From: Ardenticatenales bacterium
GTDB lineage: Bacteria > Chloroflexota > Anaerolineae > Promineifilales > Promineifilaceae
Reading direction: 5' to 3'
NCBI GenBank assembly: GCA_020634575.1
Contig: JACKBM010000010.1
Location: forward strand, 68,390 to 132,389
DNA length: 64,000 bases
Numbering within the stretch: position 1 is the stretch's first letter; every line of letters starts with the position of its first letter. The translations under genes and the position numbers were made by a program. Shown here in pieces: positions 1 to 64,000 of the stretch. The notes beneath the pieces were generated by a model. The model was not told the DNA's origin and made no database searches. It saw only the letters and a list, made by a program, of their open reading frames with translations.

Positions 1-375
1 TAATTCCGGTCAGTATAACACAACTGAAAAGGTGGAAGCTGGCTGGGCCAACAAATTTTGAAGGTAAAGGCGATACTGTCAGGTACGGCGCTGGTTATCT
101 CTGCTGGCGCTGGGTCTAAGTAGTACCAGACGCCTATTTGGAATAAGACCCGGGTCCCTAAAATAGGAACTAGCTCCTATCCACTGTTCCCCGCAAAGGA
201 CCGCAGGAGCTTCCCCCACGAGGCGGCCTCCCCACCAGGTCGCCTTCTTTTTTTGCTGACCGACCGGTACCAAGTTCCCATCAACTACGAGCAGAATGCG
301 ATTACAATGCCTGCAGAGGTGCTACCTCGTGGGGTGGGATGATCCCGCAAACAGCATAAATATGTTGAGGGACGC
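1..375. other. Gene-free stretch, possible structured RNA
   Basis: I see no convincing gene here. A 64-codon minus-strand frame at 79-273 has no recognisable domain and no clear ribosome site. The DNA is rich in self-complementary pieces: ATAGGA (163-168) with TCCTAT (175-180), GACCCGGGTC (148-157), and a longer-range match between CCCCACGAGG (about 213-222) and CCTCGTGGGG (about 326-335). A factor-independent terminator follows directly on the plus strand. Together this suggests the 3' part of a plus-strand non-coding RNA or a long untranslated tail of a gene outside the window. I looked for the hallmark sequences of RNase P RNA, tmRNA and SRP RNA and did not find them. Confidence 0.3.
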
Positions 376-408
376 AAAAGGGCAATCGCATTGGTGATTG
401 CCCTTTTT
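376..408 (+). terminator. Factor-independent terminator
   Basis: AAAAGGGCAATC (376-387) pairs with GATTGCCCTTTT (396-407) around an 8-nt loop, and the 3' arm runs into a T tract. It ends whatever is transcribed from the left edge of the window and isolates lepB from it. Confidence 0.85.
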
Positions 409-497
409 GTTGTGGGAGCAGAAAAAACTCGTTTGTATCGGGCTTGCGGGCAGCAGGCACACTGCGTAAGTGGGATTAAGTTTTTGCCCAGGGGGGC

Positions 498-526
498 TTG
501 TGATGGTCTGGCTTACCTTTTATAAT
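498..526 (+). promoter_or_regulatory. Sigma-70-type promoter for lepB
   Basis: TTGTGA (498-503), a 17-bp spacer, then a perfect TATAAT (521-526). It lies about 60 nt upstream of the lepB start and downstream of the terminator at 376-408, so it is well placed to drive lepB. Confidence 0.7.
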
Positions 527-587
527 CCGTGATGATGTGGGTCTGGTGGTAAGCCATCGGACCACTTTTAGCTGACGAGTCAATCAT

Positions 588-1202
588 TTGTTATCCTCTG
601 AAGATCATTCCCCGACCGCTATTCCGGCCGAATCCATACGCGACGACGAAAAAATGCCGGCGCCGGAAGTGCCCATCAGCTACGTCATCCGTGATATTGT
701 TGAGACCATCGTCCTGACGTTGTTGGCGTTCTGGCTGGCGCAGTCGGTCATCCAGGGCTTCCGGGTGACGGGGCCGAGTATGACGCCGACGCTGCTGGAT
801 GGTCAGTTCCTCTTCGTCAACAAGCTGGGTTATTTCCTTGAAGCGCCGGAGCGGGGTGACATCATCGTCTTTTGGCCGCCCTATGAGAGTGAGGACCGGC
901 TAATCAAGCGGGTTATCGGTATTCCTGGCGATGAAGTGGCGGTCCATGATCAGCATGTTTTTGTCAACGGCGTGGAGCTGGACGAGCCCTACATCAATGC
1001 GGATCCCAGTTATTCCGGGGAGTGGCATGTGCCCGAGGGTGAATTTTTTGTGCTCGGGGATAACCGTAACAGCTCCTATGATGGCCACAACTGGACATCC
1101 TTTGTGCCCAGAGATAATATTGTTGGCAAAGCGGCGATCATTTACTGGCCGGTACCCAATTGGGGACTGGCCCCCCATGTGCCCATCCTGGCTGACAACT
1201 GA
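588..1202 (+). CDS. lepB: Signal peptidase I
   Basis: Membrane-bound serine protease that removes signal peptides from secreted proteins on the outer face of the cytoplasmic membrane. 204 aa from a TTG start; an ATG at 654 is an alternative start. Residues about 32-55 form the single N-terminal membrane anchor. The catalytic Ser64 lies in GPSMTPTL and the general-base Lys107 in RLIKRVIGIPGD. The late box GDNRNSSYDG is intact. The length fits the short Gram-positive-like type. Its substrates in this window would include the secreted protein at 10419. It is probably transcribed alone from the promoter at 498-526; a repeat cluster separates it from the BMC operon. Confidence 0.95.
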   Translation: MLSSEDHSPTAIPAESIRDDEKMPAPEVPISYVIRDIVETIVLTLLAFWLAQSVIQGFRVTGPSMTPTLLDGQFLFVNKLGYFLEAPERGDIIVFWPPYESEDRLIKRVIGIPGDEVAVHDQHVFVNGVELDEPYINADPSYSGEWHVPEGEFFVLGDNRNSSYDGHNWTSFVPRDNIVGKAAIIYWPVPNWGLAPHVPILADN

Positions 1203-1292
1203 CCCTTCGCTGCGCTCAGGGTGACAGGCACCTCGCTGCGCTCGGTGTGACGCCTCGCTGTGCTCGGCGTGACAGGCGTGACAGGCGGGTGA
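1203..1292. repeat. Degenerate direct repeats after lepB
   Basis: Three imperfect copies of a CTCGCTGCGCTCGGTGTGAC-like unit begin immediately after the lepB stop codon and end in a GTGACAGGC duplication. They are intergenic. The reading frame open from 1247 is a product of this repeat, so the next gene is started at 1328. Confidence 0.7.
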
Positions 1293-1327
1293 GTAGGGCA
1301 ATTGCCGCTATAACTGGGAACGGTCCA

Positions 1328-2026
1328 ATGGATCCTGATGAGTTGGAAAAGATGGTGCGCAAGGTGGTGGCCCGGACTTTGGGGCAGCGTTCTGGTCGCC
1401 TGATTGTTGATGAAGAACTGATTCGGACCTTGCCCGCCGGGCAGCCGTATGAGGTACCGGCCGGTGCCCTCGTCACCCCCCTGGCTCGCCAGGCCGCCCT
1501 CGAGCTGCAAATTAAACTGATTGAAGGTAATTCTACGCCGGGCCCCAAAGCTGGCGCCGCTTTACCTGGCGCGCAGACGGTCGCCATCGGCGCCGACCAC
1601 GGCGGCTTCAAACTCAAGGAACTCCTCAAAAAACAACTGGCTGACGCCCACTACAAAGTAGTTGATTGCGGCACCCATTCTACCGACGCGGTTGATTATC
1701 CTGACCAGGCGTATGCGGTCGCTCGCCTGGTGGCGGATGGGACGGCCTGGCGGGGCATCATCATTGATGGCGCCGGCATCGGCAGTTGTATGGCCGCCAA
1801 CAAGGTGCCGGGCGTTAGGGCGGCGATGTGTTACGATCAGGCAACCGCCGTCAACAGTCGCGAGCATAACAACGCCAATGTCCTGACCCTCGGGGCCGGG
1901 CTCATTGGCGATAACCTGGCCAAGGCGATCGTGACGACCTGGCTGAGCACCGAGTTTGGCGGCGGCCGTCACGGGCGGCGGGTGGATAAGATTGACGCCA
2001 TCGAAAGGCGGTATACGAAGCGATGA
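1328..2026 (+). CDS. rpiB: BMC-associated ribose-5-phosphate isomerase B
   Basis: Predicted to interconvert ribose-5-phosphate and ribulose-5-phosphate inside a microcompartment. 232 aa from ATG 1328. Residues 1-20 form an amphipathic helix typical of encapsulation peptides. Residues about 25-66 resemble the N-terminal segment of the BMC proteins EutT and EutQ, including the motif [17 protein letters not shown]. The RpiB/LacA domain starts near residue 84 ([16 protein letters not shown]) and contains [14 protein letters not shown] and [11 protein letters not shown]. Oddity: the loop that normally carries the catalytic Cys (CGTGxGxSIAANK in E. coli) reads [13 protein letters not shown], with Asp147 at the Cys position and Cys154 seven residues later. 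It overlaps deoC by 4 nt. The isomerase fold is sure; activity on ribose-5-phosphate is inferred. Confidence 0.88.
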
Positions 2027-2907
2027 ATCAGTACGATAGACAGACCGTAGAGCGCATCATCGAGGAAGTCACCCGTGAGGTAGTCCTGCGGCTCAACCAG
2101 GCGCAGAACGGGGCGCCGGCCTGTGATTGCAGCGCTGGTGGCGCCGCCTGCGCGGACTGCGTCAACAAGATGGCGGCCGCCGGGGCCGACCGGGTTTCCG
2201 GCCGGTTGGGCAACAAATCTTACCAGAGCGACGTGGCCCGGCTCATCGACCATACGCTGCTGAAGGCGGACGCCAGCCAGGACGAGATCGCCCAGCTCTG
2301 CTACGAGGCCAAAACCTACAATTTTGCTTCGGTCTGCGTGAACCCGGCCCATGTCAAGCTGAGCGCCCAACTGCTCAAGGGTTCCCCGGTCAAGGTCTGC
2401 ACCGTCATCGGCTTCCCGCTGGGGGCGTCGGCCTCGACGACCAAGGGGTTTGAGGCGGGCCAGGCGATTCGGGACGGGGCAACTGAGCTGGATATGGTGA
2501 TCAACGTCGGCGCCCTGAAGTCGCAGGATTATGACGCCGTCCTGGAAGATATTGCGACCGTTGTGAGCGTTGGTCATGCCAGCAATGCGCTGGTCAAGAC
2601 GATATTGGAAACGGCGCTGCTGACGGATGAAGAGAAGGTGATCGCCTGCCAGCTGGCCAAGGTGGCGGGCGCGGATTTTGTTAAGACGTCGACCGGCTTT
2701 GGGCCGGGTGGGGCGACGGTTGAAGATGTGCGCCTGATGCGTCAGGTCGTCGGCCCGGATATTGGCGTCAAAGCGTCTGGCGGCGTGCGCACGTTTGAGG
2801 ATGCGCAGGCGATGGTGGCGGCGGGGGCGACCCGTTTGGGCGCCAGCGCCGGGGTACGCATCGTCAGTGGACAAAGCGCTGGGGCTGTGTCAAAATCCAC
2901 CTACTGA
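2023..2907 (+). CDS. deoC: BMC-associated deoxyribose-phosphate aldolase
   Basis: Class I aldolase cleaving 2-deoxyribose-5-phosphate to glyceraldehyde-3-phosphate and acetaldehyde. 294 aa, longer than the usual 220-260 aa because of an N-terminal addition. Residues 7-24 ([18 protein letters not shown]) form an encapsulation-peptide-like helix. A linker follows with four cysteines (Cys34, 36, 43, 46) in a CxC...CxxC arrangement. The TIM-barrel domain begins near residue 70, with Asp157 and Asn161 in ELDMVINVG, Schiff-base Lys221 in DFVKTSTGF and Lys250 in VKASGG. It is translationally coupled to rpiB (4-nt overlap) and overlaps the next gene by 1 nt. The toxic aldehyde product explains encapsulation with the aldehyde dehydrogenase at 5538. 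Confidence 0.93.
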
Positions 2908-3164
2908 TGCCTATGATTTGCACTCAATGCCGCATTGGGCGGCTGCACGATATTCAGGCTCCCTACATCAAGGAGTTTCAGGGGCAGATGCTGGTCTTTT
3001 CGAATGTACCGGCCGGTCGCTGTGATGTCTGTGATGAGGTTGAGTATGATATGGCCTTTATGACCCGGTTGCTCTGCTTGCTGGACCCGGAGTACATGGC
3101 GGAGGCGGCCGACATCGTCAAACGCCACACCCCCCAGCCCAACCAGGCCTGGCATTTTCTTTAA
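2907..3164 (+). CDS. YgiT-type zinc-finger protein
   Basis: 85 aa with two CxxC pairs (CTQC at the N-terminus, CDVC near residue 39), as in the zinc-binding N-terminal domain of MqsA/YgiT. The DNA-binding helix-turn-helix half of MqsA is absent. The ATG overlaps the deoC stop codon by 1 nt, so it belongs to the operon. Family members of this size often sit beside small toxin genes, but no toxin partner is visible here. A role as a metal-binding regulator or accessory of the microcompartment enzymes is possible; function unknown. Confidence 0.75.
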   Translation: MPMICTQCRIGRLHDIQAPYIKEFQGQMLVFSNVPAGRCDVCDEVEYDMAFMTRLLCLLDPEYMAEAADIVKRHTPQPNQAWHFL

Positions 3165-3170
3165 AGAGGA

Positions 3171-3296
3171 GCCACGGATTAACACGGATTTGGCACGGAT
3201 TATTTGGTGATTTGGTCTTGATTGGCCATATCATAAATCGGGATATGACCTTCCCACTCATTCTAAATCCGTGCAAAATCCGTGTTAATCCGTGGC
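3171..3296. repeat. ATCCGTG-type inverted-repeat element, copy 1
   Basis: Left arm 3171-3202 has GCCACGGATTAACACGG followed by TTTGGCACGGATT. The right arm 3264-3296 is its near-perfect reverse complement, with about 60 bp between them. Related elements occur at 42327-42430 and 46336-46409. The arrangement resembles a small non-autonomous element. Confidence 0.8.
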
Positions 3297-3317
3297 CAAA
3301 AATTCCCGGAGTGAGAC

Positions 3318-3959
3318 GTGTCTTCTGTTGAATTGCGTAGTTATGTGTTTTTGGACAGCTTGCAGGTGCAGCACGCCTCGTTTTTGGGGACGGTGGCCCG
3401 GGGCTTTTTGCCGTTGCCGGGTGACGCCTCGCTCTGGATTGAGATCTCCCCGGGGATTGAGATTAACCGGATCACCGATGTCGCCCTGAAGGCGACCGGG
3501 GTGCGGCCGGGGATGCAGATCGTGGAACGGCTTTATGGCTTGCTGGAGGTTCATTCCAGCAGCCAGGGCGAAGTTCGGGCGGCAGGCCAGGCGATTCTGG
3601 AGGCGCTGGAGCTGCATGAAGAGGATCGCCTCAAGCCCAGCGTCATCTCCAGCCAGATCATCCGCAACATCGACCCGCACCAGGCGCAGCTGATCAACCG
3701 GATGCGCCACGGGCATATGATCGTGGCCGGGCAGACGTTGTATGTGATGGAAGTGCAGCCGGCGGCCTATGCGGCCCTGGCCGCCAATGAAGCGGAAAAA
3801 GCGGCGCGGCTGAACATCCTGGAAGTCCAGGCGTTTGGCAGCTTCGGCCGGGTTTACCTCGGTGGTGAAGAGCAGGACGTGATGGCGGGTTACCAGGCGG
3901 CCATTGATGCCGTCGAGTCTATGACCGGCCGGTCCCAGGCCACCAAGAAATCAGAGTAA
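3318..3959 (+). CDS. BMC-T tandem-domain shell protein
   Basis: Trimer-forming shell protein with two fused BMC domains (about residues 4-105 and 112-205), which would occupy a hexamer position in the microcompartment facet. 213 aa from a GTG start, with a GGAG ribosome site just upstream. The first half has the [15 protein letters not shown] and [15 protein letters not shown] strings typical of EutL/PduB-like tandem proteins. The second half repeats the same plan ([34 protein letters not shown]). It lies between the aldolase cluster and the BMC-H gene. Whether the pseudohexamer pore is gated cannot be told from sequence alone. Confidence 0.88.
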
Positions 3960-4002
3960 CTAATAGCTAACAGCTAACAGCTATTAGCTGTTAGCTGACA
4001 GC
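3960..4002. repeat. AGCTGTTAGC-type repeat, copy 1
   Basis: Alternating AGCTAACAGCTAACAGCTA and TAGCTGTTAGCTGACAGC arms form an inverted repeat immediately after the BMC-T stop codon and just before the strong AAGGAGA ribosome site of the BMC-H gene. Related copies lie near 8804-8836, 8946-8985, 29170-29197 and 58531-58557. Confidence 0.75.
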
Positions 4003-4017
4003 TTCAAAGGAGAAGAT

Positions 4018-4308
4018 ATGGCAGATGCATTAGGCATGATCGAATGTCGCGGTTTTGCGGCCATGGTCGAAGCGTCGGATGCGATGGTGAAGGCGGCTCG
4101 TGTGGAGCTGGTCGGCTACGAGAAGACCGGCGGCGGCTTTGTGACCGCCATTGTGCGCGGTGACGTAGCGGCCGTGAAAGCAGCCGTCGAAGCGGGTACC
4201 CGTGGCGCTGAGAAAGTCGGCGAAGTGGTTTCCGTCCATGTCATCCCGCGCCCGCACGGCAATGTTGACCAGGTCCTGCCGCTGGGCCGGCAGGATGCGA
4301 CTGATTAA
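4018..4308 (+). CDS. BMC-H shell protein (PduA/CcmK family)
   Basis: Main hexameric shell tile. 96 aa, a single BMC domain of normal length: [20 protein letters not shown] at the start, the [25 protein letters not shown] core, and [10 protein letters not shown] at the end. It has the best ribosome site of the locus (AAGGAGA, 4009-4015), as expected for the most abundant shell protein. It is the only single-domain BMC-H in the window, so the facet would consist of this protein plus the two BMC-T proteins. The pore loop region (GGGF) is small-residue rich. Confidence 0.97.
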
Positions 4309-4322
4309 CCAGGCGTGGCAAC

Positions 4323-4610
4323 ATGTATTTAGGTAAGGTCGTCGGTACTGTCGTGGCCTCGCAAAAAGAGGCGTCGTTGGAAGGGCTCAAATTTTTGACC
4401 GTCCGGCGGCTGACGATTGATGGCCAGGAGACCGAAACCTACGTGGTGGCGGCGGATGCCGTTGGCGCCGGTCTGGGCGAGGTGGTGATGATCGCCACCG
4501 GCAGTTCGGCCCGGCAAACGGTGATGACCGACAAGCGGCCCTGTGACGCGGTCGTCATGGCCATTGTCGATACCTGGGAAGTCAACGGCGACGAAAAGTA
4601 TCGCAAATAA
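4323..4610 (+). CDS. BMC-P vertex protein (EutN/CcmL family), copy 1
   Basis: Pentamer that caps the shell vertices. 95 aa with [20 protein letters not shown] at the start, the [20 protein letters not shown] core and VVMAIVDTW near the end, all diagnostic of the EutN/CcmL OB-like fold. It lies 14 nt downstream of BMC-H. Two further paralogues occur at 9574 and 9865; three vertex proteins per locus is common in BMC operons and may allow mixed vertices. Confidence 0.95.
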
Positions 4611-4655
4611 ATGGGTATTGGCCCCGGGCGCAGGTCCGGGGCCAATTGACATTTG

Positions 4656-5537
4656 ATGACCCCTGCCACGAAGGAGAAACGGACCCAGCTGACGCAGTTT
4701 ATCCGGGAGGTGCTGGCGCCTTTCCCGGAGCTGGTGGGTGTGGTTGGTATTGGTAGCATCGGGACCGGCCGGTGCCGGCCTGATTCGGACATCGACGCAG
4801 TCGTTTTTCTCGACCCGCTGGATCTGTACATTGTGCCGGCGGAAGCGATCTGGGTACCCCAGACCGATACATTCCACTCCATTTTTGCGGAAAGCGAGAC
4901 GCTCGCGGCAGAAGGGATCCCACTGGATTTTCTGCGTCTGGATTTTCAGCTCTGGTCCAAGCCAGACTTTGTCTGGCCGGAAGCGCGCCGGGCTGAGTTG
5001 AGCCAGGGCTGGTTGGCCTATGATCGGGATGGCCGTCTGGCTGAGCTGATCGCCGCGCGCACCGCTTATGGTGAGGCGGAGCAAATCACCCGGCTGGATG
5101 AGGCGATCACCTGGCTGGACCAGCATCTGAACTGGGATGCACCCGAGCAGAATTGGAAGGCCTTAGGCCCCACCATCGCCCATGATCGGTTGCATGCGGC
5201 TTTTCAATACCTGGCGGCGGCGCTTTTTGCCTACAACCGGCGCTGGCTGCCCTGGCGTAACCGGCAGATGAGCGCTTTGCTGGCCTTGCCCTGGTTGCCG
5301 GACCATTTTGACGACTGGGTGTTGCTGGCCAACAACGCGCCCTCCCTGGACAAGGTTGGCTATGACCGGCGGGTGCTGGCGCTGCGGACAATTTTTGACG
5401 ATATTTTGCGTCAGGTCCGGCAGGATGGGTTGTATGGCGACGACCCGATCGGCGCAGCGTTTATTCGGTCGCATGAAGAGCCGGGGCGATCCTGGAATAT
5501 GGCAACGTTCAACGAGCGGCGCAGAAAGGCGGAGTAG
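4656..5537 (+). CDS. Nucleotidyltransferase-fold protein inside the BMC operon
   Basis: 293 aa from ATG 4656. The N-terminal half has the polymerase-beta-type signature: GIGSIGTG followed by DSDIDAVVFLD (about residues 32-53), where the two Asp of DID would bind metal. The C-terminal half is alpha-helical, like the helical domain of kanamycin-type nucleotidyltransferases. The stop codon abuts the ATG of the aldehyde dehydrogenase, so it is co-translated with BMC enzymes. I see no encapsulation peptide. The substrate is unknown: it could transfer a nucleotide to a small molecule, sugar or protein. Such a gene is not part of the SPU core as I know it. Confidence 0.75.
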   Translation: MTPATKEKRTQLTQFIREVLAPFPELVGVVGIGSIGTGRCRPDSDIDAVVFLDPLDLYIVPAEAIWVPQTDTFHSIFAESETLAAEGIPLDFLRLDFQLWSKPDFVWPEARRAELSQGWLAYDRDGRLAELIAARTAYGEAEQITRLDEAITWLDQHLNWDAPEQNWKALGPTIAHDRLHAAFQYLAAALFAYNRRWLPWRNRQMSALLALPWLPDHFDDWVLLANNAPSLDKVGYDRRVLALRTIFDDILRQVRQDGLYGDDPIGAAFIRSHEEPGRSWNMATFNERRRKAE

Positions 5538-6986
5538 ATGGATCAGAAACAAATCCAAACCATTATCGATCAGGTGATGCGCGAGATTGGCGGACCGGCC
5601 GGTGGCCCACCCCCAATCGAACGGCCGGCGCCCCCGCCACCGCCAGAACCGATCAAAGGGGATGACGGCCTTTTTGCCACGCTGGATGAAGCGGTGGCTG
5701 CCGCCCGTTATGCCCACCAGGAACTTAACGCCCTGCCGCTGGCAATCCGCAAAGATCTGATCGCCCACATGCGCCAGGCGGGGCGCCAATACGCCACCGT
5801 GCTGGCGGAGATGGCGGTCAGCGAGACCGGCATGGGCCGCGTCGAAGACAAAACGCTCAAGAACATCCTCAACGCTGATAAGGCTGAAGGGCCGGAAGGG
5901 TTGGACACCACTGCCTGGACCGGCGACAAAGGGCTGACGCTTGTCGAGTATGCCCCCTACGGCGTCATCGGCGCCCTTACCCCCAGCACCAACCCGACGA
6001 GCACGGTGTTGTGCAACGGGATTGCGATGGTATCGGCCGGGAACGCGGTTGTCTTTAACGCCCATCCCAGCTCCAAAGGGGCGACCAACTACACCGTTCA
6101 GATTATGAACCGGGCGATCCAGAAGGCGGGCGGGCCGGCCAACCTGCTCTGCGCCGTGCGCGAGCCCACGCTGGAGAGTGCCCAGGGGCTGATGACCCAT
6201 CGTGGCGTCAACTTGCTGACCGTGACCGGCGGCGCCGCCGTCGTACGGGCGGCGATGCAGAGCGGCAAACGCGCCGTCTGCGCCGGCCCGGGCAACCCGC
6301 CGGTCGTCGTCGACGAAACGGCTGATATCGCGCAGGCCGGCCGGGATATCGTGATCGGCGGTTCCTTTGATAACAACATCGTCTGCACCACAGAAAAGAT
6401 GACCTTTGCGGTCTCATCGATCTGTGATGATCTGATGAATGTGATGACCCGTAACGGGGCGATTAAGCTGAATAGCTGGCAGTTCAACCGGTTGTGGCAG
6501 GCCGTGACCGTCAAGGATCGCGGGCCGCGCAAATATGCGGATATGAACAAAGCATTTATCGGCAAGAACGCGTCCGTGCTGCTGGCTGAGATAGGCATCT
6601 CCGCCGGGCCGGAAGTGCGCCAGATCATTGCCGAAGTGCCAGCCGACCATCCAGCCGTTTGGTCGGAGCAGATGATGCCGCTGATGCCCATTGTGCGGGT
6701 GCAGAACGCGGATGAGGGCATCGACCTGGCGGTGGAGGCCGAACATGGCTTCCGGCATACGGCGGTGATGCATTCCAAAAACCTGGATAACCTGAGCCGG
6801 ATGGCTCGTTTGATGAATTGCAGCATCTTTGTGAAAAATGGACCAAACCTAGCCGGATTGGGCTATGGCGGCGAAGGGTATTGTTCGTTTACCATAGCAA
6901 GCCCAACGGGTGAAGGCTTAACAGGTCCGCGCAGTTTCAGTCGCATCCGCCGCTGCACATTGGTGGACTCCTTCCGAATTGTTTAG
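5538..6986 (+). CDS. BMC aldehyde dehydrogenase, CoA-acylating type
   Basis: Predicted to oxidise acetaldehyde, the DeoC product, to acetyl-CoA with NAD, as EutE/PduP do. 482 aa. Residues 4-18 (QIQTIIDQVMREIGG) form an encapsulation-peptide-like helix, followed by a Pro/Gly-rich linker (residues 19-40). The catalytic domain follows, with LTPSTNPTSTV (148-157), HRGVNLLTVTGG (221-232), the AGPGNPPVVVDE nucleotide-site strand, and the nucleophile Cys283 in NNIVCTTEK. The C-terminal half has FVKNGPNLAGLGYGGEG and FTIASPTGEGLTGPRSF, typical of EutE/PduP. It begins right after the nucleotidyltransferase stop. No phosphotransacylase or alcohol dehydrogenase belonging to the locus is visible. Confidence 0.92.
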   Translation: MDQKQIQTIIDQVMREIGGPAGGPPPIERPAPPPPPEPIKGDDGLFATLDEAVAAARYAHQELNALPLAIRKDLIAHMRQAGRQYATVLAEMAVSETGMGRVEDKTLKNILNADKAEGPEGLDTTAWTGDKGLTLVEYAPYGVIGALTPSTNPTSTVLCNGIAMVSAGNAVVFNAHPSSKGATNYTVQIMNRAIQKAGGPANLLCAVREPTLESAQGLMTHRGVNLLTVTGGAAVVRAAMQSGKRAVCAGPGNPPVVVDETADIAQAGRDIVIGGSFDNNIVCTTEKMTFAVSSICDDLMNVMTRNGAIKLNSWQFNRLWQAVTVKDRGPRKYADMNKAFIGKNASVLLAEIGISAGPEVRQIIAEVPADHPAVWSEQMMPLMPIVRVQNADEGIDLAVEAEHGFRHTAVMHSKNLDNLSRMARLMNCSIFVKNGPNLAGLGYGGEGYCSFTIASPTGEGLTGPRSFSRIRRCTLVDSFRIV

Positions 6987-7045
6987 TTGTTTGCTGTAAA
7001 GCGGGGCGCTTGCCTTTAAGCTAAGAGCAAACACAGGGATTGACG

Positions 7046-7579
7046 ATGGCAAATTATCTTTATCGCCGGCCGACGCAGCTGGACTTATTTACCGATTCGT
7101 ACCGGGTGAGCGGGCGCGCCATGATCGGTACGGGCGGGTTGTACGCCGAACTGGACAATCCAAACTCCTCATTTCTCGAGCTACAGGATGCCTATATTTC
7201 CCGGATTCATGAGCCGGGCGAGATTATCCTCAGCTATGAGACGGCCGCTTTCCGCAAAGATAATATCAATTTCATCATTTTGCAGGACCGCCGCGACGGC
7301 GTTGCTGTGGGTACACAGCATGGCCGTTCCGTGTTTACGCGCGGCCGGCCGATCAACCTGTTTGTGACCGTGCCAGCTTTTGAGATCAGCGGCACCGTCA
7401 TGTACGAAGGATCGCCGACCCCGCAATCATTGGTTGTGCAATCGATTGGCGGCTATCTGATGGCGTTTGACGCCAAGGCGATGGCTTCGGTTCGCCCAGA
7501 CCTGGAATACAGCGGCGATTTGATCATGATTCATAAAGAACGCATTGGCATCCTTTGTCTGGACGCCAAGCGGCAGTAA
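7046..7579 (+). CDS. Uncharacterised protein of the BMC locus
   Basis: 177 aa from ATG 7046; a TTG two codons upstream is possible but less likely. No signal peptide, membrane segment or BMC domain. The sequence is beta-rich, with an alternating hydrophobic pattern and two similar halves (SGRAMIGTGGLYAEL near the start, ISGTVMYEGSPTPQSL past the middle), which suggests a small beta-barrel or a duplicated beta unit. I do not recognise the family. It sits between the aldehyde dehydrogenase and the receiver-ParA gene and probably belongs to the same transcript. It is a candidate partner of that ATPase-like protein or a shell-binding adaptor; this is inference from position only. Confidence 0.6.
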   Translation: MANYLYRRPTQLDLFTDSYRVSGRAMIGTGGLYAELDNPNSSFLELQDAYISRIHEPGEIILSYETAAFRKDNINFIILQDRRDGVAVGTQHGRSVFTRGRPINLFVTVPAFEISGTVMYEGSPTPQSLVVQSIGGYLMAFDAKAMASVRPDLEYSGDLIMIHKERIGILCLDAKRQ

Positions 7580-7657
7580 TTGATACGCAGGCTACTGACC
7601 TGATTGAGTGTTTTGGGTTAGTGGACAGCCAGCGCCATTCAGCAAGGAGGTCACTCC

Positions 7658-8794
7658 GTGGCTACCATATTTGCCATAGATGACGATCACCACCTACTCG
7701 ACCTGGTCGCGATGACCCTTTCCAAGGCGAATCACGAGGTCATCAAATTTAACCGGCCCGGCCCCGCCCTTGAAGAACTGAAAAAGACAAAACCAGACCT
7801 GATAGTGGTTGACGTCATGATGCCGGAGATGAGCGGCCATGAGTTCTGCCGGCGCGTGCGCGCGGATGCGGAGACGCAGGCATTGCCGATCATGGTGCTG
7901 ACGGCGCGGTCGCAGGCAATTGACCGGGCGGCGGCGTTGTCCAGCGGGGCGGACAGCTACATGTCCAAGCCATTTACGGCCAATGAACTGATCAGCGCCA
8001 TCGACAGCATCCTGGTGACGGATGAAGAGGTCCCGGCCGAATCTCTGCCCAAGATCGGCATCGTCATTTCCGTGTTCTCCATGCATGGCGGTGTCGGGCA
8101 GACGACGCTGGCGGTGAACCTGGCGGCGGCGTTGCGCCATATCAGCAACAAGCCGGTCTGCCTGGTGGATATGTCGCCTTCAGTGGGTCAGGTGACGACC
8201 CATCTGCGTTTGCGGACGCGCAAGAGCTGGCTGGATCTGACCCGGCCGGAGGAGATCACCTGGCCATTGATCAAAGAAACGATGGTGCAGCATTCCTCCG
8301 GGCTACATGTGCTGGCTTCGCCGCCGGTGCCGGTTTCGGCGATGAAACCCTCCTTTGAAACAACCAAAGCGATTTTCGAGCAGCTGTACCAGCATTCGCT
8401 GTTTACGATTGTGGATACGCCGCCCGGGCTCAATCCGGCGGCGGAAGCGATTCTGGGGTTGTCTGACCTGATTTTCCATGTCGTGGTGCCGGAATTTACC
8501 TCCGTGCGAATCGCCGCCAAGAGCAACATCGTGTTGGCAGAAGAGCCTTACAAGAGCCGGCAGAAAGTGCATGTCCTCAATCACATCACGCCGGAAGCCC
8601 AGCTGCCGGTTGATGCGATTGAAAAAGCGCTCAACGCTCGCATCGCTTTTGAAGTGGGCTATGACATGAAGCAGCCGCTGGCCCTGGCCCAGGGCGAACC
8701 GCTGCCCATGGACTCCGACTCGTCGCCCATGCCCATGGCCGTCCGCCGGATTGCCACGGTGCTGTGGAACCGGATGAAGACGGGGGCGAGGTAG
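7658..8794 (+). CDS. Receiver domain fused to ParA/MinD-like ATPase domain (CpaE-like)
   Basis: 378 aa from GTG 7658, with an AAGGAGG ribosome site at 7644-7650. Residues 1-120 are a complete response-regulator receiver: acidic pair at Asp8-Asp10, phosphoacceptor Asp52 in VVDVMMPEMSG, Lys104 in SKPF. Residues about 132-370 are a SIMIBI/MinD-like domain (IGIVISVFSMHGGVGQTT, VCLVDMSP, IVDTPPG). The deviant Walker A motif is altered: both signature lysines of KGGxGKTT are missing (HGGVGQTT, Gln148), as in some CpaE/TadZ proteins. It lies between two blocks of shell genes. ParA-type proteins (McdA) position carboxysomes and other BMCs, so a positioning role is plausible but not shown; it could also be a pilus-type CpaE. 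Confidence 0.85.
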   Translation: MATIFAIDDDHHLLDLVAMTLSKANHEVIKFNRPGPALEELKKTKPDLIVVDVMMPEMSGHEFCRRVRADAETQALPIMVLTARSQAIDRAAALSSGADSYMSKPFTANELISAIDSILVTDEEVPAESLPKIGIVISVFSMHGGVGQTTLAVNLAAALRHISNKPVCLVDMSPSVGQVTTHLRLRTRKSWLDLTRPEEITWPLIKETMVQHSSGLHVLASPPVPVSAMKPSFETTKAIFEQLYQHSLFTIVDTPPGLNPAAEAILGLSDLIFHVVVPEFTSVRIAAKSNIVLAEEPYKSRQKVHVLNHITPEAQLPVDAIEKALNARIAFEVGYDMKQPLALAQGEPLPMDSDSSPMPMAVRRIATVLWNRMKTGAR

Positions 8795-8803
8795 CTGCGC
8801 GGG

Positions 8804-8836
8804 CGGCTGTCAGCCATCAGCGGTCAGCTGTCAGTG
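8804..8836. repeat. AGCTGTTAGC-type repeat, degenerate copy
   Basis: GGCTGTCAGCCATCAGCGG followed by TCAGCTGTCAGTGG, a diverged member of the family at 3960-4002. It lies directly after the stop codon of the receiver-ParA gene. Confidence 0.5.
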
Positions 8837-8876
8837 GCCCAGGGCGCGAATTGAGATGGTTTGTGTGGAATGTGGG

Positions 8877-8909
8877 ACTCCCCTGTTATAATGCAGGGGA
8901 GTTTTTTTG
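8877..8909 (+). terminator. Factor-independent terminator within the BMC locus
   Basis: ACTCCCCTG (8877-8885) pairs perfectly with CAGGGGAGT (8894-8902), followed by seven T. It should end, or attenuate, the transcript of the first BMC block before the second shell-gene block at 8986. The loop contains TATAAT, but no well-spaced -35 box is seen, so a promoter here is unproven. Confidence 0.85.
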
Positions 8910-8945
8910 TTTGACTAACCCAATGCAGCAACTTCGCGAACGGTT

Positions 8946-8985
8946 CACTAACAGCTGTCAGCTAACAGCTAACAGCCACTAACTC
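8946..8985. repeat. AGCTGTTAGC-type repeat before the second shell block
   Basis: CACTAACAGCTGTCAGCTAA continues into CAGCTAACAGCCACTAAC, directly abutting the ATG at 8986. It leaves no obvious ribosome site for the BMC-T gene, which may be weakly translated or may use an atypical site. Confidence 0.65.
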
Positions 8986-9564
8986 ATGACTTATCCCGCT
9001 CTCGCTCTCCTCGAATACACAAGCATCGCCGCCGGTATTGCGGCTGGGGATGCGATGGTGAAGCGGGCGCCGGTGGCGACGATTCAGGCGGGGACGGTGC
9101 AACCGGGCCATTACCTGGTGTTGATCGCCGGCGATGTGGCCTCGGTGGGCGAAGCGTTGACGGCGGGGCGGGAGCTGGATGAGGCGGCGGTCTTTGACAG
9201 CCTGTTTCTGCCCAATGTGCATCCGGATGTCGTCAGCGGGCTGACCGGCGGGCGCGAGCCAGGGGCCGGCGAGGCGTTGGGCGTCATTGAGACGCGCAGC
9301 GTGGCGGCGGCGATCCGGGCGGCGGATGCCGGGGTCAAAGGGGCGGAAGTTGAACTGGTCCGCCTGCGCCTGGCGGATGGGCTGGGCGGCAAAGGGTTGA
9401 CGCTTTTTGCCGGGCTGGTTTCGGATGTAGAGGCGGCGGTGGCCATCGCCGCGGCTGAGGCCGGCGATCTGCTCTTGCGCGAGCTGGTGGTGGCGCAGCT
9501 CCATGAGGAGATGTGGCCGAATGTGTTAAACACCGGCCGGTTCGGCACCCACTTTGGCTGGTAG
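8986..9564 (+). CDS. BMC-T tandem-domain shell protein, second type
   Basis: 192 aa with two BMC domains: about residues 5-63 (ALALLEYTSIAAGIAAGDAM and HYLVLIAGDVASVGEALTAG) and about 96-165 (ALGVIETRSVAAAIRAADAG and LTLFAGLVSDVEAAVAIAAA). This is the PduT/EtuB-like layout rather than the EutL-like one of the protein at 3318. Trimers of this type can carry a metal cluster at the three-fold axis, but I see no Cys at all in this protein, so a PduT-like iron-sulfur site is excluded. It begins a compact three-gene shell block (gaps 9 and 3 nt). Confidence 0.9.
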   Translation: MTYPALALLEYTSIAAGIAAGDAMVKRAPVATIQAGTVQPGHYLVLIAGDVASVGEALTAGRELDEAAVFDSLFLPNVHPDVVSGLTGGREPGAGEALGVIETRSVAAAIRAADAGVKGAEVELVRLRLADGLGGKGLTLFAGLVSDVEAAVAIAAAEAGDLLLRELVVAQLHEEMWPNVLNTGRFGTHFGW

Positions 9565-9573
9565 AAGGTAACT

Positions 9574-9861
9574 ATGCAATTTGCACGCGTCATCGGCACC
9601 CTGGTGGCCACGGAAAAATATGAAGGGCTGAGCGGGATTAAGTTCCTGGTGGTGCAGCCGCTGACTAAAGAGCTGGTACCGGCCGGTGCCCCAGTCGTCG
9701 CTGCCGACGCTACCGAGCAGGCCGGCCCGGACGAGCTTGTTTTTATCGTCGGCAGCCGCGAGGCGGCCCAGGCGCTGCCCAACACCTTTGTGCCGGTTGA
9801 TTCGGCGATTGTCGGCATTGTGGATGATGTAGAGTTGGCCGCGGCTGAGGTAACGGAGTAG
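9574..9861 (+). CDS. BMC-P vertex protein (EutN/CcmL family), copy 2
   Basis: 95 aa, with MQFARVIGTLVATEKYEGL at the start, FLVVQPL, the APVVAADATEQAGPDELVFIV core and SAIVGIVDDVEL at the end. A pentameric vertex protein. The residues around the central pore differ from copy 1, and the C-terminal tail is acidic. It lies 9 nt after the BMC-T gene and 3 nt before copy 3. Confidence 0.93.
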   Translation: MQFARVIGTLVATEKYEGLSGIKFLVVQPLTKELVPAGAPVVAADATEQAGPDELVFIVGSREAAQALPNTFVPVDSAIVGIVDDVELAAAEVTE

Positions 9862-9864
9862 CCC

Positions 9865-10125
9865 ATGTACGTCGGGATTGTCAGTGGCACCGTGGTGGCG
9901 ACGATCAAGCATCCGGCCTTTGCCGGGCAGAAGCTGCTGGTAGTGGACCAGATTGATCCGGCCGGTCAGCCCACCGGCCATTATGACATCTGCGTGGACA
10001 AAGCCCAGGCCGGCATTGGCGACCGGGTCCTGGTGCTGGATGAAGGCAATGGCGCCCGCCAGGTGCTGGAGCTGAGCACCGCCCCCATCCGCGCTGTCAT
10101 CGTCGGCATCGTCGACGACATGTAA
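9865..10125 (+). CDS. BMC-P vertex protein (EutN/CcmL family), copy 3
   Basis: 86 aa, with MYVGIVSGTVVATIKHPAF at the start, KLLVVDQIDPAG, the VDKAQAGIGDRVLVLDEGNG core and IVGIVDDM at the C-terminus. It is the shortest of the three vertex proteins and the last gene of the BMC locus. A large hairpin follows at 10220-10276. Confidence 0.93.
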   Translation: MYVGIVSGTVVATIKHPAFAGQKLLVVDQIDPAGQPTGHYDICVDKAQAGIGDRVLVLDEGNGARQVLELSTAPIRAVIVGIVDDM

Positions 10126-10219
10126 ATAGTTTCCCCTGAATACAATCTGAGAAAACTGCAAACTCGTGGCGGAAAAACGGTCCGGCGCCGTTGAGTGTAT
10201 TAACCGCGCCAGCGCCTAA

Positions 10220-10276
10220 CCTCCGGGAGGCCCTTCAGCTGTTGGCAAGAGCACCGCCTACTGGGCCTCCCGGAGG
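10220..10276 (+). terminator. Large hairpin after the BMC locus
   Basis: CCTCCGGGAGGCCC (10220-10233) and GGGCCTCCCGGAGG (10263-10276) are perfect 14-bp complements around a 29-nt loop, with partial extension on both flanks. The arms are themselves palindromic. No T tract follows, so it may stabilise mRNA ends or act as a factor-dependent terminator rather than an intrinsic one. The rest of 10126-10418 shows no gene. Confidence 0.55.
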
Positions 10277-10418
10277 TAGGGCGGCGCCGTCTCTTTAAAC
10301 ATTTTCTACGCTTTCTTCATAAGTTGCTTACAACTCATTTCTATACTGCCTGTAATTCAACGGAGAACACCCCGCACCCAATCGACAACGCGGGCAATGT
10401 GACAAACGGAGTATTAAG

Positions 10419-11345
10419 ATGAACAAGCTGACACGTTATGGATTAGTAATGGGCGCCGGGATTGCCCTTCTAGGTATGGGTGGTATCACCGCCGCCTTCG
10501 CGACTGGGACGGTCGCTGAAGTGGCCCAGAACCGGATTTCGGTGATGGCCCAGGTGCAAAACGAAAACAATGATAATGGTGCGCAGAACGGCGAGACCGT
10601 GCGCAATCGTGAAGAGTATCGCTTCCTCGAACGGGAAGAAATGAAGATCGTCGTGGCGGAAGCCCTGGGCATGACGGTGGCAGAGCTGGACGCGGCCCAT
10701 GATGCGGGCCTGACGCTGGCTGAGATCGCCGAACAGCAGGGTGTAAGCCTGGACGAAGTTGAAGCAGCCATCTATGCAGCCAAGGTTGCGGCAATTGACG
10801 AAGCAGTGGCGGCTGGTGAAATCACCGCTGACCAGGCAGACGCGATTATCGCCCGGCTGGATCTGGCCCAGATCGCCCGGGATATCTTTGACCGGGATGA
10901 GATGCAGGCCATTGTGGCCGATGTCCTCGGTGTGACAGTAGAAGAGCTGGAAGCCGCGCGGGCTGATGGCACGGCTCGGGAGCTGTTCCAGAACGCGGAT
11001 CATGACGCGATTCGGGCAGCGCTGGAAGCATATCGGGCTGAGAAGGTTCAGGAAGCGCTGGACGCCGGCCTGATTACCCAGGAGCAGGCAGATCAGCTGC
11101 TGGCAGGCCCGTTCCGCTTCGGTGTCCGCGGCCCCGGCATGGGCCCGGGTGGGCATCGTCCTGGTGGACATGGTGATGGTGCTGGTCCGATGAATGGTGA
11201 TGGCGCCAACAATGCCCAACAGAGTGGTTATGGTGATGGCACCTGCGACGGCACTTGTGATGGTACGATGGATGGCCCCGGCCCGAACGCTGGCGGCAAT
11301 GGTACCGGTCAAGGCAACCAGAATGGCAATGGCCAGGATGCCTGA
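10419..11345 (+). CDS. Secreted DUF2680-like protein with Gly/Asn-rich tail
   Basis: 308 aa. A signal peptide spans residues 1-29 (hydrophobic core GLVMGAGIALLGMGGITAAF, likely cleavage after AFA). Two or three helical repeats follow, each with a GMTVAELDAAHDAGLTLAEI or GVTVEELEAARADG block, separated by EAVAAGEITADQADAIIARL-like helices; this is the DUF2680 pattern. From about residue 235 the chain becomes a low-complexity Gly/Asn/Asp tail containing two Cys in DGTCDGTCDGT, a possible metal-binding or crosslinking spot. It precedes a two-component system, and similar envelope proteins often accompany such systems; function unknown. Confidence 0.75.
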   Translation: MNKLTRYGLVMGAGIALLGMGGITAAFATGTVAEVAQNRISVMAQVQNENNDNGAQNGETVRNREEYRFLEREEMKIVVAEALGMTVAELDAAHDAGLTLAEIAEQQGVSLDEVEAAIYAAKVAAIDEAVAAGEITADQADAIIARLDLAQIARDIFDRDEMQAIVADVLGVTVEELEAARADGTARELFQNADHDAIRAALEAYRAEKVQEALDAGLITQEQADQLLAGPFRFGVRGPGMGPGGHRPGGHGDGAGPMNGDGANNAQQSGYGDGTCDGTCDGTMDGPGPNAGGNGTGQGNQNGNGQDA

Positions 11346-11414
11346 GCCTCACGAATGAGCTAACAACCGATTGCCGAGGTAATCCTCCCTTCCGGTAATC
11401 ACTTCCTCTCCAAA

Positions 11415-11446
11415 CAGGGCCCAGCACACGCTGGGCCCTGTTTTGG
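11415..11446 (+). terminator. Factor-independent terminator
   Basis: CAGGGCCCAGC (11415-11425) pairs with GCTGGGCCCTG (11430-11440) around a 4-nt loop, followed by TTTTGG. It ends the secreted-protein gene, so the two-component operon at 11548 has its own promoter. Confidence 0.85.
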
Positions 11447-11547
11447 TTCAGCATCCGCTATATTCCCTTCACAACTTCTTCATATTGCGGCAGTATTATG
11501 AGATTATCGTTGCTATAGATTGAGGTATAGCGGAGAAGGTTAGCAAG

Positions 11548-12231
11548 ATGAAGACGATTCTGGTTGTGGATGATGAGGAACGGCTCGTTTCTGTCGTCAA
11601 AGCTTATTTACAGCAAAGTGGTTATCGGGTAGTGACGGCAAACAATGGACGGCAGGCGTTATTTGTGGCCCGCGAAGAAAAACCGGACCTGATCATCCTG
11701 GATCTGATGATGCCGGAGATGGATGGGCAGGAGTTTATGCGGTTGCACCGCAAGGAACGCGAGACGCCGATCATCATCCTGACGGCCAAAGTGGAAGAAG
11801 ATGATCGGGTCATAGGTCTGGAGTTGGGGGCGGATGATTACGTGACCAAGCCTTTCAGCCCACGGGAGCTGGTTGCCCGAGTGCGGGCCGTCCTGCGCCG
11901 AATGGGGCAGCGGGAGCCGGACACCGAACTGTTACGGGTTGGCGACATCACGCTGGATCAGAGCAGCTACCTGGTCCGCGTGAAAGGGGAGCGAGTTGAT
12001 CTGACTCGTTCAGAGTTTGATCTGTTGGCCACCCTGATGACCTCACCGGGCCGGGCTTTTTCCCGCATGGACCTGCTGGACCGGCTTCAGGGGGTGGCCT
12101 ACGATGGCTATGAGCGGACGATTGATGTCCACATCAAAAATTTGCGGGCCAAACTGGAAGATAATCCGCGCAAACCGACTTATATCGAGACTGTTTATGG
12201 GATTGGGTACCGCTTTTCGGTAGATTCTTGA
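11548..12231 (+). CDS. OmpR/PhoB-family response regulator
   Basis: 227 aa. The receiver domain (1-120) has acidic residues in VVDDEE, phosphoacceptor Asp52 in ILDLMMPEMDG and Lys in TKPFSP. The C-terminal winged helix-turn-helix is complete (LTRSEFDLLATLMTSPGRAF, RTIDVHIKNLRAKLEDNP, IETVYGIGYRF). It is the partner of the histidine kinase at 12275, 43 nt downstream. Because the pair follows the secreted protein at 10419 they may regulate it, but no operator is evident. Confidence 0.95.
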   Translation: MKTILVVDDEERLVSVVKAYLQQSGYRVVTANNGRQALFVAREEKPDLIILDLMMPEMDGQEFMRLHRKERETPIIILTAKVEEDDRVIGLELGADDYVTKPFSPRELVARVRAVLRRMGQREPDTELLRVGDITLDQSSYLVRVKGERVDLTRSEFDLLATLMTSPGRAFSRMDLLDRLQGVAYDGYERTIDVHIKNLRAKLEDNPRKPTYIETVYGIGYRFSVDS

Positions 12232-12274
12232 GAGGGACCGGCCGGTCAACCTTCCCCCACGCAACTGAGGCATC

Positions 12275-13651
12275 ATGCGTTCACTCAGCACCAAAATGAT
12301 CGCTGCCTTTGTGGCAGTTAGCATAGTCACCATTGTCCTCACCGTCATGCTGGCGCGCGGCGCTTCCGCCCGGACGTTTCGCAATTTTGTTGAAGATCAG
12401 GTGCAGGGCAGCGTCGTCGAAGCGCTCCAGGGGTATTACGCGCGCAATGGGAGCTGGCGCGGCGTGGAGCAATATCACGTTCCCGGCCAATTTGTGCGTA
12501 TTCCGGGGCGCGGCGCCGGCCGTTTTGCCAGTCCGGGCTTTATCCTGGTCGATAATGGTGGGGTGGTGCTCATTGGCACCCAGACAACCCCCGCCCGGAC
12601 TGTCTTACCGGCGGAGACGCTGGCAGATGCGGTCCCGCTCATCATCAATGATGAGCAAGTGGGCAGCCTCGTGTTGCTGGATTCGTTGGGGGCGGAACTG
12701 GTGCCGCCGGAACTGCTCACGGAGTTTAATGACCAGGTCGAAAGGGCTATATTCCTGGGTGGCGCCAGCGCCCTCGTGCTGGCCATTTTGATGGGGGCCC
12801 TTTTTACGCGCTCCTTGACGCGGCCGGTCCGCGAGCTGACCCAGGCCACCCGCCAGGTCGCTGCCGGTACGCTGGATGAACCGGTGCCGGTCCGGTCCCA
12901 GGATGAGCTGGGTGAGCTGGCCTATGCTTTTAACCAGATGAATGATTCCCTGCGCGAGTCCGAGCAGAAGCGGCGCCAGATGACGGCTGATATCGCCCAT
13001 GATCTGCGCACGCCACTAAGCGTCATTCTGGGGCATGCTGAGGGGGTGCGCGATGGCGTCCTGCCGGCCGAAGATGAGACGTTTTTCATTATTTACGACG
13101 AGGCGCAGCGGTTACAGCGGCTGGTGGAGGAGTTGCGCACGCTGTCGCTGGCTGACTCAGGTGAGCTGACGCTGACGCGCCGGCCGGTGGAGCCAATGGC
13201 TTTATTGGGCCGGGCCGCCGCGGCACATGGGCCGCAGGCGCAACAAAACAATGTCACCCTGCTAGTAGAAGGCGGCGACACGTTGCCCCCCGTCAATGTG
13301 GATGCGGATCGGATTGCCCAGGTGTTGGATAACCTGGTGAGCAATGCGCTGCGGTATACACCGGCCGGTGGCCGCATCATCCTCAGCGGCCAGCGCGTCA
13401 ATGGCAATGTACAACTGCGCGTCCAGGACACTGGCCCTGGCATCCCCTCACAAGACCTACCCCATCTGTTTGATCGCTTCTACCGGGCCGACAAATCGCG
13501 GCAACGCCACGCTGGCGGCTCTGGCCTTGGCCTGGCGATCGCGAAATCAATTGTGCAGAACCATGGGGGACGGATCTGGGCGGAAAGTCAGTTGGGTGAC
13601 GGCTCTACCTTTGTTCTCGAACTGCCGCTGGCACAGCTGACGGCCCTTTAA
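12275..13651 (+). CDS. Membrane sensor histidine kinase
   Basis: 458 aa. TM1 about residues 8-27; an extracellular sensor of about 130 residues; TM2 about 159-178; HAMP about 180-232; HisKA with phosphoacceptor His242 in DIAHDLRTPLSVILGH; HATPase with VLDNLVSNALRYTP, DTGPGIP and GGSGLGLAIAKSI boxes. This is the BaeS-like architecture, and it works with the regulator at 11548. An ACCGGCCGGT decamer lies just upstream of it (12237) and another inside its ATPase domain (13360). Confidence 0.95.
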   Translation: MRSLSTKMIAAFVAVSIVTIVLTVMLARGASARTFRNFVEDQVQGSVVEALQGYYARNGSWRGVEQYHVPGQFVRIPGRGAGRFASPGFILVDNGGVVLIGTQTTPARTVLPAETLADAVPLIINDEQVGSLVLLDSLGAELVPPELLTEFNDQVERAIFLGGASALVLAILMGALFTRSLTRPVRELTQATRQVAAGTLDEPVPVRSQDELGELAYAFNQMNDSLRESEQKRRQMTADIAHDLRTPLSVILGHAEGVRDGVLPAEDETFFIIYDEAQRLQRLVEELRTLSLADSGELTLTRRPVEPMALLGRAAAAHGPQAQQNNVTLLVEGGDTLPPVNVDADRIAQVLDNLVSNALRYTPAGGRIILSGQRVNGNVQLRVQDTGPGIPSQDLPHLFDRFYRADKSRQRHAGGSGLGLAIAKSIVQNHGGRIWAESQLGDGSTFVLELPLAQLTAL

Positions 13652-13657
13652 AAGGCA

Positions 13658-13685
13658 AATGCCAGGCCATTGTTGGCCTGGCATT
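13658..13685. terminator. Hairpin between convergent genes
   Basis: AATGCCAGGCCA (13658-13669) pairs with TGGCCTGGCATT (13674-13685) around a 4-nt loop, 6 nt after the kinase stop codon. No T tract follows on the plus strand. Placed between convergent genes, it could act on either strand. Confidence 0.6.
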
Positions 13686-13761
13686 CCCCTGAGTCCGTCA
13701 GGATGACGCCATATCCGGCTGGCGCCGTCCTGGCGGGTAGTGGGCCAGGGGCCCGGTAGCG

Positions 13762-13959
13762 CTAGAACCGATCGAAATAGGCGTTCACTTCGTTTTCAGC
13801 GTGTTCACGGGTGTAACCGTAACGCTCCTGAATGCGGCCCAGCAGCTTCTCGTACTCACCTTCGATGACGTCCAGGTCGTCGTTGGTCAGCTTGCCCCAT
13901 TGTTTTTGTACTTCGCCGCGAAACTGCTTCCAGTTACCTTGCAGGATATCTTTGTTCAT
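13762..13959 (-). CDS. CsbD-family stress protein
   Basis: 65 aa, the whole family domain: NKDILQGNWKQFRGEVQKQW at the start, then LTNDDLDVIEGEYEKLLGRI and a C-terminal helix YTREHAENEVNAYFDRF. CsbD-like proteins are small, charged, cytoplasmic and induced by general stress; their biochemical role is unknown. The ATG is preceded by a purine-rich GGAGGCAAAACTAGA stretch. Monocistronic on the minus strand. Confidence 0.95.
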   Translation of the reverse strand: MNKDILQGNWKQFRGEVQKQWGKLTNDDLDVIEGEYEKLLGRIQERYGYTREHAENEVNAYFDRF

Positions 13960-14145
13960 TCTAGTTTTGCCTCCAGAATTTCGACCACGTCGTCGGAACG
14001 ACGGGTAAGGGATTGCGAATTAATCTGCTTACACTTTACCGGAGACCGACGCTGACCTGAATGGGTCATGATATATGGCCCAGGCATACAAAGGATATAT
14101 CCCGTCCATTGGTTGTCGCTGGCGGATCGCTTATAATCCTTCCTG

Positions 14146-15750
14146 ATGGATGGGCGGCAACTACCCAATCAGATGGATGAAGGACCCGTTTCGGCGGGTT
14201 TCTTTCACGCGCTTTTTGAAGATGCCCCGTTGGGCAAACTCGTCCTCGATCTGGGCCTGCACATTGTCAAGGGCAACGGCCAGATCGCTATCCTCCTCAA
14301 ACGCAAAAAAACGGAAATACTGGGCCTACCGCTGACGGCCCTAATCGAACCTGATGATCTGCAGACGCATGCGGCATGGCTAGAGAGCCTGCGTGATCCT
14401 GAAAGTTTGCCGGAGCCAGCCAGCCTGCGTCTGCGGCACGAGGCCGGCCCGCTCTGGTGCTTATTGCGGCCAGCCCGGATCGTTTCCCAGGAAAGCGATG
14501 CGCCTGTGATTCTGCTGATAGTCGAGGACATCAGTCAGTCGCGGGATGAGAGCCGGCAATGGCAACAAGAACGGCGCCATCTTCAGCTGCTAAATGAGCT
14601 GCTGCTTAAGGGGCTGGTCCAGGACATCCGGCCGGCGGAGACGGCACAGGAAGCGCTTTCGCTGATCATCAATAACCTGTCTGTGCTGCGGGGCGAGATG
14701 TTTATCTTGCGCCAGCAGAAATTGAGCGTGTTGGCTCTGGCCGGTTATGTCGAAAGCGATCTGACGAAGCGCCAGACCCAGGTCGAGCAGCGTTTTCAGC
14801 AGGCGGCCGTGCAACATGTGTTGGAGTCTGGCAAGGGGTTGACGGTGCCGGATGTGAACTGCCAGGATTACTGGCTGCCGATTCCTGATCTGGATGATGA
14901 GATCTGTTCCGTGGCGATGCTGCCCTTGATGGCGAATAAACGAATCATCGGCGTTATGAGCCTGTTAAGTGATGAGGCCAACTATTTCACGGAGGAACGG
15001 TTACCCTGGCTGACAGCGGTAGCCGCAACCGTGGCGACGTCGTTGAACAACGCCAATCTGATCTTTCAGATCCGGCGGGGGCGGGAGCGTTTGCAGCAGT
15101 TAACCGGCCGGATCGTCCGCGCTCAGGAAGAGGAACGACGGCGTGTCTCCCGGGCCCTGCATGACGAGACCGGGCAGGCGATGATCACCCTCCAACTCTG
15201 TCTGGATGGCATCCGGTCGGAACTGGCAGATGAGAACCCGCTCCAGGAAAAGCTGGCTGAAGCAAACCGGCTCCTCGTCGAGACCTCGGCCATGCTCGGG
15301 CGGATGGCGCATAGCCTCTGCCCACCCGAATTGGCCAGCCTTGGCCTGAACGCCGCCCTGGAATCTCTGTGCGAGGAATATGCCCGGCACGTCCCCTACG
15401 CCATCAGCTACATTGGCAGCAGCCAGGTTGAGGATCTGCCCGAAGATCTGGGCATCAGCTTCTACCGCTGCTTACAGGAATCGCTGACGAATATCACCAA
15501 ACATTCTCAGGCAACTCAGGTCCAGGTTACGCTGCGCGCCAGCGAGGATGAAATCATCCTGACGATCACGGATAACGGCCACGGCTTCCCCCTTGTGCAA
15601 CTGCTGGAGGAGGAAGTGAATTCGGTTACGCTGGGTATCCTGGGCATGAAAGAACGCTTTGAGAGTCATAAAGGGCATGTCGACATCCAGTCGTCACCGG
15701 ATGGTACCACGCTCGTTGCCCAGGCTCCCCGGCCTAACACCGACGCATGA
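14146..15750 (+). CDS. Cytoplasmic NarX-type histidine kinase with PAS and GAF domains
   Basis: 534 aa with no membrane segment. A PAS-like region spans about 15-130 (FFHALFEDAPLGKLVLDLG at its start), a GAF domain about 160-305, and a HisKA_3 dimerisation domain about 320-390 with the likely phosphoacceptor His339 in RRRVSRALHDETGQAM. The C-terminal HATPase has QESLTNITKHSQAT, ITDNGHGF and LGILGMKERF. It overlaps its regulator at 15747 by 4 nt, so the pair is translationally coupled. The input is presumably cytoplasmic; Cys239 and Cys254 in the GAF domain might sense ligand or redox state, which is speculative. Confidence 0.93.
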   Translation: MDGRQLPNQMDEGPVSAGFFHALFEDAPLGKLVLDLGLHIVKGNGQIAILLKRKKTEILGLPLTALIEPDDLQTHAAWLESLRDPESLPEPASLRLRHEAGPLWCLLRPARIVSQESDAPVILLIVEDISQSRDESRQWQQERRHLQLLNELLLKGLVQDIRPAETAQEALSLIINNLSVLRGEMFILRQQKLSVLALAGYVESDLTKRQTQVEQRFQQAAVQHVLESGKGLTVPDVNCQDYWLPIPDLDDEICSVAMLPLMANKRIIGVMSLLSDEANYFTEERLPWLTAVAATVATSLNNANLIFQIRRGRERLQQLTGRIVRAQEEERRRVSRALHDETGQAMITLQLCLDGIRSELADENPLQEKLAEANRLLVETSAMLGRMAHSLCPPELASLGLNAALESLCEEYARHVPYAISYIGSSQVEDLPEDLGISFYRCLQESLTNITKHSQATQVQVTLRASEDEIILTITDNGHGFPLVQLLEEEVNSVTLGILGMKERFESHKGHVDIQSSPDGTTLVAQAPRPNTDA

Positions 15751-16397
15751 AAACGGTTGTCATAGCCGATGATCATCAGCTTGTCCGGGAAGGGATCCGG
15801 GCGCTGCTTGATAAGCAGCCTGGCATCGAGGTTGTTGGTGAAGCCGCCGATGGGGTGGCGGCGGTTGCCCTTGTCAAGAAACTGGCGCCGGACTTTGTCA
15901 TTATGGATCTGGCGATGCCCAAACAAGATGGTCTCCAGGCGACGCGGCAGGTGCGCAAACTGGGTGGGCCGACAGAAGTGATTATCCTGTCCATGCATGC
16001 TCGGCCGGCCTTTGTCCAACAGGCGTTGCGGCGCGGCGCCCGGGCTTACCTGCTCAAGAGCGCCATTAGCGAGGAGTTAATGGCGGCCCTGGCGGCGGCA
16101 GAACAGGGGGAAACCTACCTGAGCCAGGCTGTGAGCGAGGGGCTACAGGATAACTGGCTGTCCTTGCAGGATGATACCGGCAGCCTCGCTCTTGGGGAGA
16201 GTCTGACTGAACGCGAACGCCAGGTGCTGCAGCTCATCGCCGAAGGGCACACCAATAACGAGATCGCGGCATTGCTGACCGTTACTGCCAAGACAGTCAG
16301 CAAACATCGTACCAGCCTGATGGCCAAGCTGGACGTTCATGATTTGCCTGGTTTGATGCGGGCGGCCATCAAGCACAACCTCATTTTTGTCTCCTGA
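15747..16397 (+). CDS. NarL/FixJ-family response regulator
   Basis: 216 aa. Receiver with ADDH at the N-terminus, phosphoacceptor Asp54 in VIMDLAMPKQDG and Lys in LLKSAI. The LuxR-type helix-turn-helix at about 148-210 has LTERERQVLQLIAEGHTNNE and VSKHRTSLMAKLDV. It is the cognate partner of the kinase at 14146. Confidence 0.95.
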   Translation: MKTVVIADDHQLVREGIRALLDKQPGIEVVGEAADGVAAVALVKKLAPDFVIMDLAMPKQDGLQATRQVRKLGGPTEVIILSMHARPAFVQQALRRGARAYLLKSAISEELMAALAAAEQGETYLSQAVSEGLQDNWLSLQDDTGSLALGESLTERERQVLQLIAEGHTNNEIAALLTVTAKTVSKHRTSLMAKLDVHDLPGLMRAAIKHNLIFVS

Positions 16398-16564
16398 TTT
16401 TCACAATTGAGCTGGATAAAGGTCACAGAATTGGCCTGTGCCCCCAAAAATGGGGTCATTTCCCCATGCCACTGGGCTGTGCCCGTGCGAATATCTTTAT
16501 GGGTTCGGTTGCTTACGCAGTTCAGGATCCTGTAGCGGGTAGGTCTGGCTTCCAAAGGAGAACC

Positions 16565-17236
16565 ATGAGAATACGCTTGATCTTGTTGGGTGAGACCGAG
16601 CTGATTAACGCCTTTATTTGTGATGCCCTGAGGGCGCATCCGGATATTGAAGTCATTGAAACATTAACTTCGCTGGCGGAACTAAGGCGACTGCTTGAAG
16701 ACCAGATCTGTGACGTCGTGATGATTCATGCGCGTGATGGGCGTCATCTGGGGCTATCCGCAGTCTACTGGTTGAACAACAATTATCCGAAGTTACGGGC
16801 GCTGGTCTTTGATCTGCCATTGGTGGCGGGCATCATCGTACCTTACCTGGAAGCCGGGGCGCGTGGTTATGTGTCTCGCGAAGATAATGTGGCTGAAATG
16901 GTGCGCAAGATCCAGGGTGTGTATGAAAACCGGCCGGTCATCTGCCCCGAGATCACCGGGCTTCTCATGGTGCGGCTTACCGAATTGGCCGAAAACCGCG
17001 GGAATCCGGGCATGAATCTGCGAATGGTGGCAAAATTAACCCGGCGTGAACGGGAAGTTCTCTGTCTACTGGGCCAGGAACTGAGCAATCAGGAAATAGC
17101 CGCCCAGTTGTTCATTGAGTTGGGTACGGTCAAAAATCACGTCCACCGCATCTTGAAAAAACTTAAGGTAGGCAGCCGTCATGAAGCTGTCGCCTTTTTA
17201 CCGGTCCTTGAAACATGGCGGAACCAGCGCTATTGA
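16565..17236 (+). CDS. LuxR-type regulator with degenerate receiver
   Basis: 223 aa from ATG 16565, chosen because AAAGGAG lies just before it. The N-terminal domain has the receiver fold but not its chemistry: the acidic pair is replaced (ILLGETE) and the phosphoacceptor position is His55 (VVMIHARDG). The C-terminal LuxR helix-turn-helix is intact (LTRREREVLCLLGQELSNQE, GTVKNHVHRILKKLKV). It is therefore probably controlled by ligand, protein partner or abundance rather than by phosphotransfer. No kinase gene is adjacent. Confidence 0.88.
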   Translation: MRIRLILLGETELINAFICDALRAHPDIEVIETLTSLAELRRLLEDQICDVVMIHARDGRHLGLSAVYWLNNNYPKLRALVFDLPLVAGIIVPYLEAGARGYVSREDNVAEMVRKIQGVYENRPVICPEITGLLMVRLTELAENRGNPGMNLRMVAKLTRREREVLCLLGQELSNQEIAAQLFIELGTVKNHVHRILKKLKVGSRHEAVAFLPVLETWRNQRY

Positions 17237-17300
17237 GTGAGTGTAACTCTGGCGCAGTGGGCAAGAGATTGCCACAACGGCTTTTAGAAGCTTAGGAATA

Positions 17301-17879
17301 ATGATGGAACAAGACGCTATATTTGTCTCGCGCGAACTTGATATCGTCGAGCTAATGATTACATCGCTGCCAGATTATCTGGTTTTCGATGGTATTTTTT
17401 ATCCCCTGACCGGCGCCTCATTGCCCCGGCTCACCCTGGGCAGCCTGCTGATGCGGCTCTATCGTCTGGGGGCCATCGCCGACAGCCTGGAGCCTGATGC
17501 CGCCCAACGGCTAAAAACCGCCTGTAATCGATTTGCGGCGCTGATCCCGAACAACCAGGTCGCCATTGAGCAGAAGGCGGGTGCTGAACTGGATATGCGT
17601 CTGCAGCAATGGGAATCGGCCAATATTGAATGGCGTGATAAAGGTGCTGAAGAGGGTTTCTGGCAGAACAATGTTGAGATCCGCACCATTATCAATGCGC
17701 TTGTCAGCTTTTTGCAAAAGGCGCCTTTTCATGTGCATGTGGCCCAGGTAGAAGAGATGCTGGCAACGGATTCGTTGTGGCAGGCTGTCTGGCACAGTGG
17801 TCCCTTTGTCTGGGCCGAGGTCTGGGAGCCAGCCTACCCGAAAGCCCACTACTGGTGGCTCTATGGAGAGCCAGGGTAG
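17301..17879 (+). CDS. Uncharacterised protein
   Basis: 192 aa, no signal peptide or membrane span, helical in its middle part (RLKTACNRFAALIPNNQVAI) and Trp-rich in its last 30 residues (WQAVWHSGPFVWAEVWEP). I do not recognise the family. It follows the atypical LuxR regulator by 64 nt on the same strand. Its 3' end overlaps the convergent transporter gene by 19 nt, which is unusual and argues for a tightly packed real gene rather than a chance frame. Confidence 0.6.
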   Translation: MMEQDAIFVSRELDIVELMITSLPDYLVFDGIFYPLTGASLPRLTLGSLLMRLYRLGAIADSLEPDAAQRLKTACNRFAALIPNNQVAIEQKAGAELDMRLQQWESANIEWRDKGAEEGFWQNNVEIRTIINALVSFLQKAPFHVHVAQVEEMLATDSLWQAVWHSGPFVWAEVWEPAYPKAHYWWLYGEPG

Positions 17880-19024
17880 CGTTCCGCCTCTGCCAACAGC
17901 TGACCCAGCCGGGCCACGATATTGCGCAGGGCCGGCTGGACAGCCTCCGGGTCCAGGCGCTCTTGTAAGGCGGCGTAGCGGTCATGCAACTCAGAAAGTT
18001 GAATGTTTGATTCGCGGTAGGCCAGATAAGCGGTAAACAACTGGTTGCCGATGACGGTAAGCGTTGCCGCCAACAAGGGGGCAAACAGGATTCCCCCAGC
18101 GCCGATCGCCTCAACCAGAGGGACGGTGATGAGCAGGATGACAAGGTAAGGTTGGCGCTGCCGGCCAGACCAGCGTGGCTCCAGGACATGCTCCAGCAGG
18201 AAGCTGATCACCAAGACCAGTACGAGGGCCAGCAAGCCTAACCAGGCTGATTCGATGGCGCCCAGAATAAACGCGGCCAGCGCCGTGATCAGACTGCCGA
18301 GTAGGGGAATAAAGGCGGCTATACCGGCGATCACGCCCAACGCCAGCGGATAGTCCAGGCCAATCAGCGCGCTCACAAGGGTCAGCAAAATCGCAGCGAT
18401 GATGCTCTGGCGCACCTTGCCCCGCAGGTAAGCCCCCAGTACTTCTTCCGTTTCCCGCCAGATGGAGCGGGCGACGGCCCGATTGTTGGCCGGCAAGACA
18501 GCCAGCCAGAACCTTTCCAGACGATTCTGTTCAATGCTCCAATAGGCGCTAAGCGCCAGCAACAAAACAAGTGTGCCCAGGAAAGTCAGCAGCTGCTGGG
18601 AGAGGGTGACAACCGCTGGCAGCAACTGCTCCAGCGCCTGCTCGTCTGCGGGTACAGAGAGAAACGTGGCTGGTAGTCGCTCTGCGAGCCCCTGTTGCCA
18701 GCCTGTGCTCATTGACCAGCGCTGCCAGATAACCTGATACTCGAGGACCAACCGGTTGGCCGTATTGTTTAGATCGGTAATCACCTGGTCGCCAGTGAAC
18801 AAGACGATGGCTAAAAGGATCAGGATCAGGCCAAGGTAGGTCAGCAAATGGGCCAGGCCGATGGGGACATGCCGCGCGGTGAGACGGGTGATTACCGGCC
18901 GGAGCGCCGCCGCCACAATCACGGCAAAAAGAAAGAGCAACACAACCAGGCGGAACTGCCAGAAAATCACGAGAAGCGCCAGGGTGCTCAAGACAATGAC
19001 GCTATAACGGGCCAGCTTTGTCAT
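17861..19024 (-). CDS. AI-2E family transporter, copy 2
   Basis: 387 aa polytopic membrane protein of the PF01594 family (TqsA/PerM/YdiK relatives). Two N-terminal helices (about 10-50) are followed by another near 60-80, a less hydrophobic middle, then the conserved run with ALGVIAGIAAFIPLLGSLIT at about 230-250 and further helices to about 320. The hydrophilic C-terminal tail has coiled-coil character. Members export small molecules or act as sodium/proton antiporters; the substrate here is unknown. It overlaps the upstream paralogue by 4 nt. Confidence 0.9.
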   Translation of the reverse strand: MTKLARYSVIVLSTLALLVIFWQFRLVVLLFLFAVIVAAALRPVITRLTARHVPIGLAHLLTYLGLILILLAIVLFTGDQVITDLNNTANRLVLEYQVIWQRWSMSTGWQQGLAERLPATFLSVPADEQALEQLLPAVVTLSQQLLTFLGTLVLLLALSAYWSIEQNRLERFWLAVLPANNRAVARSIWRETEEVLGAYLRGKVRQSIIAAILLTLVSALIGLDYPLALGVIAGIAAFIPLLGSLITALAAFILGAIESAWLGLLALVLVLVISFLLEHVLEPRWSGRQRQPYLVILLITVPLVEAIGAGGILFAPLLAATLTVIGNQLFTAYLAYRESNIQLSELHDRYAALQERLDPEAVQPALRNIVARLGQLLAEAERYPGSP

Positions 19025-20286
19025 GGCAATTGTTCTCCCTGTTGCTGCTGAAGCAATGTTGCCAGATCCGCCGCAATTGCTTCCGCCGTTTCCTCGACCA
19101 GGTCATTGTCTGCCTCTTCCATAGCTGTGCGGGCACGATACTGCTCCTGCATATCGGCAATTAACTGGGTCGTCTGGTAGCGCAGCAGGCTCAATTGGTC
19201 CCGGCCGGTGGCCGCTGCCTTATCCTGGCTGAGTTCATCCCAATGGAACTCCCAGATGAGCTGGATCACCGCCGCCATTGGAATGGAAATGATCGCGCCC
19301 AGGATACCGAAAAAGGTGCCGAATCCCAGCAGGGAGAGCAGGGCAACCAGCGGACTGATGCCCAAAGCCCGTTTCATGATGTGGGGGACGAGAAAGCTGT
19401 TTTCCAGCTGTTGGATGATGCCCGTGGCGACCAGGACCCAGATGGCGGCGGTCGGCGAAGCAGACAGGCCAATCATCATGGCCGGGATGGCGCCGAGAAA
19501 GGGGCCGACAATGGGGATTGCTTCCATCAGGCCAGCAAAGGCGGCCAGGATCAGCGCATTGGGCAGGCCGATGAGGAGATAAGCAACCAGGGCCAGAATC
19601 GCGATGGCCAGGCAGAGCATGAGCTGCCCCTGGACATAGCGGGCCAACCGATCCTCGATGCGGCTGATCAGCTGGCGCAGGCTATCCCGCCGGGACACCG
19701 GTACAAGTAGAAAGAGGCTCTGCTTAATTCGGGCATTTTCCAGCGTCCAGAAAAAAGCGAGGGCCAGGACGATGATGAGTTGCACAGGCAACATCACGTT
19801 ACTGCCGAGTGTAATAGGCGGCGCCGCCTCAGCCCCTTCCTCACCAGCGACCACGCTGTTGCTGACCAGAGGTAACAGCTCGGACAGATCCGCGGGCAGG
19901 ATGCCGGTAATGCGCCGTAGGAGGATGTTGGGAATGCCGTTCAACGCCGCCCGGAGATTTTGGTACCCCTCGTTCAGCGTCGTGACAAAATCAGCGCCTT
20001 GTCTGAGGATGACGGGAACGCTGTACCAGAGAAAGGCGCCGCCCAGCAGGAGAAATGTGGCATAGATGAGGGCAATGCTCAGGCCACGCGGGAGGCCGCG
20101 CTGGTGAAGCCAGTTCACGGCTGGTTCCAGAGCGACGCTGATGATGATGGCAGCAATCAGCAGAAGGACAATCAGATAATAATGAGTCAGGAGCCAGAAA
20201 AACAGGGAGACCGACGTGATCACCAGGGTGGCCAGGACGAGAGTTCTATCAGAGATATCAGGCAGCTTCAGATTATTTTGCCACAT
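19021..20286 (-). CDS. AI-2E family transporter, copy 1
   Basis: 421 aa polytopic protein of the same family as its downstream neighbour. Hydrophobic helices near residues 18-60, a helix at about 75-95, a loop, a helix at 168-182, then LIGLPNALILAAFAGLMEAI and VGPFLGAIPAMMIGLSASPT. The C-terminal tail is long, acidic and Gln-rich. The two genes overlap ATGA-style and may form a heteromer. An ACCGGCCGGT-like site with one mismatch lies in the 3' part. Confidence 0.9.
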   Translation of the reverse strand: MWQNNLKLPDISDRTLVLATLVITSVSLFFWLLTHYYLIVLLLIAAIIISVALEPAVNWLHQRGLPRGLSIALIYATFLLLGGAFLWYSVPVILRQGADFVTTLNEGYQNLRAALNGIPNILLRRITGILPADLSELLPLVSNSVVAGEEGAEAAPPITLGSNVMLPVQLIIVLALAFFWTLENARIKQSLFLLVPVSRRDSLRQLISRIEDRLARYVQGQLMLCLAIAILALVAYLLIGLPNALILAAFAGLMEAIPIVGPFLGAIPAMMIGLSASPTAAIWVLVATGIIQQLENSFLVPHIMKRALGISPLVALLSLLGFGTFFGILGAIISIPMAAVIQLIWEFHWDELSQDKAAATGRDQLSLLRYQTTQLIADMQEQYRARTAMEEADNDLVEETAEAIAADLATLLQQQQGEQLP

Positions 20287-20405
20287 GGGTCACGATTCAG
20301 GATGTCGCTTTGCAGCGCAGGTGACGGAGGGATAGATCAAGACAACCGCTGCTTCCGTAATTATTGGGAAACAGCGGTTGTCTGGCAAGGGAATCTTATC
20401 AGGGT

Positions 20406-20663
20406 TTAGGCGCGCTGGACAAGTCCGGCGACGAACAGGAGGACGATGGCGCCGATAACGGCGACAAGCAGCGTCCACAGGTTAAAGCCGGTTGCTCCGG
20501 TAGCCCCCACGAGGTTAAAGAGAAAACCGCCGATCAGAGCGCCGACGATACCGACGACGATATTGGCGATAGCGCCCATCTGAGCGTCACGGCCCATGAT
20601 CATGCTGGCCAACCAGCCAGCGATGCCACCCATGATAATCCACAAAATGATATTGACTAACAT
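20406..20663 (-). CDS. GlsB/YeaQ/YmgE-family stress membrane protein
   Basis: 85 aa with three hydrophobic segments (about 3-20, 28-52, 62-82) and the family pattern GGIAGWLASMIMGRDAQMGA followed by GIVGALIGGFLF. It is a transglycosylase-associated-family protein, small and integral to the membrane, usually stress induced. A GGAGGAAACA ribosome site precedes the ATG. Confidence 0.92.
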   Translation of the reverse strand: MLVNIILWIIMGGIAGWLASMIMGRDAQMGAIANIVVGIVGALIGGFLFNLVGATGATGFNLWTLLVAVIGAIVLLFVAGLVQRA

Positions 20664-20707
20664 TGTTTCCTCCGTTTAGTTAGGATTGGTCATTAATTCA
20701 TTTTTGA

Positions 20708-20728
20708 TTCGATATCTTTCGTATCGAA
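20708..20728. promoter_or_regulatory. Inverted repeat between divergent genes, possible operator
   Basis: TTCGATA (20708-20714) and TATCGAA (20722-20728) form a perfect 7-bp inverted repeat with a 7-bp spacer between the divergent YmgE-like and NarL-like genes. A TTGACG lies at 20751-20756, but its spacing to the best -10 candidate is poor. Autoregulation by the NarL-like protein is a guess. Confidence 0.4.
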
Positions 20729-20810
20729 CATAGTGTCCAGTTTATGGGTTTTGACGTTCTTTAAATAGAATCCAGATATAAAACGACGATACAGTTGGGA
20801 TACATTTGCT

Positions 20811-21443
20811 ATGATTCGAGTTGTAATTGCTGAAGATCACACAATGGTACGCGAGGGGTTACGCGCTCTTTTGGAGCGGGCCGGCCGGTTTCATATTCTG
20901 GCGGAGGCGCGGGATGGCGCTGAGGCGATAGCCCTGACCGGGCAGCACCGGCCGGATGTCCTCATCCTGGATATCGCCATGCCAGATATGACCGGGCTGG
21001 AAGTTAGCCGCCGCCTGCTGGCAGGGCCCGGCGCACCCGCCATCGTGATTCTCTCCATGTATGACCATATCTATCTCATTAACCAGTTGTTGGCGCTGGG
21101 CGTCAAAGGGTACCTGCCGAAGGCGGCCACGCCGGATGAGCTGGTGCTGGCGGTCACCATGGCCAGCCAGGGGATTATTTATGTGAGTCCGCTCATTGGG
21201 GGACCGGCCGGTGATGGCAGGGAGGCGCTGCCCCCTATTAGCTCCCTCACTGACCGGGAGTTACAAGTCCTGAGCCTGATCTTTCAGGGCGCTACCAACG
21301 TGATGATGGCGGAACAGCTTGGCCTCAGTCCCCGGACAATAGAAAAACATCGAGCTTCTCTCATGGAGAAGCTCGATGTCACTGATCTGGCCTCCCTGAT
21401 TCGGGTGGCTTTGCATCTTGGCCTGGTTGAGATGGAGCGTTAG
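20811..21443 (+). CDS. NarL/FixJ-family response regulator
   Basis: 210 aa. Receiver with AEDH, phosphoacceptor Asp54 in LILDIAMPDMTG and Lys in YLPKAA. C-terminal LuxR-type helix-turn-helix with LTDRELQVLSLIFQGATNVM and RTIEKHRASLMEKLDV. There is no adjacent kinase, so it is an orphan that may serve a kinase elsewhere, such as the one at 14146. Its 3' end overlaps the convergent YihY gene by 4 nt. Confidence 0.94.
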   Translation: MIRVVIAEDHTMVREGLRALLERAGRFHILAEARDGAEAIALTGQHRPDVLILDIAMPDMTGLEVSRRLLAGPGAPAIVILSMYDHIYLINQLLALGVKGYLPKAATPDELVLAVTMASQGIIYVSPLIGGPAGDGREALPPISSLTDRELQVLSLIFQGATNVMMAEQLGLSPRTIEKHRASLMEKLDVTDLASLIRVALHLGLVEMER

Positions 21444-22513
21444 CGCCGTCTGGGGTTCAGGATCTGGGCCAGAGCCAGCGGCAGCGCCAAAAGGGTGACC
21501 ATGATGGCGTGAAAACGGCGCACGCGCTGTTCCAGGGCTGAAGGAAGCGCTGAACCAGGCGGATAGGTAACAACCGACCGGGCTGGCGCCGCTGGCTGAT
21601 CCGCTCTGGCGGGTGCCAGGCGAGCCGCTGGCCGAGGCTCAGGTTCCAACGAGATGGCGCCTTCATCCGGCACCAGCCGCTTGCCATAGCGGTTAGCATA
21701 TACCTGGGTAAACTCCGCGCCCAGGAACAAAAGCTGCGCAGAATAATAAACCCAGAGCAAAATAATGATGAGCGAGCCAGCGGCCCCATAAGTGGATTGG
21801 GGCGCCCCCCGGCCTAAATAAAAGCCAATCGCCCATTTGCCCAGCGTAAACAGCAGGGCTGTGACCACGCTGCCGATCCAGACATCGCGCCAGGCGATCT
21901 GGACATCGGGAATAACTTTGAAAATCAGAGCAAACAGGAGCGTGACGATGCCGAAGGAGACCAGGAAATTCAGGATCTGGGCCAACAGCACGGCAGCCGG
22001 TAAAAGCCCGGCCACAAATTCCTGGATGGCGGCCAGACCCGTGCTCAGAAGAAGTGAAACCAGCAGCAAAAAACCTACCCCGAGAACCATGGTGAAGGAG
22101 AAAAAGCGGCGCTTGATCGTTTCCCAGAGGCCCATGTTGGGATCACTTTGTACTTCCCAGATGGTGTTGAGGGCATCCTGCAGCTGACCAAAAACGCCCG
22201 AGGCGCCCAAAAACAGGGTGGCGACGCTGATGAGGGTGGCCAGGACGGTACCGGCCGGATCGGCAGCATTTTCCAGGATAGCGGCAATTGCTTCGCCGCC
22301 GGCATCGCCAATCAAGCCCGCAATTTCAGCCGTCACCCGGGTCTGGGCGTCAACGAAGACCTGACCGGCGATTGCCAGGATGATGATCAACAGCGGCGGC
22401 AGCGAGAAAATGGTGTAATAGGACAAGGCCGCCGCCAGCCGGGCCGCATCATCCTCGCGCCACTCCTTGTAGGTCTGAGTCAGGAGGTATTTACTCTCAT
22501 GCCATCGGGACAT
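21440..22513 (-). CDS. YihY/UPF0761-family membrane protein
   Basis: 357 aa from the ATG whose first base is 22513; the open frame upstream runs through the neighbouring gene and is not used. The family start YLLTQTYKEWREDDAARLAA and LSYYTIFSLPPLLIIILAIA is followed by six hydrophobic helices and the GSLIIILLWVYYSAQLLFLG signature. The extra cytoplasmic C-terminal tail is Pro/Ala-rich and ends with one more hydrophobic stretch. Once labelled ribonuclease BN, the family is now a membrane protein of unknown function. It follows the lipid kinase by 4 nt. Confidence 0.92.
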   Translation of the reverse strand: MSRWHESKYLLTQTYKEWREDDAARLAAALSYYTIFSLPPLLIIILAIAGQVFVDAQTRVTAEIAGLIGDAGGEAIAAILENAADPAGTVLATLISVATLFLGASGVFGQLQDALNTIWEVQSDPNMGLWETIKRRFFSFTMVLGVGFLLLVSLLLSTGLAAIQEFVAGLLPAAVLLAQILNFLVSFGIVTLLFALIFKVIPDVQIAWRDVWIGSVVTALLFTLGKWAIGFYLGRGAPQSTYGAAGSLIIILLWVYYSAQLLFLGAEFTQVYANRYGKRLVPDEGAISLEPEPRPAARLAPARADQPAAPARSVVTYPPGSALPSALEQRVRRFHAIMVTLLALPLALAQILNPRRR

Positions 22514-22517
22514 CGGC

Positions 22518-23465
22518 TTACTCCAGGACTGGTTCAGCCTGCCGGGCTGTGGCTTGTTCAGTGGGTTCAGTTGATAGCGGCACCAGCAGGCAGACGCTCT
22601 GCGGAGCCAGGACGATGTTGATAGGCGTCTGGCCCAGTACCTCCCCATCGGCATGCACATCCAGAGGGGGCGTGGCGGTGAGCTCGAGAGACCGTCGCAT
22701 GGGAAAATAGGTGATGTTGTGCAGCGCTTCTGGCTGACCCCGCAACAGGCCCCACAGCAGAGTCAGCCCATCAGCCCACCCGCGCAACTGCACCAGACCG
22801 ATGTTGATACAACCATCGTCCGGGCTGACGTCTTCGCCGAAGCTCAGGGGGCCAAGGCCCACCTCCGGCAGGTTAATGGCGATCAGCTCAGCCGCGTGCC
22901 GTTTGTAACTCTGGCCGTCAATCGTAAATTCCAGGTGGTAGGATTTCTGTTGCCAGAGTTGTAATGCCAGCTGTTTGAGGTAGGCCCAACTACCGAGCCG
23001 ATCTTTTTCGGCCCGTGTCGCCCCGGCGATGGCGGCGCCATCAAGGCCTGCGCCCACAGCCAGCAGCGCCAGTTTGCCATCGACCTGCATCGCATCCAGG
23101 CAGCGAATATCGTGCGGCTGGGTCAGCTGAGCGATGGCATCTTCATAGTTGGCCGGGATACCCAGGTTGCGGGCGATCACATTGGCCGTCCCACCAGGCA
23201 CGATAGCCAGCGGGATGTCAGAATGTTGGAGGGGTTGGGCAACAGCGGCCACGGTGCCATCGCCGCCTGAGGCGATCAGGCAGTCGGCGCCGTCAGCTAG
23301 CGCTTCCTGAACGACCCTGTCAAAATCGGTGTCCGGGCTGGTTTCGTGCACGGCCATCAGGGAATCAGCCAGCGTCTGCTCTAGCAAGTTGATAATCTCA
23401 GCGCCGTGGCCGCCGCCGGCGACCGGGTTAACGATGGCGAAGTAACGTGAAGGGTTAGCTGTCAT
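22518..23465 (-). CDS. Diacylglycerol-kinase-family lipid kinase
   Basis: 315 aa. Soluble lipid kinase related to YegS and DgkB. IVNPVAGGG at the start, the nucleotide-binding ASGGDGTVAAVAQ near 84-97, VPGGTANVIARNLGIP near 107-122, GAGLDGAAIAG in the middle, and the beta-rich C-terminal domain with LDVHADGEVLGQTPI. It probably phosphorylates diacylglycerol or a related lipid at the membrane and shares an operon with the YihY protein. Confidence 0.93.
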   Translation of the reverse strand: MTANPSRYFAIVNPVAGGGHGAEIINLLEQTLADSLMAVHETSPDTDFDRVVQEALADGADCLIASGGDGTVAAVAQPLQHSDIPLAIVPGGTANVIARNLGIPANYEDAIAQLTQPHDIRCLDAMQVDGKLALLAVGAGLDGAAIAGATRAEKDRLGSWAYLKQLALQLWQQKSYHLEFTIDGQSYKRHAAELIAINLPEVGLGPLSFGEDVSPDDGCINIGLVQLRGWADGLTLLWGLLRGQPEALHNITYFPMRRSLELTATPPLDVHADGEVLGQTPINIVLAPQSVCLLVPLSTEPTEQATARQAEPVLE

Positions 23466-23495
23466 AAAGCGTCAAATTGCTCCTCGGTCTAAAGA

Positions 23496-23551
23496 TGAGA
23501 GGTTCGCCAACCCGACGGGTCCGCCAACCCGTCGGGTTGGCGAACCCCTCA
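23496..23551. repeat. REP-doublet (REPIN-like) element
   Basis: Two palindromes of opposite polarity, AACCCGACGGGT (centre A) and AACCCGTCGGGTT (centre T), are flanked by TGAGAGGTTCGCC on the left and GGCGAACCCCTCA on the right, so the whole 56 bp is an inverted repeat. A nearly identical core lies at 34473-34521. Other members are listed at 30382, 30546, 35228, 40918, 41420 and 59515. Between divergent genes. Confidence 0.85.
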
Positions 23552-23705
23552 CCGCAGCGGTATCAGATTGGGTTGGGAACCTTAACTTAAGGATAATGGG
23601 TACAGGACGCGGCGAAACGCCGGTCAATCCCGGTTTCTGGCCGGGGAATCTGCCGGGGCAGTATGGGGGATTTCCCTGGGGACCGGCCGGTTCAGGAGAT
23701 AAATC

Positions 23706-24581
23706 ATGATCTGGCGGAACATGGACCAGAAAACCCTTGACGATGCGTACAACCAGCGCGTTTACGCCCCCAATTTTCAACAGATTCTGGGCCGCTATGA
23801 GCAGAATAGCGAACGAGCCCGCCAGCGTCTGGGCCAGCCACAGCGCCGGCACTATGGCCCCGCCCCAATCGAAGGGCTCGACCTGTTTCTTTGTGACCAG
23901 CCGGCTGCCCCCATCCAGATCTTTATCCACGGCGGCGCCTGGCGTAGTGGCAGTGCTCGAAGTTATGCCTTTCCCGCCGAGATGTTCCGGGCCGCCGGCG
24001 CCCATTGGCTCGTACCCGATTTCAGCTGGGTGCAGGATGTGGGTGATAGTTTGCTGCCCATCGCCGACCAGGTGCGCCGGGCTGTGGCCTGGGTTTACCA
24101 GCACGCGACTGACTTTGGCGGTGATCCCGGGCGCATCTTTCTCTCCGGGCACTCCTCAGGCGCCCATCTCGCGGCCGTCATCCTCACGACTGACTGGGCC
24201 GGTACGTTTGGGTTGCCGCCAGACATTATCAAGGGGGGACTGTGTTGCAGCGGGATGTATGATCTGGCGCCGGTGCGGCTGTCTGCCCGGGGCAACTACA
24301 TCGCTTTTACGGATGAGATGGAGGCGGCGCTCAGCCCGCAGCGCCAGCTGGATCAGTTGCGAACGCCGCTCATCGTGGCCTGCGGGACGGAGGAGACACC
24401 GGAGTTTCAGCGGCAGGCCCGCGAGTTTGTCAGCGTCGCCAGAGCAGCTGGAAAGAATGTGCAGCTATTGATTGGCGACGGGTACAATCATTTTGAGATT
24501 CTGGAGACGCTGGCCAACCCGTTTGGTCTGTTGGGTCGGGCGGTTTTGAGTCAGATGGGGTTGATGAATCGTTTTCAGTAA
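23706..24581 (+). CDS. Alpha/beta hydrolase, kynurenine-formamidase-like
   Basis: 291 aa. Oxyanion-hole motif HGGAW (residues 75-79), nucleophile Ser150 in LSGHSSGAHLAA, and a likely catalytic His in DGYNHFEILE near the C-terminus. The HGGxW variant and the GHSSGAHL elbow are typical of arylformamidase-like members of the esterase/lipase family. No other kynurenine-pathway gene is adjacent, so the substrate is open: a carboxylester or formamide. It is followed after 12 nt by the cyclotransferase-like gene. The upstream region holds a REP doublet and an ACCGGCCGGT site. Confidence 0.85.
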   Translation: MIWRNMDQKTLDDAYNQRVYAPNFQQILGRYEQNSERARQRLGQPQRRHYGPAPIEGLDLFLCDQPAAPIQIFIHGGAWRSGSARSYAFPAEMFRAAGAHWLVPDFSWVQDVGDSLLPIADQVRRAVAWVYQHATDFGGDPGRIFLSGHSSGAHLAAVILTTDWAGTFGLPPDIIKGGLCCSGMYDLAPVRLSARGNYIAFTDEMEAALSPQRQLDQLRTPLIVACGTEETPEFQRQAREFVSVARAAGKNVQLLIGDGYNHFEILETLANPFGLLGRAVLSQMGLMNRFQ

Positions 24582-24593
24582 GGATTAGAAGTG

Positions 24594-25055
24594 ATGCTTT
24601 ACTTTGGATATTGCACGTTGCTGGATGTGGCCGAGATGGCCCGCTTTTGTCCCGGGGCCAAACCGGCCGGTGTTGCCCAACTCACTGGCTATCAACTTTG
24701 CTTCTCCCGCTATCAAAGCGACCCGACCGGAGGCTCCTGCGACATTGTTGCCCGGCCGGGCCACCGCATGTGGGGTTTGCTTTATGAAATGATCCCGGCC
24801 GAATATGACGAGCTGGATCGATTGGCCGGCGTCGACAAGGGGCACCTGGCGCGCATCGATATCCTGGTGACGCTGGCCGACGGGCGGCGGTTGGCAGTGA
24901 CGACGTATCAGAATCCGGGACCGGCCGGTCCGTTCACTCCCACGCCCGCCTACTGCGAACCGATTTTGCGCGGTGCCCAAGCCATCGAATTGCCCGCAAC
25001 CTATATTGCCGAGCTAAACGAGATTATCGCCGCTCACGGCGTGTCCCAATCTTAA
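24594..25055 (+). CDS. Gamma-glutamylcyclotransferase-fold protein
   Basis: 153 aa from ATG 24594. The start YFGYCTLL matches the YFAYGSNL substrate loop of the family, and GTVxGLLYE-like MWGLLYEMIPAEYDELDRLA follows. The position of the catalytic Glu in gamma-glutamylcyclotransferase (LDxxEGV) is Ala here (LDRLAGVDKG), so classical cyclotransferase activity is doubtful. The fold may serve another amine or may be inactive. It lies between a hydrolase and a VOC protein, spaced as an operon. Confidence 0.75.
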   Translation: MLYFGYCTLLDVAEMARFCPGAKPAGVAQLTGYQLCFSRYQSDPTGGSCDIVARPGHRMWGLLYEMIPAEYDELDRLAGVDKGHLARIDILVTLADGRRLAVTTYQNPGPAGPFTPTPAYCEPILRGAQAIELPATYIAELNEIIAAHGVSQS

Positions 25056-25065
25056 GGAGGAAATG

Positions 25066-25935
25066 ATGAGCAACACCATCCCCAACATCCAGGCGACCAA
25101 TGCTTTTTACTATTATCGCGATGTCAATGCCGCCTGGGCTTTTTACCGAGACATCCTGGGCCTGGAAACGGTCGTCGACTACGGCTTTGCCAAAATCATG
25201 CGTGTCGCCCGTAACACCTATCTCACCCTGGTCGATGCGGCCCAGGGAATGCATGATGCCGACGAACCCAAGAGCGTCACCCTGGCGATGGTTACCGACG
25301 AAGTGGCGGAATGGTATGATTATTTGGTCGGCGCCGGGGTGACGATGCACAAGGGCTACAACCCCAAACCGGGTAGCAACCACGATGGCTTTGTCGCCCT
25401 GGACCCCGAAGGGTATTTCCTCGAGTTCGAGATCTTCAATCCTCATCCCGAAAATGAGCAGATATTGCCGCTACTGGCCGAGATTGAGCCGCTTTATACC
25501 GGCCTGGGCTCGCGGCCGGCGGCGCTGGGCATACGGGCTACGGTGCAGTGGCTTTATTACAAGGACATTCCCCGCATGATGGCTTTTTATGAGTCGTTAC
25601 TGGGCGTGAGCCTGGCTGTCGATCAGGGTTGGGCCAAGGTGTACCAGGTCGCCGGCAGCGGTTTTCTGGGACTGGTTGATGGGGCGAAGGGATTGCATGG
25701 GACCACACCGGAAAAATGTGTCACCGTCAGCTTTTTTACCGGGGATGTTGAGGGCTGGTTTGCCCGCGCCGCGGCTCGCGACGATCTGCGGCTGCGCACC
25801 CCTGCCGTTGGCGATGAGAGCGGCAAAGTACGCATCTTCGTCGGTTATGATCCCGAAGGCTATTTCCTGGAATGGGATACGTTTGTGCCGGATCCGGCGA
25901 ATGAGAAGCTGCTGGGTTATCTGGCCGCTAATTGA
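25066..25935 (+). CDS. Two-domain VOC (glyoxalase/bleomycin resistance) protein
   Basis: 289 aa. Two tandem vicinal-oxygen-chelate domains, each about 125 residues: the first with FYYYRDVNAAWAFYRDILGL and DPEGYFLEFEIFNP, the second with LYYKDIPRMMAFYESLLGVS and DPEGYFLEWDTFVP. Each domain ends in the expected metal-ligand Glu strand (FLEF, FLEW). AAGGAGG at 25054-25060 is optimally placed for ATG 25066 (ATG 25063 overlaps). Substrate unknown; family members include glyoxalases, dioxygenases and drug-binding proteins. Confidence 0.9.
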   Translation: MSNTIPNIQATNAFYYYRDVNAAWAFYRDILGLETVVDYGFAKIMRVARNTYLTLVDAAQGMHDADEPKSVTLAMVTDEVAEWYDYLVGAGVTMHKGYNPKPGSNHDGFVALDPEGYFLEFEIFNPHPENEQILPLLAEIEPLYTGLGSRPAALGIRATVQWLYYKDIPRMMAFYESLLGVSLAVDQGWAKVYQVAGSGFLGLVDGAKGLHGTTPEKCVTVSFFTGDVEGWFARAAARDDLRLRTPAVGDESGKVRIFVGYDPEGYFLEWDTFVPDPANEKLLGYLAAN

Positions 25936-26331
25936 GCAAGTGCGGCTTGTAAACCTGGACCAGTGTCAGCGGTGGCCCATGAGACAGTCGTGCCGATGGC
26001 CGCGGTGCTGCTCAGAGGTGGCGGGCAATAAAGACACACAATGGAAACAAAACACAGAAAGGGTCCGTCGATTGGCGGTGAGCTGTTCACCCTGATGGGG
26101 CAGAGTATGACAACAACTGTCATTAAACACTCCAGGTGCTCACTAACAGCAATAAAACGTCGTGAGGGTGTACGGTTGAAAGTGCAGCGTTTAATGGCTA
26201 TCAGGCAACGATGTGCGTGGCAGCCATTGCGAGCAGTTGAGCATGGCAGCATCGCTATGATGAAAAGGGATGCCGGTATAACTCCTGGAAAATCGTAGCG
26301 ATATGGAGAAAGGCTTTACGTTGGGCCGGAC
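25936..26331. other. Gene-poor stretch opening the low-GC patch
   Basis: No supported gene. Short frames on both strands (for example 26041-26298 plus) have no recognisable domain and look like eroded sequence. Base composition turns clearly more AT-rich from about 26.0 kb, and no ACCGGCCGGT site occurs between 24.9 and 29.5 kb. It may be the scar of an insertion. Confidence 0.4.
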
Positions 26332-26631
26332 TTGAAACATAAGATCAGTAAGCTGGCAATGCTGTCGCTCATCATATCAGGCTTGGGGAATCTAGCGACA
26401 TGGCTTGTCTTGCTCTGGACCTATTTCACCGTGCCGCCTCTTGGGGTAGTTGAGTACCTTCCGCTCGGACTCACGGCCCTACTCTTGAAGGTTGCCTATC
26501 TCCTTTCTGTGAGCATTGCCATTATCGCAGCTGTTGTGAACAAGACCTTTTCACCAGACGTAAAGATGGCTTTGTTGATCAGTGTGCTTTCTTATCCATT
26601 GTTCTTGGCAGGGGTGTATATCGTCCTATAG
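26332..26631 (+). CDS. Small membrane protein
   Basis: 99 aa from a TTG start, with three hydrophobic segments: about 8-30 (LAMLSLIISGLGNLATWLVL), 42-70 and 78-98. No family recognised. Codon use is more AT-rich than in surrounding genes. No good ribosome site is seen, so the start, and perhaps the gene itself, is uncertain. It precedes a lipoprotein of similar composition. Confidence 0.5.
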   Translation: MKHKISKLAMLSLIISGLGNLATWLVLLWTYFTVPPLGVVEYLPLGLTALLLKVAYLLSVSIAIIAAVVNKTFSPDVKMALLISVLSYPLFLAGVYIVL

Positions 26632-26736
26632 AGATGGGTAAAATACATGACGGCACTTGTCAATTGAGAAGCTGGTTGCACTAAAGAGTCGGGCGCAGAG
26701 CGCCCAAGGGGATATGATTTCACGGAGAATCGACAT

Positions 26737-28011
26737 ATGCCAAAACTTGCTCTGTTTTCCGTATTTATGTTCGTATTTTTCACTGCATGTGTTGCTAATA
26801 GCCAGCTTGAACCCGGGGTTGAATCGGCTGCATTTCCCGAAAACCTCGTGGCTCCGGTCAAGCTTTCAGAAGGGTTGCCCCTAGTCGAAAGACAAATAGC
26901 TTATTGTGAATTTGACCTTTCACTAGGGCGCCCTCAGGGGGAGATAAAGATAACAAGTCCTCTTGGCACAAGCGGCTTTTACGTGGAATCGCCTGTTCCT
27001 GCCGCGACAAATTCAGACATAGGATGTCTCGGGCCAACTGTCTTCGGTTTGGATTGGTCACCAGATGGCAAGGCCTTGCTCTTCAATCTTGGGCCTAGTG
27101 TACCTGCAAAGTCTGATGTAGATACAAACGGCCAGCCTGTAAATTCTTCGGTTTTGCTAAACCCGCCAAAATATACTTTTTATGGCTTTGCTCACGCCCC
27201 TACCTGGTCGCCACAAGGGAATCTTATTGCATTCATCAGTAAATTCCAGGAAGGTCCTGGGCAAATAGGTGAACCGCCTTTTGCCCCCAGTCTCTTTATC
27301 AGTGAATCAGATGGTTCAGACCCTAGATTCTTTGTACAAGAACAAACAGGTGGTGGTATTTCCAGTTATCCAGTATGGTCACATGATGGCACTCGTGTAG
27401 CTTATATGCTTAGTTTGCCGGCCAATGGTATGGGTATCCTGGATGTGGAATCGGGGGAGGTTACCTATTTTGATGCGCAAAACTTCTATGAAATTCCTCA
27501 AGGAGTTTTAGAATTACATGGAATCCGTCCCCGTGACAGTATTGCCTGGCTTCCAGGTGACAAAATCATCTTGTTTTTGACTAATAGTGAGTCTGAAACG
27601 GAAGATATTTTGTGGCGTGTAGAAGTAGAGAGTGGCAACTTGACCAAAATGTACCAGGCGAATATTAAACAAATAGCATTGTCACCAGATGGAAAGACAT
27701 TAGCTTTGATTACAGCAGAGGGATTCCCAGAGAAGCACATGATTAAAACGCTATCCCTTACGGATGAGATGCGGTTGCAGAATCTGGTAACTGAGTCTGT
27801 TTGGGAAAATGCGACTAATCAGGAAATTGAAATCAGAGATTTGGCCTGGTCATTAGATGGCCGTTATCTTGCTTTTGCTGCCGATCCTGACAACAATTTT
27901 GATCTCTTTGTTTGGGATACCCAGACTACAGAGTTCACACAATTGACGCATACGCCCAAGCTAGCTGAATTCGCTCTAGCGTGGCGCCCCTCTCTCGAAA
28001 CCGATAACTGA
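26737..28011 (+). CDS. TolB-like beta-propeller lipoprotein
   Basis: 424 aa. Lipobox FTAC with lipidated Cys18 after a short hydrophobic leader. The body has PD40/WD40-like repeats recognisable as FGLDWSPDGKALLFN, APTWSPQGNLIAFIS, YPVWSHDGTRVAYML, IALSPDGKTLALIT and DLAWSLDGRYLAFAA, each ending one blade of a six- or seven-bladed propeller. It should be anchored outside the membrane and bind a protein or glycan partner. Base composition is distinctly lower in GC than that of its neighbours, suggesting recent acquisition. Confidence 0.88.
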   Translation: MPKLALFSVFMFVFFTACVANSQLEPGVESAAFPENLVAPVKLSEGLPLVERQIAYCEFDLSLGRPQGEIKITSPLGTSGFYVESPVPAATNSDIGCLGPTVFGLDWSPDGKALLFNLGPSVPAKSDVDTNGQPVNSSVLLNPPKYTFYGFAHAPTWSPQGNLIAFISKFQEGPGQIGEPPFAPSLFISESDGSDPRFFVQEQTGGGISSYPVWSHDGTRVAYMLSLPANGMGILDVESGEVTYFDAQNFYEIPQGVLELHGIRPRDSIAWLPGDKIILFLTNSESETEDILWRVEVESGNLTKMYQANIKQIALSPDGKTLALITAEGFPEKHMIKTLSLTDEMRLQNLVTESVWENATNQEIEIRDLAWSLDGRYLAFAADPDNNFDLFVWDTQTTEFTQLTHTPKLAEFALAWRPSLETDN

Positions 28012-28023
28012 GGATCTATCCGC

Positions 28024-28057
28024 AAAGGAGGTAGACACGGCCATGCCCACCTCCTTT
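28024..28057 (+). terminator. Terminator hairpin
   Basis: AAAGGAGGT (28024-28032) pairs with ACCTCCTTT (28049-28057), 12 nt after the lipoprotein stop codon. With A and T runs on either side it can work in both directions, between two convergent genes. Confidence 0.75.
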
Positions 28058-28086
28058 ATTATCGTAAGTTCAGGTGATGCGATGCG

Positions 28087-29160
28087 CTACTGGCTCCGCC
28101 AGGCGGCCAGGGCGTGGGCGACGCGGTCCATCTGCTCGGCGGTGCCGATGCTGAAGCGGAGGTGATCGTTGAGGTCGTACATCCCCATCGGCCGTATCAC
28201 GATCCCTTCATTACGCAGAAACGCATAACAATCCTTGGCCTCGGCAGCCGAAGCAAATTTACAGAGGACAAAGCTGGTCTGGCTGCGGATCGGCGCCAGG
28301 CCCAGCTCTTCAAGCTGGTCGGTGAATTGTTCGCGGGCGACCCGGTTGAGGGCGCGTACCCGGGCGACGTGGGCCTGATCCACCATGGCGATCTCCGCCG
28401 CCGCCGTGCTCAGCGAAGAGACGGCGTTGGGGATTTTGACCTGGCGAATAAGCTGCATCGTCTCCTCCGGGAAGTAGCCCCAGCCAACGCGCATACCAGC
28501 CAGACCATACACCTTGGAGAAGGTGCGGACGATGGCCGTGTTGCCCCGGTCGGCCAGGTCAAAGTTGGCGCTGTAGCGCTCCTCGTCCACGTACTCACTG
28601 TACGCTTCGTCCAGTAGAAGCAGCACATCATCCGGCAAATTGTCGCGTAGGCGCTCAATTTCGGCCCGGGGGAGATAGGTGCCGGTCGGGTTGCCAGGGT
28701 TGGCCAGGAAGATCATGCTGGTATCCGGCCGGACCGCCGCCAGAATGTTGTCCACACTCACGGTCAGGTCAGACTCCAGGGCAATGTTGGCCTGGCCATC
28801 ATTCAGCTTCGTCGCCATCTGAAAATATTGGTAGCCGTACTGGCTGGAAACGGCTGAGCGGCCAGCTTCCAGGTACAACGTGGCCAAAAAATAGAGCAGC
28901 GTGGTTGAGCCGGCGCCGCACCAGACCCGCTCAGGGTCCAGCCCGTGCGTCTGGGCGATGGTGTGGCGCAAGCTGGTGAAATCATGGTCTGGGTAGAGCG
29001 ACGGGTTGAGGACATTCTGTCGTAAATAGTCGGCCACGCCCGGGGCGACGCCATGCATACTTTCGTTTTTGGACAGTTGCAGCAGCTCTTCACCATCCGG
29101 GTCGGTGACGCTGGAAAGTTCAAAGGGGGGCAGATTTTGGAATGTTGCGCGTGGTTTCAT
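28087..29160 (-). CDS. Histidinol-phosphate-aminotransferase-like PLP enzyme
   Basis: 357 aa fold-type I aminotransferase. LSKNESMHG and YPDHDFTSLRHTIA at the start, FLANPGNPTGTYLP for PLP binding, LDEAYSEYV, and Schiff-base Lys216 in RTFSKVYGLAGMRVGWGYFP. The arrangement matches HisC, and it would transfer an amino group onto imidazole-acetol phosphate or an aromatic or other 2-oxo acid. There are no other his genes nearby, so HisC identity is not certain; secondary-metabolite or aromatic aminotransferases look the same. Confidence 0.88.
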   Translation of the reverse strand: MKPRATFQNLPPFELSSVTDPDGEELLQLSKNESMHGVAPGVADYLRQNVLNPSLYPDHDFTSLRHTIAQTHGLDPERVWCGAGSTTLLYFLATLYLEAGRSAVSSQYGYQYFQMATKLNDGQANIALESDLTVSVDNILAAVRPDTSMIFLANPGNPTGTYLPRAEIERLRDNLPDDVLLLLDEAYSEYVDEERYSANFDLADRGNTAIVRTFSKVYGLAGMRVGWGYFPEETMQLIRQVKIPNAVSSLSTAAAEIAMVDQAHVARVRALNRVAREQFTDQLEELGLAPIRSQTSFVLCKFASAAEAKDCYAFLRNEGIVIRPMGMYDLNDHLRFSIGTAEQMDRVAHALAAWRSQ

Positions 29161-29169
29161 GAGACCTCG

Positions 29170-29197
29170 GGTTAGCTGTTAGCTAATAGCTGTCAGC
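29170..29197. repeat. AGCTGTTAGC-type repeat
   Basis: GGTTAGCTGTTAGCTAATAG continues into CTGTCAGCTC. Same family as 3960-4002. It sits between divergent genes. Confidence 0.7.
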
Positions 29198-29343
29198 TCT
29201 TAGGATTACTTTGAACGGCCAGGGGTGATCGGCAGGGTCTCAGACGTCGGCGATGGGCGAATGACTGCGGGTCACCAACGGCTGATCTTATCGCAACCAA
29301 CTACAAAATGCCCAAAAACAATCCGTGTGATAAAACCGCGCGC

Positions 29344-30378
29344 ATGACAGACGTCGTAAAAATCGTCAATGCCAGCGCGCCTACCCGGATCTGTGACAAT
29401 GGGGGTTGGACTGATACCTGGTTTGCCGGCCGCGGGCGCATCTTCAACATCGCCATTACACCGCGGGTTGAAGTGCAGATTCGTTGTCGGGCACTTGCCC
29501 AAAGTCGGCCACGGGTGCTGATCAACGCGGCTAATTTTGGCGACCGGTATGTGTGGAGCGGCTGGGCGACCGGCCGGTACGAACGCCATCCCCTCCTGGA
29601 GGCGACCATCGACCAGATCGGGCTGCCTGATGAGCTCGCCCTGGAAATCGACATCTATTCCGAAGCGCCGCACGGTGCTTCAATGGGGACCTCGGCGGCC
29701 GTTTGCGTGGCTCTGGCGGCGGCGCTCGACGCCCTCACGCCGGGCCGGCGCACCCCGCACGAGCTGGCCTACGCCGCCCACGCGGTGGAGACAGAGAGGC
29801 TGGGCCAGCAATCCGGTATTCAGGATCAGCTGGCGGCGGCCTATGGCGGGATTAACTATATCGAGATGGAAGATTATCCGGCGGCGACGGTTGAGCAGTT
29901 GGCGTTGCCACCGGCGACCTTGCTGGAGCTGGAGCGCCGGCTGCTGCTGGTGTATCTGGGCCGGCCGCACCACTCCTCGGCGGTGCATGAGATGGTGATA
30001 CGGAGGTTGGAGATGGCGGGACCGGCCGGTTCCCAGCTTGAGCCGTTACGTCAGGCCGCCACCGCCAGCCGGGCGGCGCTTCTGGCCGCTGATTTTGCCG
30101 CTTTCGGCGCGGCGCTGCAGCGGAATACTGAGGCGCAGCGAGCCTTGCACCCGGCCCTGGTGGGCGAGGCGGCCCAGGCAATAATCGAGATCGCCCGGCG
30201 GCATGAGGCGCTGGGCTGGAAAGTGAATGGCGCCGGTGGCGACGGCGGCTCAGTGGCTATCCTGACGGGGCCAGATCGGGCCGAAGCACGCGCCTTGCGG
30301 GCCGCAATCCTGGCCGCGAACCCGGCCTGGCGTTTGCTGCCGCTGGCCCTGAGCCCGGCCGGAGCGCAGGTCTGGTGA
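29344..30378 (+). CDS. GHMP-family sugar kinase
   Basis: 344 aa from ATG 29344, preferred because the twelve residues upstream look unstructured. SAPTRICDNGGWTDTW is the GHMP substrate-binding start, PHGASMGTSAAVCVALAAAL (about 112-131) is the ATP-binding loop, and KVNGAGGDGGSVAILTG near the C-terminus is the third motif. It resembles heptose- and fucose/galactose-type kinases (HddA family) more than mevalonate-pathway kinases. The substrate is probably a free sugar or sugar phosphate. The stop codon is followed within 6 nt by a capped REP doublet. Confidence 0.88.
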   Translation: MTDVVKIVNASAPTRICDNGGWTDTWFAGRGRIFNIAITPRVEVQIRCRALAQSRPRVLINAANFGDRYVWSGWATGRYERHPLLEATIDQIGLPDELALEIDIYSEAPHGASMGTSAAVCVALAAALDALTPGRRTPHELAYAAHAVETERLGQQSGIQDQLAAAYGGINYIEMEDYPAATVEQLALPPATLLELERRLLLVYLGRPHHSSAVHEMVIRRLEMAGPAGSQLEPLRQAATASRAALLAADFAAFGAALQRNTEAQRALHPALVGEAAQAIIEIARRHEALGWKVNGAGGDGGSVAILTGPDRAEARALRAAILAANPAWRLLPLALSPAGAQVW

Positions 30379-30381
30379 GCG

Positions 30382-30432
30382 GCGAGGGGTCCCCCACCCG
30401 ACGGGTACCGCACCCGTCGGGTCCCCAACCCC
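30382..30432. repeat. REP doublet with both caps
   Basis: CGAGGGGTCCCCCACCCGAC is mirrored by GTCGGGTCCCCAACCCCTCG, with ACCCGACGGGT and ACCCGTCGGGT as the two palindromic cores. A near-complete 51-bp inverted repeat just after the GHMP-kinase stop. Confidence 0.8.
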
Positions 30433-30545
30433 TCGGCAGCGGGAGGCGCGGCGCCGCGGGTTGGCGTCTGCCCTGGGCACGCCGGTGCAAATTGTGGCGC
30501 TGGCGTCGCCGCCAGCCTGCGCGCCAACCTGGCCCGCTGGCTGGC

Positions 30546-30662
30546 AACCTGACAGGTCCCCCCAACCTGACGGGTCCCCCCAACCTGACGGGTCCCCCCA
30601 ACCTGTCGGGTCCCCCCAACCTGTCGGGTCCCCCCAACCCGTCGGGTTGGCCAACCCCTTTC
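30546..30662. repeat. REP-unit array, 18-bp period
   Basis: Six units start at 30546, 30564, 30582, 30600, 30618 and 30636 (AACCTGACGGGTCCCCCC type), then a terminal AACCCC unit at 30653 spaced by 17 bp. The centre base flips from A to T after the third unit, so both polarities are present. The open frame that runs through it, upstream of the kinase-like gene, is repeat-derived and not coding. Confidence 0.85.
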
Positions 30663-30739
30663 GTGGGCGAATGGTGGGGCGGGCGTCGAATGCTGGCGCC
30701 GGTCCTGGGGTATGCTGGGCAAAACAGCAGGAGTTTGCC

Positions 30740-31753
30740 ATGAATGCCACCATCGCCCAGGTTGTGACAGCCGCCACTGGCTGGTCGTCAGCGCAGTTTC
30801 AGGTCCAGTTGCGCCCGCCGCTCACCATCCAGAGCAATAATCTGTACGATGTTATGGGGCCAGGGCCGCGGCTCATCGCCAAGGAATATCTCAACAAGGA
30901 CGAGCTGCCGGCCGCCCCCACCCGCGAGTTTCTCTCCCTTCAGCTCCTGGCCCCCTACAACATCGCGCCACAGCCGCGCTTTTTTGATCTGGCGGAAGGG
31001 CCGATCGTGCTCTATGAATTTATGAACGGTGAGATGTGGCCGGAGCAGTCGCCAACCCCTGCCATGCTGACGGGGCTGGCCGAAAGCTGGCTGACCATGC
31101 GGCGCCTGGGCTCGGATGGCCTCTGGGCATCGCGGGGCCTGGAGACGTTGCCGCAGATTGTCGTTAACACGGGCAAGCGGCTGCAGACTTATCTGGAGTG
31201 GGCCGAAGGGCAGATTGGCGTGACCACGGCCTTTGCTGCTGAGAGCCGCCATCTGCTGCAGCGGGCGGCAACGGCCCACGAAAAGCTAACGGCCCGGCCG
31301 ATCCTCCATTATTTCTGCCGCTCTGATCCCCGCTTCGCCAACCTGATCCACCGGCCGGATGGCCGGGTTGGTATGGTGGATTGGGAAGATGCCGGCCTGC
31401 ATGACCCGGCCTATGCCATCGCCGGCTTTTTTGGTCACGCCAACCAGGAACATCTGCTGACTGCAACAGACCGGGCCGTTTTTATGGCTGCGTATCGCGC
31501 GGGGCTGGCCGCGGACGAAGACCCCGAACTGCCGGCGCGAGTGGCCCTTTACGAGAGGCTGCTATCGGTCGCCTGGCTGGCGTTGTTGCTGGGAGCAGGT
31601 TGTAACCGGCCGGATCAGCGCGATTGGCAGGTTCATCATATGCCGGTGAACGCCAAGCTGCACCGCTTCCGCGCCCGTGCGTTGAGCGACTCCTATGCAG
31701 AATTCGAGCAGAAGCTGATGACGCTTGAACCCATCCCATTCTTTCCTACCTAG
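30740..31753 (+). CDS. APH-fold phosphotransferase
   Basis: 337 aa from ATG 30740, with CAGGAG just upstream; frames extending into the repeat array are rejected. Aminoglycoside-phosphotransferase/choline-kinase fold: the N-lobe Lys lies in RLIAKEYLNKDEL, the catalytic loop is FCRSDPRFANLIHRPDG (Asp and Asn in place) and the DFG-equivalent is MVDWEDAGLHDPAY. It phosphorylates a small hydroxyl compound of unknown identity. Adjacent to the GHMP kinase but separated from it by the repeats. Confidence 0.85.
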   Translation: MNATIAQVVTAATGWSSAQFQVQLRPPLTIQSNNLYDVMGPGPRLIAKEYLNKDELPAAPTREFLSLQLLAPYNIAPQPRFFDLAEGPIVLYEFMNGEMWPEQSPTPAMLTGLAESWLTMRRLGSDGLWASRGLETLPQIVVNTGKRLQTYLEWAEGQIGVTTAFAAESRHLLQRAATAHEKLTARPILHYFCRSDPRFANLIHRPDGRVGMVDWEDAGLHDPAYAIAGFFGHANQEHLLTATDRAVFMAAYRAGLAADEDPELPARVALYERLLSVAWLALLLGAGCNRPDQRDWQVHHMPVNAKLHRFRARALSDSYAEFEQKLMTLEPIPFFPT

Positions 31754-31812
31754 CCAGCCCGCGGCGCCTTGGCTACACTTCTGCAGAACCACAGACGTGG
31801 TCTGGAGAAAAT

Positions 31813-32337
31813 ATGAGCCAAACCATCGCCAAACCCCAGCCGGGCGAATATGCGCCCTATGCCATCATGTACATCGACCTGGTGCCAGATGATGGCCAGC
31901 TACTGACCCATCTCAGCCAAAATCTACAGACGGTTACCGAGCTGGCCCGGTCATTTCCCGTGGCCAGGCTGACCGCGCCCTGCGGTCCGGGTGAGTGGAC
32001 GATTCAGGAGATCCTGGTCCATATCATGGATACGGAGCGAGTGTTCGCCTACCGGACCCTGCGCCTGGCCCGGGGTGACAGGACCGTGCTACCCGGCTTT
32101 GCGGAGAACGACTATGCCGCCGCCTCCCGCGCCAATGAGCGCACCCTGGCAGATATCTTGACCGAGTACGAGGCCGTGCGGCAGGCTTCGGTGACCTTGC
32201 TGGGTAGCTTTGCTGAGGAGATCTGGACGCGGACCGGCAGCGCCAGCGGCAATCCCTTGAGCGTGCGTGGGGCGGCTTTCCAGATTGCCGGCCACGAATT
32301 GCACCACCTTTACAGCATTCGCGAAAATTATCTGTAG
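31813..32337 (+). CDS. DinB-family protein
   Basis: 174 aa four-helix-bundle protein of the DinB/YfiT superfamily. WTIQEILVHIMDTERVFAYR carries the first metal-ligand His, and AGHELHHLYSIRENYL at the C-terminus the other two. Members act as metal-dependent thiol transferases (bacillithiol or mycothiol S-transferases) or are uncharacterised. A second DinB paralogue lies at 45673. Confidence 0.9.
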   Translation: MSQTIAKPQPGEYAPYAIMYIDLVPDDGQLLTHLSQNLQTVTELARSFPVARLTAPCGPGEWTIQEILVHIMDTERVFAYRTLRLARGDRTVLPGFAENDYAAASRANERTLADILTEYEAVRQASVTLLGSFAEEIWTRTGSASGNPLSVRGAAFQIAGHELHHLYSIRENYL

Positions 32338-32370
32338 GTGCGTTGCCCGTACTGCCCGGGAGAGAATGGG

Positions 32371-32424
32371 CCGCGAATGCTTCGCTTCGCTCAGCACAGG
32401 TTCAGCGAAGCGAAGCATTTGCGG
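32371..32424. repeat. Inverted repeat, CGCGAAT/GCTTCGCTT type
   Basis: CCGCGAATGCTTCGCTTCGC is mirrored by GCGAAGCGAAGCATTTGCGG around a 12-bp centre that contains CAGCACAGG. It lies between the DinB and alcohol dehydrogenase genes. Confidence 0.75.
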
Positions 32425-32445
32425 CAAAACTAGTAGGAGCGAACG

Positions 32446-33489
32446 ATGAAAGCAGTTTATTACGAGCAATTTGGCGGCCCGATTCGTGTGGAGACCGTAC
32501 CCGACCCGGAGCCGGCCTCGGAAGGCGTGGTGATTCAGGTGGCTGCTACCGGTCTCTGCCGGAGTGACTGGCACGGTTGGATGGGACATGACCCGGACAT
32601 GCGCCTGCCGCACGTCCCCGGGCATGAGCTGGCTGGCGTGGTCAGCGCGGTGGGCCGCGATGTGCGTCGTTGGCAAGTGGGCGACCGGGTGACGGTGCCC
32701 TTCGTGAGCGGCTGCGGTCATTGTCCCGAATGCCTTTCCGGTAACCACCACGTCTGTGATACCCAGTTCCAGCCCGGTTTCACCCATTGGGGTTCTTTTG
32801 CCGACTATGTCGCTCTGGAATACGCCGATATCAACCTGGTGCGCTTGCCGGAATGGCTGGGGTTTGACACGGCGGCCAGCTTAGGCTGCCGCTTTGTAAC
32901 CTCGTTTCGGGCGGTGGTTGACCAGGGCAAGGTGACGGCCGGCCAATGGGTGGCCGTGCATGGTTGTGGCGGCGTGGGGCTGTCCGCCATCATGATCGCG
33001 ACGGCGCTGGGCGCTCAGGTGGTGGGAATCGACATTGACGAGGCGAAGCTGGAGTTGGCCCGCTCGCTGGGGGCCGTCGCCACGGTGAACGGGGCGACCA
33101 GCGCCGACGTTGTGGCCGAGGTTCGCGAGCTGACCGGTGGTGGCGCTCACGTGTCGCTGGACGCGCTGGGTAATCCGTCTACCTGCTTCAACTCCATCGC
33201 TAATTTGCGCAAGCGGGGCAAGCACGTTCAGGTTGGCCTGCTCCTGGGTGAGCAGAGCCGCCCGGCCCTGCCGATGGATCTGGTTCTGGCCTATGAGCTG
33301 GAGATTCTGGGCAGCCATGGGATGCAGGCCCATCGTTACCCGGAGATGCTGGCGATGATCGAGCGGGGCTGGTTGCAGCCGGAGCGGCTAATCGGCCGGC
33401 GCATTGGGCTGTCTGAGGCGCCGGCGGCCTTGCAGGCGATGGATAGTTTTGCGACGATGGGGATCACGATTATTGAACCGGCCGGTTAG
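32446..33489 (+). CDS. Zinc-dependent alcohol dehydrogenase
   Basis: 347 aa medium-chain dehydrogenase. Catalytic-zinc ligands Cys38 (GLCRSDWHG) and His60-Glu61 (PGHELAG); structural-zinc cysteines 90, 93, 96 and 104 ([15 protein letters not shown]); Rossmann motif [11 protein letters not shown]. All hallmark residues are present. The last codons before the stop lie in an ACCGGCCGGT decamer (33477-33486), so the C-terminus reads EPAG. Substrate unknown; adjacency to the agmatinase-like gene (18 nt) suggests a shared transcript and a polyamine- or amino-alcohol-type pathway, which is speculative. Confidence 0.92.
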
Positions 33490-33507
33490 CAACAGGAAGA
33501 ACGCCAG

Positions 33508-34476
33508 ATGAGCCAATACAAACGTTACCATCCCGTCTCCGCTATGGAGTTCCCGCGCTATTCGGGCATTCGCAGCTTTATGCGGCTCCCCCAGGTGAGT
33601 GACTTAAGCCAGGATGTCGACATCGCCATCGTGGGTGTCCCGTTTGACACGGGCGGCACCTTCCGGGTCGGCGCCCGTTTTGGGCCGGGCGGCATACGGG
33701 AGCATTCCCTGCTGCTGCGCCCCTACAACCCATTTCTGGATGTGGTGCTGTTCGAGCATTGCTCCTGCGTGGATTATGGCGATCTGGCAACAGTGCCCGG
33801 TTATCTGCCTGAATCGCATGCAATGATTCAGCAGGGCGCAGCGGCGGTCCTGGCCCATGAAGGAGTGACGCCTATTTTTCTGGGTGGTGACCATTCTGTT
33901 TCTCTGCCATTGCTGCGGGCGGTGGCGGCTAAACATGGGCCAGTGGGCTTAATCCATTTTGACTCGCACAGCGATCTATGGCACAGCTATTTCGACGGCA
34001 AAGATACACACGGGACCCCATTCCGGCGGGCCCTGGAGGAAGGGTTGATTGAGCCGGCACGCTCCTGCCAGGTGGGGCTGCGCGGGTCGCTGTATGACCA
34101 GGCCGATTATCAGATGACGCAAGAGGCGGGGATGTTGCTGGTGGATGGGCCGCAACTGCACCGCCAGGGTATCCCGGCGACGATTGAGCAAATTGTGGCT
34201 CGGGCCGGCAGAGGGCCATTGTATCTGACCTTTGACATTGATTTTGTCGACCCGACCTTTGCGCCGGGGACCGGGACGCCGGAAGTGGGCGGTTTCAACA
34301 GCGCCCAATGCCAGGAGTTGCTGCGCGGGCTGGCGCCATTGGCCGGGCAGTTTGTCGCCTATGACCTGGTCGAGGTGATGCCAGCCTACGATCCGGCTGG
34401 GACCACCTGTCTGCTGGCGGCCAACCTGGTCTACGAGATGATGTCGTTGGTCGCGCTGGCCCACAAAACAGGTTAA
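33508..34476 (+). CDS. Agmatinase/arginase-family ureohydrolase
   Basis: 322 aa binuclear manganese hydrolase. All metal ligands are visible: His129 in LGGDHSVSLP, Asp152, His154 and Asp156 in HFDSHSDLW, and Asp243 and Asp245 in TFDIDFVDPTFAPGTGTPEV. The residue spacing and the GTGTPE segment fit agmatinase/guanidinobutyrase better than arginase. It releases urea from a guanidino compound. Its TAA stop lies inside the left end of a REP doublet that is shared with the convergent transposase gene. Confidence 0.9.
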   Translation: MSQYKRYHPVSAMEFPRYSGIRSFMRLPQVSDLSQDVDIAIVGVPFDTGGTFRVGARFGPGGIREHSLLLRPYNPFLDVVLFEHCSCVDYGDLATVPGYLPESHAMIQQGAAAVLAHEGVTPIFLGGDHSVSLPLLRAVAAKHGPVGLIHFDSHSDLWHSYFDGKDTHGTPFRRALEEGLIEPARSCQVGLRGSLYDQADYQMTQEAGMLLVDGPQLHRQGIPATIEQIVARAGRGPLYLTFDIDFVDPTFAPGTGTPEVGGFNSAQCQELLRGLAPLAGQFVAYDLVEVMPAYDPAGTTCLLAANLVYEMMSLVALAHKTG

Positions 34477-34521
34477 CCAACCCGACGGGTCGGCCAACCC
34501 GTCGGGTTGGCGAACCCCTCA
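34473..34521. repeat. REP doublet bridging two stop codons
   Basis: GGTTAACCAACCCGACGGGT is followed by CGGCCAACCCGTCGGGTTGG and CGAACCCCTCA. The left edge contains the TAA stop (34474-34476) of the agmatinase gene. The right edge contains, on the minus strand, the TGA stop (34521-34519) of the transposase. The core differs from the element at 23496-23551 by two swapped bases. Confidence 0.88.
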
Positions 34522-35121
34522 CTCCCAATCATCGATCGCCCATTCGGCCGTATCGGCTGCCCCGTTGACATAGTGATGGCTGGCGATGAATGGTTGGCGG
34601 CCGCCAAACCAGGCGAGGCAATCCGGCCGGTTGAGCAGCGTGGGCGTTTTAGCCAACAAATCCCAATACGAACTCCAGGGCCAATCCCGAAAATCTGCCA
34701 CAAAGCCATGTTTGGCCGGGTTCTGGTGGATGTAGGGGATGACGGTTAGCAGGTGGCCTTCATCCTTGATGGGGACGCGTTTGAAGGGACGTTCAAACAG
34801 GCTGCCGGTGCGTTGATTTTTGTTGTTGAATGACTTGGCATAGGCATTCAGGCAATTGCCAATAGCCTGGCTGGCCATTTCTGGTGAAACGGTGACAACA
34901 TTGCCCTCAAGCTGGATATCCTCTTTGATCTGCACTAGGGCATGGAAGTGATTGCCCATCAGGCAGTATGCAAACGTATCCAGCATTTGATTGGCGTGAT
35001 GTTCCCATTTCTCGAGGAACGAGCGGTAGTCCTTATCCGAGCGATAAATCGGTTCACGGTTAACCCCACGGCTAAAAAGATGATAAAAGAGACCGGGAAG
35101 AAGAGGAGCTGCGGAACTCAT
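34519..35121 (-). CDS. REP-associated tyrosine transposase (RAYT, Y1 HUH family)
   Basis: 200 aa from ATG at 35121, with GGAGG upstream. LFYHLFSRGVNREPIYRSDK at the start, HUH motif His58-Phe-His60 in MGNHFHALVQIKE, probable nucleophile Tyr94 in NAYAKSFN, and GSLFERPFKRVPI, all characteristic of RAYT/IS200-like single-strand transposases. These enzymes nick and join REP hairpins. It lies between a REP doublet at its 3' end and a 12-unit REP array upstream, the expected genetic setting. It looks intact and is present once in this window. Confidence 0.93.
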   Translation of the reverse strand: MSSAAPLLPGLFYHLFSRGVNREPIYRSDKDYRSFLEKWEHHANQMLDTFAYCLMGNHFHALVQIKEDIQLEGNVVTVSPEMASQAIGNCLNAYAKSFNNKNQRTGSLFERPFKRVPIKDEGHLLTVIPYIHQNPAKHGFVADFRDWPWSSYWDLLAKTPTLLNRPDCLAWFGGRQPFIASHHYVNGAADTAEWAIDDWE

Positions 35122-35227
35122 GAGAAACCTCCGAAAAAATGAAGTGGCGTTCATATACAATCAACGGAGATTCCGCTTTTTTCCGACACGAATTTGCTCA
35201 ATCTATTCCTTTCTGAAAACAGATTGA

Positions 35228-35438
35228 CCCGACAGGTTCGACAACCCGACGGGTTCGGCAACCCGACAGGTTCGGCAACCCGACAGGTTCGGCAACCCGA
35301 CAGGTTCGGCAACCCGACAGGTTCGGCAACCCGACAGGTTCGGCAACCCGACAGGTTCGGCAACCCGACAGGTTCGGCAACCCGACAGGTTTGGCAACCC
35401 GACGGGTTTGGCAACCCGACGGGTTCGGCAACCCCTCA
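35228..35438. repeat. Twelve-unit REP array, 17-bp period
   Basis: Units of AACCCGACAGGTTCGGC recur every 17 bp from about 35228 to 35430, with A/G variation at the third base after the centre, all in one polarity, then a terminal AACCCCTCA. No spacers, so not CRISPR. The terminal TCA is the TGA stop of the Fpg/Nei gene on the minus strand. Its left end lies about 105 bp upstream of the RAYT start codon. Confidence 0.93.
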
Positions 35439-36344
35439 GCGCCGGCGGTCCTGGATGTGGGCTTCGAGCTCTTCGGGGGTGCGGGGCCAATCTTGTTTGA
35501 GGAGGCGGGAGAGGGCGCGGTCGGCCAGGAGGCGGCCGCCGGTCTGGCAGGTGGGGCAATAGTTGGTCTCGCTGCTGGCGTATTTGATGCGTTGGATAGG
35601 GGTGCCGCAGACGGGGCAGGGCTGCCCGTATTTGCCGTGTACCGCCATCGCTTCGTGAAAGGCGGTGACACGCGCAGGGAAACCATCGCCCACTTCCTGG
35701 CGTAGCCGCTCCGTCCAGTCAAGTAATATGCCACGACTGGCTTCGTATAGCCCCGCGATCTGATCGTCGGTTATTTTGCTGGTGAGCAGGAAAGGGGAGA
35801 GGCCGGCCCGGTGCAGGATTTCGTCTGAATAGGCGTTGCCGATGCCGTCAATCAGGCGAGGATCGGTCAGGCTCCGCTTGAGGGTGTGGTTTTCGCGGCG
35901 GAGCGCCGCAGTAAACTGGTCCAGACCGGTGGTCAGGACGTTGACGCCACCGCGATTAAAGGCCGCCAACGCCTCGCGCCCCTGGACAAGATGCAGTGCC
36001 GCCCGTTTCTGGGAAGTTGACTCGGTAAGCAGGAGGGTGCCGTGGGGGAAATCCAGGGCCGCCAGGCCGCGTTTGGCCGGGATGATCGCGCCGGCCTTTT
36101 GCCAGTGCAGCCGGCCGTTGATCATCAGATGCAGGGCCATAAAATAATCGCCCTCGAAGCCGAAGATGATGCGCTTGCCAAGGCGGCCAAGCTCAGTCAC
36201 AGTCCGGCCGGTAAACGTTTCCGGCGCCGGCTCATACGTACGCAGCAAAAATGGCGTCTTGATGCGGAGCTGCTTTAGGGGCTGGCCCAGCAGAAAATGC
36301 TCTAACCGCTCAACATAGACGGTGATGTCGGGATATTCAGGCAT
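35436..36344 (-). CDS. Fpg/Nei-family DNA glycosylase
   Basis: 302 aa base-excision repair enzyme. Catalytic Pro2 and Glu3 in MPEYPDITVYVERLEHFL, helix-two-turn-helix in LTDPRLIDGIGNAYSDEIL, and a C-terminal zinc finger with CPVCGTPIQRI and YCPTC. The MPEYPDI start differs from canonical MPELPEV and is typical of divergent endonuclease VIII-like members, so the preferred lesion is uncertain. The last residues (QDRRR) end at the TGA supplied by the terminal unit of the REP array. Confidence 0.93.
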   Translation of the reverse strand: MPEYPDITVYVERLEHFLLGQPLKQLRIKTPFLLRTYEPAPETFTGRTVTELGRLGKRIIFGFEGDYFMALHLMINGRLHWQKAGAIIPAKRGLAALDFPHGTLLLTESTSQKRAALHLVQGREALAAFNRGGVNVLTTGLDQFTAALRRENHTLKRSLTDPRLIDGIGNAYSDEILHRAGLSPFLLTSKITDDQIAGLYEASRGILLDWTERLRQEVGDGFPARVTAFHEAMAVHGKYGQPCPVCGTPIQRIKYASSETNYCPTCQTGGRLLADRALSRLLKQDWPRTPEELEAHIQDRRR

Positions 36345-36351
36345 GCCAGGC

Positions 36352-37212
36352 TCAGCCCGCGCCTAACGCCACCATGTCCACTTCCGCGGCGATATAGCCA
36401 AAGGCTGACCATTGCGGCGTCGCCAGCACCATGTTGAAGATCTCGCGGGCGCGCGCTTCGTCGCCATTGTAGAGGTACCAGTTGCCGACGCCATACCCCT
36501 GCGTGGCTATGGCGATGGCGGTGCTCTCCGGCGTCTCTTCTTCTGGCTGCAGCAAGGATTCCGGGGTGCGCTCTCCCTTATACATCAGCAGCCGGTTCAG
36601 GTAAGATGGGCTTTCGACGATGGTCATACCGCTGTGAATCGGTTCGAGGACGGCGGCCGCTTCTGCCGGCCGGTTCAGCCGGCGCAGGCTCATGTAAAGC
36701 CAGTCGCTGGTCGCCGTGATCGAATCGTCATTGTCCGAATAGGTCATACAGGTATGGTAGCTGTCGATGGCTTTGGCAAACTGCCCCGTTAAATAGTAGC
36801 TGAGGCCGAGATGGTACCAGATGTTGAAATGGGAATTGGAGACGGGCTGGTTGAGCCGGTTGGGGGTGCCGTCCGGTTCGACGGCGACCGGCCGGTCCGC
36901 GGCCAGCTGCGCCGCTGCCTCAAAATCGGCGATGGCCTTGTCAAACTGGCGGGTGGAAATGTAGCGGTGACCGCGATGTCGGCGGAGCTCGTGCGAATCC
37001 GGGTAGCGCTCCAGGCCATCCGTAAAAACCTGAATGGCCTCATCGTACCGGAAAATATAGGCCAGCCGGCGCCCGTACCAGATCATGTTTTCCAGGGTGG
37101 GGTCCGCCGCAAAATTAGCTTCGGCGGCGGTCAGGTTTGCTTGCAGCCGGGCGGCCGTAGCCGCGGACATGGCGGGGACCGGGAGTTCTTGGCCCAAAAG
37201 CGACTTTGTCAT
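36352..37212 (-). CDS. TPR-repeat protein
   Basis: 286 aa from ATG at 37212, with GGAG upstream. Tetratricopeptide-like helices: AYIFRYDEAIQVFTDGLERY, GHRYISTRQFDKAIADFEAA, HLGLSYYLTGQFAKAIDSYH and SDWLYMSLRRLNRPAEAAAV, ending with NWYLYNGDEARAREIFNMVL. No signal peptide. A protein-interaction scaffold of unknown partner. The stop lies 8 nt before the start of the glycosylase gene, so they may be co-transcribed. Confidence 0.85.
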   Translation of the reverse strand: MTKSLLGQELPVPAMSAATAARLQANLTAAEANFAADPTLENMIWYGRRLAYIFRYDEAIQVFTDGLERYPDSHELRRHRGHRYISTRQFDKAIADFEAAAQLAADRPVAVEPDGTPNRLNQPVSNSHFNIWYHLGLSYYLTGQFAKAIDSYHTCMTYSDNDDSITATSDWLYMSLRRLNRPAEAAAVLEPIHSGMTIVESPSYLNRLLMYKGERTPESLLQPEEETPESTAIAIATQGYGVGNWYLYNGDEARAREIFNMVLATPQWSAFGYIAAEVDMVALGAG

Positions 37213-37257
37213 GATATCTCCATGTGCCGGCCGCTGTGGACAAGGGCAGCCGGTCAA

Positions 37258-37602
37258 CTAATCAGGAAATTTGTAAACCAGGCGGCCGACGTAATAAAGG
37301 GAACTGGCTTCGGGCGTTTGCATCTGATTGGGTTCGTATACCAGAATGGCGGCGTCGTATAGGCCAGCCATGTGGCGAACCTTGTAGCCCCAGCAGTGAA
37401 AATCCGGCGTGTCTTGCAGAAGCTCGTAAATCGAGTCCGCTTTGGTATTAAAGACGATTTGAATGTGCTCCGGATCAAAACGTGTGAAGCCGACCTCCTG
37501 CAGGAAGCGAGCCGGTTGGCCGTTGGTTGAAAATACGAACCGATTCAACGCAGTCGCTGAATCGAAGCGCTGATGAGCCAGGAAAATATTTACTGCGGGC
37601 AT
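37258..37602 (-). CDS. Uncharacterised small protein
   Basis: 114 aa from ATG at 37602 (a GTG six codons upstream is also possible). No signal or membrane span. Mixed alpha/beta pattern with a hydrophobic strand IQIVFNTKADSIYELL and a Tyr-rich C-terminus (SSLYYVGRLVYKFPD). I do not recognise the family. It lies between the TPR gene and the aminotransferase on the same strand. Confidence 0.55.
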   Translation of the reverse strand: MPAVNIFLAHQRFDSATALNRFVFSTNGQPARFLQEVGFTRFDPEHIQIVFNTKADSIYELLQDTPDFHCWGYKVRHMAGLYDAAILVYEPNQMQTPEASSLYYVGRLVYKFPD

Positions 37603-37690
37603 GGCGTTTCTCTTCTTCACCGAAACCGGCCGGTTTCCAGCCGGCGAGTCTGAAGAGATTATACCAGCCTATGAAAGAGGTCAAAACGGC

Positions 37691-38815
37691 CTAGCGCTGC
37701 ATCTCCAGCAACAGGTCACGCGCCCGCCCTAACGCTTCCAGCAAATATTCTGGCGGCAGGCCAAAACTGATGCGCAAATGATGGTCCAGGCCAAAATGAT
37801 CGCCAGGCACCATCAAAACGCTTTTCTCTAGCCGCAGCTTTTCCACAAATTCGCTGGAATTGATCTCCAGGTGATAGCGAGGAAAGGCGATGGCGGCAGC
37901 ATCCGGTGGCGTCAGGCTGAATAGGCCCGGATGGTCAGCCAGCCATTTCTCCAGGATTGGGTAGCCTTTGCGGATGTATGCTCGAGAGCGGGCAAGCAGT
38001 TTGGGCCGAACGTCTGCTGAGAGGGCCAGAGCCGCCAGCTTGTTGGCCAGCATGGTGGCGCTGATGGTGGTGTATTCGTGCCGGGCCCAGATTTCGTCCA
38101 GGGTTGTGGTCGGGCCGGCGACCCAGCCGAGGCGCAACCCGGGCAGCCCGTACGCCTTGCTCATGCTGCCGATCGCCAGGACTTTGTCATAGCGGCCATA
38201 GAAGGAGGGGTTCTCTGTGTCGCTTAAACGGGTGGCGCCGCGATAGACCTCATCGGCCAGGATCCAGGCGCCGACCCGATCAGCGGCGGCGACGATGGCA
38301 TCCATTTCGCTGGTGGTGAGGATCCGGCCGGTCGGGTTATTCGGATTACAGATCGCGATCAGCTTCGTTTGGGGCGTTACCGCCTCCGCCAGCTCAGCCA
38401 GATCCGGCGCCCAACCCTGCGCTTCGTCAAGCCGAAAACTGCGGACGTTGACGCCATGATTTCTGGCGATACCCCATATCTGCATGTAGTTGGGCAACAT
38501 CGTCACCATTTCATCCCCGGGCTCTAACAAAGTGCGGATGGCGATGTAGTTGGCTTCAATGGCGCCGACCGTGACCAGCACCTGCTCCTCAGTCGCGCCA
38601 TCGTACAGGGCAGCGATGTTGGCCCGCAAAGCGGGTATGCCATTGACATGAGGATAGTTCAAATCGGTTGCCAGCAACTCCTCAATGAGTTGCGGATTGC
38701 CTTCCAGGAGCTCGCCCAGGACAACAGGATGGACACCGCTCTCGGACAAATTAAAATCAACGGTTTGTTCGTGGAGCGACATCATGCGCTCCAGAGCAAA
38801 GGGATGGAAACTCAT
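37691..38815 (-). CDS. Class I/II PLP aminotransferase
   Basis: 374 aa. NLSESGVHPVVLGELL at the start, LNYPHVNGIPALRANIAALY, the PLP-binding ICNPNNPTGRIL, LADEVYRGATRL and the Schiff-base Lys in IGSMSKAYGLPGLRLGW. Fold-type I aminotransferase or related lyase; the NLSESG start resembles enzymes acting on amino acids in secondary metabolism rather than AspC. Substrate unknown. It is followed upstream, 9 nt away, by the TPR kinase gene on the same strand. Confidence 0.87.
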   Translation of the reverse strand: MSFHPFALERMMSLHEQTVDFNLSESGVHPVVLGELLEGNPQLIEELLATDLNYPHVNGIPALRANIAALYDGATEEQVLVTVGAIEANYIAIRTLLEPGDEMVTMLPNYMQIWGIARNHGVNVRSFRLDEAQGWAPDLAELAEAVTPQTKLIAICNPNNPTGRILTTSEMDAIVAAADRVGAWILADEVYRGATRLSDTENPSFYGRYDKVLAIGSMSKAYGLPGLRLGWVAGPTTTLDEIWARHEYTTISATMLANKLAALALSADVRPKLLARSRAYIRKGYPILEKWLADHPGLFSLTPPDAAAIAFPRYHLEINSSEFVEKLRLEKSVLMVPGDHFGLDHHLRISFGLPPEYLLEALGRARDLLLEMQR

Positions 38816-38824
38816 AAAAAATCC

Positions 38825-40693
38825 TCAGCGAACTGGTTGGGCAGGAATGGACAGGGAAAAGGTGCTGCCCTGTTGATGTCCGGCCGAATAGGCAACGACG
38901 GTGCCGCCCATGATCTCGGTCAGGCTTTTGACGATGCTGAGTCCCAGACCGATACCCCGAATGGTTTCGACATTACTACCGCGAAAAAGCGGCTCGAAAA
39001 TCCGGTTGGTTTGTTCGGGGGCAATGCCAATGCCATTATCCTTGATCGTCAGCTGCAACTGACCGGCCTCGTGATTAAAAGCGATCATGAGCTCTGGTGG
39101 GCTGCCCCCATATTTTATGCCGTTGCTTACCAGGTTGAAACCTATCTGTTGCCATAACAATGGATCTGCCATGATACGGGTCTGGTCTGCCACATCAAAC
39201 TGAAATTTGATGGTCGCCTGATTGGCAAACTCGGCCATCCAGGCAGCCTGCAAATGTTGAGCCAGCCGGGATACCGTAAAGTTGACGTATTCTGGCACAA
39301 TGTTGCCCTGGTTCGTCTGGCTGGCCACGATGGCATCATCCAGCAGCGAATCCAGGTAATCAACCTGCTCGTTGACGCGCTCCAGGTACTCCACTTTTTT
39401 GGCTTCGGACAGGTGTGAGCCATATTTGCGCAATGATTCGGCAGCTGCCTTAATGATAGCCAGCGGGGTGCGGAATTCATGGGAGACATTGTTGATGATC
39501 CGCGTGTTGAGCCGGTTTAGTTCTGCTTCGCGTGAGAGCGAGGAGGCTAATTCGTGGGTGCGCGATTGCACATCTTCTTCCAGTTCAAGCGTGCGCAAAC
39601 GGTAACTCTCAGCTTCTTCCTTCGCCTCAGCCGCCTGTTTCATGCTTTCCAGCCGTTTGAACCGCTGCTCATTCTCCTGAGAAAAGACCTTTTCTTTGAT
39701 CTGATGGAAATGTTCAAAATGCTCAAGAGACGCGGCAAAATTGCCGCTTACTTTGTAGAGGGCAGCCAGGAGGTAATGGATGCGGTATTGCTGGGGCAAC
39801 ATCTTTTGCCGGTCAGCCAGCGCCAGGCCCTCTTCCAGCCAGGCGATGCCCGATTCAGGTTGATTGCTGTGCTGTTCCAGTTCCCCTAAATTGATGATGC
39901 CATCCAGCCGCAGTTGCATATCGCCTATTTTTTCGGCAAAGGCGATATGCTCGGAAATGAACTGGCGAGCGAGGGCAAGACGCCCCATCCAGAGATAACT
40001 TTCGCCCAGGATACGCAGACAAACACCTTCAATGTAGATGTTCCCGCAGCGACGGGCCAGTTGCAGCCCCTGCAGGCCTGCTTCCAGCGCTGCCTCGTTC
40101 TGGCCCAACTGGACATAGCTAGCTGCTTTGTGCGCAATGGCGGTGCATTGCTGGTCCAGATCATCCTGCTCGATTGCGCTCTGCAGGCTGCGCTCGTAAT
40201 AAGCGATGGCCTCGCGCGGATGGTTCAGGCGGGCGTAAATATCGCCTATGCTCTTGAGAGCCCGGCCTCTGACTGATTCCAGGTTTGACTTTTCGGCGAT
40301 CTGGAGTTCGGCCAGATGAGCATCCAGGGCGGCCGCGTAGTTGCCCAACGAGGAGTTGATCTGTCCCAACTGATTTTGGGCCCGGGCCACACCGGCATCA
40401 TTTTTCAGGTTGCCATAGAGGGCCAGCGCCCGCGTTGCCTGAGACAGGGCGCGCACATACTCGGTCTGGGCGATATTGTACTGGCTGAGATTAATGAGGC
40501 TGTCGGCGATGCCGGGCACATAGATCTCGCCTTCCTGGGCCAGGATCTGGGCCTGTTCGCTCAAAGCGATAGCCCGCTCCCGATTCTGGTATTGCACAGC
40601 CTGGCTCAACTTGTTGAGCAGGTCGACTTGCTGGTTACGTTCGCTTGCCTGGGCGAGTTCTTCTTCAAGGTGGTGGATCTGCAAAAGGCTCAT
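38825..40693 (-). CDS. Cytoplasmic TPR histidine kinase
   Basis: 622 aa from ATG at 40693, with a frame open to 40723. The first 350 residues are tetratricopeptide repeats (AQNQLGQINSSLGNYAAALD, DIYARLNHPREAIAYYERSL, LAALYKVSGNFAASLEHFEH). A coiled coil follows (about 350-405), then HisKA with the phosphoacceptor His in INNVSHEFRTPLAIIKAAAE, and an HATPase domain ending in GIGLGLSIVKSLTEIMGG. No membrane span and no receiver, so it senses through protein partners or crowding in the cytoplasm and needs a separate regulator, possibly one of the orphan NarL proteins. Confidence 0.92.
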   Translation of the reverse strand: MSLLQIHHLEEELAQASERNQQVDLLNKLSQAVQYQNRERAIALSEQAQILAQEGEIYVPGIADSLINLSQYNIAQTEYVRALSQATRALALYGNLKNDAGVARAQNQLGQINSSLGNYAAALDAHLAELQIAEKSNLESVRGRALKSIGDIYARLNHPREAIAYYERSLQSAIEQDDLDQQCTAIAHKAASYVQLGQNEAALEAGLQGLQLARRCGNIYIEGVCLRILGESYLWMGRLALARQFISEHIAFAEKIGDMQLRLDGIINLGELEQHSNQPESGIAWLEEGLALADRQKMLPQQYRIHYLLAALYKVSGNFAASLEHFEHFHQIKEKVFSQENEQRFKRLESMKQAAEAKEEAESYRLRTLELEEDVQSRTHELASSLSREAELNRLNTRIINNVSHEFRTPLAIIKAAAESLRKYGSHLSEAKKVEYLERVNEQVDYLDSLLDDAIVASQTNQGNIVPEYVNFTVSRLAQHLQAAWMAEFANQATIKFQFDVADQTRIMADPLLWQQIGFNLVSNGIKYGGSPPELMIAFNHEAGQLQLTIKDNGIGIAPEQTNRIFEPLFRGSNVETIRGIGLGLSIVKSLTEIMGGTVVAYSAGHQQGSTFSLSIPAQPVR

Positions 40694-40917
40694 GGGAATA
40701 TTGAACGCTGGGTGGTGGGCCAAAGCTATAGGTTTGCGGTCGACAACGAATCGGATGAAGTAGATAGGGTTAAATCGACACTTGTATGATATCTACAAAC
40801 GGCGCTGAGTTGACTTTGGGGAGATTACGAAATTTGTAGGTCTACGTCAAGGGAAAGGCGCTGCAGTTGGTCAAACAATCATCTCTGTGAATGCCCCGCA
40901 GCGCCATCTGGCGTACA

Positions 40918-40972
40918 CTGACCAACCCGACAGGTTGGTTAATCCGTCGGGTTGGTCAACCTGTCGGTGTAG
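40918..40972. repeat. REP doublet, diverged
   Basis: CTGACCAACCCGACAGGTTG is followed by GTTAATCCGTCGGGTTGGTC and AACCTGTCGG. Opposite-polarity palindromic units ending 13 bp before the start of the YdcZ-like gene, one of the few placed on the 5' side of a gene. The remaining intergenic sequence from 40724 holds no recognisable feature. Confidence 0.7.
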
Positions 40973-40984
40973 GAGGATGGTGCG

Positions 40985-41422
40985 ATGGTTTCTTTTCTGG
41001 TGCAATTGTTGGTGGGGATTGCCGGCGGGATCGCCTCCGGTCTTCAAGCCCCGTTTACCGGGCTGATGGGTCAGAAAATGGGCGAGATGGCCAGTGTGTT
41101 TGTGACTTATGTGGGGGGCGCAATTGTGATCGCCATCATCACGGTGTTTGCTGGTGGTCAGGGGCTATCGGGCTGGCGGACGCTACCCTGGTACGTGTTC
41201 CTCGCCGGGCCAATGGGCCTGGTGATTGTTGGCTCCCTCAGCTACACCGTGCCCCGTCTCGGCGCCACGACGGCGACGACACTCTTTGTCCTTTCCTGGC
41301 TGGCCTTCAGCGCCCTCGCCGACCATTTTGGCTGGTTTGGCCTGGCCGCCCGGCCGCTGGATATCAGCCGGTTGCTGGGCGTACTCGCCCTGATCGCCGG
41401 CACCTGGCTCGTCATCCGCTGA
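40985..41422 (+). CDS. YdcZ/DUF606-family transporter
   Basis: 145 aa small drug/metabolite-transporter-superfamily protein with five hydrophobic helices: about 3-23, 35-57, 67-87, 94-110 and 122-143. GIASGLQAPFTGLMGQKMG near the start is typical of the family. Two such half-size units usually dimerise; substrate unknown. Its TGA stop (41420-41422) is the first three bases of the TGAGGGG end of a REP doublet. Confidence 0.85.
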   Translation: MVSFLVQLLVGIAGGIASGLQAPFTGLMGQKMGEMASVFVTYVGGAIVIAIITVFAGGQGLSGWRTLPWYVFLAGPMGLVIVGSLSYTVPRLGATTATTLFVLSWLAFSALADHFGWFGLAARPLDISRLLGVLALIAGTWLVIR

Positions 41423-42305
41423 GGGGTTGCCCAACCCGTCGGGTTGGCGAACCCGACGGGTCGGCGAACTGGATCTGGGCCCGCATCGCCAGGTGGCCAT
41501 CGTGGCTGGTGGCCCAGGCTTCGCCATTGGCCCGGCCGTTGACGGTGAAGGGATGCGGATTGAACAACGGGCTGATACCGCGATAGCTAAAGCGGGCCAG
41601 CTCTTGCTCCGGGAATTGGTGATAGAACAGGTCCAAAAGCAAGGTGGCTGTCAGGGGACCATGGACGACGAGGTCGGGGTAGCCTTCTTGCTGGCGGCAG
41701 TAGTCGACGTCGTAATGAATGCGGTGGGCGTTGAAGGTAAGGGCGGAGTAGCGGAAGAGGAGGATGGGATCCGGCCGGTACTCAACCCCAAACTCGCCGC
41801 CTGCGGGTGCTGAGGGCGCTTCACCCCCACCACCAGCTTCGGCCACCGGCTCCCGGTAAACGATGGTTTGCTCCTCGCTCAGCCGCACCTCGCCCGCCAC
41901 GCTGATCTCATGGCTCACCACCACAAACACCAGCCGGCCACTGCGTCCTTCTTTGGGCGTAATCGAACGTATCGTCGACCGCTGAGTAGCCGTCTCGCCC
42001 AGGAGTAGGGGGCGCTGGAAGTGCAACTCGCCACCGGCCCACATCCGCCGCGGCGGTTCCGGGCCACCAAAGCTTACCGGCGGCATAAACCCGCCCAACT
42101 GGGCATGCCCCTCCAGCCCCAACTGGCTTGCTCGAGTCGCCTCATGAAAATAAAGCCAATGCCAGGCCGGTGGCAACCGGTCCCCTGCCCTGAACGCCGG
42201 CGGCCGGTCCAGCGTCGCCGCCAATAAATTCGCCGTCTCCACCGCCAAAACCGCCGTCACCCGCCGCTCCCGGCCCACCCATTCCTGCAACACATCCAGG
42301 TTCAT
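41412..42305 (-). CDS. FAS1-like/mesaconyl-C4-CoA-hydratase-like dehydratase
   Basis: 297 aa from ATG at 42305. Double hot-dog MaoC-type enzyme: an N-terminal domain (about 1-140, with PPAWHWLYFHEATRASQLGL and GGELHFQRPLLLGE) and a C-terminal domain with the FRYSALTFNAHRIHYDVDYC hydratase motif and YPDLVVHGPLTATLLLDLFY. Relatives hydrate mesaconyl-C4-CoA in the 3-hydroxypropionate bicycle of Chloroflexus or dehydrate 3-hydroxyacyl thioesters. The last 20 residues (DPSGSPTRRVGQPLSG) are encoded by the REP doublet at 41420-41468, so the native C-terminus was replaced or extended by the repeat. Confidence 0.87.
   Translation of the reverse strand: MNLDVLQEWVGRERRVTAVLAVETANLLAATLDRPPAFRAGDRLPPAWHWLYFHEATRASQLGLEGHAQLGGFMPPVSFGGPEPPRRMWAGGELHFQRPLLLGETATQRSTIRSITPKEGRSGRLVFVVVSHEISVAGEVRLSEEQTIVYREPVAEAGGGGEAPSAPAGGEFGVEYRPDPILLFRYSALTFNAHRIHYDVDYCRQQEGYPDLVVHGPLTATLLLDLFYHQFPEQELARFSYRGISPLFNPHPFTVNGRANGEAWATSHDGHLAMRAQIQFADPSGSPTRRVGQPLSG
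41420..41468. repeat. REP doublet between convergent genes
   Basis: TGAGGGGTTGCCCAACCCGT, then CGGGTTGGCGAACCCGACGG and GTCGGCGAA. Left end = stop codon of the YdcZ-like gene; body = C-terminal codons of the dehydratase on the other strand. Confidence 0.87.
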
Positions 42306-42326
42306 CTTGATTACCTTTGGATCTTT

Positions 42327-42430
42327 GCCACGGATTAGCACAGATTTAGCACGGATTCTTGGTTGTGATTACTCATTCAGCTTGATCTCAATGAAGAAAA
42401 ATCCGTGCCCAATCCGTGTTAATCCGTGGC
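42327..42430. repeat. ATCCGTG-type inverted-repeat element, copy 2
   Basis: Left arm 42327-42357 (GCCACGGATTAGCACAG, then ATTTAGCACGGATT) and right arm 42400-42430 (AATCCGTGCCCAATCCGTG, then TTAATCCGTGGC), with 42 bp between. Its right end supplies the last codons and the TAA stop of the EamA gene. Confidence 0.82.
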
Positions 42431-43387
42431 CGCTCTCTTCTCCTCAATGATTGGCGTCGCGTCCTCAGTTTTGAGGCGGGATTCGCGGAAGAAGATGTAC
42501 AGGCCGCTGGCCAGGGTCAGGCCGGCGCCGATCCAGGTGGCCGTCGTCGGTATTTCGCGCCAGAAAACGTAGCCCCACATCACATTAATCGGCAGTGTCA
42601 CATACTCAAACGGCGCCGCCACCGAAGCCAGGGCCAGGCTATACGCCCGGGCCACCAGGAACATGCCGCTGGCCCAGACAAAGCCGAGGCCGGCGATAAT
42701 CGCCAGGTCCAGGAGGCTGGGCATCGACCAGGCGCGGAACAGGAAGGCGACACTGGGATGGAATTCCGGCCGGTCCCCCACCAGCGCCGCCAACGGCGCC
42801 AGCACAAAGGCCGCCGCCAGATAAACCGTCACACTGTAGTAAGCCATCGTCGCGCTGCTGTCATGCGCTTTCAGCCGCCGGGTCAGCATCAACGCCAAGG
42901 CGTAGGTAATTGTCGCCAGAAACACAAAGACGCTGCCCAGATTAAAGCTGTCCGTCCCCGGCCGCACGATAAATAACACGCCGGCAAAGCCGATAATCAG
43001 GGCGATCCAGCGGCGCGGCCCCACTTTCTCTCCCAACAACAGCACCGACAACGCCGTAATCGTCAGCGGCGCGGAAAAGCGGATGGAAGCCGCTTCCGCC
43101 AAGGGCAAGGCAGCCAGCCCCATAAAATAGGTCGTGTAGGAAAGAAAAAGGAAGAAACCGCGGCCATACTCCAGCAGCTTCTGCTGCGTTTTGGGCCAGC
43201 CCTGGCCGCCTTCCATACGGAAAAACCAGATGGTTAACGGTAGCGCCACCAGGCTGCGGATGATGACGATCTCCAGCACCGGGTAGCTGCTATTGATAAA
43301 TTTAATGGCGATGTTCTGAAAGGAGAAAATGAACATGGCCAGGATGATCCAGAAAATACCCTGGATGTTGTCGCTGTATCGTTTCAT
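42419..43387 (-). CDS. EamA/DMT-family permease
   Basis: 322 aa with ten predicted membrane helices in two EamA halves (first from about residue 8, second from about 155). IQGIFWIILAMFIFSFQNIA at the start, ASIRFSAPLTITALSVLLLG, and SVAAPFEYVTLPINVMWGYV in the second half. Exporter or importer of a metabolite, possibly amino acids or nucleosides. The final residues AATD and the stop are provided by the ATCCGTG element. It overlaps the M81 gene by 4 nt. Confidence 0.9.
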   Translation of the reverse strand: MKRYSDNIQGIFWIILAMFIFSFQNIAIKFINSSYPVLEIVIIRSLVALPLTIWFFRMEGGQGWPKTQQKLLEYGRGFFLFLSYTTYFMGLAALPLAEAASIRFSAPLTITALSVLLLGEKVGPRRWIALIIGFAGVLFIVRPGTDSFNLGSVFVFLATITYALALMLTRRLKAHDSSATMAYYSVTVYLAAAFVLAPLAALVGDRPEFHPSVAFLFRAWSMPSLLDLAIIAGLGFVWASGMFLVARAYSLALASVAAPFEYVTLPINVMWGYVFWREIPTTATWIGAGLTLASGLYIFFRESRLKTEDATPIIEEKRAATD

Positions 43388-44853
43388 TCGTTAAATGGGT
43401 TATCCACCCAGGGGAACTTGTGCCGGTCGACGCGCTCGTACGGGATTTCCGTAAAACGTGGGGCGATGGCGCCCGGCGCGGACATATAAACAATCTCAGA
43501 GGCCAGCGGCGCGAAACCGGCGTAGAAATGCTGAGTCGACTTAACCACAATAAGCCGCTTGCTGACCAGGTCAATAGCCAGTTCCGTAAAGGCCATCGGC
43601 CCAAACACCTGGCCCCGCTCCGTGTTCACCACAATGTCGATGCCCTGACAATGCAACGCCACCGCATCACCGACAAACTGGCGGATGGGCGGGTTTTCGC
43701 CCTGCGGCCACTCCTGGAACATGCCCTCACGAATACGGGTGACCGTCACTTCCAGGTCCAAAGGATCACCCGACATAGGCCCCATTTTGCCGCCCAGCCG
43801 CAGCTGTAATCTGGCCCCTTCCCCAGCCGCCTGGGCGACGCGCACGGCAATCGGGTCCCAGAACATGCCGATGGCCGCGTCGGTGACACCGCGGGCCAGC
43901 AGTTCACGCAGGACAAAGGTCGAGTCGCTGGGTGCGCCGCCGCCAGCGTTGTCCGCCTGATCGGCCACGACAACCGGACCGCGTGGGTTAGCCAAAGCCT
44001 TATCCAGCGCTTCGTTCATGGGCAGGGAATTGATCTGGGTTTCGTGGCGCAGAGCAAAGAATTGACGACCAAACTCATCGGCTACCGCCTGCGCCAGGTC
44101 CGGGTCGTTGTCGGTGATGGCCAGGATCTGGGCTGAGCAGGTCGGCACATCGCCCCAGGGAAAGGTGTGGAAAAGCGACACTGACAACACGCCCGGCCGT
44201 TTCTCCGCCGTGCTCATGGAGTCCACGAAGCTCCGCATCGGCTCGTACGGCGTGAGGAAAAAACCGATCATGCGGCAGTCGAAACGGGCCATGACCGGCC
44301 GGATCTCTCCCGCCAGCGCCCGCGCACAAATGTCAAACAACTCCACGGCCCGGTCGGCAATATCCGTGTGTGGATATTCCTTGTACAGGACGATGGCGTC
44401 AGCCTCAGCCATCAGCTGGTCGGTCAGGTCAGAGTGCAGGTCGAACTCAGCGCCGACAATCACGTCCGGCCCGACGATCTCTCGCACCCGGTGGACGATG
44501 TCGGTTTCACAATCATCATATCCTTCAGCCACCATGGCGCCGTGCAGGGTGAGCAGGACCATGTCGACTGGCAGCGCTGCCTCCAGATCCGCCAGCATCT
44601 CGTCCCGCAGCGCTTCGTAGACGGGGCGGGGGGTGATACCGGCCGGTTGCGCATACGCCAGCAGCCCCGGGCAAAATTCCCAGCCCCGCGCCTGGCACAA
44701 TTCGTACCAGACCCGCGACGCATTGCCGTAATCCGAGTCGCCCCCGTTTGGATCAAATTCGTGACCGCGGCGCACGTGGTAATCGGCCAGGCCGGTCGGG
44801 AAGGGCGCAAAGGTGTTGGTTTCCGTCAGTACGCCGCCGCTAAAAACTTTCAT
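43384..44853 (-). CDS. M81-family metallopeptidase (MlrC-like)
   Basis: 489 aa, full length. GGVLTETNTFAPFPTG at the start, TLHGAMVAEGYDDCETDIVH in the N-terminal half, AEFDLHSDLTD with putative zinc ligands Asp/His, ADQADNAGGGAPSDSTFVLR, and HFYAGFAPLASEIVYMSAPG in the C-terminal domain. MlrC, the characterised member, hydrolyses linear microcystin fragments; most homologues, like this one, have unknown peptide substrates. Operon-like overlaps with the EamA permease (4 nt) and the methyltransferase (4 nt) suggest uptake and breakdown of a peptide-like compound. Confidence 0.9.
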   Translation of the reverse strand: MKVFSGGVLTETNTFAPFPTGLADYHVRRGHEFDPNGGDSDYGNASRVWYELCQARGWEFCPGLLAYAQPAGITPRPVYEALRDEMLADLEAALPVDMVLLTLHGAMVAEGYDDCETDIVHRVREIVGPDVIVGAEFDLHSDLTDQLMAEADAIVLYKEYPHTDIADRAVELFDICARALAGEIRPVMARFDCRMIGFFLTPYEPMRSFVDSMSTAEKRPGVLSVSLFHTFPWGDVPTCSAQILAITDNDPDLAQAVADEFGRQFFALRHETQINSLPMNEALDKALANPRGPVVVADQADNAGGGAPSDSTFVLRELLARGVTDAAIGMFWDPIAVRVAQAAGEGARLQLRLGGKMGPMSGDPLDLEVTVTRIREGMFQEWPQGENPPIRQFVGDAVALHCQGIDIVVNTERGQVFGPMAFTELAIDLVSKRLIVVKSTQHFYAGFAPLASEIVYMSAPGAIAPRFTEIPYERVDRHKFPWVDNPFNE

Positions 44854-45659
44854 GCTGGTTCTCCTGCCTGCTCAATCACTGTACCTTTGACGGCCCAGGC
44901 CCTGGCAACCAGTGGGATGGAGCCGTCCGCATCTTGGGGCAAAGTCGCTTGCAATCGTTGCACCAGCGCGTCACGGGTGGCCGCGGGTAGCGAGCTGACG
45001 TAGGCCGGCGCCGGCCCAACTTTGCCCAGGAACGGCTCCCAGAAATCAGCAAAATCCGTGAAAGGCGTGGCAACCTCAAGTGGGGCGACTGCCAGCTCGG
45101 CCAGCCCCGTCCCGGCCATGAGTGCTGTCAGCGCTTCCGGCTGGCAGAGCGGGAAGCGCTCGCCTTCATCCAGAGCTCGGGCACCCGGGTCGATGGCGAC
45201 GGCCGCGTCCCAAAAATAGCGCAGCATCTGCATCCGCCCGGCATAATCCCAGATGTAAAAACCAACTTGCCCGCCGGGGCGGGTGACCCGGATCATTTCG
45301 GCAACGGCGTCTGCCGGCTCCGGGACAAAGTTCAGGACCAGACCAGAAACCGTCGCCTCAAACTGATTGTCCTCAGCCGGGATGCTTTCGGCCTGGCCCA
45401 GCTTGAATTGGGCCTGACCGGCCGGGAACACCTGCTGCCCATGCGCCACAAAGGCGGCTGATGAATCAATGCCGGTGATCATGGCCGGCTGCTGCGTCGC
45501 CAGGATGATCTGGCTCAGGGCGCCGGTGCCACAGCCCACATCCAGCCACAGGCTATGCGGCGGCGCGTTCAGCCAGCGCAGAAATTCGGCCGCGACGAGG
45601 CGACTCCAGCGCCCCATAAATCTTTCGTAAGGGTTTCCCGCAATCCAGGCATCATCCAT
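44850..45659 (-). CDS. Class I SAM-dependent methyltransferase
   Basis: 269 aa from ATG at 45659; the longer frame overlaps the upstream gene and is not used. Motif I LWLDVGCGTGALSQIIL, acidic end of strand 2 in GIDSSAAFVAHGQ, and VSGLVLNFVPEPADAVAEMI for motif IV. It resembles UbiE-like methyltransferases with an unknown small-molecule acceptor. Its stop overlaps the M81 start. Confidence 0.88.
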   Translation of the reverse strand: MDDAWIAGNPYERFMGRWSRLVAAEFLRWLNAPPHSLWLDVGCGTGALSQIILATQQPAMITGIDSSAAFVAHGQQVFPAGQAQFKLGQAESIPAEDNQFEATVSGLVLNFVPEPADAVAEMIRVTRPGGQVGFYIWDYAGRMQMLRYFWDAAVAIDPGARALDEGERFPLCQPEALTALMAGTGLAELAVAPLEVATPFTDFADFWEPFLGKVGPAPAYVSSLPAATRDALVQRLQATLPQDADGSIPLVARAWAVKGTVIEQAGEPA

Positions 45660-45672
45660 CAGTACTCCCGGT

Positions 45673-46251
45673 TCACGTGCTGAACCATTCTGCTTCCGGC
45701 TGACCCAGCAGACGCTGCACGTCATTGACATGATGCAAATTGTGATACAGGGTGAAAAAAAGGATTTCGCGGATGGTGAGGAGGCCTAGCAGCGGATGTT
45801 CACCCCGGTATTTTTCCAGGTCGTCCTCGGACCAGCCCTCCAGAGCCGCCAGGAGCGCTGCCCCATGCCGCTGCCACTCCGCGAGGAGGTGCTCCCGGCT
45901 GGCGGCTGAGGTGTCGGTCACTTCGGGTAGATACCGGCCGGATGCCCGCCCACCCCCGGCCAGGGCGACATTCACATAGCGATCCCGTAGGGCAGCCAGG
46001 CTGCCGGAGGGCGCCTCTGCCAGGCCGAACCGCATACGCAGGGCCAGACGGGGCAGCTTCAGGCCCAACAGGACCGGTTGACAGGATTTGATCAGGTGGG
46101 CTAGGTTATCAGCCGGCGACCAGATCTCGGGTGGAGCGGCAAAGAATTGCTCGGGGGGGATAGCGGCGAAGAACGCATGGACGGCCGGATGCTCCTGGGC
46201 AAAGCTGTCACGAATCTCATCCAGGCTGAAAGGGGCGCCCAACTGCAACAT
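45673..46251 (-). CDS. DinB-family protein, second copy
   Basis: 192 aa. IWSPADNLAHLIKSCQPVLL provides the first His and LFFTLYHNLHHVNDVQRLLG the C-terminal pair, as in the DinB_2 subgroup. Probably a metal-dependent thiol-transferase-like four-helix protein. It ends 13 nt upstream of the methyltransferase start. Confidence 0.88.
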   Translation of the reverse strand: MLQLGAPFSLDEIRDSFAQEHPAVHAFFAAIPPEQFFAAPPEIWSPADNLAHLIKSCQPVLLGLKLPRLALRMRFGLAEAPSGSLAALRDRYVNVALAGGGRASGRYLPEVTDTSAASREHLLAEWQRHGAALLAALEGWSEDDLEKYRGEHPLLGLLTIREILFFTLYHNLHHVNDVQRLLGQPEAEWFST

Positions 46252-46335
46252 AGGTTTTCTCCTCCGCCCGCTATTCTAGCAGCAAGGCGCTCCCCGCCGC
46301 CACGAAATAGTAAGGCGTGTTGTGGGGGGTTTTTT

Positions 46336-46409
46336 GCCACGGATTAGCACGGATTTGCCACGGATTCTGAGGAGGATGAACCTAAAAGAAATCTGTGCCA
46401 ATCTGTGGC
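46336..46409. repeat. ATCCGTG-type inverted-repeat element, copy 3
   Basis: Left arm GCCACGGATTAGCACGG continued by ATTTGCCACGGATT; right arm AATCTGTGCCAATCTGTGGC. A shorter version of the family (74 bp). On the minus strand it encodes the last residues (ATDWHRF to VANPC) and the TAA stop of the cupin gene. Confidence 0.8.
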
Positions 46410-47036
46410 TTTCTTCTCCCCGACTAAAGGATTGGTCTCGAGGTCGCCGTACCAGGCAAAGAGGGTGAGCATCGGCTCGGTCAGGGTGCGCATGGCGTGG
46501 GGCTGGTTGGTCGCGTGGTAGATGAGCGAACCGGCCGGTCGTCTCACCCAGCCCCCATCATCCACCTGCCATTCCCCCTCGCCAGACAGCACCCCATAAA
46601 ACTCGATGGCCGGGTGCCAATGGGAGGCGTAGAAGATGTTGGGCCCCTGAATGGTCAGCCCCGCCAGCACCTGCTCGCTGCTCCAGACAGGGCCTGGACC
46701 TTCAGCCGGACGCGGCCCGACCAGCTCAACGAACGCATAGGCGCCTGCAAGTTCCGGCCCGGCGTAGCTGACCGGCATCGTCGACCAGGGCAACTGTGCC
46801 GCCGTGGCCTGGACTGCTGTGACCAGCCGTTGCAGGGCCCGGGCGGCCGGCACACGCGGTCGATGACCCAGCCAATCTGTTACGACAGGTGGGCAGTGCG
46901 GGGTGATGGTTGGGTTTCCGGCCGGTGTAGCCTGGATCGCGGTCACGATGGCGTCAAAAGTGGGCTGATCAGCGCCTGCGGCCGGCTGCCAGAAACGAAA
47001 TGCGTCGACAAAAGCAGGCCACAATTGCGCGTGCAT
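46344..47036 (-). CDS. DMSP-lyase-like cupin
   Basis: 230 aa. The C-terminal half is a cupin with the metal-binding string ASHWHPAIEFYGVLSGEGEW (two His, Glu and Tyr, as in DddL/DddQ/DddW-type dimethylsulfoniopropionate lyases), then RRPAGSLIYHATNQPHAMRT with a third His and LTLFAWYGDL. The helical N-terminal half also matches the DMSP-lyase family layout. DMSP cleavage to DMS and acrylate is possible, but family homologues include non-lyase cupins. The C-terminal 20 or so residues derive from the ATCCGTG repeat element, so the tail is not native. Confidence 0.65.
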   Translation of the reverse strand: MHAQLWPAFVDAFRFWQPAAGADQPTFDAIVTAIQATPAGNPTITPHCPPVVTDWLGHRPRVPAARALQRLVTAVQATAAQLPWSTMPVSYAGPELAGAYAFVELVGPRPAEGPGPVWSSEQVLAGLTIQGPNIFYASHWHPAIEFYGVLSGEGEWQVDDGGWVRRPAGSLIYHATNQPHAMRTLTEPMLTLFAWYGDLETNPLVGEKKATDWHRFLLGSSSSESVANPC

Positions 47037-47081
47037 CCCAAACAGATACCCGGCAATATGAAATTAGGCAAGGAATTCGTC

Positions 47082-47897
47082 CTACTGTCCTGCTAGTTTT
47101 GCTTCAATGACCTCGGCGAAGACAGCGAACGGCTGAGCGCCGAATAGCTGTTGACCATTAATGTCGAACGTCGGTCGCTGGCGAATGCCGGCTTCGCGCC
47201 GCTGGCTATCCAGCGCGGTGATGTGACCATGGGCCTCGCCACTGCTGTAGCATTCATTGAACTGCGCCACATCCACACCAACCGATTCGGCGATTGCCGC
47301 AAAATAAGCGTCGTCAGCCGAACTCAGCTCTCGCTGGTTTTCGAAGAAGCGGTCATGGACGTTCCAGAACGCGTCCGGGCTCTGCCGGCCGATGCAATCC
47401 GCCGCCGCATGCGCATTCATGCTGCCCGGGCCAAAGTCGACGATGGGCCAGAAGACGATCTTAACCAGGCCATTGTCCACGTAATTGCTGATGATTTCCT
47501 TCTCGGATCCTAGCACGTAGGATCGGCAGGTACTTCAGAAGAAGTCCGAATAATCAATCAGTACCACCGGCGCATCGGCCCGGCCGCGGAAATAGGTGCC
47601 GTCCGCGTTGCGCCCGTTGACTTCGACCTCAGTCATTGTCTCAGTGGCTTCGGTCGGACTGGCTTGCGTCGTAGCCGTTGCTTCGGCCATGGCCGGCTCG
47701 TCTGTTGGGTCACTGCCAGCTGTTGCTGCAACAACGACGGCGACGGTCGCGGTAGCCGGGACATCGGTGGCCGCTGGCGCGGTTGTAGCGGCTGGCGCCG
47801 TTGCCTCGCCCGCAGTTTCGCTGCCTGAGCTGCAAGCTGCCAGCAGGATGCCCCCCAGCAGTAGCAAACTGAACAGCCGGTTCACTTGTTTATTCAT
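47082..47897 (-). CDS. Selenocysteine-containing DsbA-like lipoprotein, copy 2
   Basis: 271 aa if the in-frame TGA at 47537-47535 is read as selenocysteine. Residues 1-22 are a lipoprotein signal ending in LLAAC; residues 23-90 are an Ala/Thr/Pro-rich linker. A thioredoxin-fold DsbA-like domain follows: APVVLIDYSDFF, then Sec121-Ser-Thr-Cys124-Arg at the active site, IVFWPIVDFGP, DAFWNVHDRFF, and the cis-Pro loop RQRPTFDINGQ. Without readthrough the gene would give a domainless linker and an orphan C-terminal piece starting at a GTG. The reading frame is continuous across the TGA, and a hairpin lies 10 nt after it. It overlaps the upstream paralogue by 8 nt. It would be an extracytoplasmic thiol oxidoreductase. 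A recent nonsense mutation is the alternative, but it is disfavoured by the paralogue. Confidence 0.85.
47506..47524 (-). promoter_or_regulatory. Bacterial SECIS-like hairpin, copy 2
   Basis: On the minus strand GATCCTA pairs with TAGGATC around the loop CGTGC. It starts 10 nt after the TGA, so the apical loop begins 17 nt from it, within the range of bacterial SECIS elements. Two of the seven base pairs differ from copy 1 by compensatory changes. Confidence 0.8.
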
Positions 47898-48729
47898 CAG
47901 GTAACTCCGTCCGGATCACGCCGGCGAAAATGTCGAAGGGGGCAGCGCCGAAGAAGACCTGCCCATTGATATCAAAAACGGGTTGACCGCTAATGCCACG
48001 CTCGCGGCGAATGGTATCCAGCTCGAGGACATGAGCCACCGACGCCGGATCATCGTAACAAGCCTCAAAGGTGGCCTGGTCAGCGCCCACAGCCGCTGCC
48101 GCGCTGACGAAATAATCCCGATCGGCCCGCCACAAGGCTGTCTGGTCTGTAAACAGTTGGTCGTGAATCTCCCAGAACAGGGCCGGATCCTGCCAACCAA
48201 CGCAGAAAGCGGTCAGGGTTGAGTAGACGCTGGGCTGCCCATGATTGAGCACCGGCCAAAACACCATCTGCAACTGACCGCTGTCGACAAACTCAGCGGC
48301 GAGCTGTTTCTCAGTGCCTAGCACGTAGGCACGGCAATTGGGTCAGAGAAAGTCCGAATAATCAATCAGACGGACCGGGGCGCTTGGCGAGCCACGGTAA
48401 AAGGTCCCCTCAAACTCCCCGTACCACGGTTCAGCCGTGGCTGTGGGTTCGCTGGGGACAGGCGTGGCCGTCGCCTCTACCGGGGTCAGCGTCGGCCCCG
48501 GTGTGTATGTTGCCGGCGCTGGCAGTTCAGTCTGCGTGGGACGCGGGGCGTTGGGTGCGCTGGTTGCCGTCGCCACCGCAGCCCCCGACTCATCGGGTCC
48601 CTGCGACAGATCTTCCTCTTGCATAGCCGACGCAAGGACCCGATGAGTCGGGGGCGGGGGCGAGGAGCTCGGCTGGCAACCTATGAGAACGGCCAGGAGT
48701 AACCCTGACCAGATAAGTCGTTTCAGCAT
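47890..48729 (-). CDS. Selenocysteine-containing DsbA-like lipoprotein, copy 1
   Basis: 279 aa from ATG at 48729 (GGGAAG 8-9 nt upstream) if the in-frame TGA at 48345-48343 is selenocysteine. Lipoprotein signal with lipobox LIGC in the first 20 residues; a Thr/Pro-rich linker to about residue 105; then APVRLIDYSDFL, Sec129-Pro-Asn-Cys132-Arg, MVFWPVLNHGQP, ALFWEIHDQLF and cis-Pro QPVFDINGQ. Same architecture as the downstream paralogue, with a UPNC instead of USTC active site. The frame continues exactly across the TGA into RAYVLGTEKQL. Exported, membrane-anchored disulfide oxidoreductase or reductase is the likely role. Requires selA, selB, selC and selD elsewhere in the genome; none is in the window. 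Confidence 0.87.
48314..48332 (-). promoter_or_regulatory. Bacterial SECIS-like hairpin, copy 1
   Basis: On the minus strand GTGCCTA pairs with TAGGCAC around the loop CGTGC, starting 10 nt after the TGA. Loop, stem length and distance are identical to copy 2, while stem pairs 2 and 3 differ in a base-pair-preserving way. Confidence 0.8.
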
Positions 48730-48828
48730 AAACATTCTTCCCGGCCAGTTATAGATCTCAGGACAGCCGGATTCTGTGGGCAAGCTTACATGAAATGGGG
48801 CGCGGGAACTCTTACAGGTTGGTTACAG

Positions 48829-49536
48829 TCAGGCCGGGCGCTGGCCCACATGGATGGCGATGGTGCCGAACATGAACAGCTTGTAACTCACATTCTGGAA
48901 GCCGGCCGCGCGCATCAATTCCGCCAATTCTTCGGGGGCCTTGAACTGTTGGGTGCTGTCCGGCAGATAAGAGTAAGCTTCGGACTCGCCGGTGAGCAGC
49001 CGACCCAGGAGCGGGATGACATAGTTGAGATGGATGAGGATAAAAGGGCGCAACAAATTGCGTTTTGGCGGGCTTGATTCCAGGATGACGATGCGGCCAC
49101 CCGGCTTCAGCACCCTGCGCTGTTCGGCCAACGCGCCCGGTACATCGATGACATTGCGCATCAGGAAGCCGGAGGTGACGGCATCAAACAACTGGTCGGG
49201 GAAGGGTAGAGCCAGGGTGTCGGAACCGACCCAACGAATGGTTTGCCGGTTGGGAATCCGTTTGCCGGCTTGCATCATCTCAATGGTGAAGTCACCGCCG
49301 ACCGCTTCAATGCCGGGCTGCTGCTTCAACCCTTCCAGGGCGATGTCGCCGGTGCCGGTGGCGATGTCGAGGAGGCGACCGCCGGGCGGGAGCTGGGCTT
49401 GCTGGATGACGTAGCGGCGCCAGCGAATATCCTGGCCGCCAGTCATCACCCGGTTCATCAGGTCATACCGGCCGGCGATACGGGCGAACATGCCCTGGAC
49501 GTAATCCGCCCGTTCTTTGCCTTGCAGATGGGCCAT
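48829..49536 (-). CDS. ubiE: Demethylmenaquinone methyltransferase
   Basis: 235 aa. C-methyltransferase of menaquinone synthesis (MenG/UbiE). FARIAGRYDLMNRVMTGGQD and WRRYVIQQAQ at the start, motif I LLDIATGTGDIALE, VGSDTLALPFPDQLFDAVTS, GFLMRNVIDVPGALAEQRRV and LKPGGRIVILE, all UbiE signatures. The start is 2 nt from the ftsK stop, suggesting co-transcription. It indicates a menaquinone-based respiratory chain. Confidence 0.94.
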   Translation of the reverse strand: MAHLQGKERADYVQGMFARIAGRYDLMNRVMTGGQDIRWRRYVIQQAQLPPGGRLLDIATGTGDIALEGLKQQPGIEAVGGDFTIEMMQAGKRIPNRQTIRWVGSDTLALPFPDQLFDAVTSGFLMRNVIDVPGALAEQRRVLKPGGRIVILESSPPKRNLLRPFILIHLNYVIPLLGRLLTGESEAYSYLPDSTQQFKAPEELAELMRAAGFQNVSYKLFMFGTIAIHVGQRPA

Positions 49537-49538
49537 GT

Positions 49539-52265
49539 TTACTCTTCGGGGGTCAGATCCAGCACATCGCGCGCTTTGCTGGTGCCGGTGGGCGGGCCGA
49601 TGATCCCTTTCTCTTCCATGTAATCAATAATGCGAGCCGCGCGCGTGTAACCGATGCGGAAGCGGCGCTGCAGCAACGAGGTTGAGGCCTTATTCATTTC
49701 CCGTACCGCCGTGATCGCCTCTTCAAGGAGATCGTCGTCAAATTCCTCCTCCTGCTCCCGTTCGACCAGATCTTCCCAGAGGGGCGGCTGTTCGATTGTG
49801 GTTGCGGTGGTGACGGGCGGTGGGGCAGCAGGTGCCGCTACAGGGGCGAACTCGGGGGGCACCTCTACAATATCGGGCGCCAGGATCTCTTCTGCCTCGT
49901 CAGACTCTTCAATCTCGGCGGCGGGTTCTGGCGCTGCTGGCGGTGGGGGCGGCGTGGACACGCGGCGCGAGGGCGGCGCGGCTTCATATTCCCCTTCCGG
50001 CAGCGTGACGGAACGCTCTTCGATCAGCGAGCGCGCCTGGGCGTCTTCAGCGGTAATGAGGTTATAGCGGCGGGCTGTCTTCCAATAATCAATCAGCCGA
50101 TCCAGCTCATCTTCGCTAACATAACAGCCCTGCAGGCGAACAGGTGCGGCCGCATCCGGACTCTGAAATAGCATGTCACCCTTACCCAGCAGCCGCTCCG
50201 CCCCAGTCGAGTCCAGGATGACGCGACTGTCCGTGCTGGAGGCAACGGCAAAGGCGATGCGCGCCGGGAAGTTCGCTTTGATGAGGCCGGTCACAACATC
50301 GACCGAGGGACGCTGGGTGGCGATGATCATATGCATGCCGGTCGCCCGGGCCATCTGCGCCAGCCGGCTGATGCCCCGTTCCGTCTCTTCCGGCGATAAC
50401 ATCATCAGGTCCGCCAGCTCGTCGATCACAATGACGATATAGGGCAGCTTGTTGCGCTTCTTGCGCCCCATCTTCTTGTTGTATTCGACGATGTTGCGCG
50501 CGCCGATCTCGGCAAACCGCTTGTAACGGTTTTCCATCTCCCGAATCGCCCATTGCAGCACGCCGATAACCCGGTCCATCTCCACCACGACTGGCGCAAC
50601 CAGGTGGGGGATGCCGTTATAGCCGGTCAGCTCGACCCGTTTCGGGTCAACCATGACAAATTTGAGCTCTTCTGGCGTATTTTCCAGCAGCAGACAGGCA
50701 ATGATGGCGTTGACGCAGACCGACTTACCGGAACCGGTTGTACCGGCGACCAGCAGGTGCGGCATCTTGGATAGGTCGGTGCAAACCGGTTGCCCCGCCA
50801 CATTCTGCCCCAGGCCAATGCGGACCGGGGATTTGATCTTCTGGTAGTCGCCTGACTCCATCAGGTCGCGCAGCGAAACGAGGGCCGTGGCGGTATTGGG
50901 CACTTCGATGCCGACGTAGCCCTTGCCGGGGACAGGCGCCTGCACACGCACACTGTGGGCGGCCAGCGCCAGCGCCAGGTCATCCGCCAGGCTGGCGATT
51001 TTGCCGACCTTGACCTTGGTCCGTTTGCCGCCGCGCATCTCCAGGAATTGCGGCTCGACGCCGAACTGGGTGACGGTGGGACCCTGGTTGATGTCCACGA
51101 CAATAGCCGGGGCGCCAAAGCTTTCTAGCGTATGTTCGATGACCTCGACCTGCTCACGGATGCTGTCGTTGCTGATCTCCTGGTCAGAGCCTGACTCCAG
51201 GACTTCGGCCAGGACAGGGAGCTGCCAGTTGGGTTCCCGTTGCAGCTGACCTTCTGGCTCATCCAGGTCGGTTGGGGGCGTGGCGGCGATTTCCGGCTCG
51301 GCCGGTTGGGCGGCGGTATTGCGCCGCCCCCGGCTGCCATTGCGCGTTGCTGCCGCCGCTGGCGCCGCTGTTTCGGCCGCTGGCGGTTCCTGGTCAACTT
51401 CGAAGGGGATGTCGTCATCAGGCGGCGGTGGGGGTTCATTGCGGGGGAGGTCACGAACCGGCCGGTTTGGCCGCACCGGCTCCCGCCGCGCATTCCCCAG
51501 CGGCAACGGCCGCTGCTCGGGTACAGCTTCGCGGACCGGTCGCTCCCTAAGACCCTGCCAGGCCGCTGTAATAAAGGCGCCAAAATCGGTGCGACTGACG
51601 CCGCTAACCAGAATGGCGCCCAGCAAGCCGAGAATCAACAAAATGAAGACGGTGCCAATCGTGTCAAAGGCCTGTACAGATAGGCCGGCGAGCACACCGC
51701 CCAGATAACCACCGCCCTGTTGATTGCGGGCCACAGCCATGTAATCCAGGACACCTTCACTCTGATTGACCACAATCAAGGAGGCAAAGGTGCTGAAGAC
51801 CAGGAAGAGCAGCACCGCGCCTGTGACACGCCAGCCACTGAATCGAGGCGGCTGGTCCATCCCCCACAGCACCAGGTAGATGCCGGTGCCCGCCATAAAT
51901 AGCGGTACCAGGATGCCGCCCCAGCCAAACAACGTGCGCAGCCAGCGCTCCAGCGTCATGGGCAGTATGCCCCTGTTGGGCGAGATCAGGCTCAGCACCA
52001 AAATCCCGGTTGTAAATATCAGGATGATGCCAACAACCAGGGCTTTCTGCTGCAAATCGAGGGAGAAATTAAATTTCGGCAGCAGGTTTCGTTTGGGGCG
52101 GCGAGTACTGCTGTTACTTCGTTTGCTGCTGGTCCGCTTGCTGCTGCTGGTCCGCCGTGAAGCGGAGCTGCTCCGGCCCGAGGTTCCGCCGCGGGTTGCC
52201 TGCACCTTCTTGGTCGTATTTTTTTTGCTGGTGGTACGACGCCCGTCTGGAGATTTCCGTGTCAT
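49539..52265 (-). CDS. ftsK: FtsK/SpoIIIE-family DNA translocase
   Basis: 908 aa from ATG at 52265. A Lys/Ser/Arg-rich N-terminus, four membrane helices (about 75-100, 118-138, 155-175, 200-228), a variable linker (about 245-360), the motor domain with Walker A LLVAGTTGSGKSVCVNAIIA and Walker B YIVIVIDELADLMM, a long Pro/Glu-rich linker, and the gamma winged-helix domain (LLQRRFRIGYTRAARIIDYM) that reads chromosome-orienting sequences. The linker before gamma is unusually long and acidic. A TATAAT on the minus strand (52287-52282) overlaps the upstream ATG at 52283, which favours the internal start and a very short leader. Confidence 0.95.
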   Translation of the reverse strand: MTRKSPDGRRTTSKKNTTKKVQATRGGTSGRSSSASRRTSSSKRTSSKRSNSSTRRPKRNLLPKFNFSLDLQQKALVVGIILIFTTGILVLSLISPNRGILPMTLERWLRTLFGWGGILVPLFMAGTGIYLVLWGMDQPPRFSGWRVTGAVLLFLVFSTFASLIVVNQSEGVLDYMAVARNQQGGGYLGGVLAGLSVQAFDTIGTVFILLILGLLGAILVSGVSRTDFGAFITAAWQGLRERPVREAVPEQRPLPLGNARREPVRPNRPVRDLPRNEPPPPPDDDIPFEVDQEPPAAETAAPAAAATRNGSRGRRNTAAQPAEPEIAATPPTDLDEPEGQLQREPNWQLPVLAEVLESGSDQEISNDSIREQVEVIEHTLESFGAPAIVVDINQGPTVTQFGVEPQFLEMRGGKRTKVKVGKIASLADDLALALAAHSVRVQAPVPGKGYVGIEVPNTATALVSLRDLMESGDYQKIKSPVRIGLGQNVAGQPVCTDLSKMPHLLVAGTTGSGKSVCVNAIIACLLLENTPEELKFVMVDPKRVELTGYNGIPHLVAPVVVEMDRVIGVLQWAIREMENRYKRFAEIGARNIVEYNKKMGRKKRNKLPYIVIVIDELADLMMLSPEETERGISRLAQMARATGMHMIIATQRPSVDVVTGLIKANFPARIAFAVASSTDSRVILDSTGAERLLGKGDMLFQSPDAAAPVRLQGCYVSEDELDRLIDYWKTARRYNLITAEDAQARSLIEERSVTLPEGEYEAAPPSRRVSTPPPPPAAPEPAAEIEESDEAEEILAPDIVEVPPEFAPVAAPAAPPPVTTATTIEQPPLWEDLVEREQEEEFDDDLLEEAITAVREMNKASTSLLQRRFRIGYTRAARIIDYMEEKGIIGPPTGTSKARDVLDLTPEE

Positions 52266-52356
52266 AAGCTTACTCGGCAGCATTATAACATGGCGCGGAC
52301 CATATCACTATACATAATCGCCGAAAATTCACGTAATTAATGATACCTGACTGAGC

Positions 52357-52385
52357 TTGATAGATTAATGAAAAATGAGTAGAAT
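52357..52385 (+). promoter_or_regulatory. Sigma-70-type promoter for the secreted protein gene
   Basis: TTGATA (52357-52362), 17-bp spacer, TAGAAT (52380-52385), about 55 nt upstream of ATG 52440. Well spaced and correctly oriented. Confidence 0.65.
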
Positions 52386-52439
52386 CTCAGCTAGCTTTTT
52401 AGAGGAACCATAAAAGGACAGAAATCAGGAGCTATGCAG

Positions 52440-53372
52440 ATGAGAAAATCACGTTCATTGTTTATTTCGTTACTGATCGTGGCCATTATGATGGCGACGG
52501 CAGTAACTGTCATGGCCCAGGATCGGGATGATGCGCCGACAGTCGTTGGGTCTTCGGTACCCGAAAAGGGGCCCTCGCTTCCACTTACGCCATTGGGCAT
52601 TGATGCGCTGCTTTACGACAATGGTTCGCTCATCAACAGCGCCGGTACCGGCGTTGGTGGGGCGGATGAAAGCGTCTTGCAAACGACCTCCCTGGGGTTG
52701 AACACGCTTGGCTTCGGGCACCAGGCTCTAAATGGCAACCGTGTTGCTGATGATTTTACGGTATCTCATGCCGGCGGTTGGGATGTCTCCACGATCACCT
52801 TCTATGCCTACCAGACGGGTAGCACCACGACCTCGACGATGACCGGTGCAAACCTGCGCATCTGGGATGGTGTGCCGGCTGCGGTTGGCAGCAATGTAAT
52901 CTGGGGTGATACCTCCACCAACGTCATGACGTCGACAACCTGGTCCAACATTTACCGGGTCACTGAGACAACAACTGGTAGCAACGTTGATCGTCCCATC
53001 ATGATGGTTGTGATTGAGGTGAATCAGCAGCTGCCGGCCGGTACCTACTGGCTGGATTGGCAGGTTGATGGCTCGTTGGGCTCCGGCCCCTGGGCGCCGC
53101 CAGTCACCATCAATGGTCAGGCTTCTACTGGTAACGGCCTGCAATCCCTGGATGACGGTGCTACCTTTGCCGCGGCGCTGGATACCGGTACGGGCACGCC
53201 GCAGCAAGGCTTCCCCTTCCTTATTGAAGGCCAGCTGACCGCTCCGACCGATGTTTCCTTCTCCAGCTTCTCCGGCGATGCTGCGGGCAGCAGCCTGCCG
53301 CTGGTCGTTGGCCTGGTTGTCCTGACTATCCTGGCCGGGGCGATTGTCCTGCGCCGCCAGGTGGCCCACTAA
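52440..53372 (+). CDS. Secreted, C-terminally membrane-anchored protein
   Basis: 310 aa from ATG 52440 (AGGAG 9 nt upstream; the ATG at 52434 is too close to it). N-terminal signal peptide LFISLLIVAIMMATAVTVMA. The body is rich in Thr/Ser/Gly and beta strands, with YDNGSLINSAGTGVGGADES and FTVSHAGGWDVSTITFYAYQ, like exported proteins with a jelly-roll fold. The C-terminus is a hydrophobic helix LPLVVGLVVLTILAGAIVL followed by RRQVAH, the layout of a cell-surface sorting or anchoring tail. Function unknown. The gene has its own promoter and terminators and is probably well expressed. Confidence 0.75.
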   Translation: MRKSRSLFISLLIVAIMMATAVTVMAQDRDDAPTVVGSSVPEKGPSLPLTPLGIDALLYDNGSLINSAGTGVGGADESVLQTTSLGLNTLGFGHQALNGNRVADDFTVSHAGGWDVSTITFYAYQTGSTTTSTMTGANLRIWDGVPAAVGSNVIWGDTSTNVMTSTTWSNIYRVTETTTGSNVDRPIMMVVIEVNQQLPAGTYWLDWQVDGSLGSGPWAPPVTINGQASTGNGLQSLDDGATFAAALDTGTGTPQQGFPFLIEGQLTAPTDVSFSSFSGDAAGSSLPLVVGLVVLTILAGAIVLRRQVAH

Positions 53373-53403
53373 AGCGCCATCGGTTACGATTAAATAAATG
53401 AGA

Positions 53404-53435
53404 AGAGCCGCTCCGAATGGGGCGGCTCTTTTTCT
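53404..53435 (+). terminator. Factor-independent terminator
   Basis: AGAGCCGC (53404-53411) pairs with GCGGCTCT (53422-53429), followed by a T run. It ends the secreted-protein gene. Confidence 0.85.
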
Positions 53436-53452
53436 TTGTCTAAATGAAAGCA

Positions 53453-53481
53453 AAAAGGGGCGCTGTGAGGGCGCCCCTTTT
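53453..53481. terminator. Bidirectional terminator
   Basis: AAAAGGGGCGC (53453-53463) pairs with GCGCCCCTTTT (53471-53481). The A run on one side and T run on the other allow termination of both the plus-strand gene and the small minus-strand gene at 53500. Confidence 0.85.
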
Positions 53482-53499
53482 ACTCATCCAGTTCTGGCT

Positions 53500-53694
53500 T
53501 TAGCCCTTCTTCAGGACTGGCAGACCATTGCGGCTTTCGGAGACGACGTAGCCGGCCGGAACCGCGTCCATCGCGCCATCCTTAACTTCCTTGGCGAAGA
53601 AGTAGAGCATCTGCTTCGTACCATTGCGCAGCGTGGTCTCACGACCGTGCAGGAAGTAGGTCTTGCCTTTTGAATTAGTGTGTGAATAAGCCAT
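53500..53694 (-). CDS. Small conserved protein (MAYSHTNSKG family)
   Basis: 64 aa from ATG at 53694, with GGAGG seven nt upstream; the longer open frame is not used. MAYSHTNSKGKTYFLHGRET, a central YFFAKEVKDGAMDAVPAGYV, then NGLPVLKKG. Short proteins with this start and end are widespread in bacteria and lack a known function; the fold is probably a small beta sheet. A TATAAT on the minus strand (53773-53768) may be its -10 element. Confidence 0.85.
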   Translation of the reverse strand: MAYSHTNSKGKTYFLHGRETTLRNGTKQMLYFFAKEVKDGAMDAVPAGYVVSESRNGLPVLKKG

Positions 53695-53979
53695 TAGAAC
53701 CTCCGTATGTGTTGGGTTTCCACAAAACTCTGCCCCCAACGACTCATGTTGAGCTGTTTCGGGCTGCATTATACCGAAAGCTTTACCTCCTGAACGAAAA
53801 GCAAAGCACATTTCCGGTAAAATTCATTTATAAACGGCACTTTTTGTCTATTATGCCACGTTTTGTTGCTAGCTTAAGAAAAAGATCGTGAATTTTTCTC
53901 TTAACTCTCATCAACTGATGTCATAATACAACAAAACAAATCTATCGTAAAGCCCCTGTAAACAAATGAATAGAGCCTC
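53695..53979. other. AT-rich intergenic region
   Basis: No gene seen. It holds the likely minus-strand -10 box (53768-53773) for the small protein and unusually AT-rich DNA between about 53790 and 53960, with no repeat family member. Confidence 0.5.
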
Positions 53980-54008
53980 TTGTGTCCGTTTGCGCGATCT
54001 GCTACTAT
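53980..54008 (+). promoter_or_regulatory. Sigma-70-type promoter for typA
   Basis: TTGTGT (53980-53985), 17-bp spacer, TACTAT (54003-54008), 65 nt upstream of the typA start. Confidence 0.6.
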
Positions 54009-54028
54009 ACGGGTCGATCTTTTAGCGG

Positions 54029-54060
54029 AAGACCTCGACCGGCCGGTTGAGGTCTTTTTA
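54029..54060 (+). terminator. Terminator-like hairpin in the typA leader
   Basis: AAGACCTCGACCGG pairs with CCGGTTGAGGTCTT (one G-T pair), followed by TTTTA. It lies between the promoter and the typA ATG at 54073, so it should attenuate rather than end transcription. Its centre is an ACCGGCCGGT decamer. Confidence 0.65.
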
Positions 54061-54072
54061 TGTGAGTAACAG

Positions 54073-55926
54073 ATGACAACGAAACGAACTGACCTGCGGA
54101 ATATCGCCATTATCGCCCATGTTGACCACGGCAAAACCACCCTGGTCGATGGCTTGCTGCGCCAGGCCCAGGTTTTCCGCAGCAACCAGCAGGTGGCCGA
54201 GCGCGTCATGGATTCCAATGACCTGGAGCGTGAACGCGGCATCACTATCCTGGCCAAGAATACCGCCATCACCATCCCTGACCCGGATACGGGCCAGCTG
54301 GTCAAGATTAATATTGTAGACACCCCGGGCCATGCTGACTTTGGCGGTGAGGTGGAGCGCGTTCTCAACATGGTTGATGGTGTGCTCCTGCTGGTCGATG
54401 CCGCCGAAGGGCCAATGCCGCAGACCCGCTTTGTGCTCAAGAAAGCGCTCGAGCGTGGCCATCGCGTGATTGTTGTCATTAACAAGGTCGATCGCCGTGA
54501 TGCTGACGTGGATCGTGTCCTTGATGAGACCTTTGATCTCTTCATTGAACTGGGCGCGACTGACGAGCAGGCTGAATTCCCGGTTGTCTATTCCATTGCC
54601 ACCAGTGGCCAATCCGGCCTGGATGCGTCGCTGACGGCTGATCTCCAGCCATTGTTCCAGACCATTCTGCGCGAGATCCCCTGTCCGGTTGTGGAGATGG
54701 AGGCGCCGCTGCAAATCCTGGTCACCAACCTGTTCTATGACAACTATCAGGGCCTTAATGCGATTGGCCGTATCCACGCCGGCGAGATCCGTCTGGGGCA
54801 ACAGCTGGCCCGGATCAAGCTGGATGGTTCGATTGTGGCTGCCGAGGCGCGCTACCTGTATCAGTTTGATGGCCTGGCCCGCACCGATGTGGAAGGCGCC
54901 ACCGCTGGCGACATAGTCGCTATTGCGGGTCTGGATGAGATCAACATTGGCGAGACCCTGGCGGACCCGGAAAGCCCGGTGGCCTTGCCGGCTATCATCG
55001 TGGAAGCGCCCACTGTGCGGATGAGCTTTGGCGTCAACACCTCTCCCTTTGCCGGCACCGAAGGGCGCTGGGGCACCTCGCGCCGCCTGCGGGAACGGCT
55101 GTTCAGCGAGCTCAAAAACAATGTGGCTTTGCGTGTGGAAGAGACCAGCAGCCCGGATACCTTCACCGTTTCCGGCCGGGGTGAGCTGCACCTCGCTATC
55201 CTGATTGAGACGATGCGCCGGGAAGGGTATGAGTTCCAGGTGTCGCGCCCGGAGGTGATTGTCCTGGACGGGCCGGATGGTGAAAAATTGGAACCTTACG
55301 AGGATGTCCATATCGAGACCTCGCCGGATACCGTGGGGACGGTCGTGGAAATGATGGGCAAGCGCAAGGGTGAGCTGCAAAACATGCGTGACAGCAGCAG
55401 TGGTTCCGTACACCTGAACTACATTGTGCCGACGCGTGGTCTGCTGGGTTTCCGCCACCAATTCCTGACGGCCACCAAGGGGCAGGGGGTTCTCAACACC
55501 ATTTTCCATGGCCACGGCCCCCTCTCCGGGGTCATCCCCAGCCGCTCGCGTGGTTCGCTGGTTGCCTTTGAAGGCGGCACAACCAATACCTATGGCATCA
55601 AGAATGCGGAAGATCGGGGCATCATGTTTATCGGCCCCGGAATTGAGGTTTACGCTGGTATGGTTGTTGGTGAGCACCAGCGGCCGGGCGACCTGGACGT
55701 CAATATCTGCAAGAAGAAGCAGCTCACCAATATGCGTAACGCCATCCGCGACATTGAAGTGCGGGTGACGCCGGCGCGCCAGATGAGCCTGGATGAGTCG
55801 ATCGAGTATCTGGCGGATGATGAACTGCTGGAAGTGACCCCGGAAAACCTGCGTATTCGCAAGCGGATCCTGGACAAGACCACCCGCGAAAAGATCGCCA
55901 AACGCGCCCGCGCCGAGCTGGCCTAG
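54073..55926 (+). CDS. typA: Ribosome-associated GTPase TypA/BipA
   Basis: 617 aa translational GTPase that binds the 70S ribosome and aids large-subunit assembly, especially under cold or stress. G1 [15 protein letters not shown], switch [13 protein letters not shown]3 [14 protein letters not shown]4 VINKVDR; domain [24 protein letters not shown]-terminal domain with [20 protein letters not shown] and [18 protein letters not shown]. Complete and typical. The leader carries a terminator-like hairpin that could make expression conditional. Confidence 0.97.
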
Positions 55927-55952
55927 CGCCCGCCGCCCCCGATGGCAACCAG

Positions 55953-56558
55953 CTATTTCCCCTGATGATACAAAGCGTATAACTTCTCGTATTGCTCCGG
56001 TTGGTCCAGATCCTGGAGAATTGCCTCGTTGTCGACTGGCAGGAGGTGAACGGCGCCTGGGTGGGCCCGGAGCAGTTGGCGGGGGGCGCTACCGGCCGGT
56101 AACGTCAGCAGCTCCGCAAAATGCTCAGCGCCGATCAATACCGGGTTGCCCCGCTGGCCTTCATAAACTGGCGCGATGATGCTGCCTGCGCTGGCATCGT
56201 ACGCGTGGCTGAGAGCGTCCAGGATGGTTGGGGGGATGAAGGGTTGGTCGGCGAGCAGGACGAGGATGGCGCGGGTACCGGCCGGTAACATCCGCACTGC
56301 GACTTGCAACGAAGAGACCATCTCCCCCGCTTCATAATCCGGATTGTGCAGAATGGTGATGTCTAAGCCAGTGGCTGCCGCCGCCACCGCTGTCGCTTCA
56401 TGGCCGGTGACGAGGATGACCTGGTCGGCCTGTGAGGCCAGTGCCTGGCGCAGCGTTGCCGCCACGACGGTGCTGTCACCCCAGGGCAGCAACTGTTTGG
56501 TCTGCCCCATGCGGCGGCCCCGGCCGGCCGCCAGGACGATGGCCACGAGCGGTCCCAT
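55953..56558 (-). CDS. MobA-like nucleotidyltransferase (MocA type)
   Basis: 201 aa from ATG at 56558. IVLAAGRGRRMGQTKQLLPW is the nucleotide-binding start of MocA/MobA-like enzymes, with VLLADQPFIPP for the metal-binding Asp and GQRGNPVLIG further on. MocA attaches CMP to molybdopterin; related proteins act in xanthine-dehydrogenase maturation. Relevant because a molybdenum enzyme is encoded at 60234. It overlaps the ABC-F gene by 1 nt. Confidence 0.88.
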   Translation of the reverse strand: MGPLVAIVLAAGRGRRMGQTKQLLPWGDSTVVAATLRQALASQADQVILVTGHEATAVAAAATGLDITILHNPDYEAGEMVSSLQVAVRMLPAGTRAILVLLADQPFIPPTILDALSHAYDASAGSIIAPVYEGQRGNPVLIGAEHFAELLTLPAGSAPRQLLRAHPGAVHLLPVDNEAILQDLDQPEQYEKLYALYHQGK

Positions 56559-58444
56559 CACTCCCCGATCTCGGCCAGTTCCAGCCAGCGCAGCTCAGCC
56601 AGCTCCAGCTCTTCTTTGAGAGTATCCAGTTGGGCGACTAATTCCTGCAGGCGCTGATAATCCGCGCCGGCATCGTTGATGGCCGCCTCCAGCTCCCCTT
56701 TGCGATCTTCCAGGTTGATGATTTCCAGCTCCAGCGCTTCGTACTCTTTTTGCTCGCGCCAGGTGCGTTTGCGCGTGCGTGGTGGGGCTGCCTGGACCGG
56801 CGCCGGGGCCGCTTTGGGTTTGTTGCGGGCCGCCTGCTGCGCCAGCTGCTCCTCGCGAACCTGCCGGTAGCTGGCGTAGGGCGTTGGGTAGCGGGTGCCC
56901 AGCACACCATCTTCAAAGCTGACCAGGAAATCGACGTTGCGGTCCAGAAAATAGCGGTCGTGGCTGACGACGACCAGGCACCCCTGGAACTGGTCCAGGA
57001 ATTCTTCCAGGACGGCCAGCGTCTGGATGTCGAGGTCATTGGTAGGCTCGTCCAGGAAGAGGACGTTGGGCTGGAGCGCCAGGGTGCGCAGGAGGTAAAG
57101 GCGCCGTTGTTCGCCGCCGCTCAGGCTGCTGACGTAGGCACGCTGTTGCGGCCGGGGGAAGAGGAACCATTCCAGCATCTGGGCCGCTTCGACCCGCTCG
57201 CCGGCATCCGTGTGGATGAGCGGCGCGACCTCTTCGATGGCAGCCAGGACCAGTTTGTCCCGATCCAGGTTACGGCTTAGCTGATCGTAATAGCCGAGGG
57301 TGACGGTGCTGCCCCATTCCACCTGGCCGCTGTCTGGCTGGGTGTGGTTGGCCAGGATGTCCAGGAAGGTGCTTTTGCCGGTCCCGTTCGGGCCGATGAT
57401 GCCGATCCGGTCACCGGGATTAAGGCTGAAATCAACGTTCTCAAAGAGTTGCAGGCCATCATAGCTTTTGCTGAGGTTGGTCGCTTCCAGGACCCGTTTG
57501 CCCAGCCGCCGGCTGGCCAGGGCCATCGCCACGCGCTGGTCACCCCGGTCGTAAGCGATCTTTTGCAGCTCTTCGACGCGTTGCTTGCGCGCTTTTTGTT
57601 TGGTGCTGCGGGCCATCGCCCCACGCCGCAGCCATTCAAGCTCCCGGCGCAACAGGTTTTGCCGCTTCACTTCACCACTGGCCAGCAAATCCCGCCGCCG
57701 CTCACTCTCCTCCAGGTATGCCGCATAGTTGCCGCTGTAGGCGACCAGTTGGCGCCGATCCAGCTCCACGATCCGGTTTACGACGCGGTCCAGGAAGTAG
57801 CGGTCGTGGGTGACCAGCAGCAAGGCGCCAGGCCGTTCACGCAAAAAGCCTTCCAGCCAATCAACTGTGTCGGCGTCGATATGGTTGGTGGGCTCGTCGA
57901 GGATGAGCAAGTCGACTTTGGCCAGCAGGGCATTGGCCAGGGCGACGCGGCGGAGCTGGCCGCCCGAGAGGGTGCCGATGGTGGCGGCGAAATCGGTGAT
58001 GCCGAGTTTGGTCAGGACTGTCTTGGCCACCGCTTCGGCGGCCCAGCCGTTGCCCCGATCCATCGCGCCGCTGACTTCAAGGAAAGCGGTTTGCAGCTCT
58101 GGGTCCGCCGGGTTGGCGGCCAACTGGGCATTCAACTGTTCATAGCGGCGCAGCAGCCGCATGTCCGGGGCATCGCTCTGAAAAATATAGTCGAGAACGG
58201 TCAAATCCTCATCAAGCGCCGGGTTCTGCGGGAGGTACCTGACTGTGACGCCACCCCAGCGCCGGATCTCGCCGCCCAGCGGCGACTCCAGCCCGGCAAT
58301 CAGCCGCAGCAGCGTCGTCTTGCCGCTGCCATTCGGGCCAATGAGTCCAATCCGGTCCCCCTCATTGATCAGCAAATTTGCATCCTCCAGCAGGACGCGT
58401 TCGCTGTATTGGTGGGAGAGGTTGGTGATGGTGATGAGGTTCAT
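56558..58444 (-). CDS. ABC-F family ATPase (Uup-like)
   Basis: 628 aa with two ABC domains and no membrane segment. Walker A GLIGPNGSGKTTLLRLIAGL (first) and IIGPNGTGKSTFLDILAN (second), signatures LSGGQLRRVALANALL and LSGGEQRRLYLLRTLA, and both Walker B motifs LLILDEPTNHID and VLFLDEPTNDLD. Between the domains lies the charged linker typical of ABC-F, and the C-terminus is a coiled coil (about 560-625), as in Uup. ABC-F proteins work on the ribosome or on branched DNA. Uup versus other subfamilies is not certain. Confidence 0.93.
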   Translation of the reverse strand: MNLITITNLSHQYSERVLLEDANLLINEGDRIGLIGPNGSGKTTLLRLIAGLESPLGGEIRRWGGVTVRYLPQNPALDEDLTVLDYIFQSDAPDMRLLRRYEQLNAQLAANPADPELQTAFLEVSGAMDRGNGWAAEAVAKTVLTKLGITDFAATIGTLSGGQLRRVALANALLAKVDLLILDEPTNHIDADTVDWLEGFLRERPGALLLVTHDRYFLDRVVNRIVELDRRQLVAYSGNYAAYLEESERRRDLLASGEVKRQNLLRRELEWLRRGAMARSTKQKARKQRVEELQKIAYDRGDQRVAMALASRRLGKRVLEATNLSKSYDGLQLFENVDFSLNPGDRIGIIGPNGTGKSTFLDILANHTQPDSGQVEWGSTVTLGYYDQLSRNLDRDKLVLAAIEEVAPLIHTDAGERVEAAQMLEWFLFPRPQQRAYVSSLSGGEQRRLYLLRTLALQPNVLFLDEPTNDLDIQTLAVLEEFLDQFQGCLVVVSHDRYFLDRNVDFLVSFEDGVLGTRYPTPYASYRQVREEQLAQQAARNKPKAAPAPVQAAPPRTRKRTWREQKEYEALELEIINLEDRKGELEAAINDAGADYQRLQELVAQLDTLKEELELAELRWLELAEIGE

Positions 58445-58530
58445 ATGGTTTTGGTGGTCGGTACGCTGTGCTTTCAGTCGCTAAAAGGGCCACAGGCCCG
58501 TACCGACCGCTAAAAGTGAGCGAAGCGAAC

Positions 58531-58557
58531 GTGCTGACAGCTAATAACTAACAGCTA
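58531..58557. repeat. AGCTGTTAGC-type repeat
   Basis: GTGCTGACAGCTAATAACTA then ACAGCTA. It contains the stop codon (TAG on the minus strand) of the glutaminyl cyclotransferase gene. Confidence 0.65.
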
Positions 58558-59481
58558 CTCCGCCACCAATTCTATCTCAAAAATCTTCGGCCACAGTTTG
58601 CCGGTGATCCAGATCCGGCCGGTAGCCGGATCGTGGGCGATGCCGTTGAGGACATCGATGGAGGAGGTGATCTCGACGCCGGCGAGGATGCCGCTCATGT
58701 CGATCCAGCCATTTACCCAGCCGGTGGTTGGGTCGATGATGGCGATGCGGTTCGTTTGCCAGATGTTGGCCCAGACCGCGCCGTCGATGTACTCCAGCTC
58801 GTTGAGGCGGACGATGGGGCCGGTGGCGTCCTGGACGGTGATCCGGCCGGTTTCCACCAATGTCTCCGGATCCCAAAAATAGAGATTAGCGGTGCCGTCG
58901 CTCATGATCAACTGCTGGCCATCATGGGTGATGCCCCAGCCCTCGGTTGGGTAGGTGAAGCTGTCCAGCAGAGCGAAGCTTTCGCGATCATAGACAAAAC
59001 CCTGGTTGTTCTGCCAGGTTAGCTGGATGATGCGGTCCTCCCAGATGACGATCCCCTCGCCAAAATATTGCTCCTCCAGCTCAATCATCTGCAGCACTTC
59101 GCCGGTTTCCAGGTCCACGCGCCGCAGCGATGAACGCCCATTCAAACCGGTGCCCTCGTAAAGGACGCCATCCAGGTAGACGAGCCCCTGGGTAAAGGCG
59201 AGCGGGTCATGGTCATAGGTATTCAAGACGCGGTAGCTGTACTGGGCCGTTGTCGGCAGGTCAGCGGCCAGGGTAGGCGCGGCGGTGGCCGCCGGTATCG
59301 TTGCCGACGGGGCTGAGGTGGCGCTGGCGGCTGCGGTTGGGGGAGGGATTGTTTGCAAGGGGGCCGTCGTGCTGGTGGGCGCCGCTGCCGTGGGTACATC
59401 GCCGGCAGCACCCTGGCAGGCGGCCAGGGCGACGAGGAGGAGGCAAATGATGAGATAAAGCCTGATTCGTTGAGTATGCAT
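58555..59481 (-). CDS. Glutaminyl-peptide cyclotransferase, lipoprotein
   Basis: 308 aa from ATG at 59481; the frame upstream runs through a REP array and is not coding. Lipobox LAAC at the end of a 20-residue signal, then a Thr/Pro/Ala linker to about residue 80. Five-bladed beta-propeller of the plant/bacterial type: HDPLAFTQGLVYLDGVLYEG with the conserved FTQGL, NGRSSLRRVDLETGEVLQ, TYPTEGWGITHDGQQLIMSD, and LNELEYIDGAVWANIWQTNR. It converts N-terminal Gln to pyroglutamate on exported proteins. Confidence 0.92.
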   Translation of the reverse strand: MHTQRIRLYLIICLLLVALAACQGAAGDVPTAAAPTSTTAPLQTIPPPTAAASATSAPSATIPAATAAPTLAADLPTTAQYSYRVLNTYDHDPLAFTQGLVYLDGVLYEGTGLNGRSSLRRVDLETGEVLQMIELEEQYFGEGIVIWEDRIIQLTWQNNQGFVYDRESFALLDSFTYPTEGWGITHDGQQLIMSDGTANLYFWDPETLVETGRITVQDATGPIVRLNELEYIDGAVWANIWQTNRIAIIDPTTGWVNGWIDMSGILAGVEITSSIDVLNGIAHDPATGRIWITGKLWPKIFEIELVAE

Positions 59482-59514
59482 GGCGGGATTATAGCCGTTC
59501 CGGGACCGGCCGGT

Positions 59515-59625
59515 AACCCGACGGGTAGCCGAACCCGACGGGTAGCCGAACCCGACGGGTAGCCGAACCCGACAGGTAGCCGAACCCGACGGGTCGCCCA
59601 ACCCGACGGGTTAGCCAACCCCTCA
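59515..59625. repeat. REP-unit array, 17-bp period
   Basis: Six AACCCGACGGGTAGCCG-type units at 59515, 59532, 59549, 59566, 59583 and 59600, then the terminal AACCCCTCA at 59617. Same period and same terminal cap as the array at 35228. It lies between divergent genes, directly after an ACCGGCCGGT decamer (59505-59514). Confidence 0.92.
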
Positions 59626-59721
59626 GCGCATAGGCCAATCGGCGAGCTGTTGCCGCCGGGGCGTCAGGTTACGGGTGAGGGATTGCTTATGATGGAAAGC
59701 AGTTCGGCCGGAGGTCTTTTT

Positions 59722-60153
59722 ATGGCAACGTTCCCCCAATCTGAAAAACAACGGCTCTGGTGGCGCTGGTTACCGCTGCTGCTCTGGTGCGGCGCCATTT
59801 TCCTGGTCTCCCACCAGCCGCGCGCGGCGCTGCCCCGGGTAGATGCCCATGTAGATTACGAGCCCGGCGATGTTGATAGCTGGCTCGGTAACCTGGGCAT
59901 CGATCGGGATGTGATTCTCAAAAAGGGCAGCCATCTGCTGGCTTATGGCTTGTTGGCGCTACTGGCTTTCTGGGCCTGCGAAAACCTGCACCAGGCTTTC
60001 TGGCTGGCTTTGCTCTACGCGATTCTGGACGAGATGCACCAGGGCCTCATCCCTGAGCGCACGGCCCGGCTGGCCGATGTTCTGCTGGACGGGATGGGCG
60101 CAGCCATCATTTTGCTGGTGCTGTGGCGCTATCGTCGCAGAAGAGGAGTGTAG
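59722..60153 (+). CDS. VanZ-family membrane protein
   Basis: 143 aa from ATG 59722, with GGAGG at the right distance. Four hydrophobic segments and the family motifs KKGSHLLAYGLLALLAF and DEMHQGLIPERTARLADVLL. VanZ proteins confer low-level teicoplanin resistance in some bacteria; chromosomal homologues have no known role. Its TAG stop begins an inverted repeat. Confidence 0.85.
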   Translation: MATFPQSEKQRLWWRWLPLLLWCGAIFLVSHQPRAALPRVDAHVDYEPGDVDSWLGNLGIDRDVILKKGSHLLAYGLLALLAFWACENLHQAFWLALLYAILDEMHQGLIPERTARLADVLLDGMGAAIILLVLWRYRRRRGV

Positions 60154-60225
60154 CCGCAAATGGCGCGAATTTTCGCGAAAGGTGAACAGGCAATTCTTTT
60201 CGCGAAAATTTGCGCCATTCGCGGC
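60153..60225. repeat. CGCGAAT-type inverted repeat
   Basis: GCCGCAAATGGCGCGAATTT continued by TCGCGAAAG (60153-60181) is mirrored by CTTTTCGCGAAAATTTGCGC continued by CATTCGCGGC (60196-60225), with 14 bp between. It lies between convergent genes and could fold into a strong hairpin on either transcript. Confidence 0.85.
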
Positions 60226-60233
60226 CAAGAAAT

Positions 60234-61907
60234 CTAGAGACTCGCTTCGTATGAGTGGATGCCGGTGGCGCCGGAAGGCCGGTTGCGCATGGTTTCCTCG
60301 ATCTGGGGCGTGCCATCCGCTTCAGCCGTACGGACTTCAAACAGGTGTTGGCCGGCGCTGAAGGGCCAGTCAAAACGCCAGATCACCCAGGTCGTTTCTG
60401 ACAATGGCTGCCGGAGCTGCGCCGGCTGCCATTCCCCGCCATCGACCCGTACCTCGACCTTGGAGATACCGCGCGCGCCGGCATAAGCGATGCCGCCGAC
60501 CGGGATCAGCGTTTGGCCCCGCTCTTCCAACGGTGTGCTGGCGGCCACAGTGTCGATGACCGAGGTGGTGCGCACCTGAGCGACTTCATCCCAGTTCCGC
60601 TCCACCCAGTAACCGGGAATATACTCGTCGGTGATTTCGATGTCGGTGATCCATTTGGGCTGCTTCATGCCGTAGCGGTCGGGAATCCAGATGCGCAGCG
60701 GGAAGCCGTGGTCCTTGGGGATGGGGATGCCGTCCCACTCATACGCCAACAACAGACGTGGTTCGCTGGCAACCAGTTCCAGGTCAACCGTCTCGTAAAA
60801 GCCGTCAGCGGAGCGGATGTGCATGTATTTAGCTTCAGGCTGCACGCCGAGGTCAGCCAGCAGGTCGCTGACGCGCAGGCCGCCCCAATGGGTGGTGGAA
60901 ATGAGGCCGGTGCCGACCCGGCCGGAGATGCAGGTCAGGGTCACAAACTGGCCGACCTTTTCGTAGTTGTCCTTCAACTCCTGCAAGGTGAGTTGCATGG
61001 GGTTGTCGATCAGGCCGGTGATCGTCAGCTGCCAATCTTCTTCCTCGATGATGCTGGGTTCGGTGCTGAGAAAGACCTGATAATGGTCGGCCAGGGGGGT
61101 GTACTCCAGCCGGGTGCCGGGCGCTGGGATGAGCGGATCATTGGCGTTAGGGAAGGGAACGCCCCCGCCGGTCGTGGTGGCGCTGCCGCCGCCAGCGGCC
61201 AGGGCCGCGGCTAGTTGCGCCTCCTGCCGGCGTCGTTCCGCGCTGGCCAATGAGGCGGCGACACCGCTGCCGGCGACGGTGATGACGGCAGACGCCGCGC
61301 CCAGCGTCACCAGGAATTGACGCCGGTTCAGGGTTGTGGCGCTGGCTGCCGGGGCCGTGACTTCGGGGGCGGTGGTTTCAGGCGCAGGCATGGCTAGCTG
61401 CTCTTCAGGTCGCATAGCCCGCTGGTAGCTCCAGCCAATCAGCAAGCCCCAGGCCAGCGTCAGTCCGAGGATGATGGCGATATTCGCTACCGGGTAGGGA
61501 TCCCGGTTGCTGACCGAGATGATGGCGCCGAGCACAGGGAGCCCAACCAGCAGACCGATGAGCAAGCCGACAAGCGCCGGCTGCTTGCGGCCCCATCGAG
61601 CCAGAAGCAGCGACAGAACCGCGCCAGCGACAATGATGGCGCCACCGAGCTGCATGACCGCCATGCCCCGCTCGGCCGTTTTGGCCACATCGACCACGTT
61701 GAGGTTGAGCAAGCGCAGGGTGTCGATCATCAGGTCGATGCCGAAAGTGACGACAGGGCCGGGCAGTTCGCGGGCGACCCAGTTGAATAGTTCGTAAGGG
61801 ATAAAGGGCCAGCCAAAGAGCTGATAGCCCAGGAAGTTGAGAGCGAGGATAGGGGCGGTCACCAGGATGCTGATGAGCAGAGCCAGACCGATTTTTTGCC
61901 GCGTCAT
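60234..61907 (-). CDS. Sulfite-oxidase-fold molybdopterin oxidoreductase with membrane domain
   Basis: 557 aa from ATG at 61907, with GGAG nine nt upstream. Four membrane helices (about 5-27, 80-102, 107-130, 143-163), then an RRQFLV Tat-like motif and another hydrophobic helix, then an exported oxidoreductase domain with the molybdenum-ligand Cys in VTLTCISGRVGTGLISTTHW, DLLADLGVQPEAKYMHIRSA, WDGIPIPKDHGFPLRIWIPD and RYGMKQPKWITDIEI. The C-terminal Ig-like dimerisation domain is present (ISKVEVRVDGGEWQPAQLRQ). The domain order suggests a membrane-anchored, outward-facing enzyme; the electron acceptor and substrate (sulfite, methionine sulfoxide or other) are unknown. The MocA-like gene at 55953 may help its cofactor. 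Confidence 0.88.
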   Translation of the reverse strand: MTRQKIGLALLISILVTAPILALNFLGYQLFGWPFIPYELFNWVARELPGPVVTFGIDLMIDTLRLLNLNVVDVAKTAERGMAVMQLGGAIIVAGAVLSLLLARWGRKQPALVGLLIGLLVGLPVLGAIISVSNRDPYPVANIAIILGLTLAWGLLIGWSYQRAMRPEEQLAMPAPETTAPEVTAPAASATTLNRRQFLVTLGAASAVITVAGSGVAASLASAERRRQEAQLAAALAAGGGSATTTGGGVPFPNANDPLIPAPGTRLEYTPLADHYQVFLSTEPSIIEEEDWQLTITGLIDNPMQLTLQELKDNYEKVGQFVTLTCISGRVGTGLISTTHWGGLRVSDLLADLGVQPEAKYMHIRSADGFYETVDLELVASEPRLLLAYEWDGIPIPKDHGFPLRIWIPDRYGMKQPKWITDIEITDEYIPGYWVERNWDEVAQVRTTSVIDTVAASTPLEERGQTLIPVGGIAYAGARGISKVEVRVDGGEWQPAQLRQPLSETTWVIWRFDWPFSAGQHLFEVRTAEADGTPQIEETMRNRPSGATGIHSYEASL

Positions 61908-62061
61908 AATCAAAATCTCCTGACCACGTTGCCAGCCGCCGTGGCGTGACAACGTTAATCACTATGCCTTTCATTATAGGAGGGTTTGCGCCGGATGGGG
62001 CTGATTCAAGAGTCCCGTAACCGGGTCGTAATGGTGATGTAAGAATTTGGGGGCGGCGTGC

Positions 62062-63933
62062 TCAGTCGGGTTGGGCCACGCTGCGCGACCAGAGGGCGAT
62101 GTCGCGAATGAACCAGTCCGATTCATTGTCGGCGCGGAAGCGGATGTACCAGGTTCCGGCCGGTACCGGCTGCCAGAAACTCTGAAAACTGTTCTCGTCA
62201 AATTCCAGCTGGTCCTGCGGCTGGGCCGGTTCCCAGGTGAAGCCGCCGTCGAAACTGACTTCGAGGTTCCGGCCGGTGCCGGCAAAGCGAAGATAGGCGT
62301 CGTCTGCGGCCGGCTGGCTGAAGAAGACCTCGGGCGTTGTCGTGATGTCGACAAATTCCTGGTCGGCCGGGAGCATGGTGAACGGGATGGCCGGGTCTAT
62401 CTCGACCTCATCCCATTGCCAGCTATTGGGGCCGCAGCCGGGGCGGTTGTCACAATCTTTGGCCGGATTGCTGGAGAAATGGCTGAACTGGACGACCGCT
62501 TCATGCCAATCCAGGGCCGGTTCCAGCGGCGTGTCGATCCACCAGAGGTCGTATTCGGGCAAGCCAAAGCGCAAATGGTCTGGCGAGAGCTGCAACTCAA
62601 AGGTGGTCAGTTCGGACCGGCCGGGGGTGAGGACGGCATCGTAAGGGGTGTAAGCGGCATTGGGCAGCTCGAGGCCCAGATGGTCATTGAATAGTTGGGC
62701 CGTGAAACTGTTTTCCTGAACGCCCATTTCCAGGTAAATGGCCCGGCGGGGCGGGCCGCTCAGGTTGGATTGCCAGGAGAGCAACGGTAGTTGTAGGTGC
62801 TCTTCGTAGGGCGAGAGCCAGATGGCGACCCAATCGGCCGGCGCGGCGCGCGTTGTCGACATTTGCCAGCGCAGGGTGCCGCCGGCGCTGAAATCGAGCA
62901 GCTGGGCCGGGGTGAGGTAGATGGCGCCGAAGCCGGTGGCGTTGATGGCGCTGACGAGCTGGTCGTCGCAATGGAAAACGGCCTCAGCGTAGCTGTTGAT
63001 GGGGTGAGTGGCGGGCGGTGGGGCGCAATCAGGACCGAAAGCGGCATCCATAGGGTCCAGCCGGCGCCAGGTCGAGAAGTCGCGCGAATGGATGGTGAAA
63101 TCCCAGCCCGTTTCCGGCCAGATGGCGGGGGCGCTGGGGCTGCCGGGGAAAGATTCGCGGAAGGGAGTGGGACCGGCCGGTGGGCCATAAACCGGCAGAT
63201 TGCCTTCGTATAGCCGGGTTTGCGGCTCCAGAGTTGTGTCTGGCGTGATGCTATTGGCAAACATCAGGATGCCGGCACTGGTCAGGCAGCCGAACGCCAG
63301 GAGGAGGAAGGCGGCCAGCCGCCAGCGTCGGTCCAGGCGGGTGGGTGCTGTGGTTGTGGGCGCTTCAAGCGGGCGCCGGAGCTGGCGCCAGGCGGCCAGG
63401 CTAAAGATGGCGATGGCGCCCAGCTCAATTACCCAGTTCAGGCGAAAGCCGCCGATCTCCAGGCCGATGAGGATGTCGATGTAATGGAAAGAGCTGGCGC
63501 GGATGAGAATGAAGCCGAGGATGAGGATAACGCCGACCAGCGTCAGCCATTGGTCGCGCCAGGTATCGCGCAATGTCCAGCTGAGGAGGGCGACCGCGGC
63601 CACGGTTACGAGGCCGACGGCGGCAACAAAAAGAAATTGGATGGCGCCGCGCAGCTCGTACCAGCCCTGGGCGCGGGCGATGGCCCGGCCGACGGCGGTG
63701 AGGTAGCTTTGCAGGTCGAGTTGTTTGTTGATGGCCAGGAAGAGGAGGAGCAGGGCGAGGCTCCACCAGAGCCAGCGGGGGGTGCGGGACCGGCCGGTCT
63801 CCGCCCGCCAGGCATTGGCCGCGGCCAGCCCGGCTGCGCCCAGATAGGCAACGACGGTCAACCAGCCGAAGAAGGTAGGGTCGCCGATGCCGAATGTGAA
63901 GTTGACGCTGCGGATGATGTCGATCAGGTTCAT
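62062..63933 (-). CDS. Uncharacterised membrane protein with extracellular beta domain
   Basis: 623 aa. About seven hydrophobic helices in the first 230 residues (FFGWLTVVAYLGAAGLAAAN, WLWWSLALLLLFLAINKQLD, WLTLVGVILILGFILI and others). From about residue 250 the chain is hydrophilic, exported, and rich in Trp, Pro and Asp, with beta-sandwich-like segments (AGGTLRWQMSTTRAAPADW, TYIRFRADNESDWFIRDIA-like strings near the end) and Cys-x-Asn/Gly pairs. No family recognised; the layout suggests a carbohydrate- or surface-binding module attached to a membrane bundle. Three decamer-type palindromes fall inside it. Confidence 0.75.
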   Translation of the reverse strand: MNLIDIIRSVNFTFGIGDPTFFGWLTVVAYLGAAGLAAANAWRAETGRSRTPRWLWWSLALLLLFLAINKQLDLQSYLTAVGRAIARAQGWYELRGAIQFLFVAAVGLVTVAAVALLSWTLRDTWRDQWLTLVGVILILGFILIRASSFHYIDILIGLEIGGFRLNWVIELGAIAIFSLAAWRQLRRPLEAPTTTAPTRLDRRWRLAAFLLLAFGCLTSAGILMFANSITPDTTLEPQTRLYEGNLPVYGPPAGPTPFRESFPGSPSAPAIWPETGWDFTIHSRDFSTWRRLDPMDAAFGPDCAPPPATHPINSYAEAVFHCDDQLVSAINATGFGAIYLTPAQLLDFSAGGTLRWQMSTTRAAPADWVAIWLSPYEEHLQLPLLSWQSNLSGPPRRAIYLEMGVQENSFTAQLFNDHLGLELPNAAYTPYDAVLTPGRSELTTFELQLSPDHLRFGLPEYDLWWIDTPLEPALDWHEAVVQFSHFSSNPAKDCDNRPGCGPNSWQWDEVEIDPAIPFTMLPADQEFVDITTTPEVFFSQPAADDAYLRFAGTGRNLEVSFDGGFTWEPAQPQDQLEFDENSFQSFWQPVPAGTWYIRFRADNESDWFIRDIALWSRSVAQPD

Positions 63934-64000
63934 AAGCGGTTGAGGCGTCAGGCCATCAGGTTGCGATTATAGGGAGAGAACCTTGCGGCGCCAATGAACA

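Follow-up and report, generated by a model that had tools for sequence, protein, structure and literature searches.

Two overlapping genes for probable selenolipoproteins

Two adjacent, overlapping genes (A and B) on the minus strand of the window, the whole 64-kb stretch of DNA that was analysed, encoded lipoprotein-type proteins with a thioredoxin fold, and each was interrupted by a single in-frame TGA. Decoding of both TGAs as selenocysteine (Sec), within family NF041057, is considered very likely because of the comparison with relatives: one TGA was conserved in nearly all family members, a covarying hairpin followed it that was absent from cysteine domains of the same fold, and the related genomes carried the Sec machinery. 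For the source organism itself, we infer Sec insertion from these relatives. The unusual part is the arrangement of two old paralogues in one gene pair; the protein family itself is known. The features of the pair were as follows.

47890–48729, minus strand: gene B, UPNC selenolipoprotein (very likely Sec), upstream partner; 279 residues, lipobox LIGC, Sec codon 129
47082–47897, minus strand: gene A, USTC selenolipoprotein (very likely Sec), downstream partner; 271 residues, lipobox LAAC, Sec codon 121
48343–48345, minus strand: in-frame TGA of gene B (very likely Sec codon), in the same alignment column as 54 further TGA sites
47535–47537, minus strand: in-frame TGA of gene A (very likely Sec codon), in the same alignment column as 54 further TGA sites
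48314–48332, minus strand: SECIS-type hairpin of gene B, GTGCCTA-CGTGC-TAGGCAC (from sequence, alignment and covariance model)
47506–47524, minus strand: SECIS-type hairpin of gene A, GATCCTA-CGTGC-TAGGATC (from sequence, alignment and covariance model)
47890–47897, minus strand: 8 nt shared by the two genes, from the ATG of A to the TAA of B (from sequence)

Read directly, both frames were open apart from their one TGA, which formed the first position of the UxxC motif (USTC in A, UPNC in B). The domain order was the same in the two proteins: a lipoprotein-type signal, a low-complexity linker and the thioredoxin-fold domain with the TGA. The lipoprotein-type signals reported in the preliminary description were recognised again, with the lipobox cysteines (LAAC in A, LIGC in B) judged by eye. 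The two proteins shared 40% identity overall. On the minus strand, a UbiE-type methyltransferase gene was followed by B and then by A, and a GGAG preceding the ATG of A was located within the 3' end of B. This GGAG and the overlap of the two genes suggest that A may be translationally coupled, as far as the sequence can indicate. The linker region of gene B additionally contained an inverted repeat (48576–48660; 30 nt, 90% complementary, arms separated by 25 nt), and the peptide encoded by this repeat was partly conserved in the public protein piece P0165.

Family and fold

Protein A matched the NCBIfam model NF041057 with 283.6 bits (profile positions 3–246 of 247) and protein B with 280.6 bits (positions 7–245 of 247), at a cut-off of 190. 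In the available part of a 2026 review (PMC13188914), NF041057 is listed in Table 1 as a DsbG-like UxxC selenoprotein with one Sec, crediting Kryukov and Gladyshev 2004, and the DsbA-like UxxC selenoproteins are given as a separate family. Since both proteins scored above the cut-off and the review lists NF041057, A and B are members of an already described family, the 'Rcas_1661 family thioredoxin-like (seleno)lipoprotein', and the earlier idea of an unrecognised kind of protein had to be given up. They share with NF041057 the nearly full-length match, the lipoprotein-type signal and the UxxC motif with one Sec, and differ in being two members in one overlapping pair. Literature searches on Rcas_1661 and on NCBIfam terms found no papers.

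The fold of the two proteins is BdbD/DsbA-like, in agreement with the DsbA-like fold first proposed. Both matched Pfam PF13462 and PF01323, and the predicted structure of B had pLDDT block means of 94–99 from residue 111 onwards (86 for residues 101–110), with residue 129 directly preceding a helix at 130–148. The thioredoxin fold with inserted helices, the active-site motif at the helix start and the conserved proline of the cis-Pro loop were all found. BdbD of Bacillus subtilis, a DsbA-type thiol-disulfide oxidoreductase, differs in showing only 23% identity and presumably carries cysteine at the position where A and B have Sec. The marine-metagenome DsbA-like UxxC selenoproteins (PF01323) are likewise UxxC DsbA-domain proteins, and the small apical loop of their bacterial SECIS contains a G, according to the available part of PMC1088965.

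Conservation of the TGA in related genomes

The union of the genome searches comprised 55 family members over the cut-off in 54 related genomes. Exactly one TGA was present in 54 of these members; the remaining one, in genome G337, encoded cysteine. In the first 11 genomes, found by a contig scan, there was one member over the cut-off each, with exactly one TGA each. In a set of 396 genomes of the class, the family occurred at 42 sites in 41 genomes; one TGA was present at 41 of these sites and none at the last. In 56 genomes of one order, it occurred at 28 sites in 27 genomes, each site with one TGA. These counts apply to members within the thresholds of E 1e-60 for the 396-genome set and 1e-55 for the 56-genome set, weaker members being uncounted. 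For the locus comparison, 73 TGA hits outside the window were reduced by 19 duplicate copies to 54 sites, which were aligned. The proposed pair of UxxC selenoproteins was supported by a single TGA at the active-site column in 54/55 members, and the homologue alignment at this column gave TGA in the 54 other sites and cysteine in the G337 member and in the homologue P0124.

The prediction that gene callers would split each gene was confirmed in public data. A protein search with B gave 218 relatives, and among the 120 listed, 119 were 133–147 amino acids long, i.e. pieces starting after the TGA. The public pieces P0165 and P0164 ended directly ahead of the TGA, and P0003 and P0123 began eight codons past it.

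A covarying SECIS-type hairpin

In both genes the TGA was followed after 10 nt by a perfect 7-bp stem, with the loop CGTGC beginning at nucleotide 18 past the TGA. The stems of A and B differed in two pairs, both of which were compensated. The 54 TGA sites of relatives and the two of the window were aligned without gaps (56 rows). The loop letters C, G and T were invariant in all 56 rows, and 95.2% of the 392 cells of the 7-bp stem were paired. Cells with a double change numbered 103, against a shuffled mean of 30.9, and none of 500 shuffles reached the paired percentage, the double-change count or the covariation score, a comparison that is flattered by the kinship among the rows. Versions of the stem slid along the alignment, which retain this relatedness, were 31.9–49.0% paired. 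Counted by pair instead of by cell, double changes were unexceptional (6 pairs, compared with a shuffled mean of 4.8; 81/500 shuffles as high). The same stem was given independently by RNAalifold on the alignment. Fifteen cysteine domains of the same fold, counted apart, were 34.3% paired, similar to the shuffled value of 35.2%, and the hairpin was absent from them. The covarying SECIS-type hairpins that had been seen in the pair alone are therefore upheld by the 95.2% pairing, the 103 double-changed cells and the 0/500 shuffles as high.

A covariance model (R1) was built from the 54 sites of relatives, with the window excluded. Its scores owe something to coding homology, and the E-values that such models yield are approximate. 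In the 64-kb window, the model matched the A site (47537–47478; 64.7 bits, E 9.6e-13) and the B site (48345–48286; 55.1 bits, E 1.3e-10), with no further match up to E 1, so that in comparison the hairpin goes far beyond what chance would give. The hairpin was lost in the cysteine member of G337, which scored 25.7 bits with the same model, compared with 55–68 bits for six TGA sites scored alongside that belonged to the training set. An Rfam search of the window gave no match. Single-sequence folding yielded z values of −0.92 (A, 62 nt), +0.20 (B, 71 nt), and −1.20 and −1.45 (45-nt pieces); the 62-nt piece of A folded differently at minimum energy and showed the hairpin in the centroid. Since these single-piece energies were unremarkable, the hairpin rests on comparison and not on energy. 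The small apical loop of a bacterial SECIS contains a G, as stated in the available part of PMC1088965, and the CGTGC loop fits this rule.

Selenocysteine machinery and the reading of the TGA

The Sec machinery was tested in 45 of the 54 family-bearing genomes. A tRNA-Sec with at least 59 bits was detected in 40 of the 45. At the formal cut-off of 47 bits the count was 42/45, the two additional matches (48.8 and 49.5 bits) lying in the range of other tRNAs, and stricter filters were used. The five genomes without a clear match were G002, G010, G011, G376 and G337. TGA members are present in four of these five; these gaps in relatives are likely due to the draft state of the genomes. Both selA and selB were over the cut-off in 39/45 relatives each. 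Across the class, selB was over the cut-off in 313 of 396 genomes, and because it is this common, its presence is a weak test of co-occurrence.

The cysteine member of G337 (L052:3430) was nested among Sec members, and its genome retained selA and a SelB match. Loss of the machinery as the origin of this cysteine, considered since the best tRNA-Sec of G337 had only 49.5 bits, was dropped because of these two matches; the cysteine does not track machinery loss.

The UGA might be read as another residue or as a plain stop, in which case A and B would be decaying genes or two-piece proteins. Gene callers do report separate pieces starting soon past the TGA, and the evidence for Sec machinery comes from relatives of the source organism, both of which would suit this reading. 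Against it, 54 of the 55 members have their one TGA at the same active-site column, and the hairpin covariation tracks the TGA and is absent from the cysteine domains. Furthermore, TGA is an ordinary stop in the window, where it terminates 23 of 53 ORFs in a set that we chose, and the column carries cysteine in the sole exception and in P0124. On the basis of this normal stop usage and the cysteine homologues, the reading was rejected, and we regard it as hardly credible.

Two old paralogues at one locus

In a tree of 63 domains, A clustered with L010, L021 and L066 (support 99/95), and B, together with 19 other rows, fell in another set (20 rows, support 99/96). By this tree, A and B diverged long ago and belong to different branches of the family. 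The residues near the active site differed accordingly by subtype: B combined UPNC with glutamine before the conserved proline, and A combined USTC with arginine. Among 167 proteins, with subtypes assigned by motif and not by tree, the residue ahead of the conserved proline was arginine in 27/29 A-type and glutamine in 103/120 B-type proteins; the rest (2 A-type, 17 B-type) were unmatched by the pattern, and 18 proteins were of neither type. Of the tree rows, the subtype pattern matched 2/4 of A, 3/5 of C (all R) and 11/20 of B (all Q).

No second overlapping pair was found among the 54 genomes, in which drafts and thresholds may hide others. Over the thresholds, 53 of these genomes had one copy and G214 had two, about 7 kb apart. 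Four public pieces matched the pair: P0165 (B, N-terminal, 77%), P0003 (B, C-terminal, 89%), P0164 (A, N-terminal) and P0123 (A, C-terminal, 94%). Since all four share a longest-contig value of 47854 bases, they very likely represent a second case of the pair. A search for literature on adjacent or tandem selenoprotein genes, with most subscription papers outside its reach, found no paper. The earlier suggestion of an undescribed coupled tandem pair may hold for the arrangement, as far as this search extends, and falls for the kind of protein, which was already described.

The next genes upstream of the pair were the following.

48829–49536, minus strand: UbiE/MenG-type methyltransferase, upstream neighbour (PF01209, 177.6 bits)
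49539–52283, minus strand: FtsK/SpoIIIE translocase, next upstream (PF01580, 202.3 bits)

Of the 54 other TGA sites, 17 had a UbiE gene upstream in the same orientation. All 17 fell within the 28 non-window rows of a supported 30-row set that contained A and B; by type, these were 2/3 of A, 4/5 of C (the L020 group), 11/19 of B and 0/1 of L044. Of the 11 rows in this set without UbiE, L005, L061 and L066 had less than 600 nt upstream, and the eight others had none in the available stretch. Outside the 30-row set, UbiE was upstream in none of 26 TGA sites, four of which had less than 700 nt upstream. FtsK was found farther upstream in several relatives where the stretch was long enough, and singletons of both the A and the B type occupied the same FtsK–UbiE locus in relatives. 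FtsK was matched in 51/56 genomes, with long matches 50–62% identical and partial C-terminal ones up to 77%; TypA was matched in 36/45 genomes, the best at 73%. None of the genomes was a close relative, and the source organism is placed no more finely than in Chloroflexota, near the class from which the searched genomes came.

Several other features were noted at these loci and elsewhere in the window. Just downstream of gene A was an ORF with a DMSP-lyase/cupin match (46344–47036, minus strand; PF16867, 76.9 bits). In L019, L022, L024, L026, L034, L052 and L053, two cysteine-type thioredoxin-fold domains (CPFC or CPYC) preceded the family member directly. Arrays of 17–18-bp units related to CCCGACGGGT occurred in the window at 30545–30647, 35227–35434 and 59515–59621, together with shorter ones, some of them in or beside ORFs.

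The simplest reading of the locus is a single ancestral FtsK–UbiE–selenolipoprotein arrangement, of which different lineages kept different copies and the source organism two. A recent event in which a single selenoprotein gene was duplicated in tandem would agree with the adjacency of A and B, their 40% identity and their common loop and spacing. Their separate placement in the 63-domain tree, in sets that both have starred support, indicates that the pair is not a recent duplication, and the subtype residues differ as well; this origin was rejected and is very unlikely. One gene could also be native and the other have entered the same locus by transfer or recombination, instead of both descending from an ancestral tandem duplication. 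This is in line with the separate supported sets of A and B and with the scatter of A-, B- and C-type singletons over the FtsK tree (three changes needed for B, two for C and two for A). Singletons of both types stand behind UbiE in relatives, as one ancestral locus predicts, but recombination at the locus would leave a similar pattern, and the weak support of the FtsK tree at the window gives no basis for a choice. We lean only somewhat towards duplication followed by loss, and hold transfer to be the less probable, still serious, alternative.

Proposed function

In the proposed mechanism, the UGA would be decoded as Sec by SelB and tRNA-Sec at the hairpin 10 nt downstream, with its invariant CGU in the loop. 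A and B would act as lipoprotein oxidoreductases of the thioredoxin fold, probably anchored in the membrane. Sec, placed where the active-site helix begins, would form a selenenylsulfide with the cysteine of UxxC, and this bond could exchange, as in BdbD/DsbA, with disulfides in exported proteins, in a redox direction that may be either. The source organism appears to retain both old versions, probably for different substrates or redox roles, and most of the relatives seen retain one version. A more speculative and rather unlikely possibility is that the two proteins are a co-translated couple acting outside the membrane, either as an oxidase with an isomerase/reductase or in a direct Sec-to-Sec relay, in a lineage that uses Sec to an unusual extent when handling exported disulfides. 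In Kim 2011 ('Tandem use of selenocysteine'), a selenoprotein glutaredoxin and a selenoprotein MsrA reportedly work together. Those two proteins belong to different families; A and B belong to one, and their mutual action is conjectural.

Other candidates and significance

Further in-frame TGA codons were observed in thioredoxin-fold genes of relatives. L074–L077 (G005, G003, G009 and G001) encoded a lipoprotein-like, DsbA-like UPGC domain together with a cyclophilin-type prolyl isomerase, with one in-frame TGA in 4/4; rows of similar size to this fusion with one TGA were present in 9 of the 11 genomes of the first set. The hairpins after the TGA of L074–L077 had energies of −15.9 to −23.8 kcal/mol, computed without a shuffle control. 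In G001, a DsbA-like UPFC ORF with one in-frame TGA (L080:558–1295) was located directly before an ORF (L080:1304–2101) that matched a DsbB-type disulfide oxidoreductase model and continued into a CTACH stretch, as in cytochrome c. In G002, a three-domain thioredoxin-fold ORF of 640 codons (L078:425–2344) carried a TGA in its first domain (UPFC) and cysteine in the two remaining ones; comparably sized multi-domain rows from other first-set genomes had no stop.

The pair is a well-supported case of two selenoproteins of the same family whose genes overlap and carry separate SECIS-type hairpins. For NF041057, the analysis also provides a 56-site covariation set of the hairpin with a natural cysteine control, in a family whose selenoprotein genes are still split by public gene calls. 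Anaerolineae relatives may use several selenocysteine enzymes for disulfides beyond the cytoplasm.
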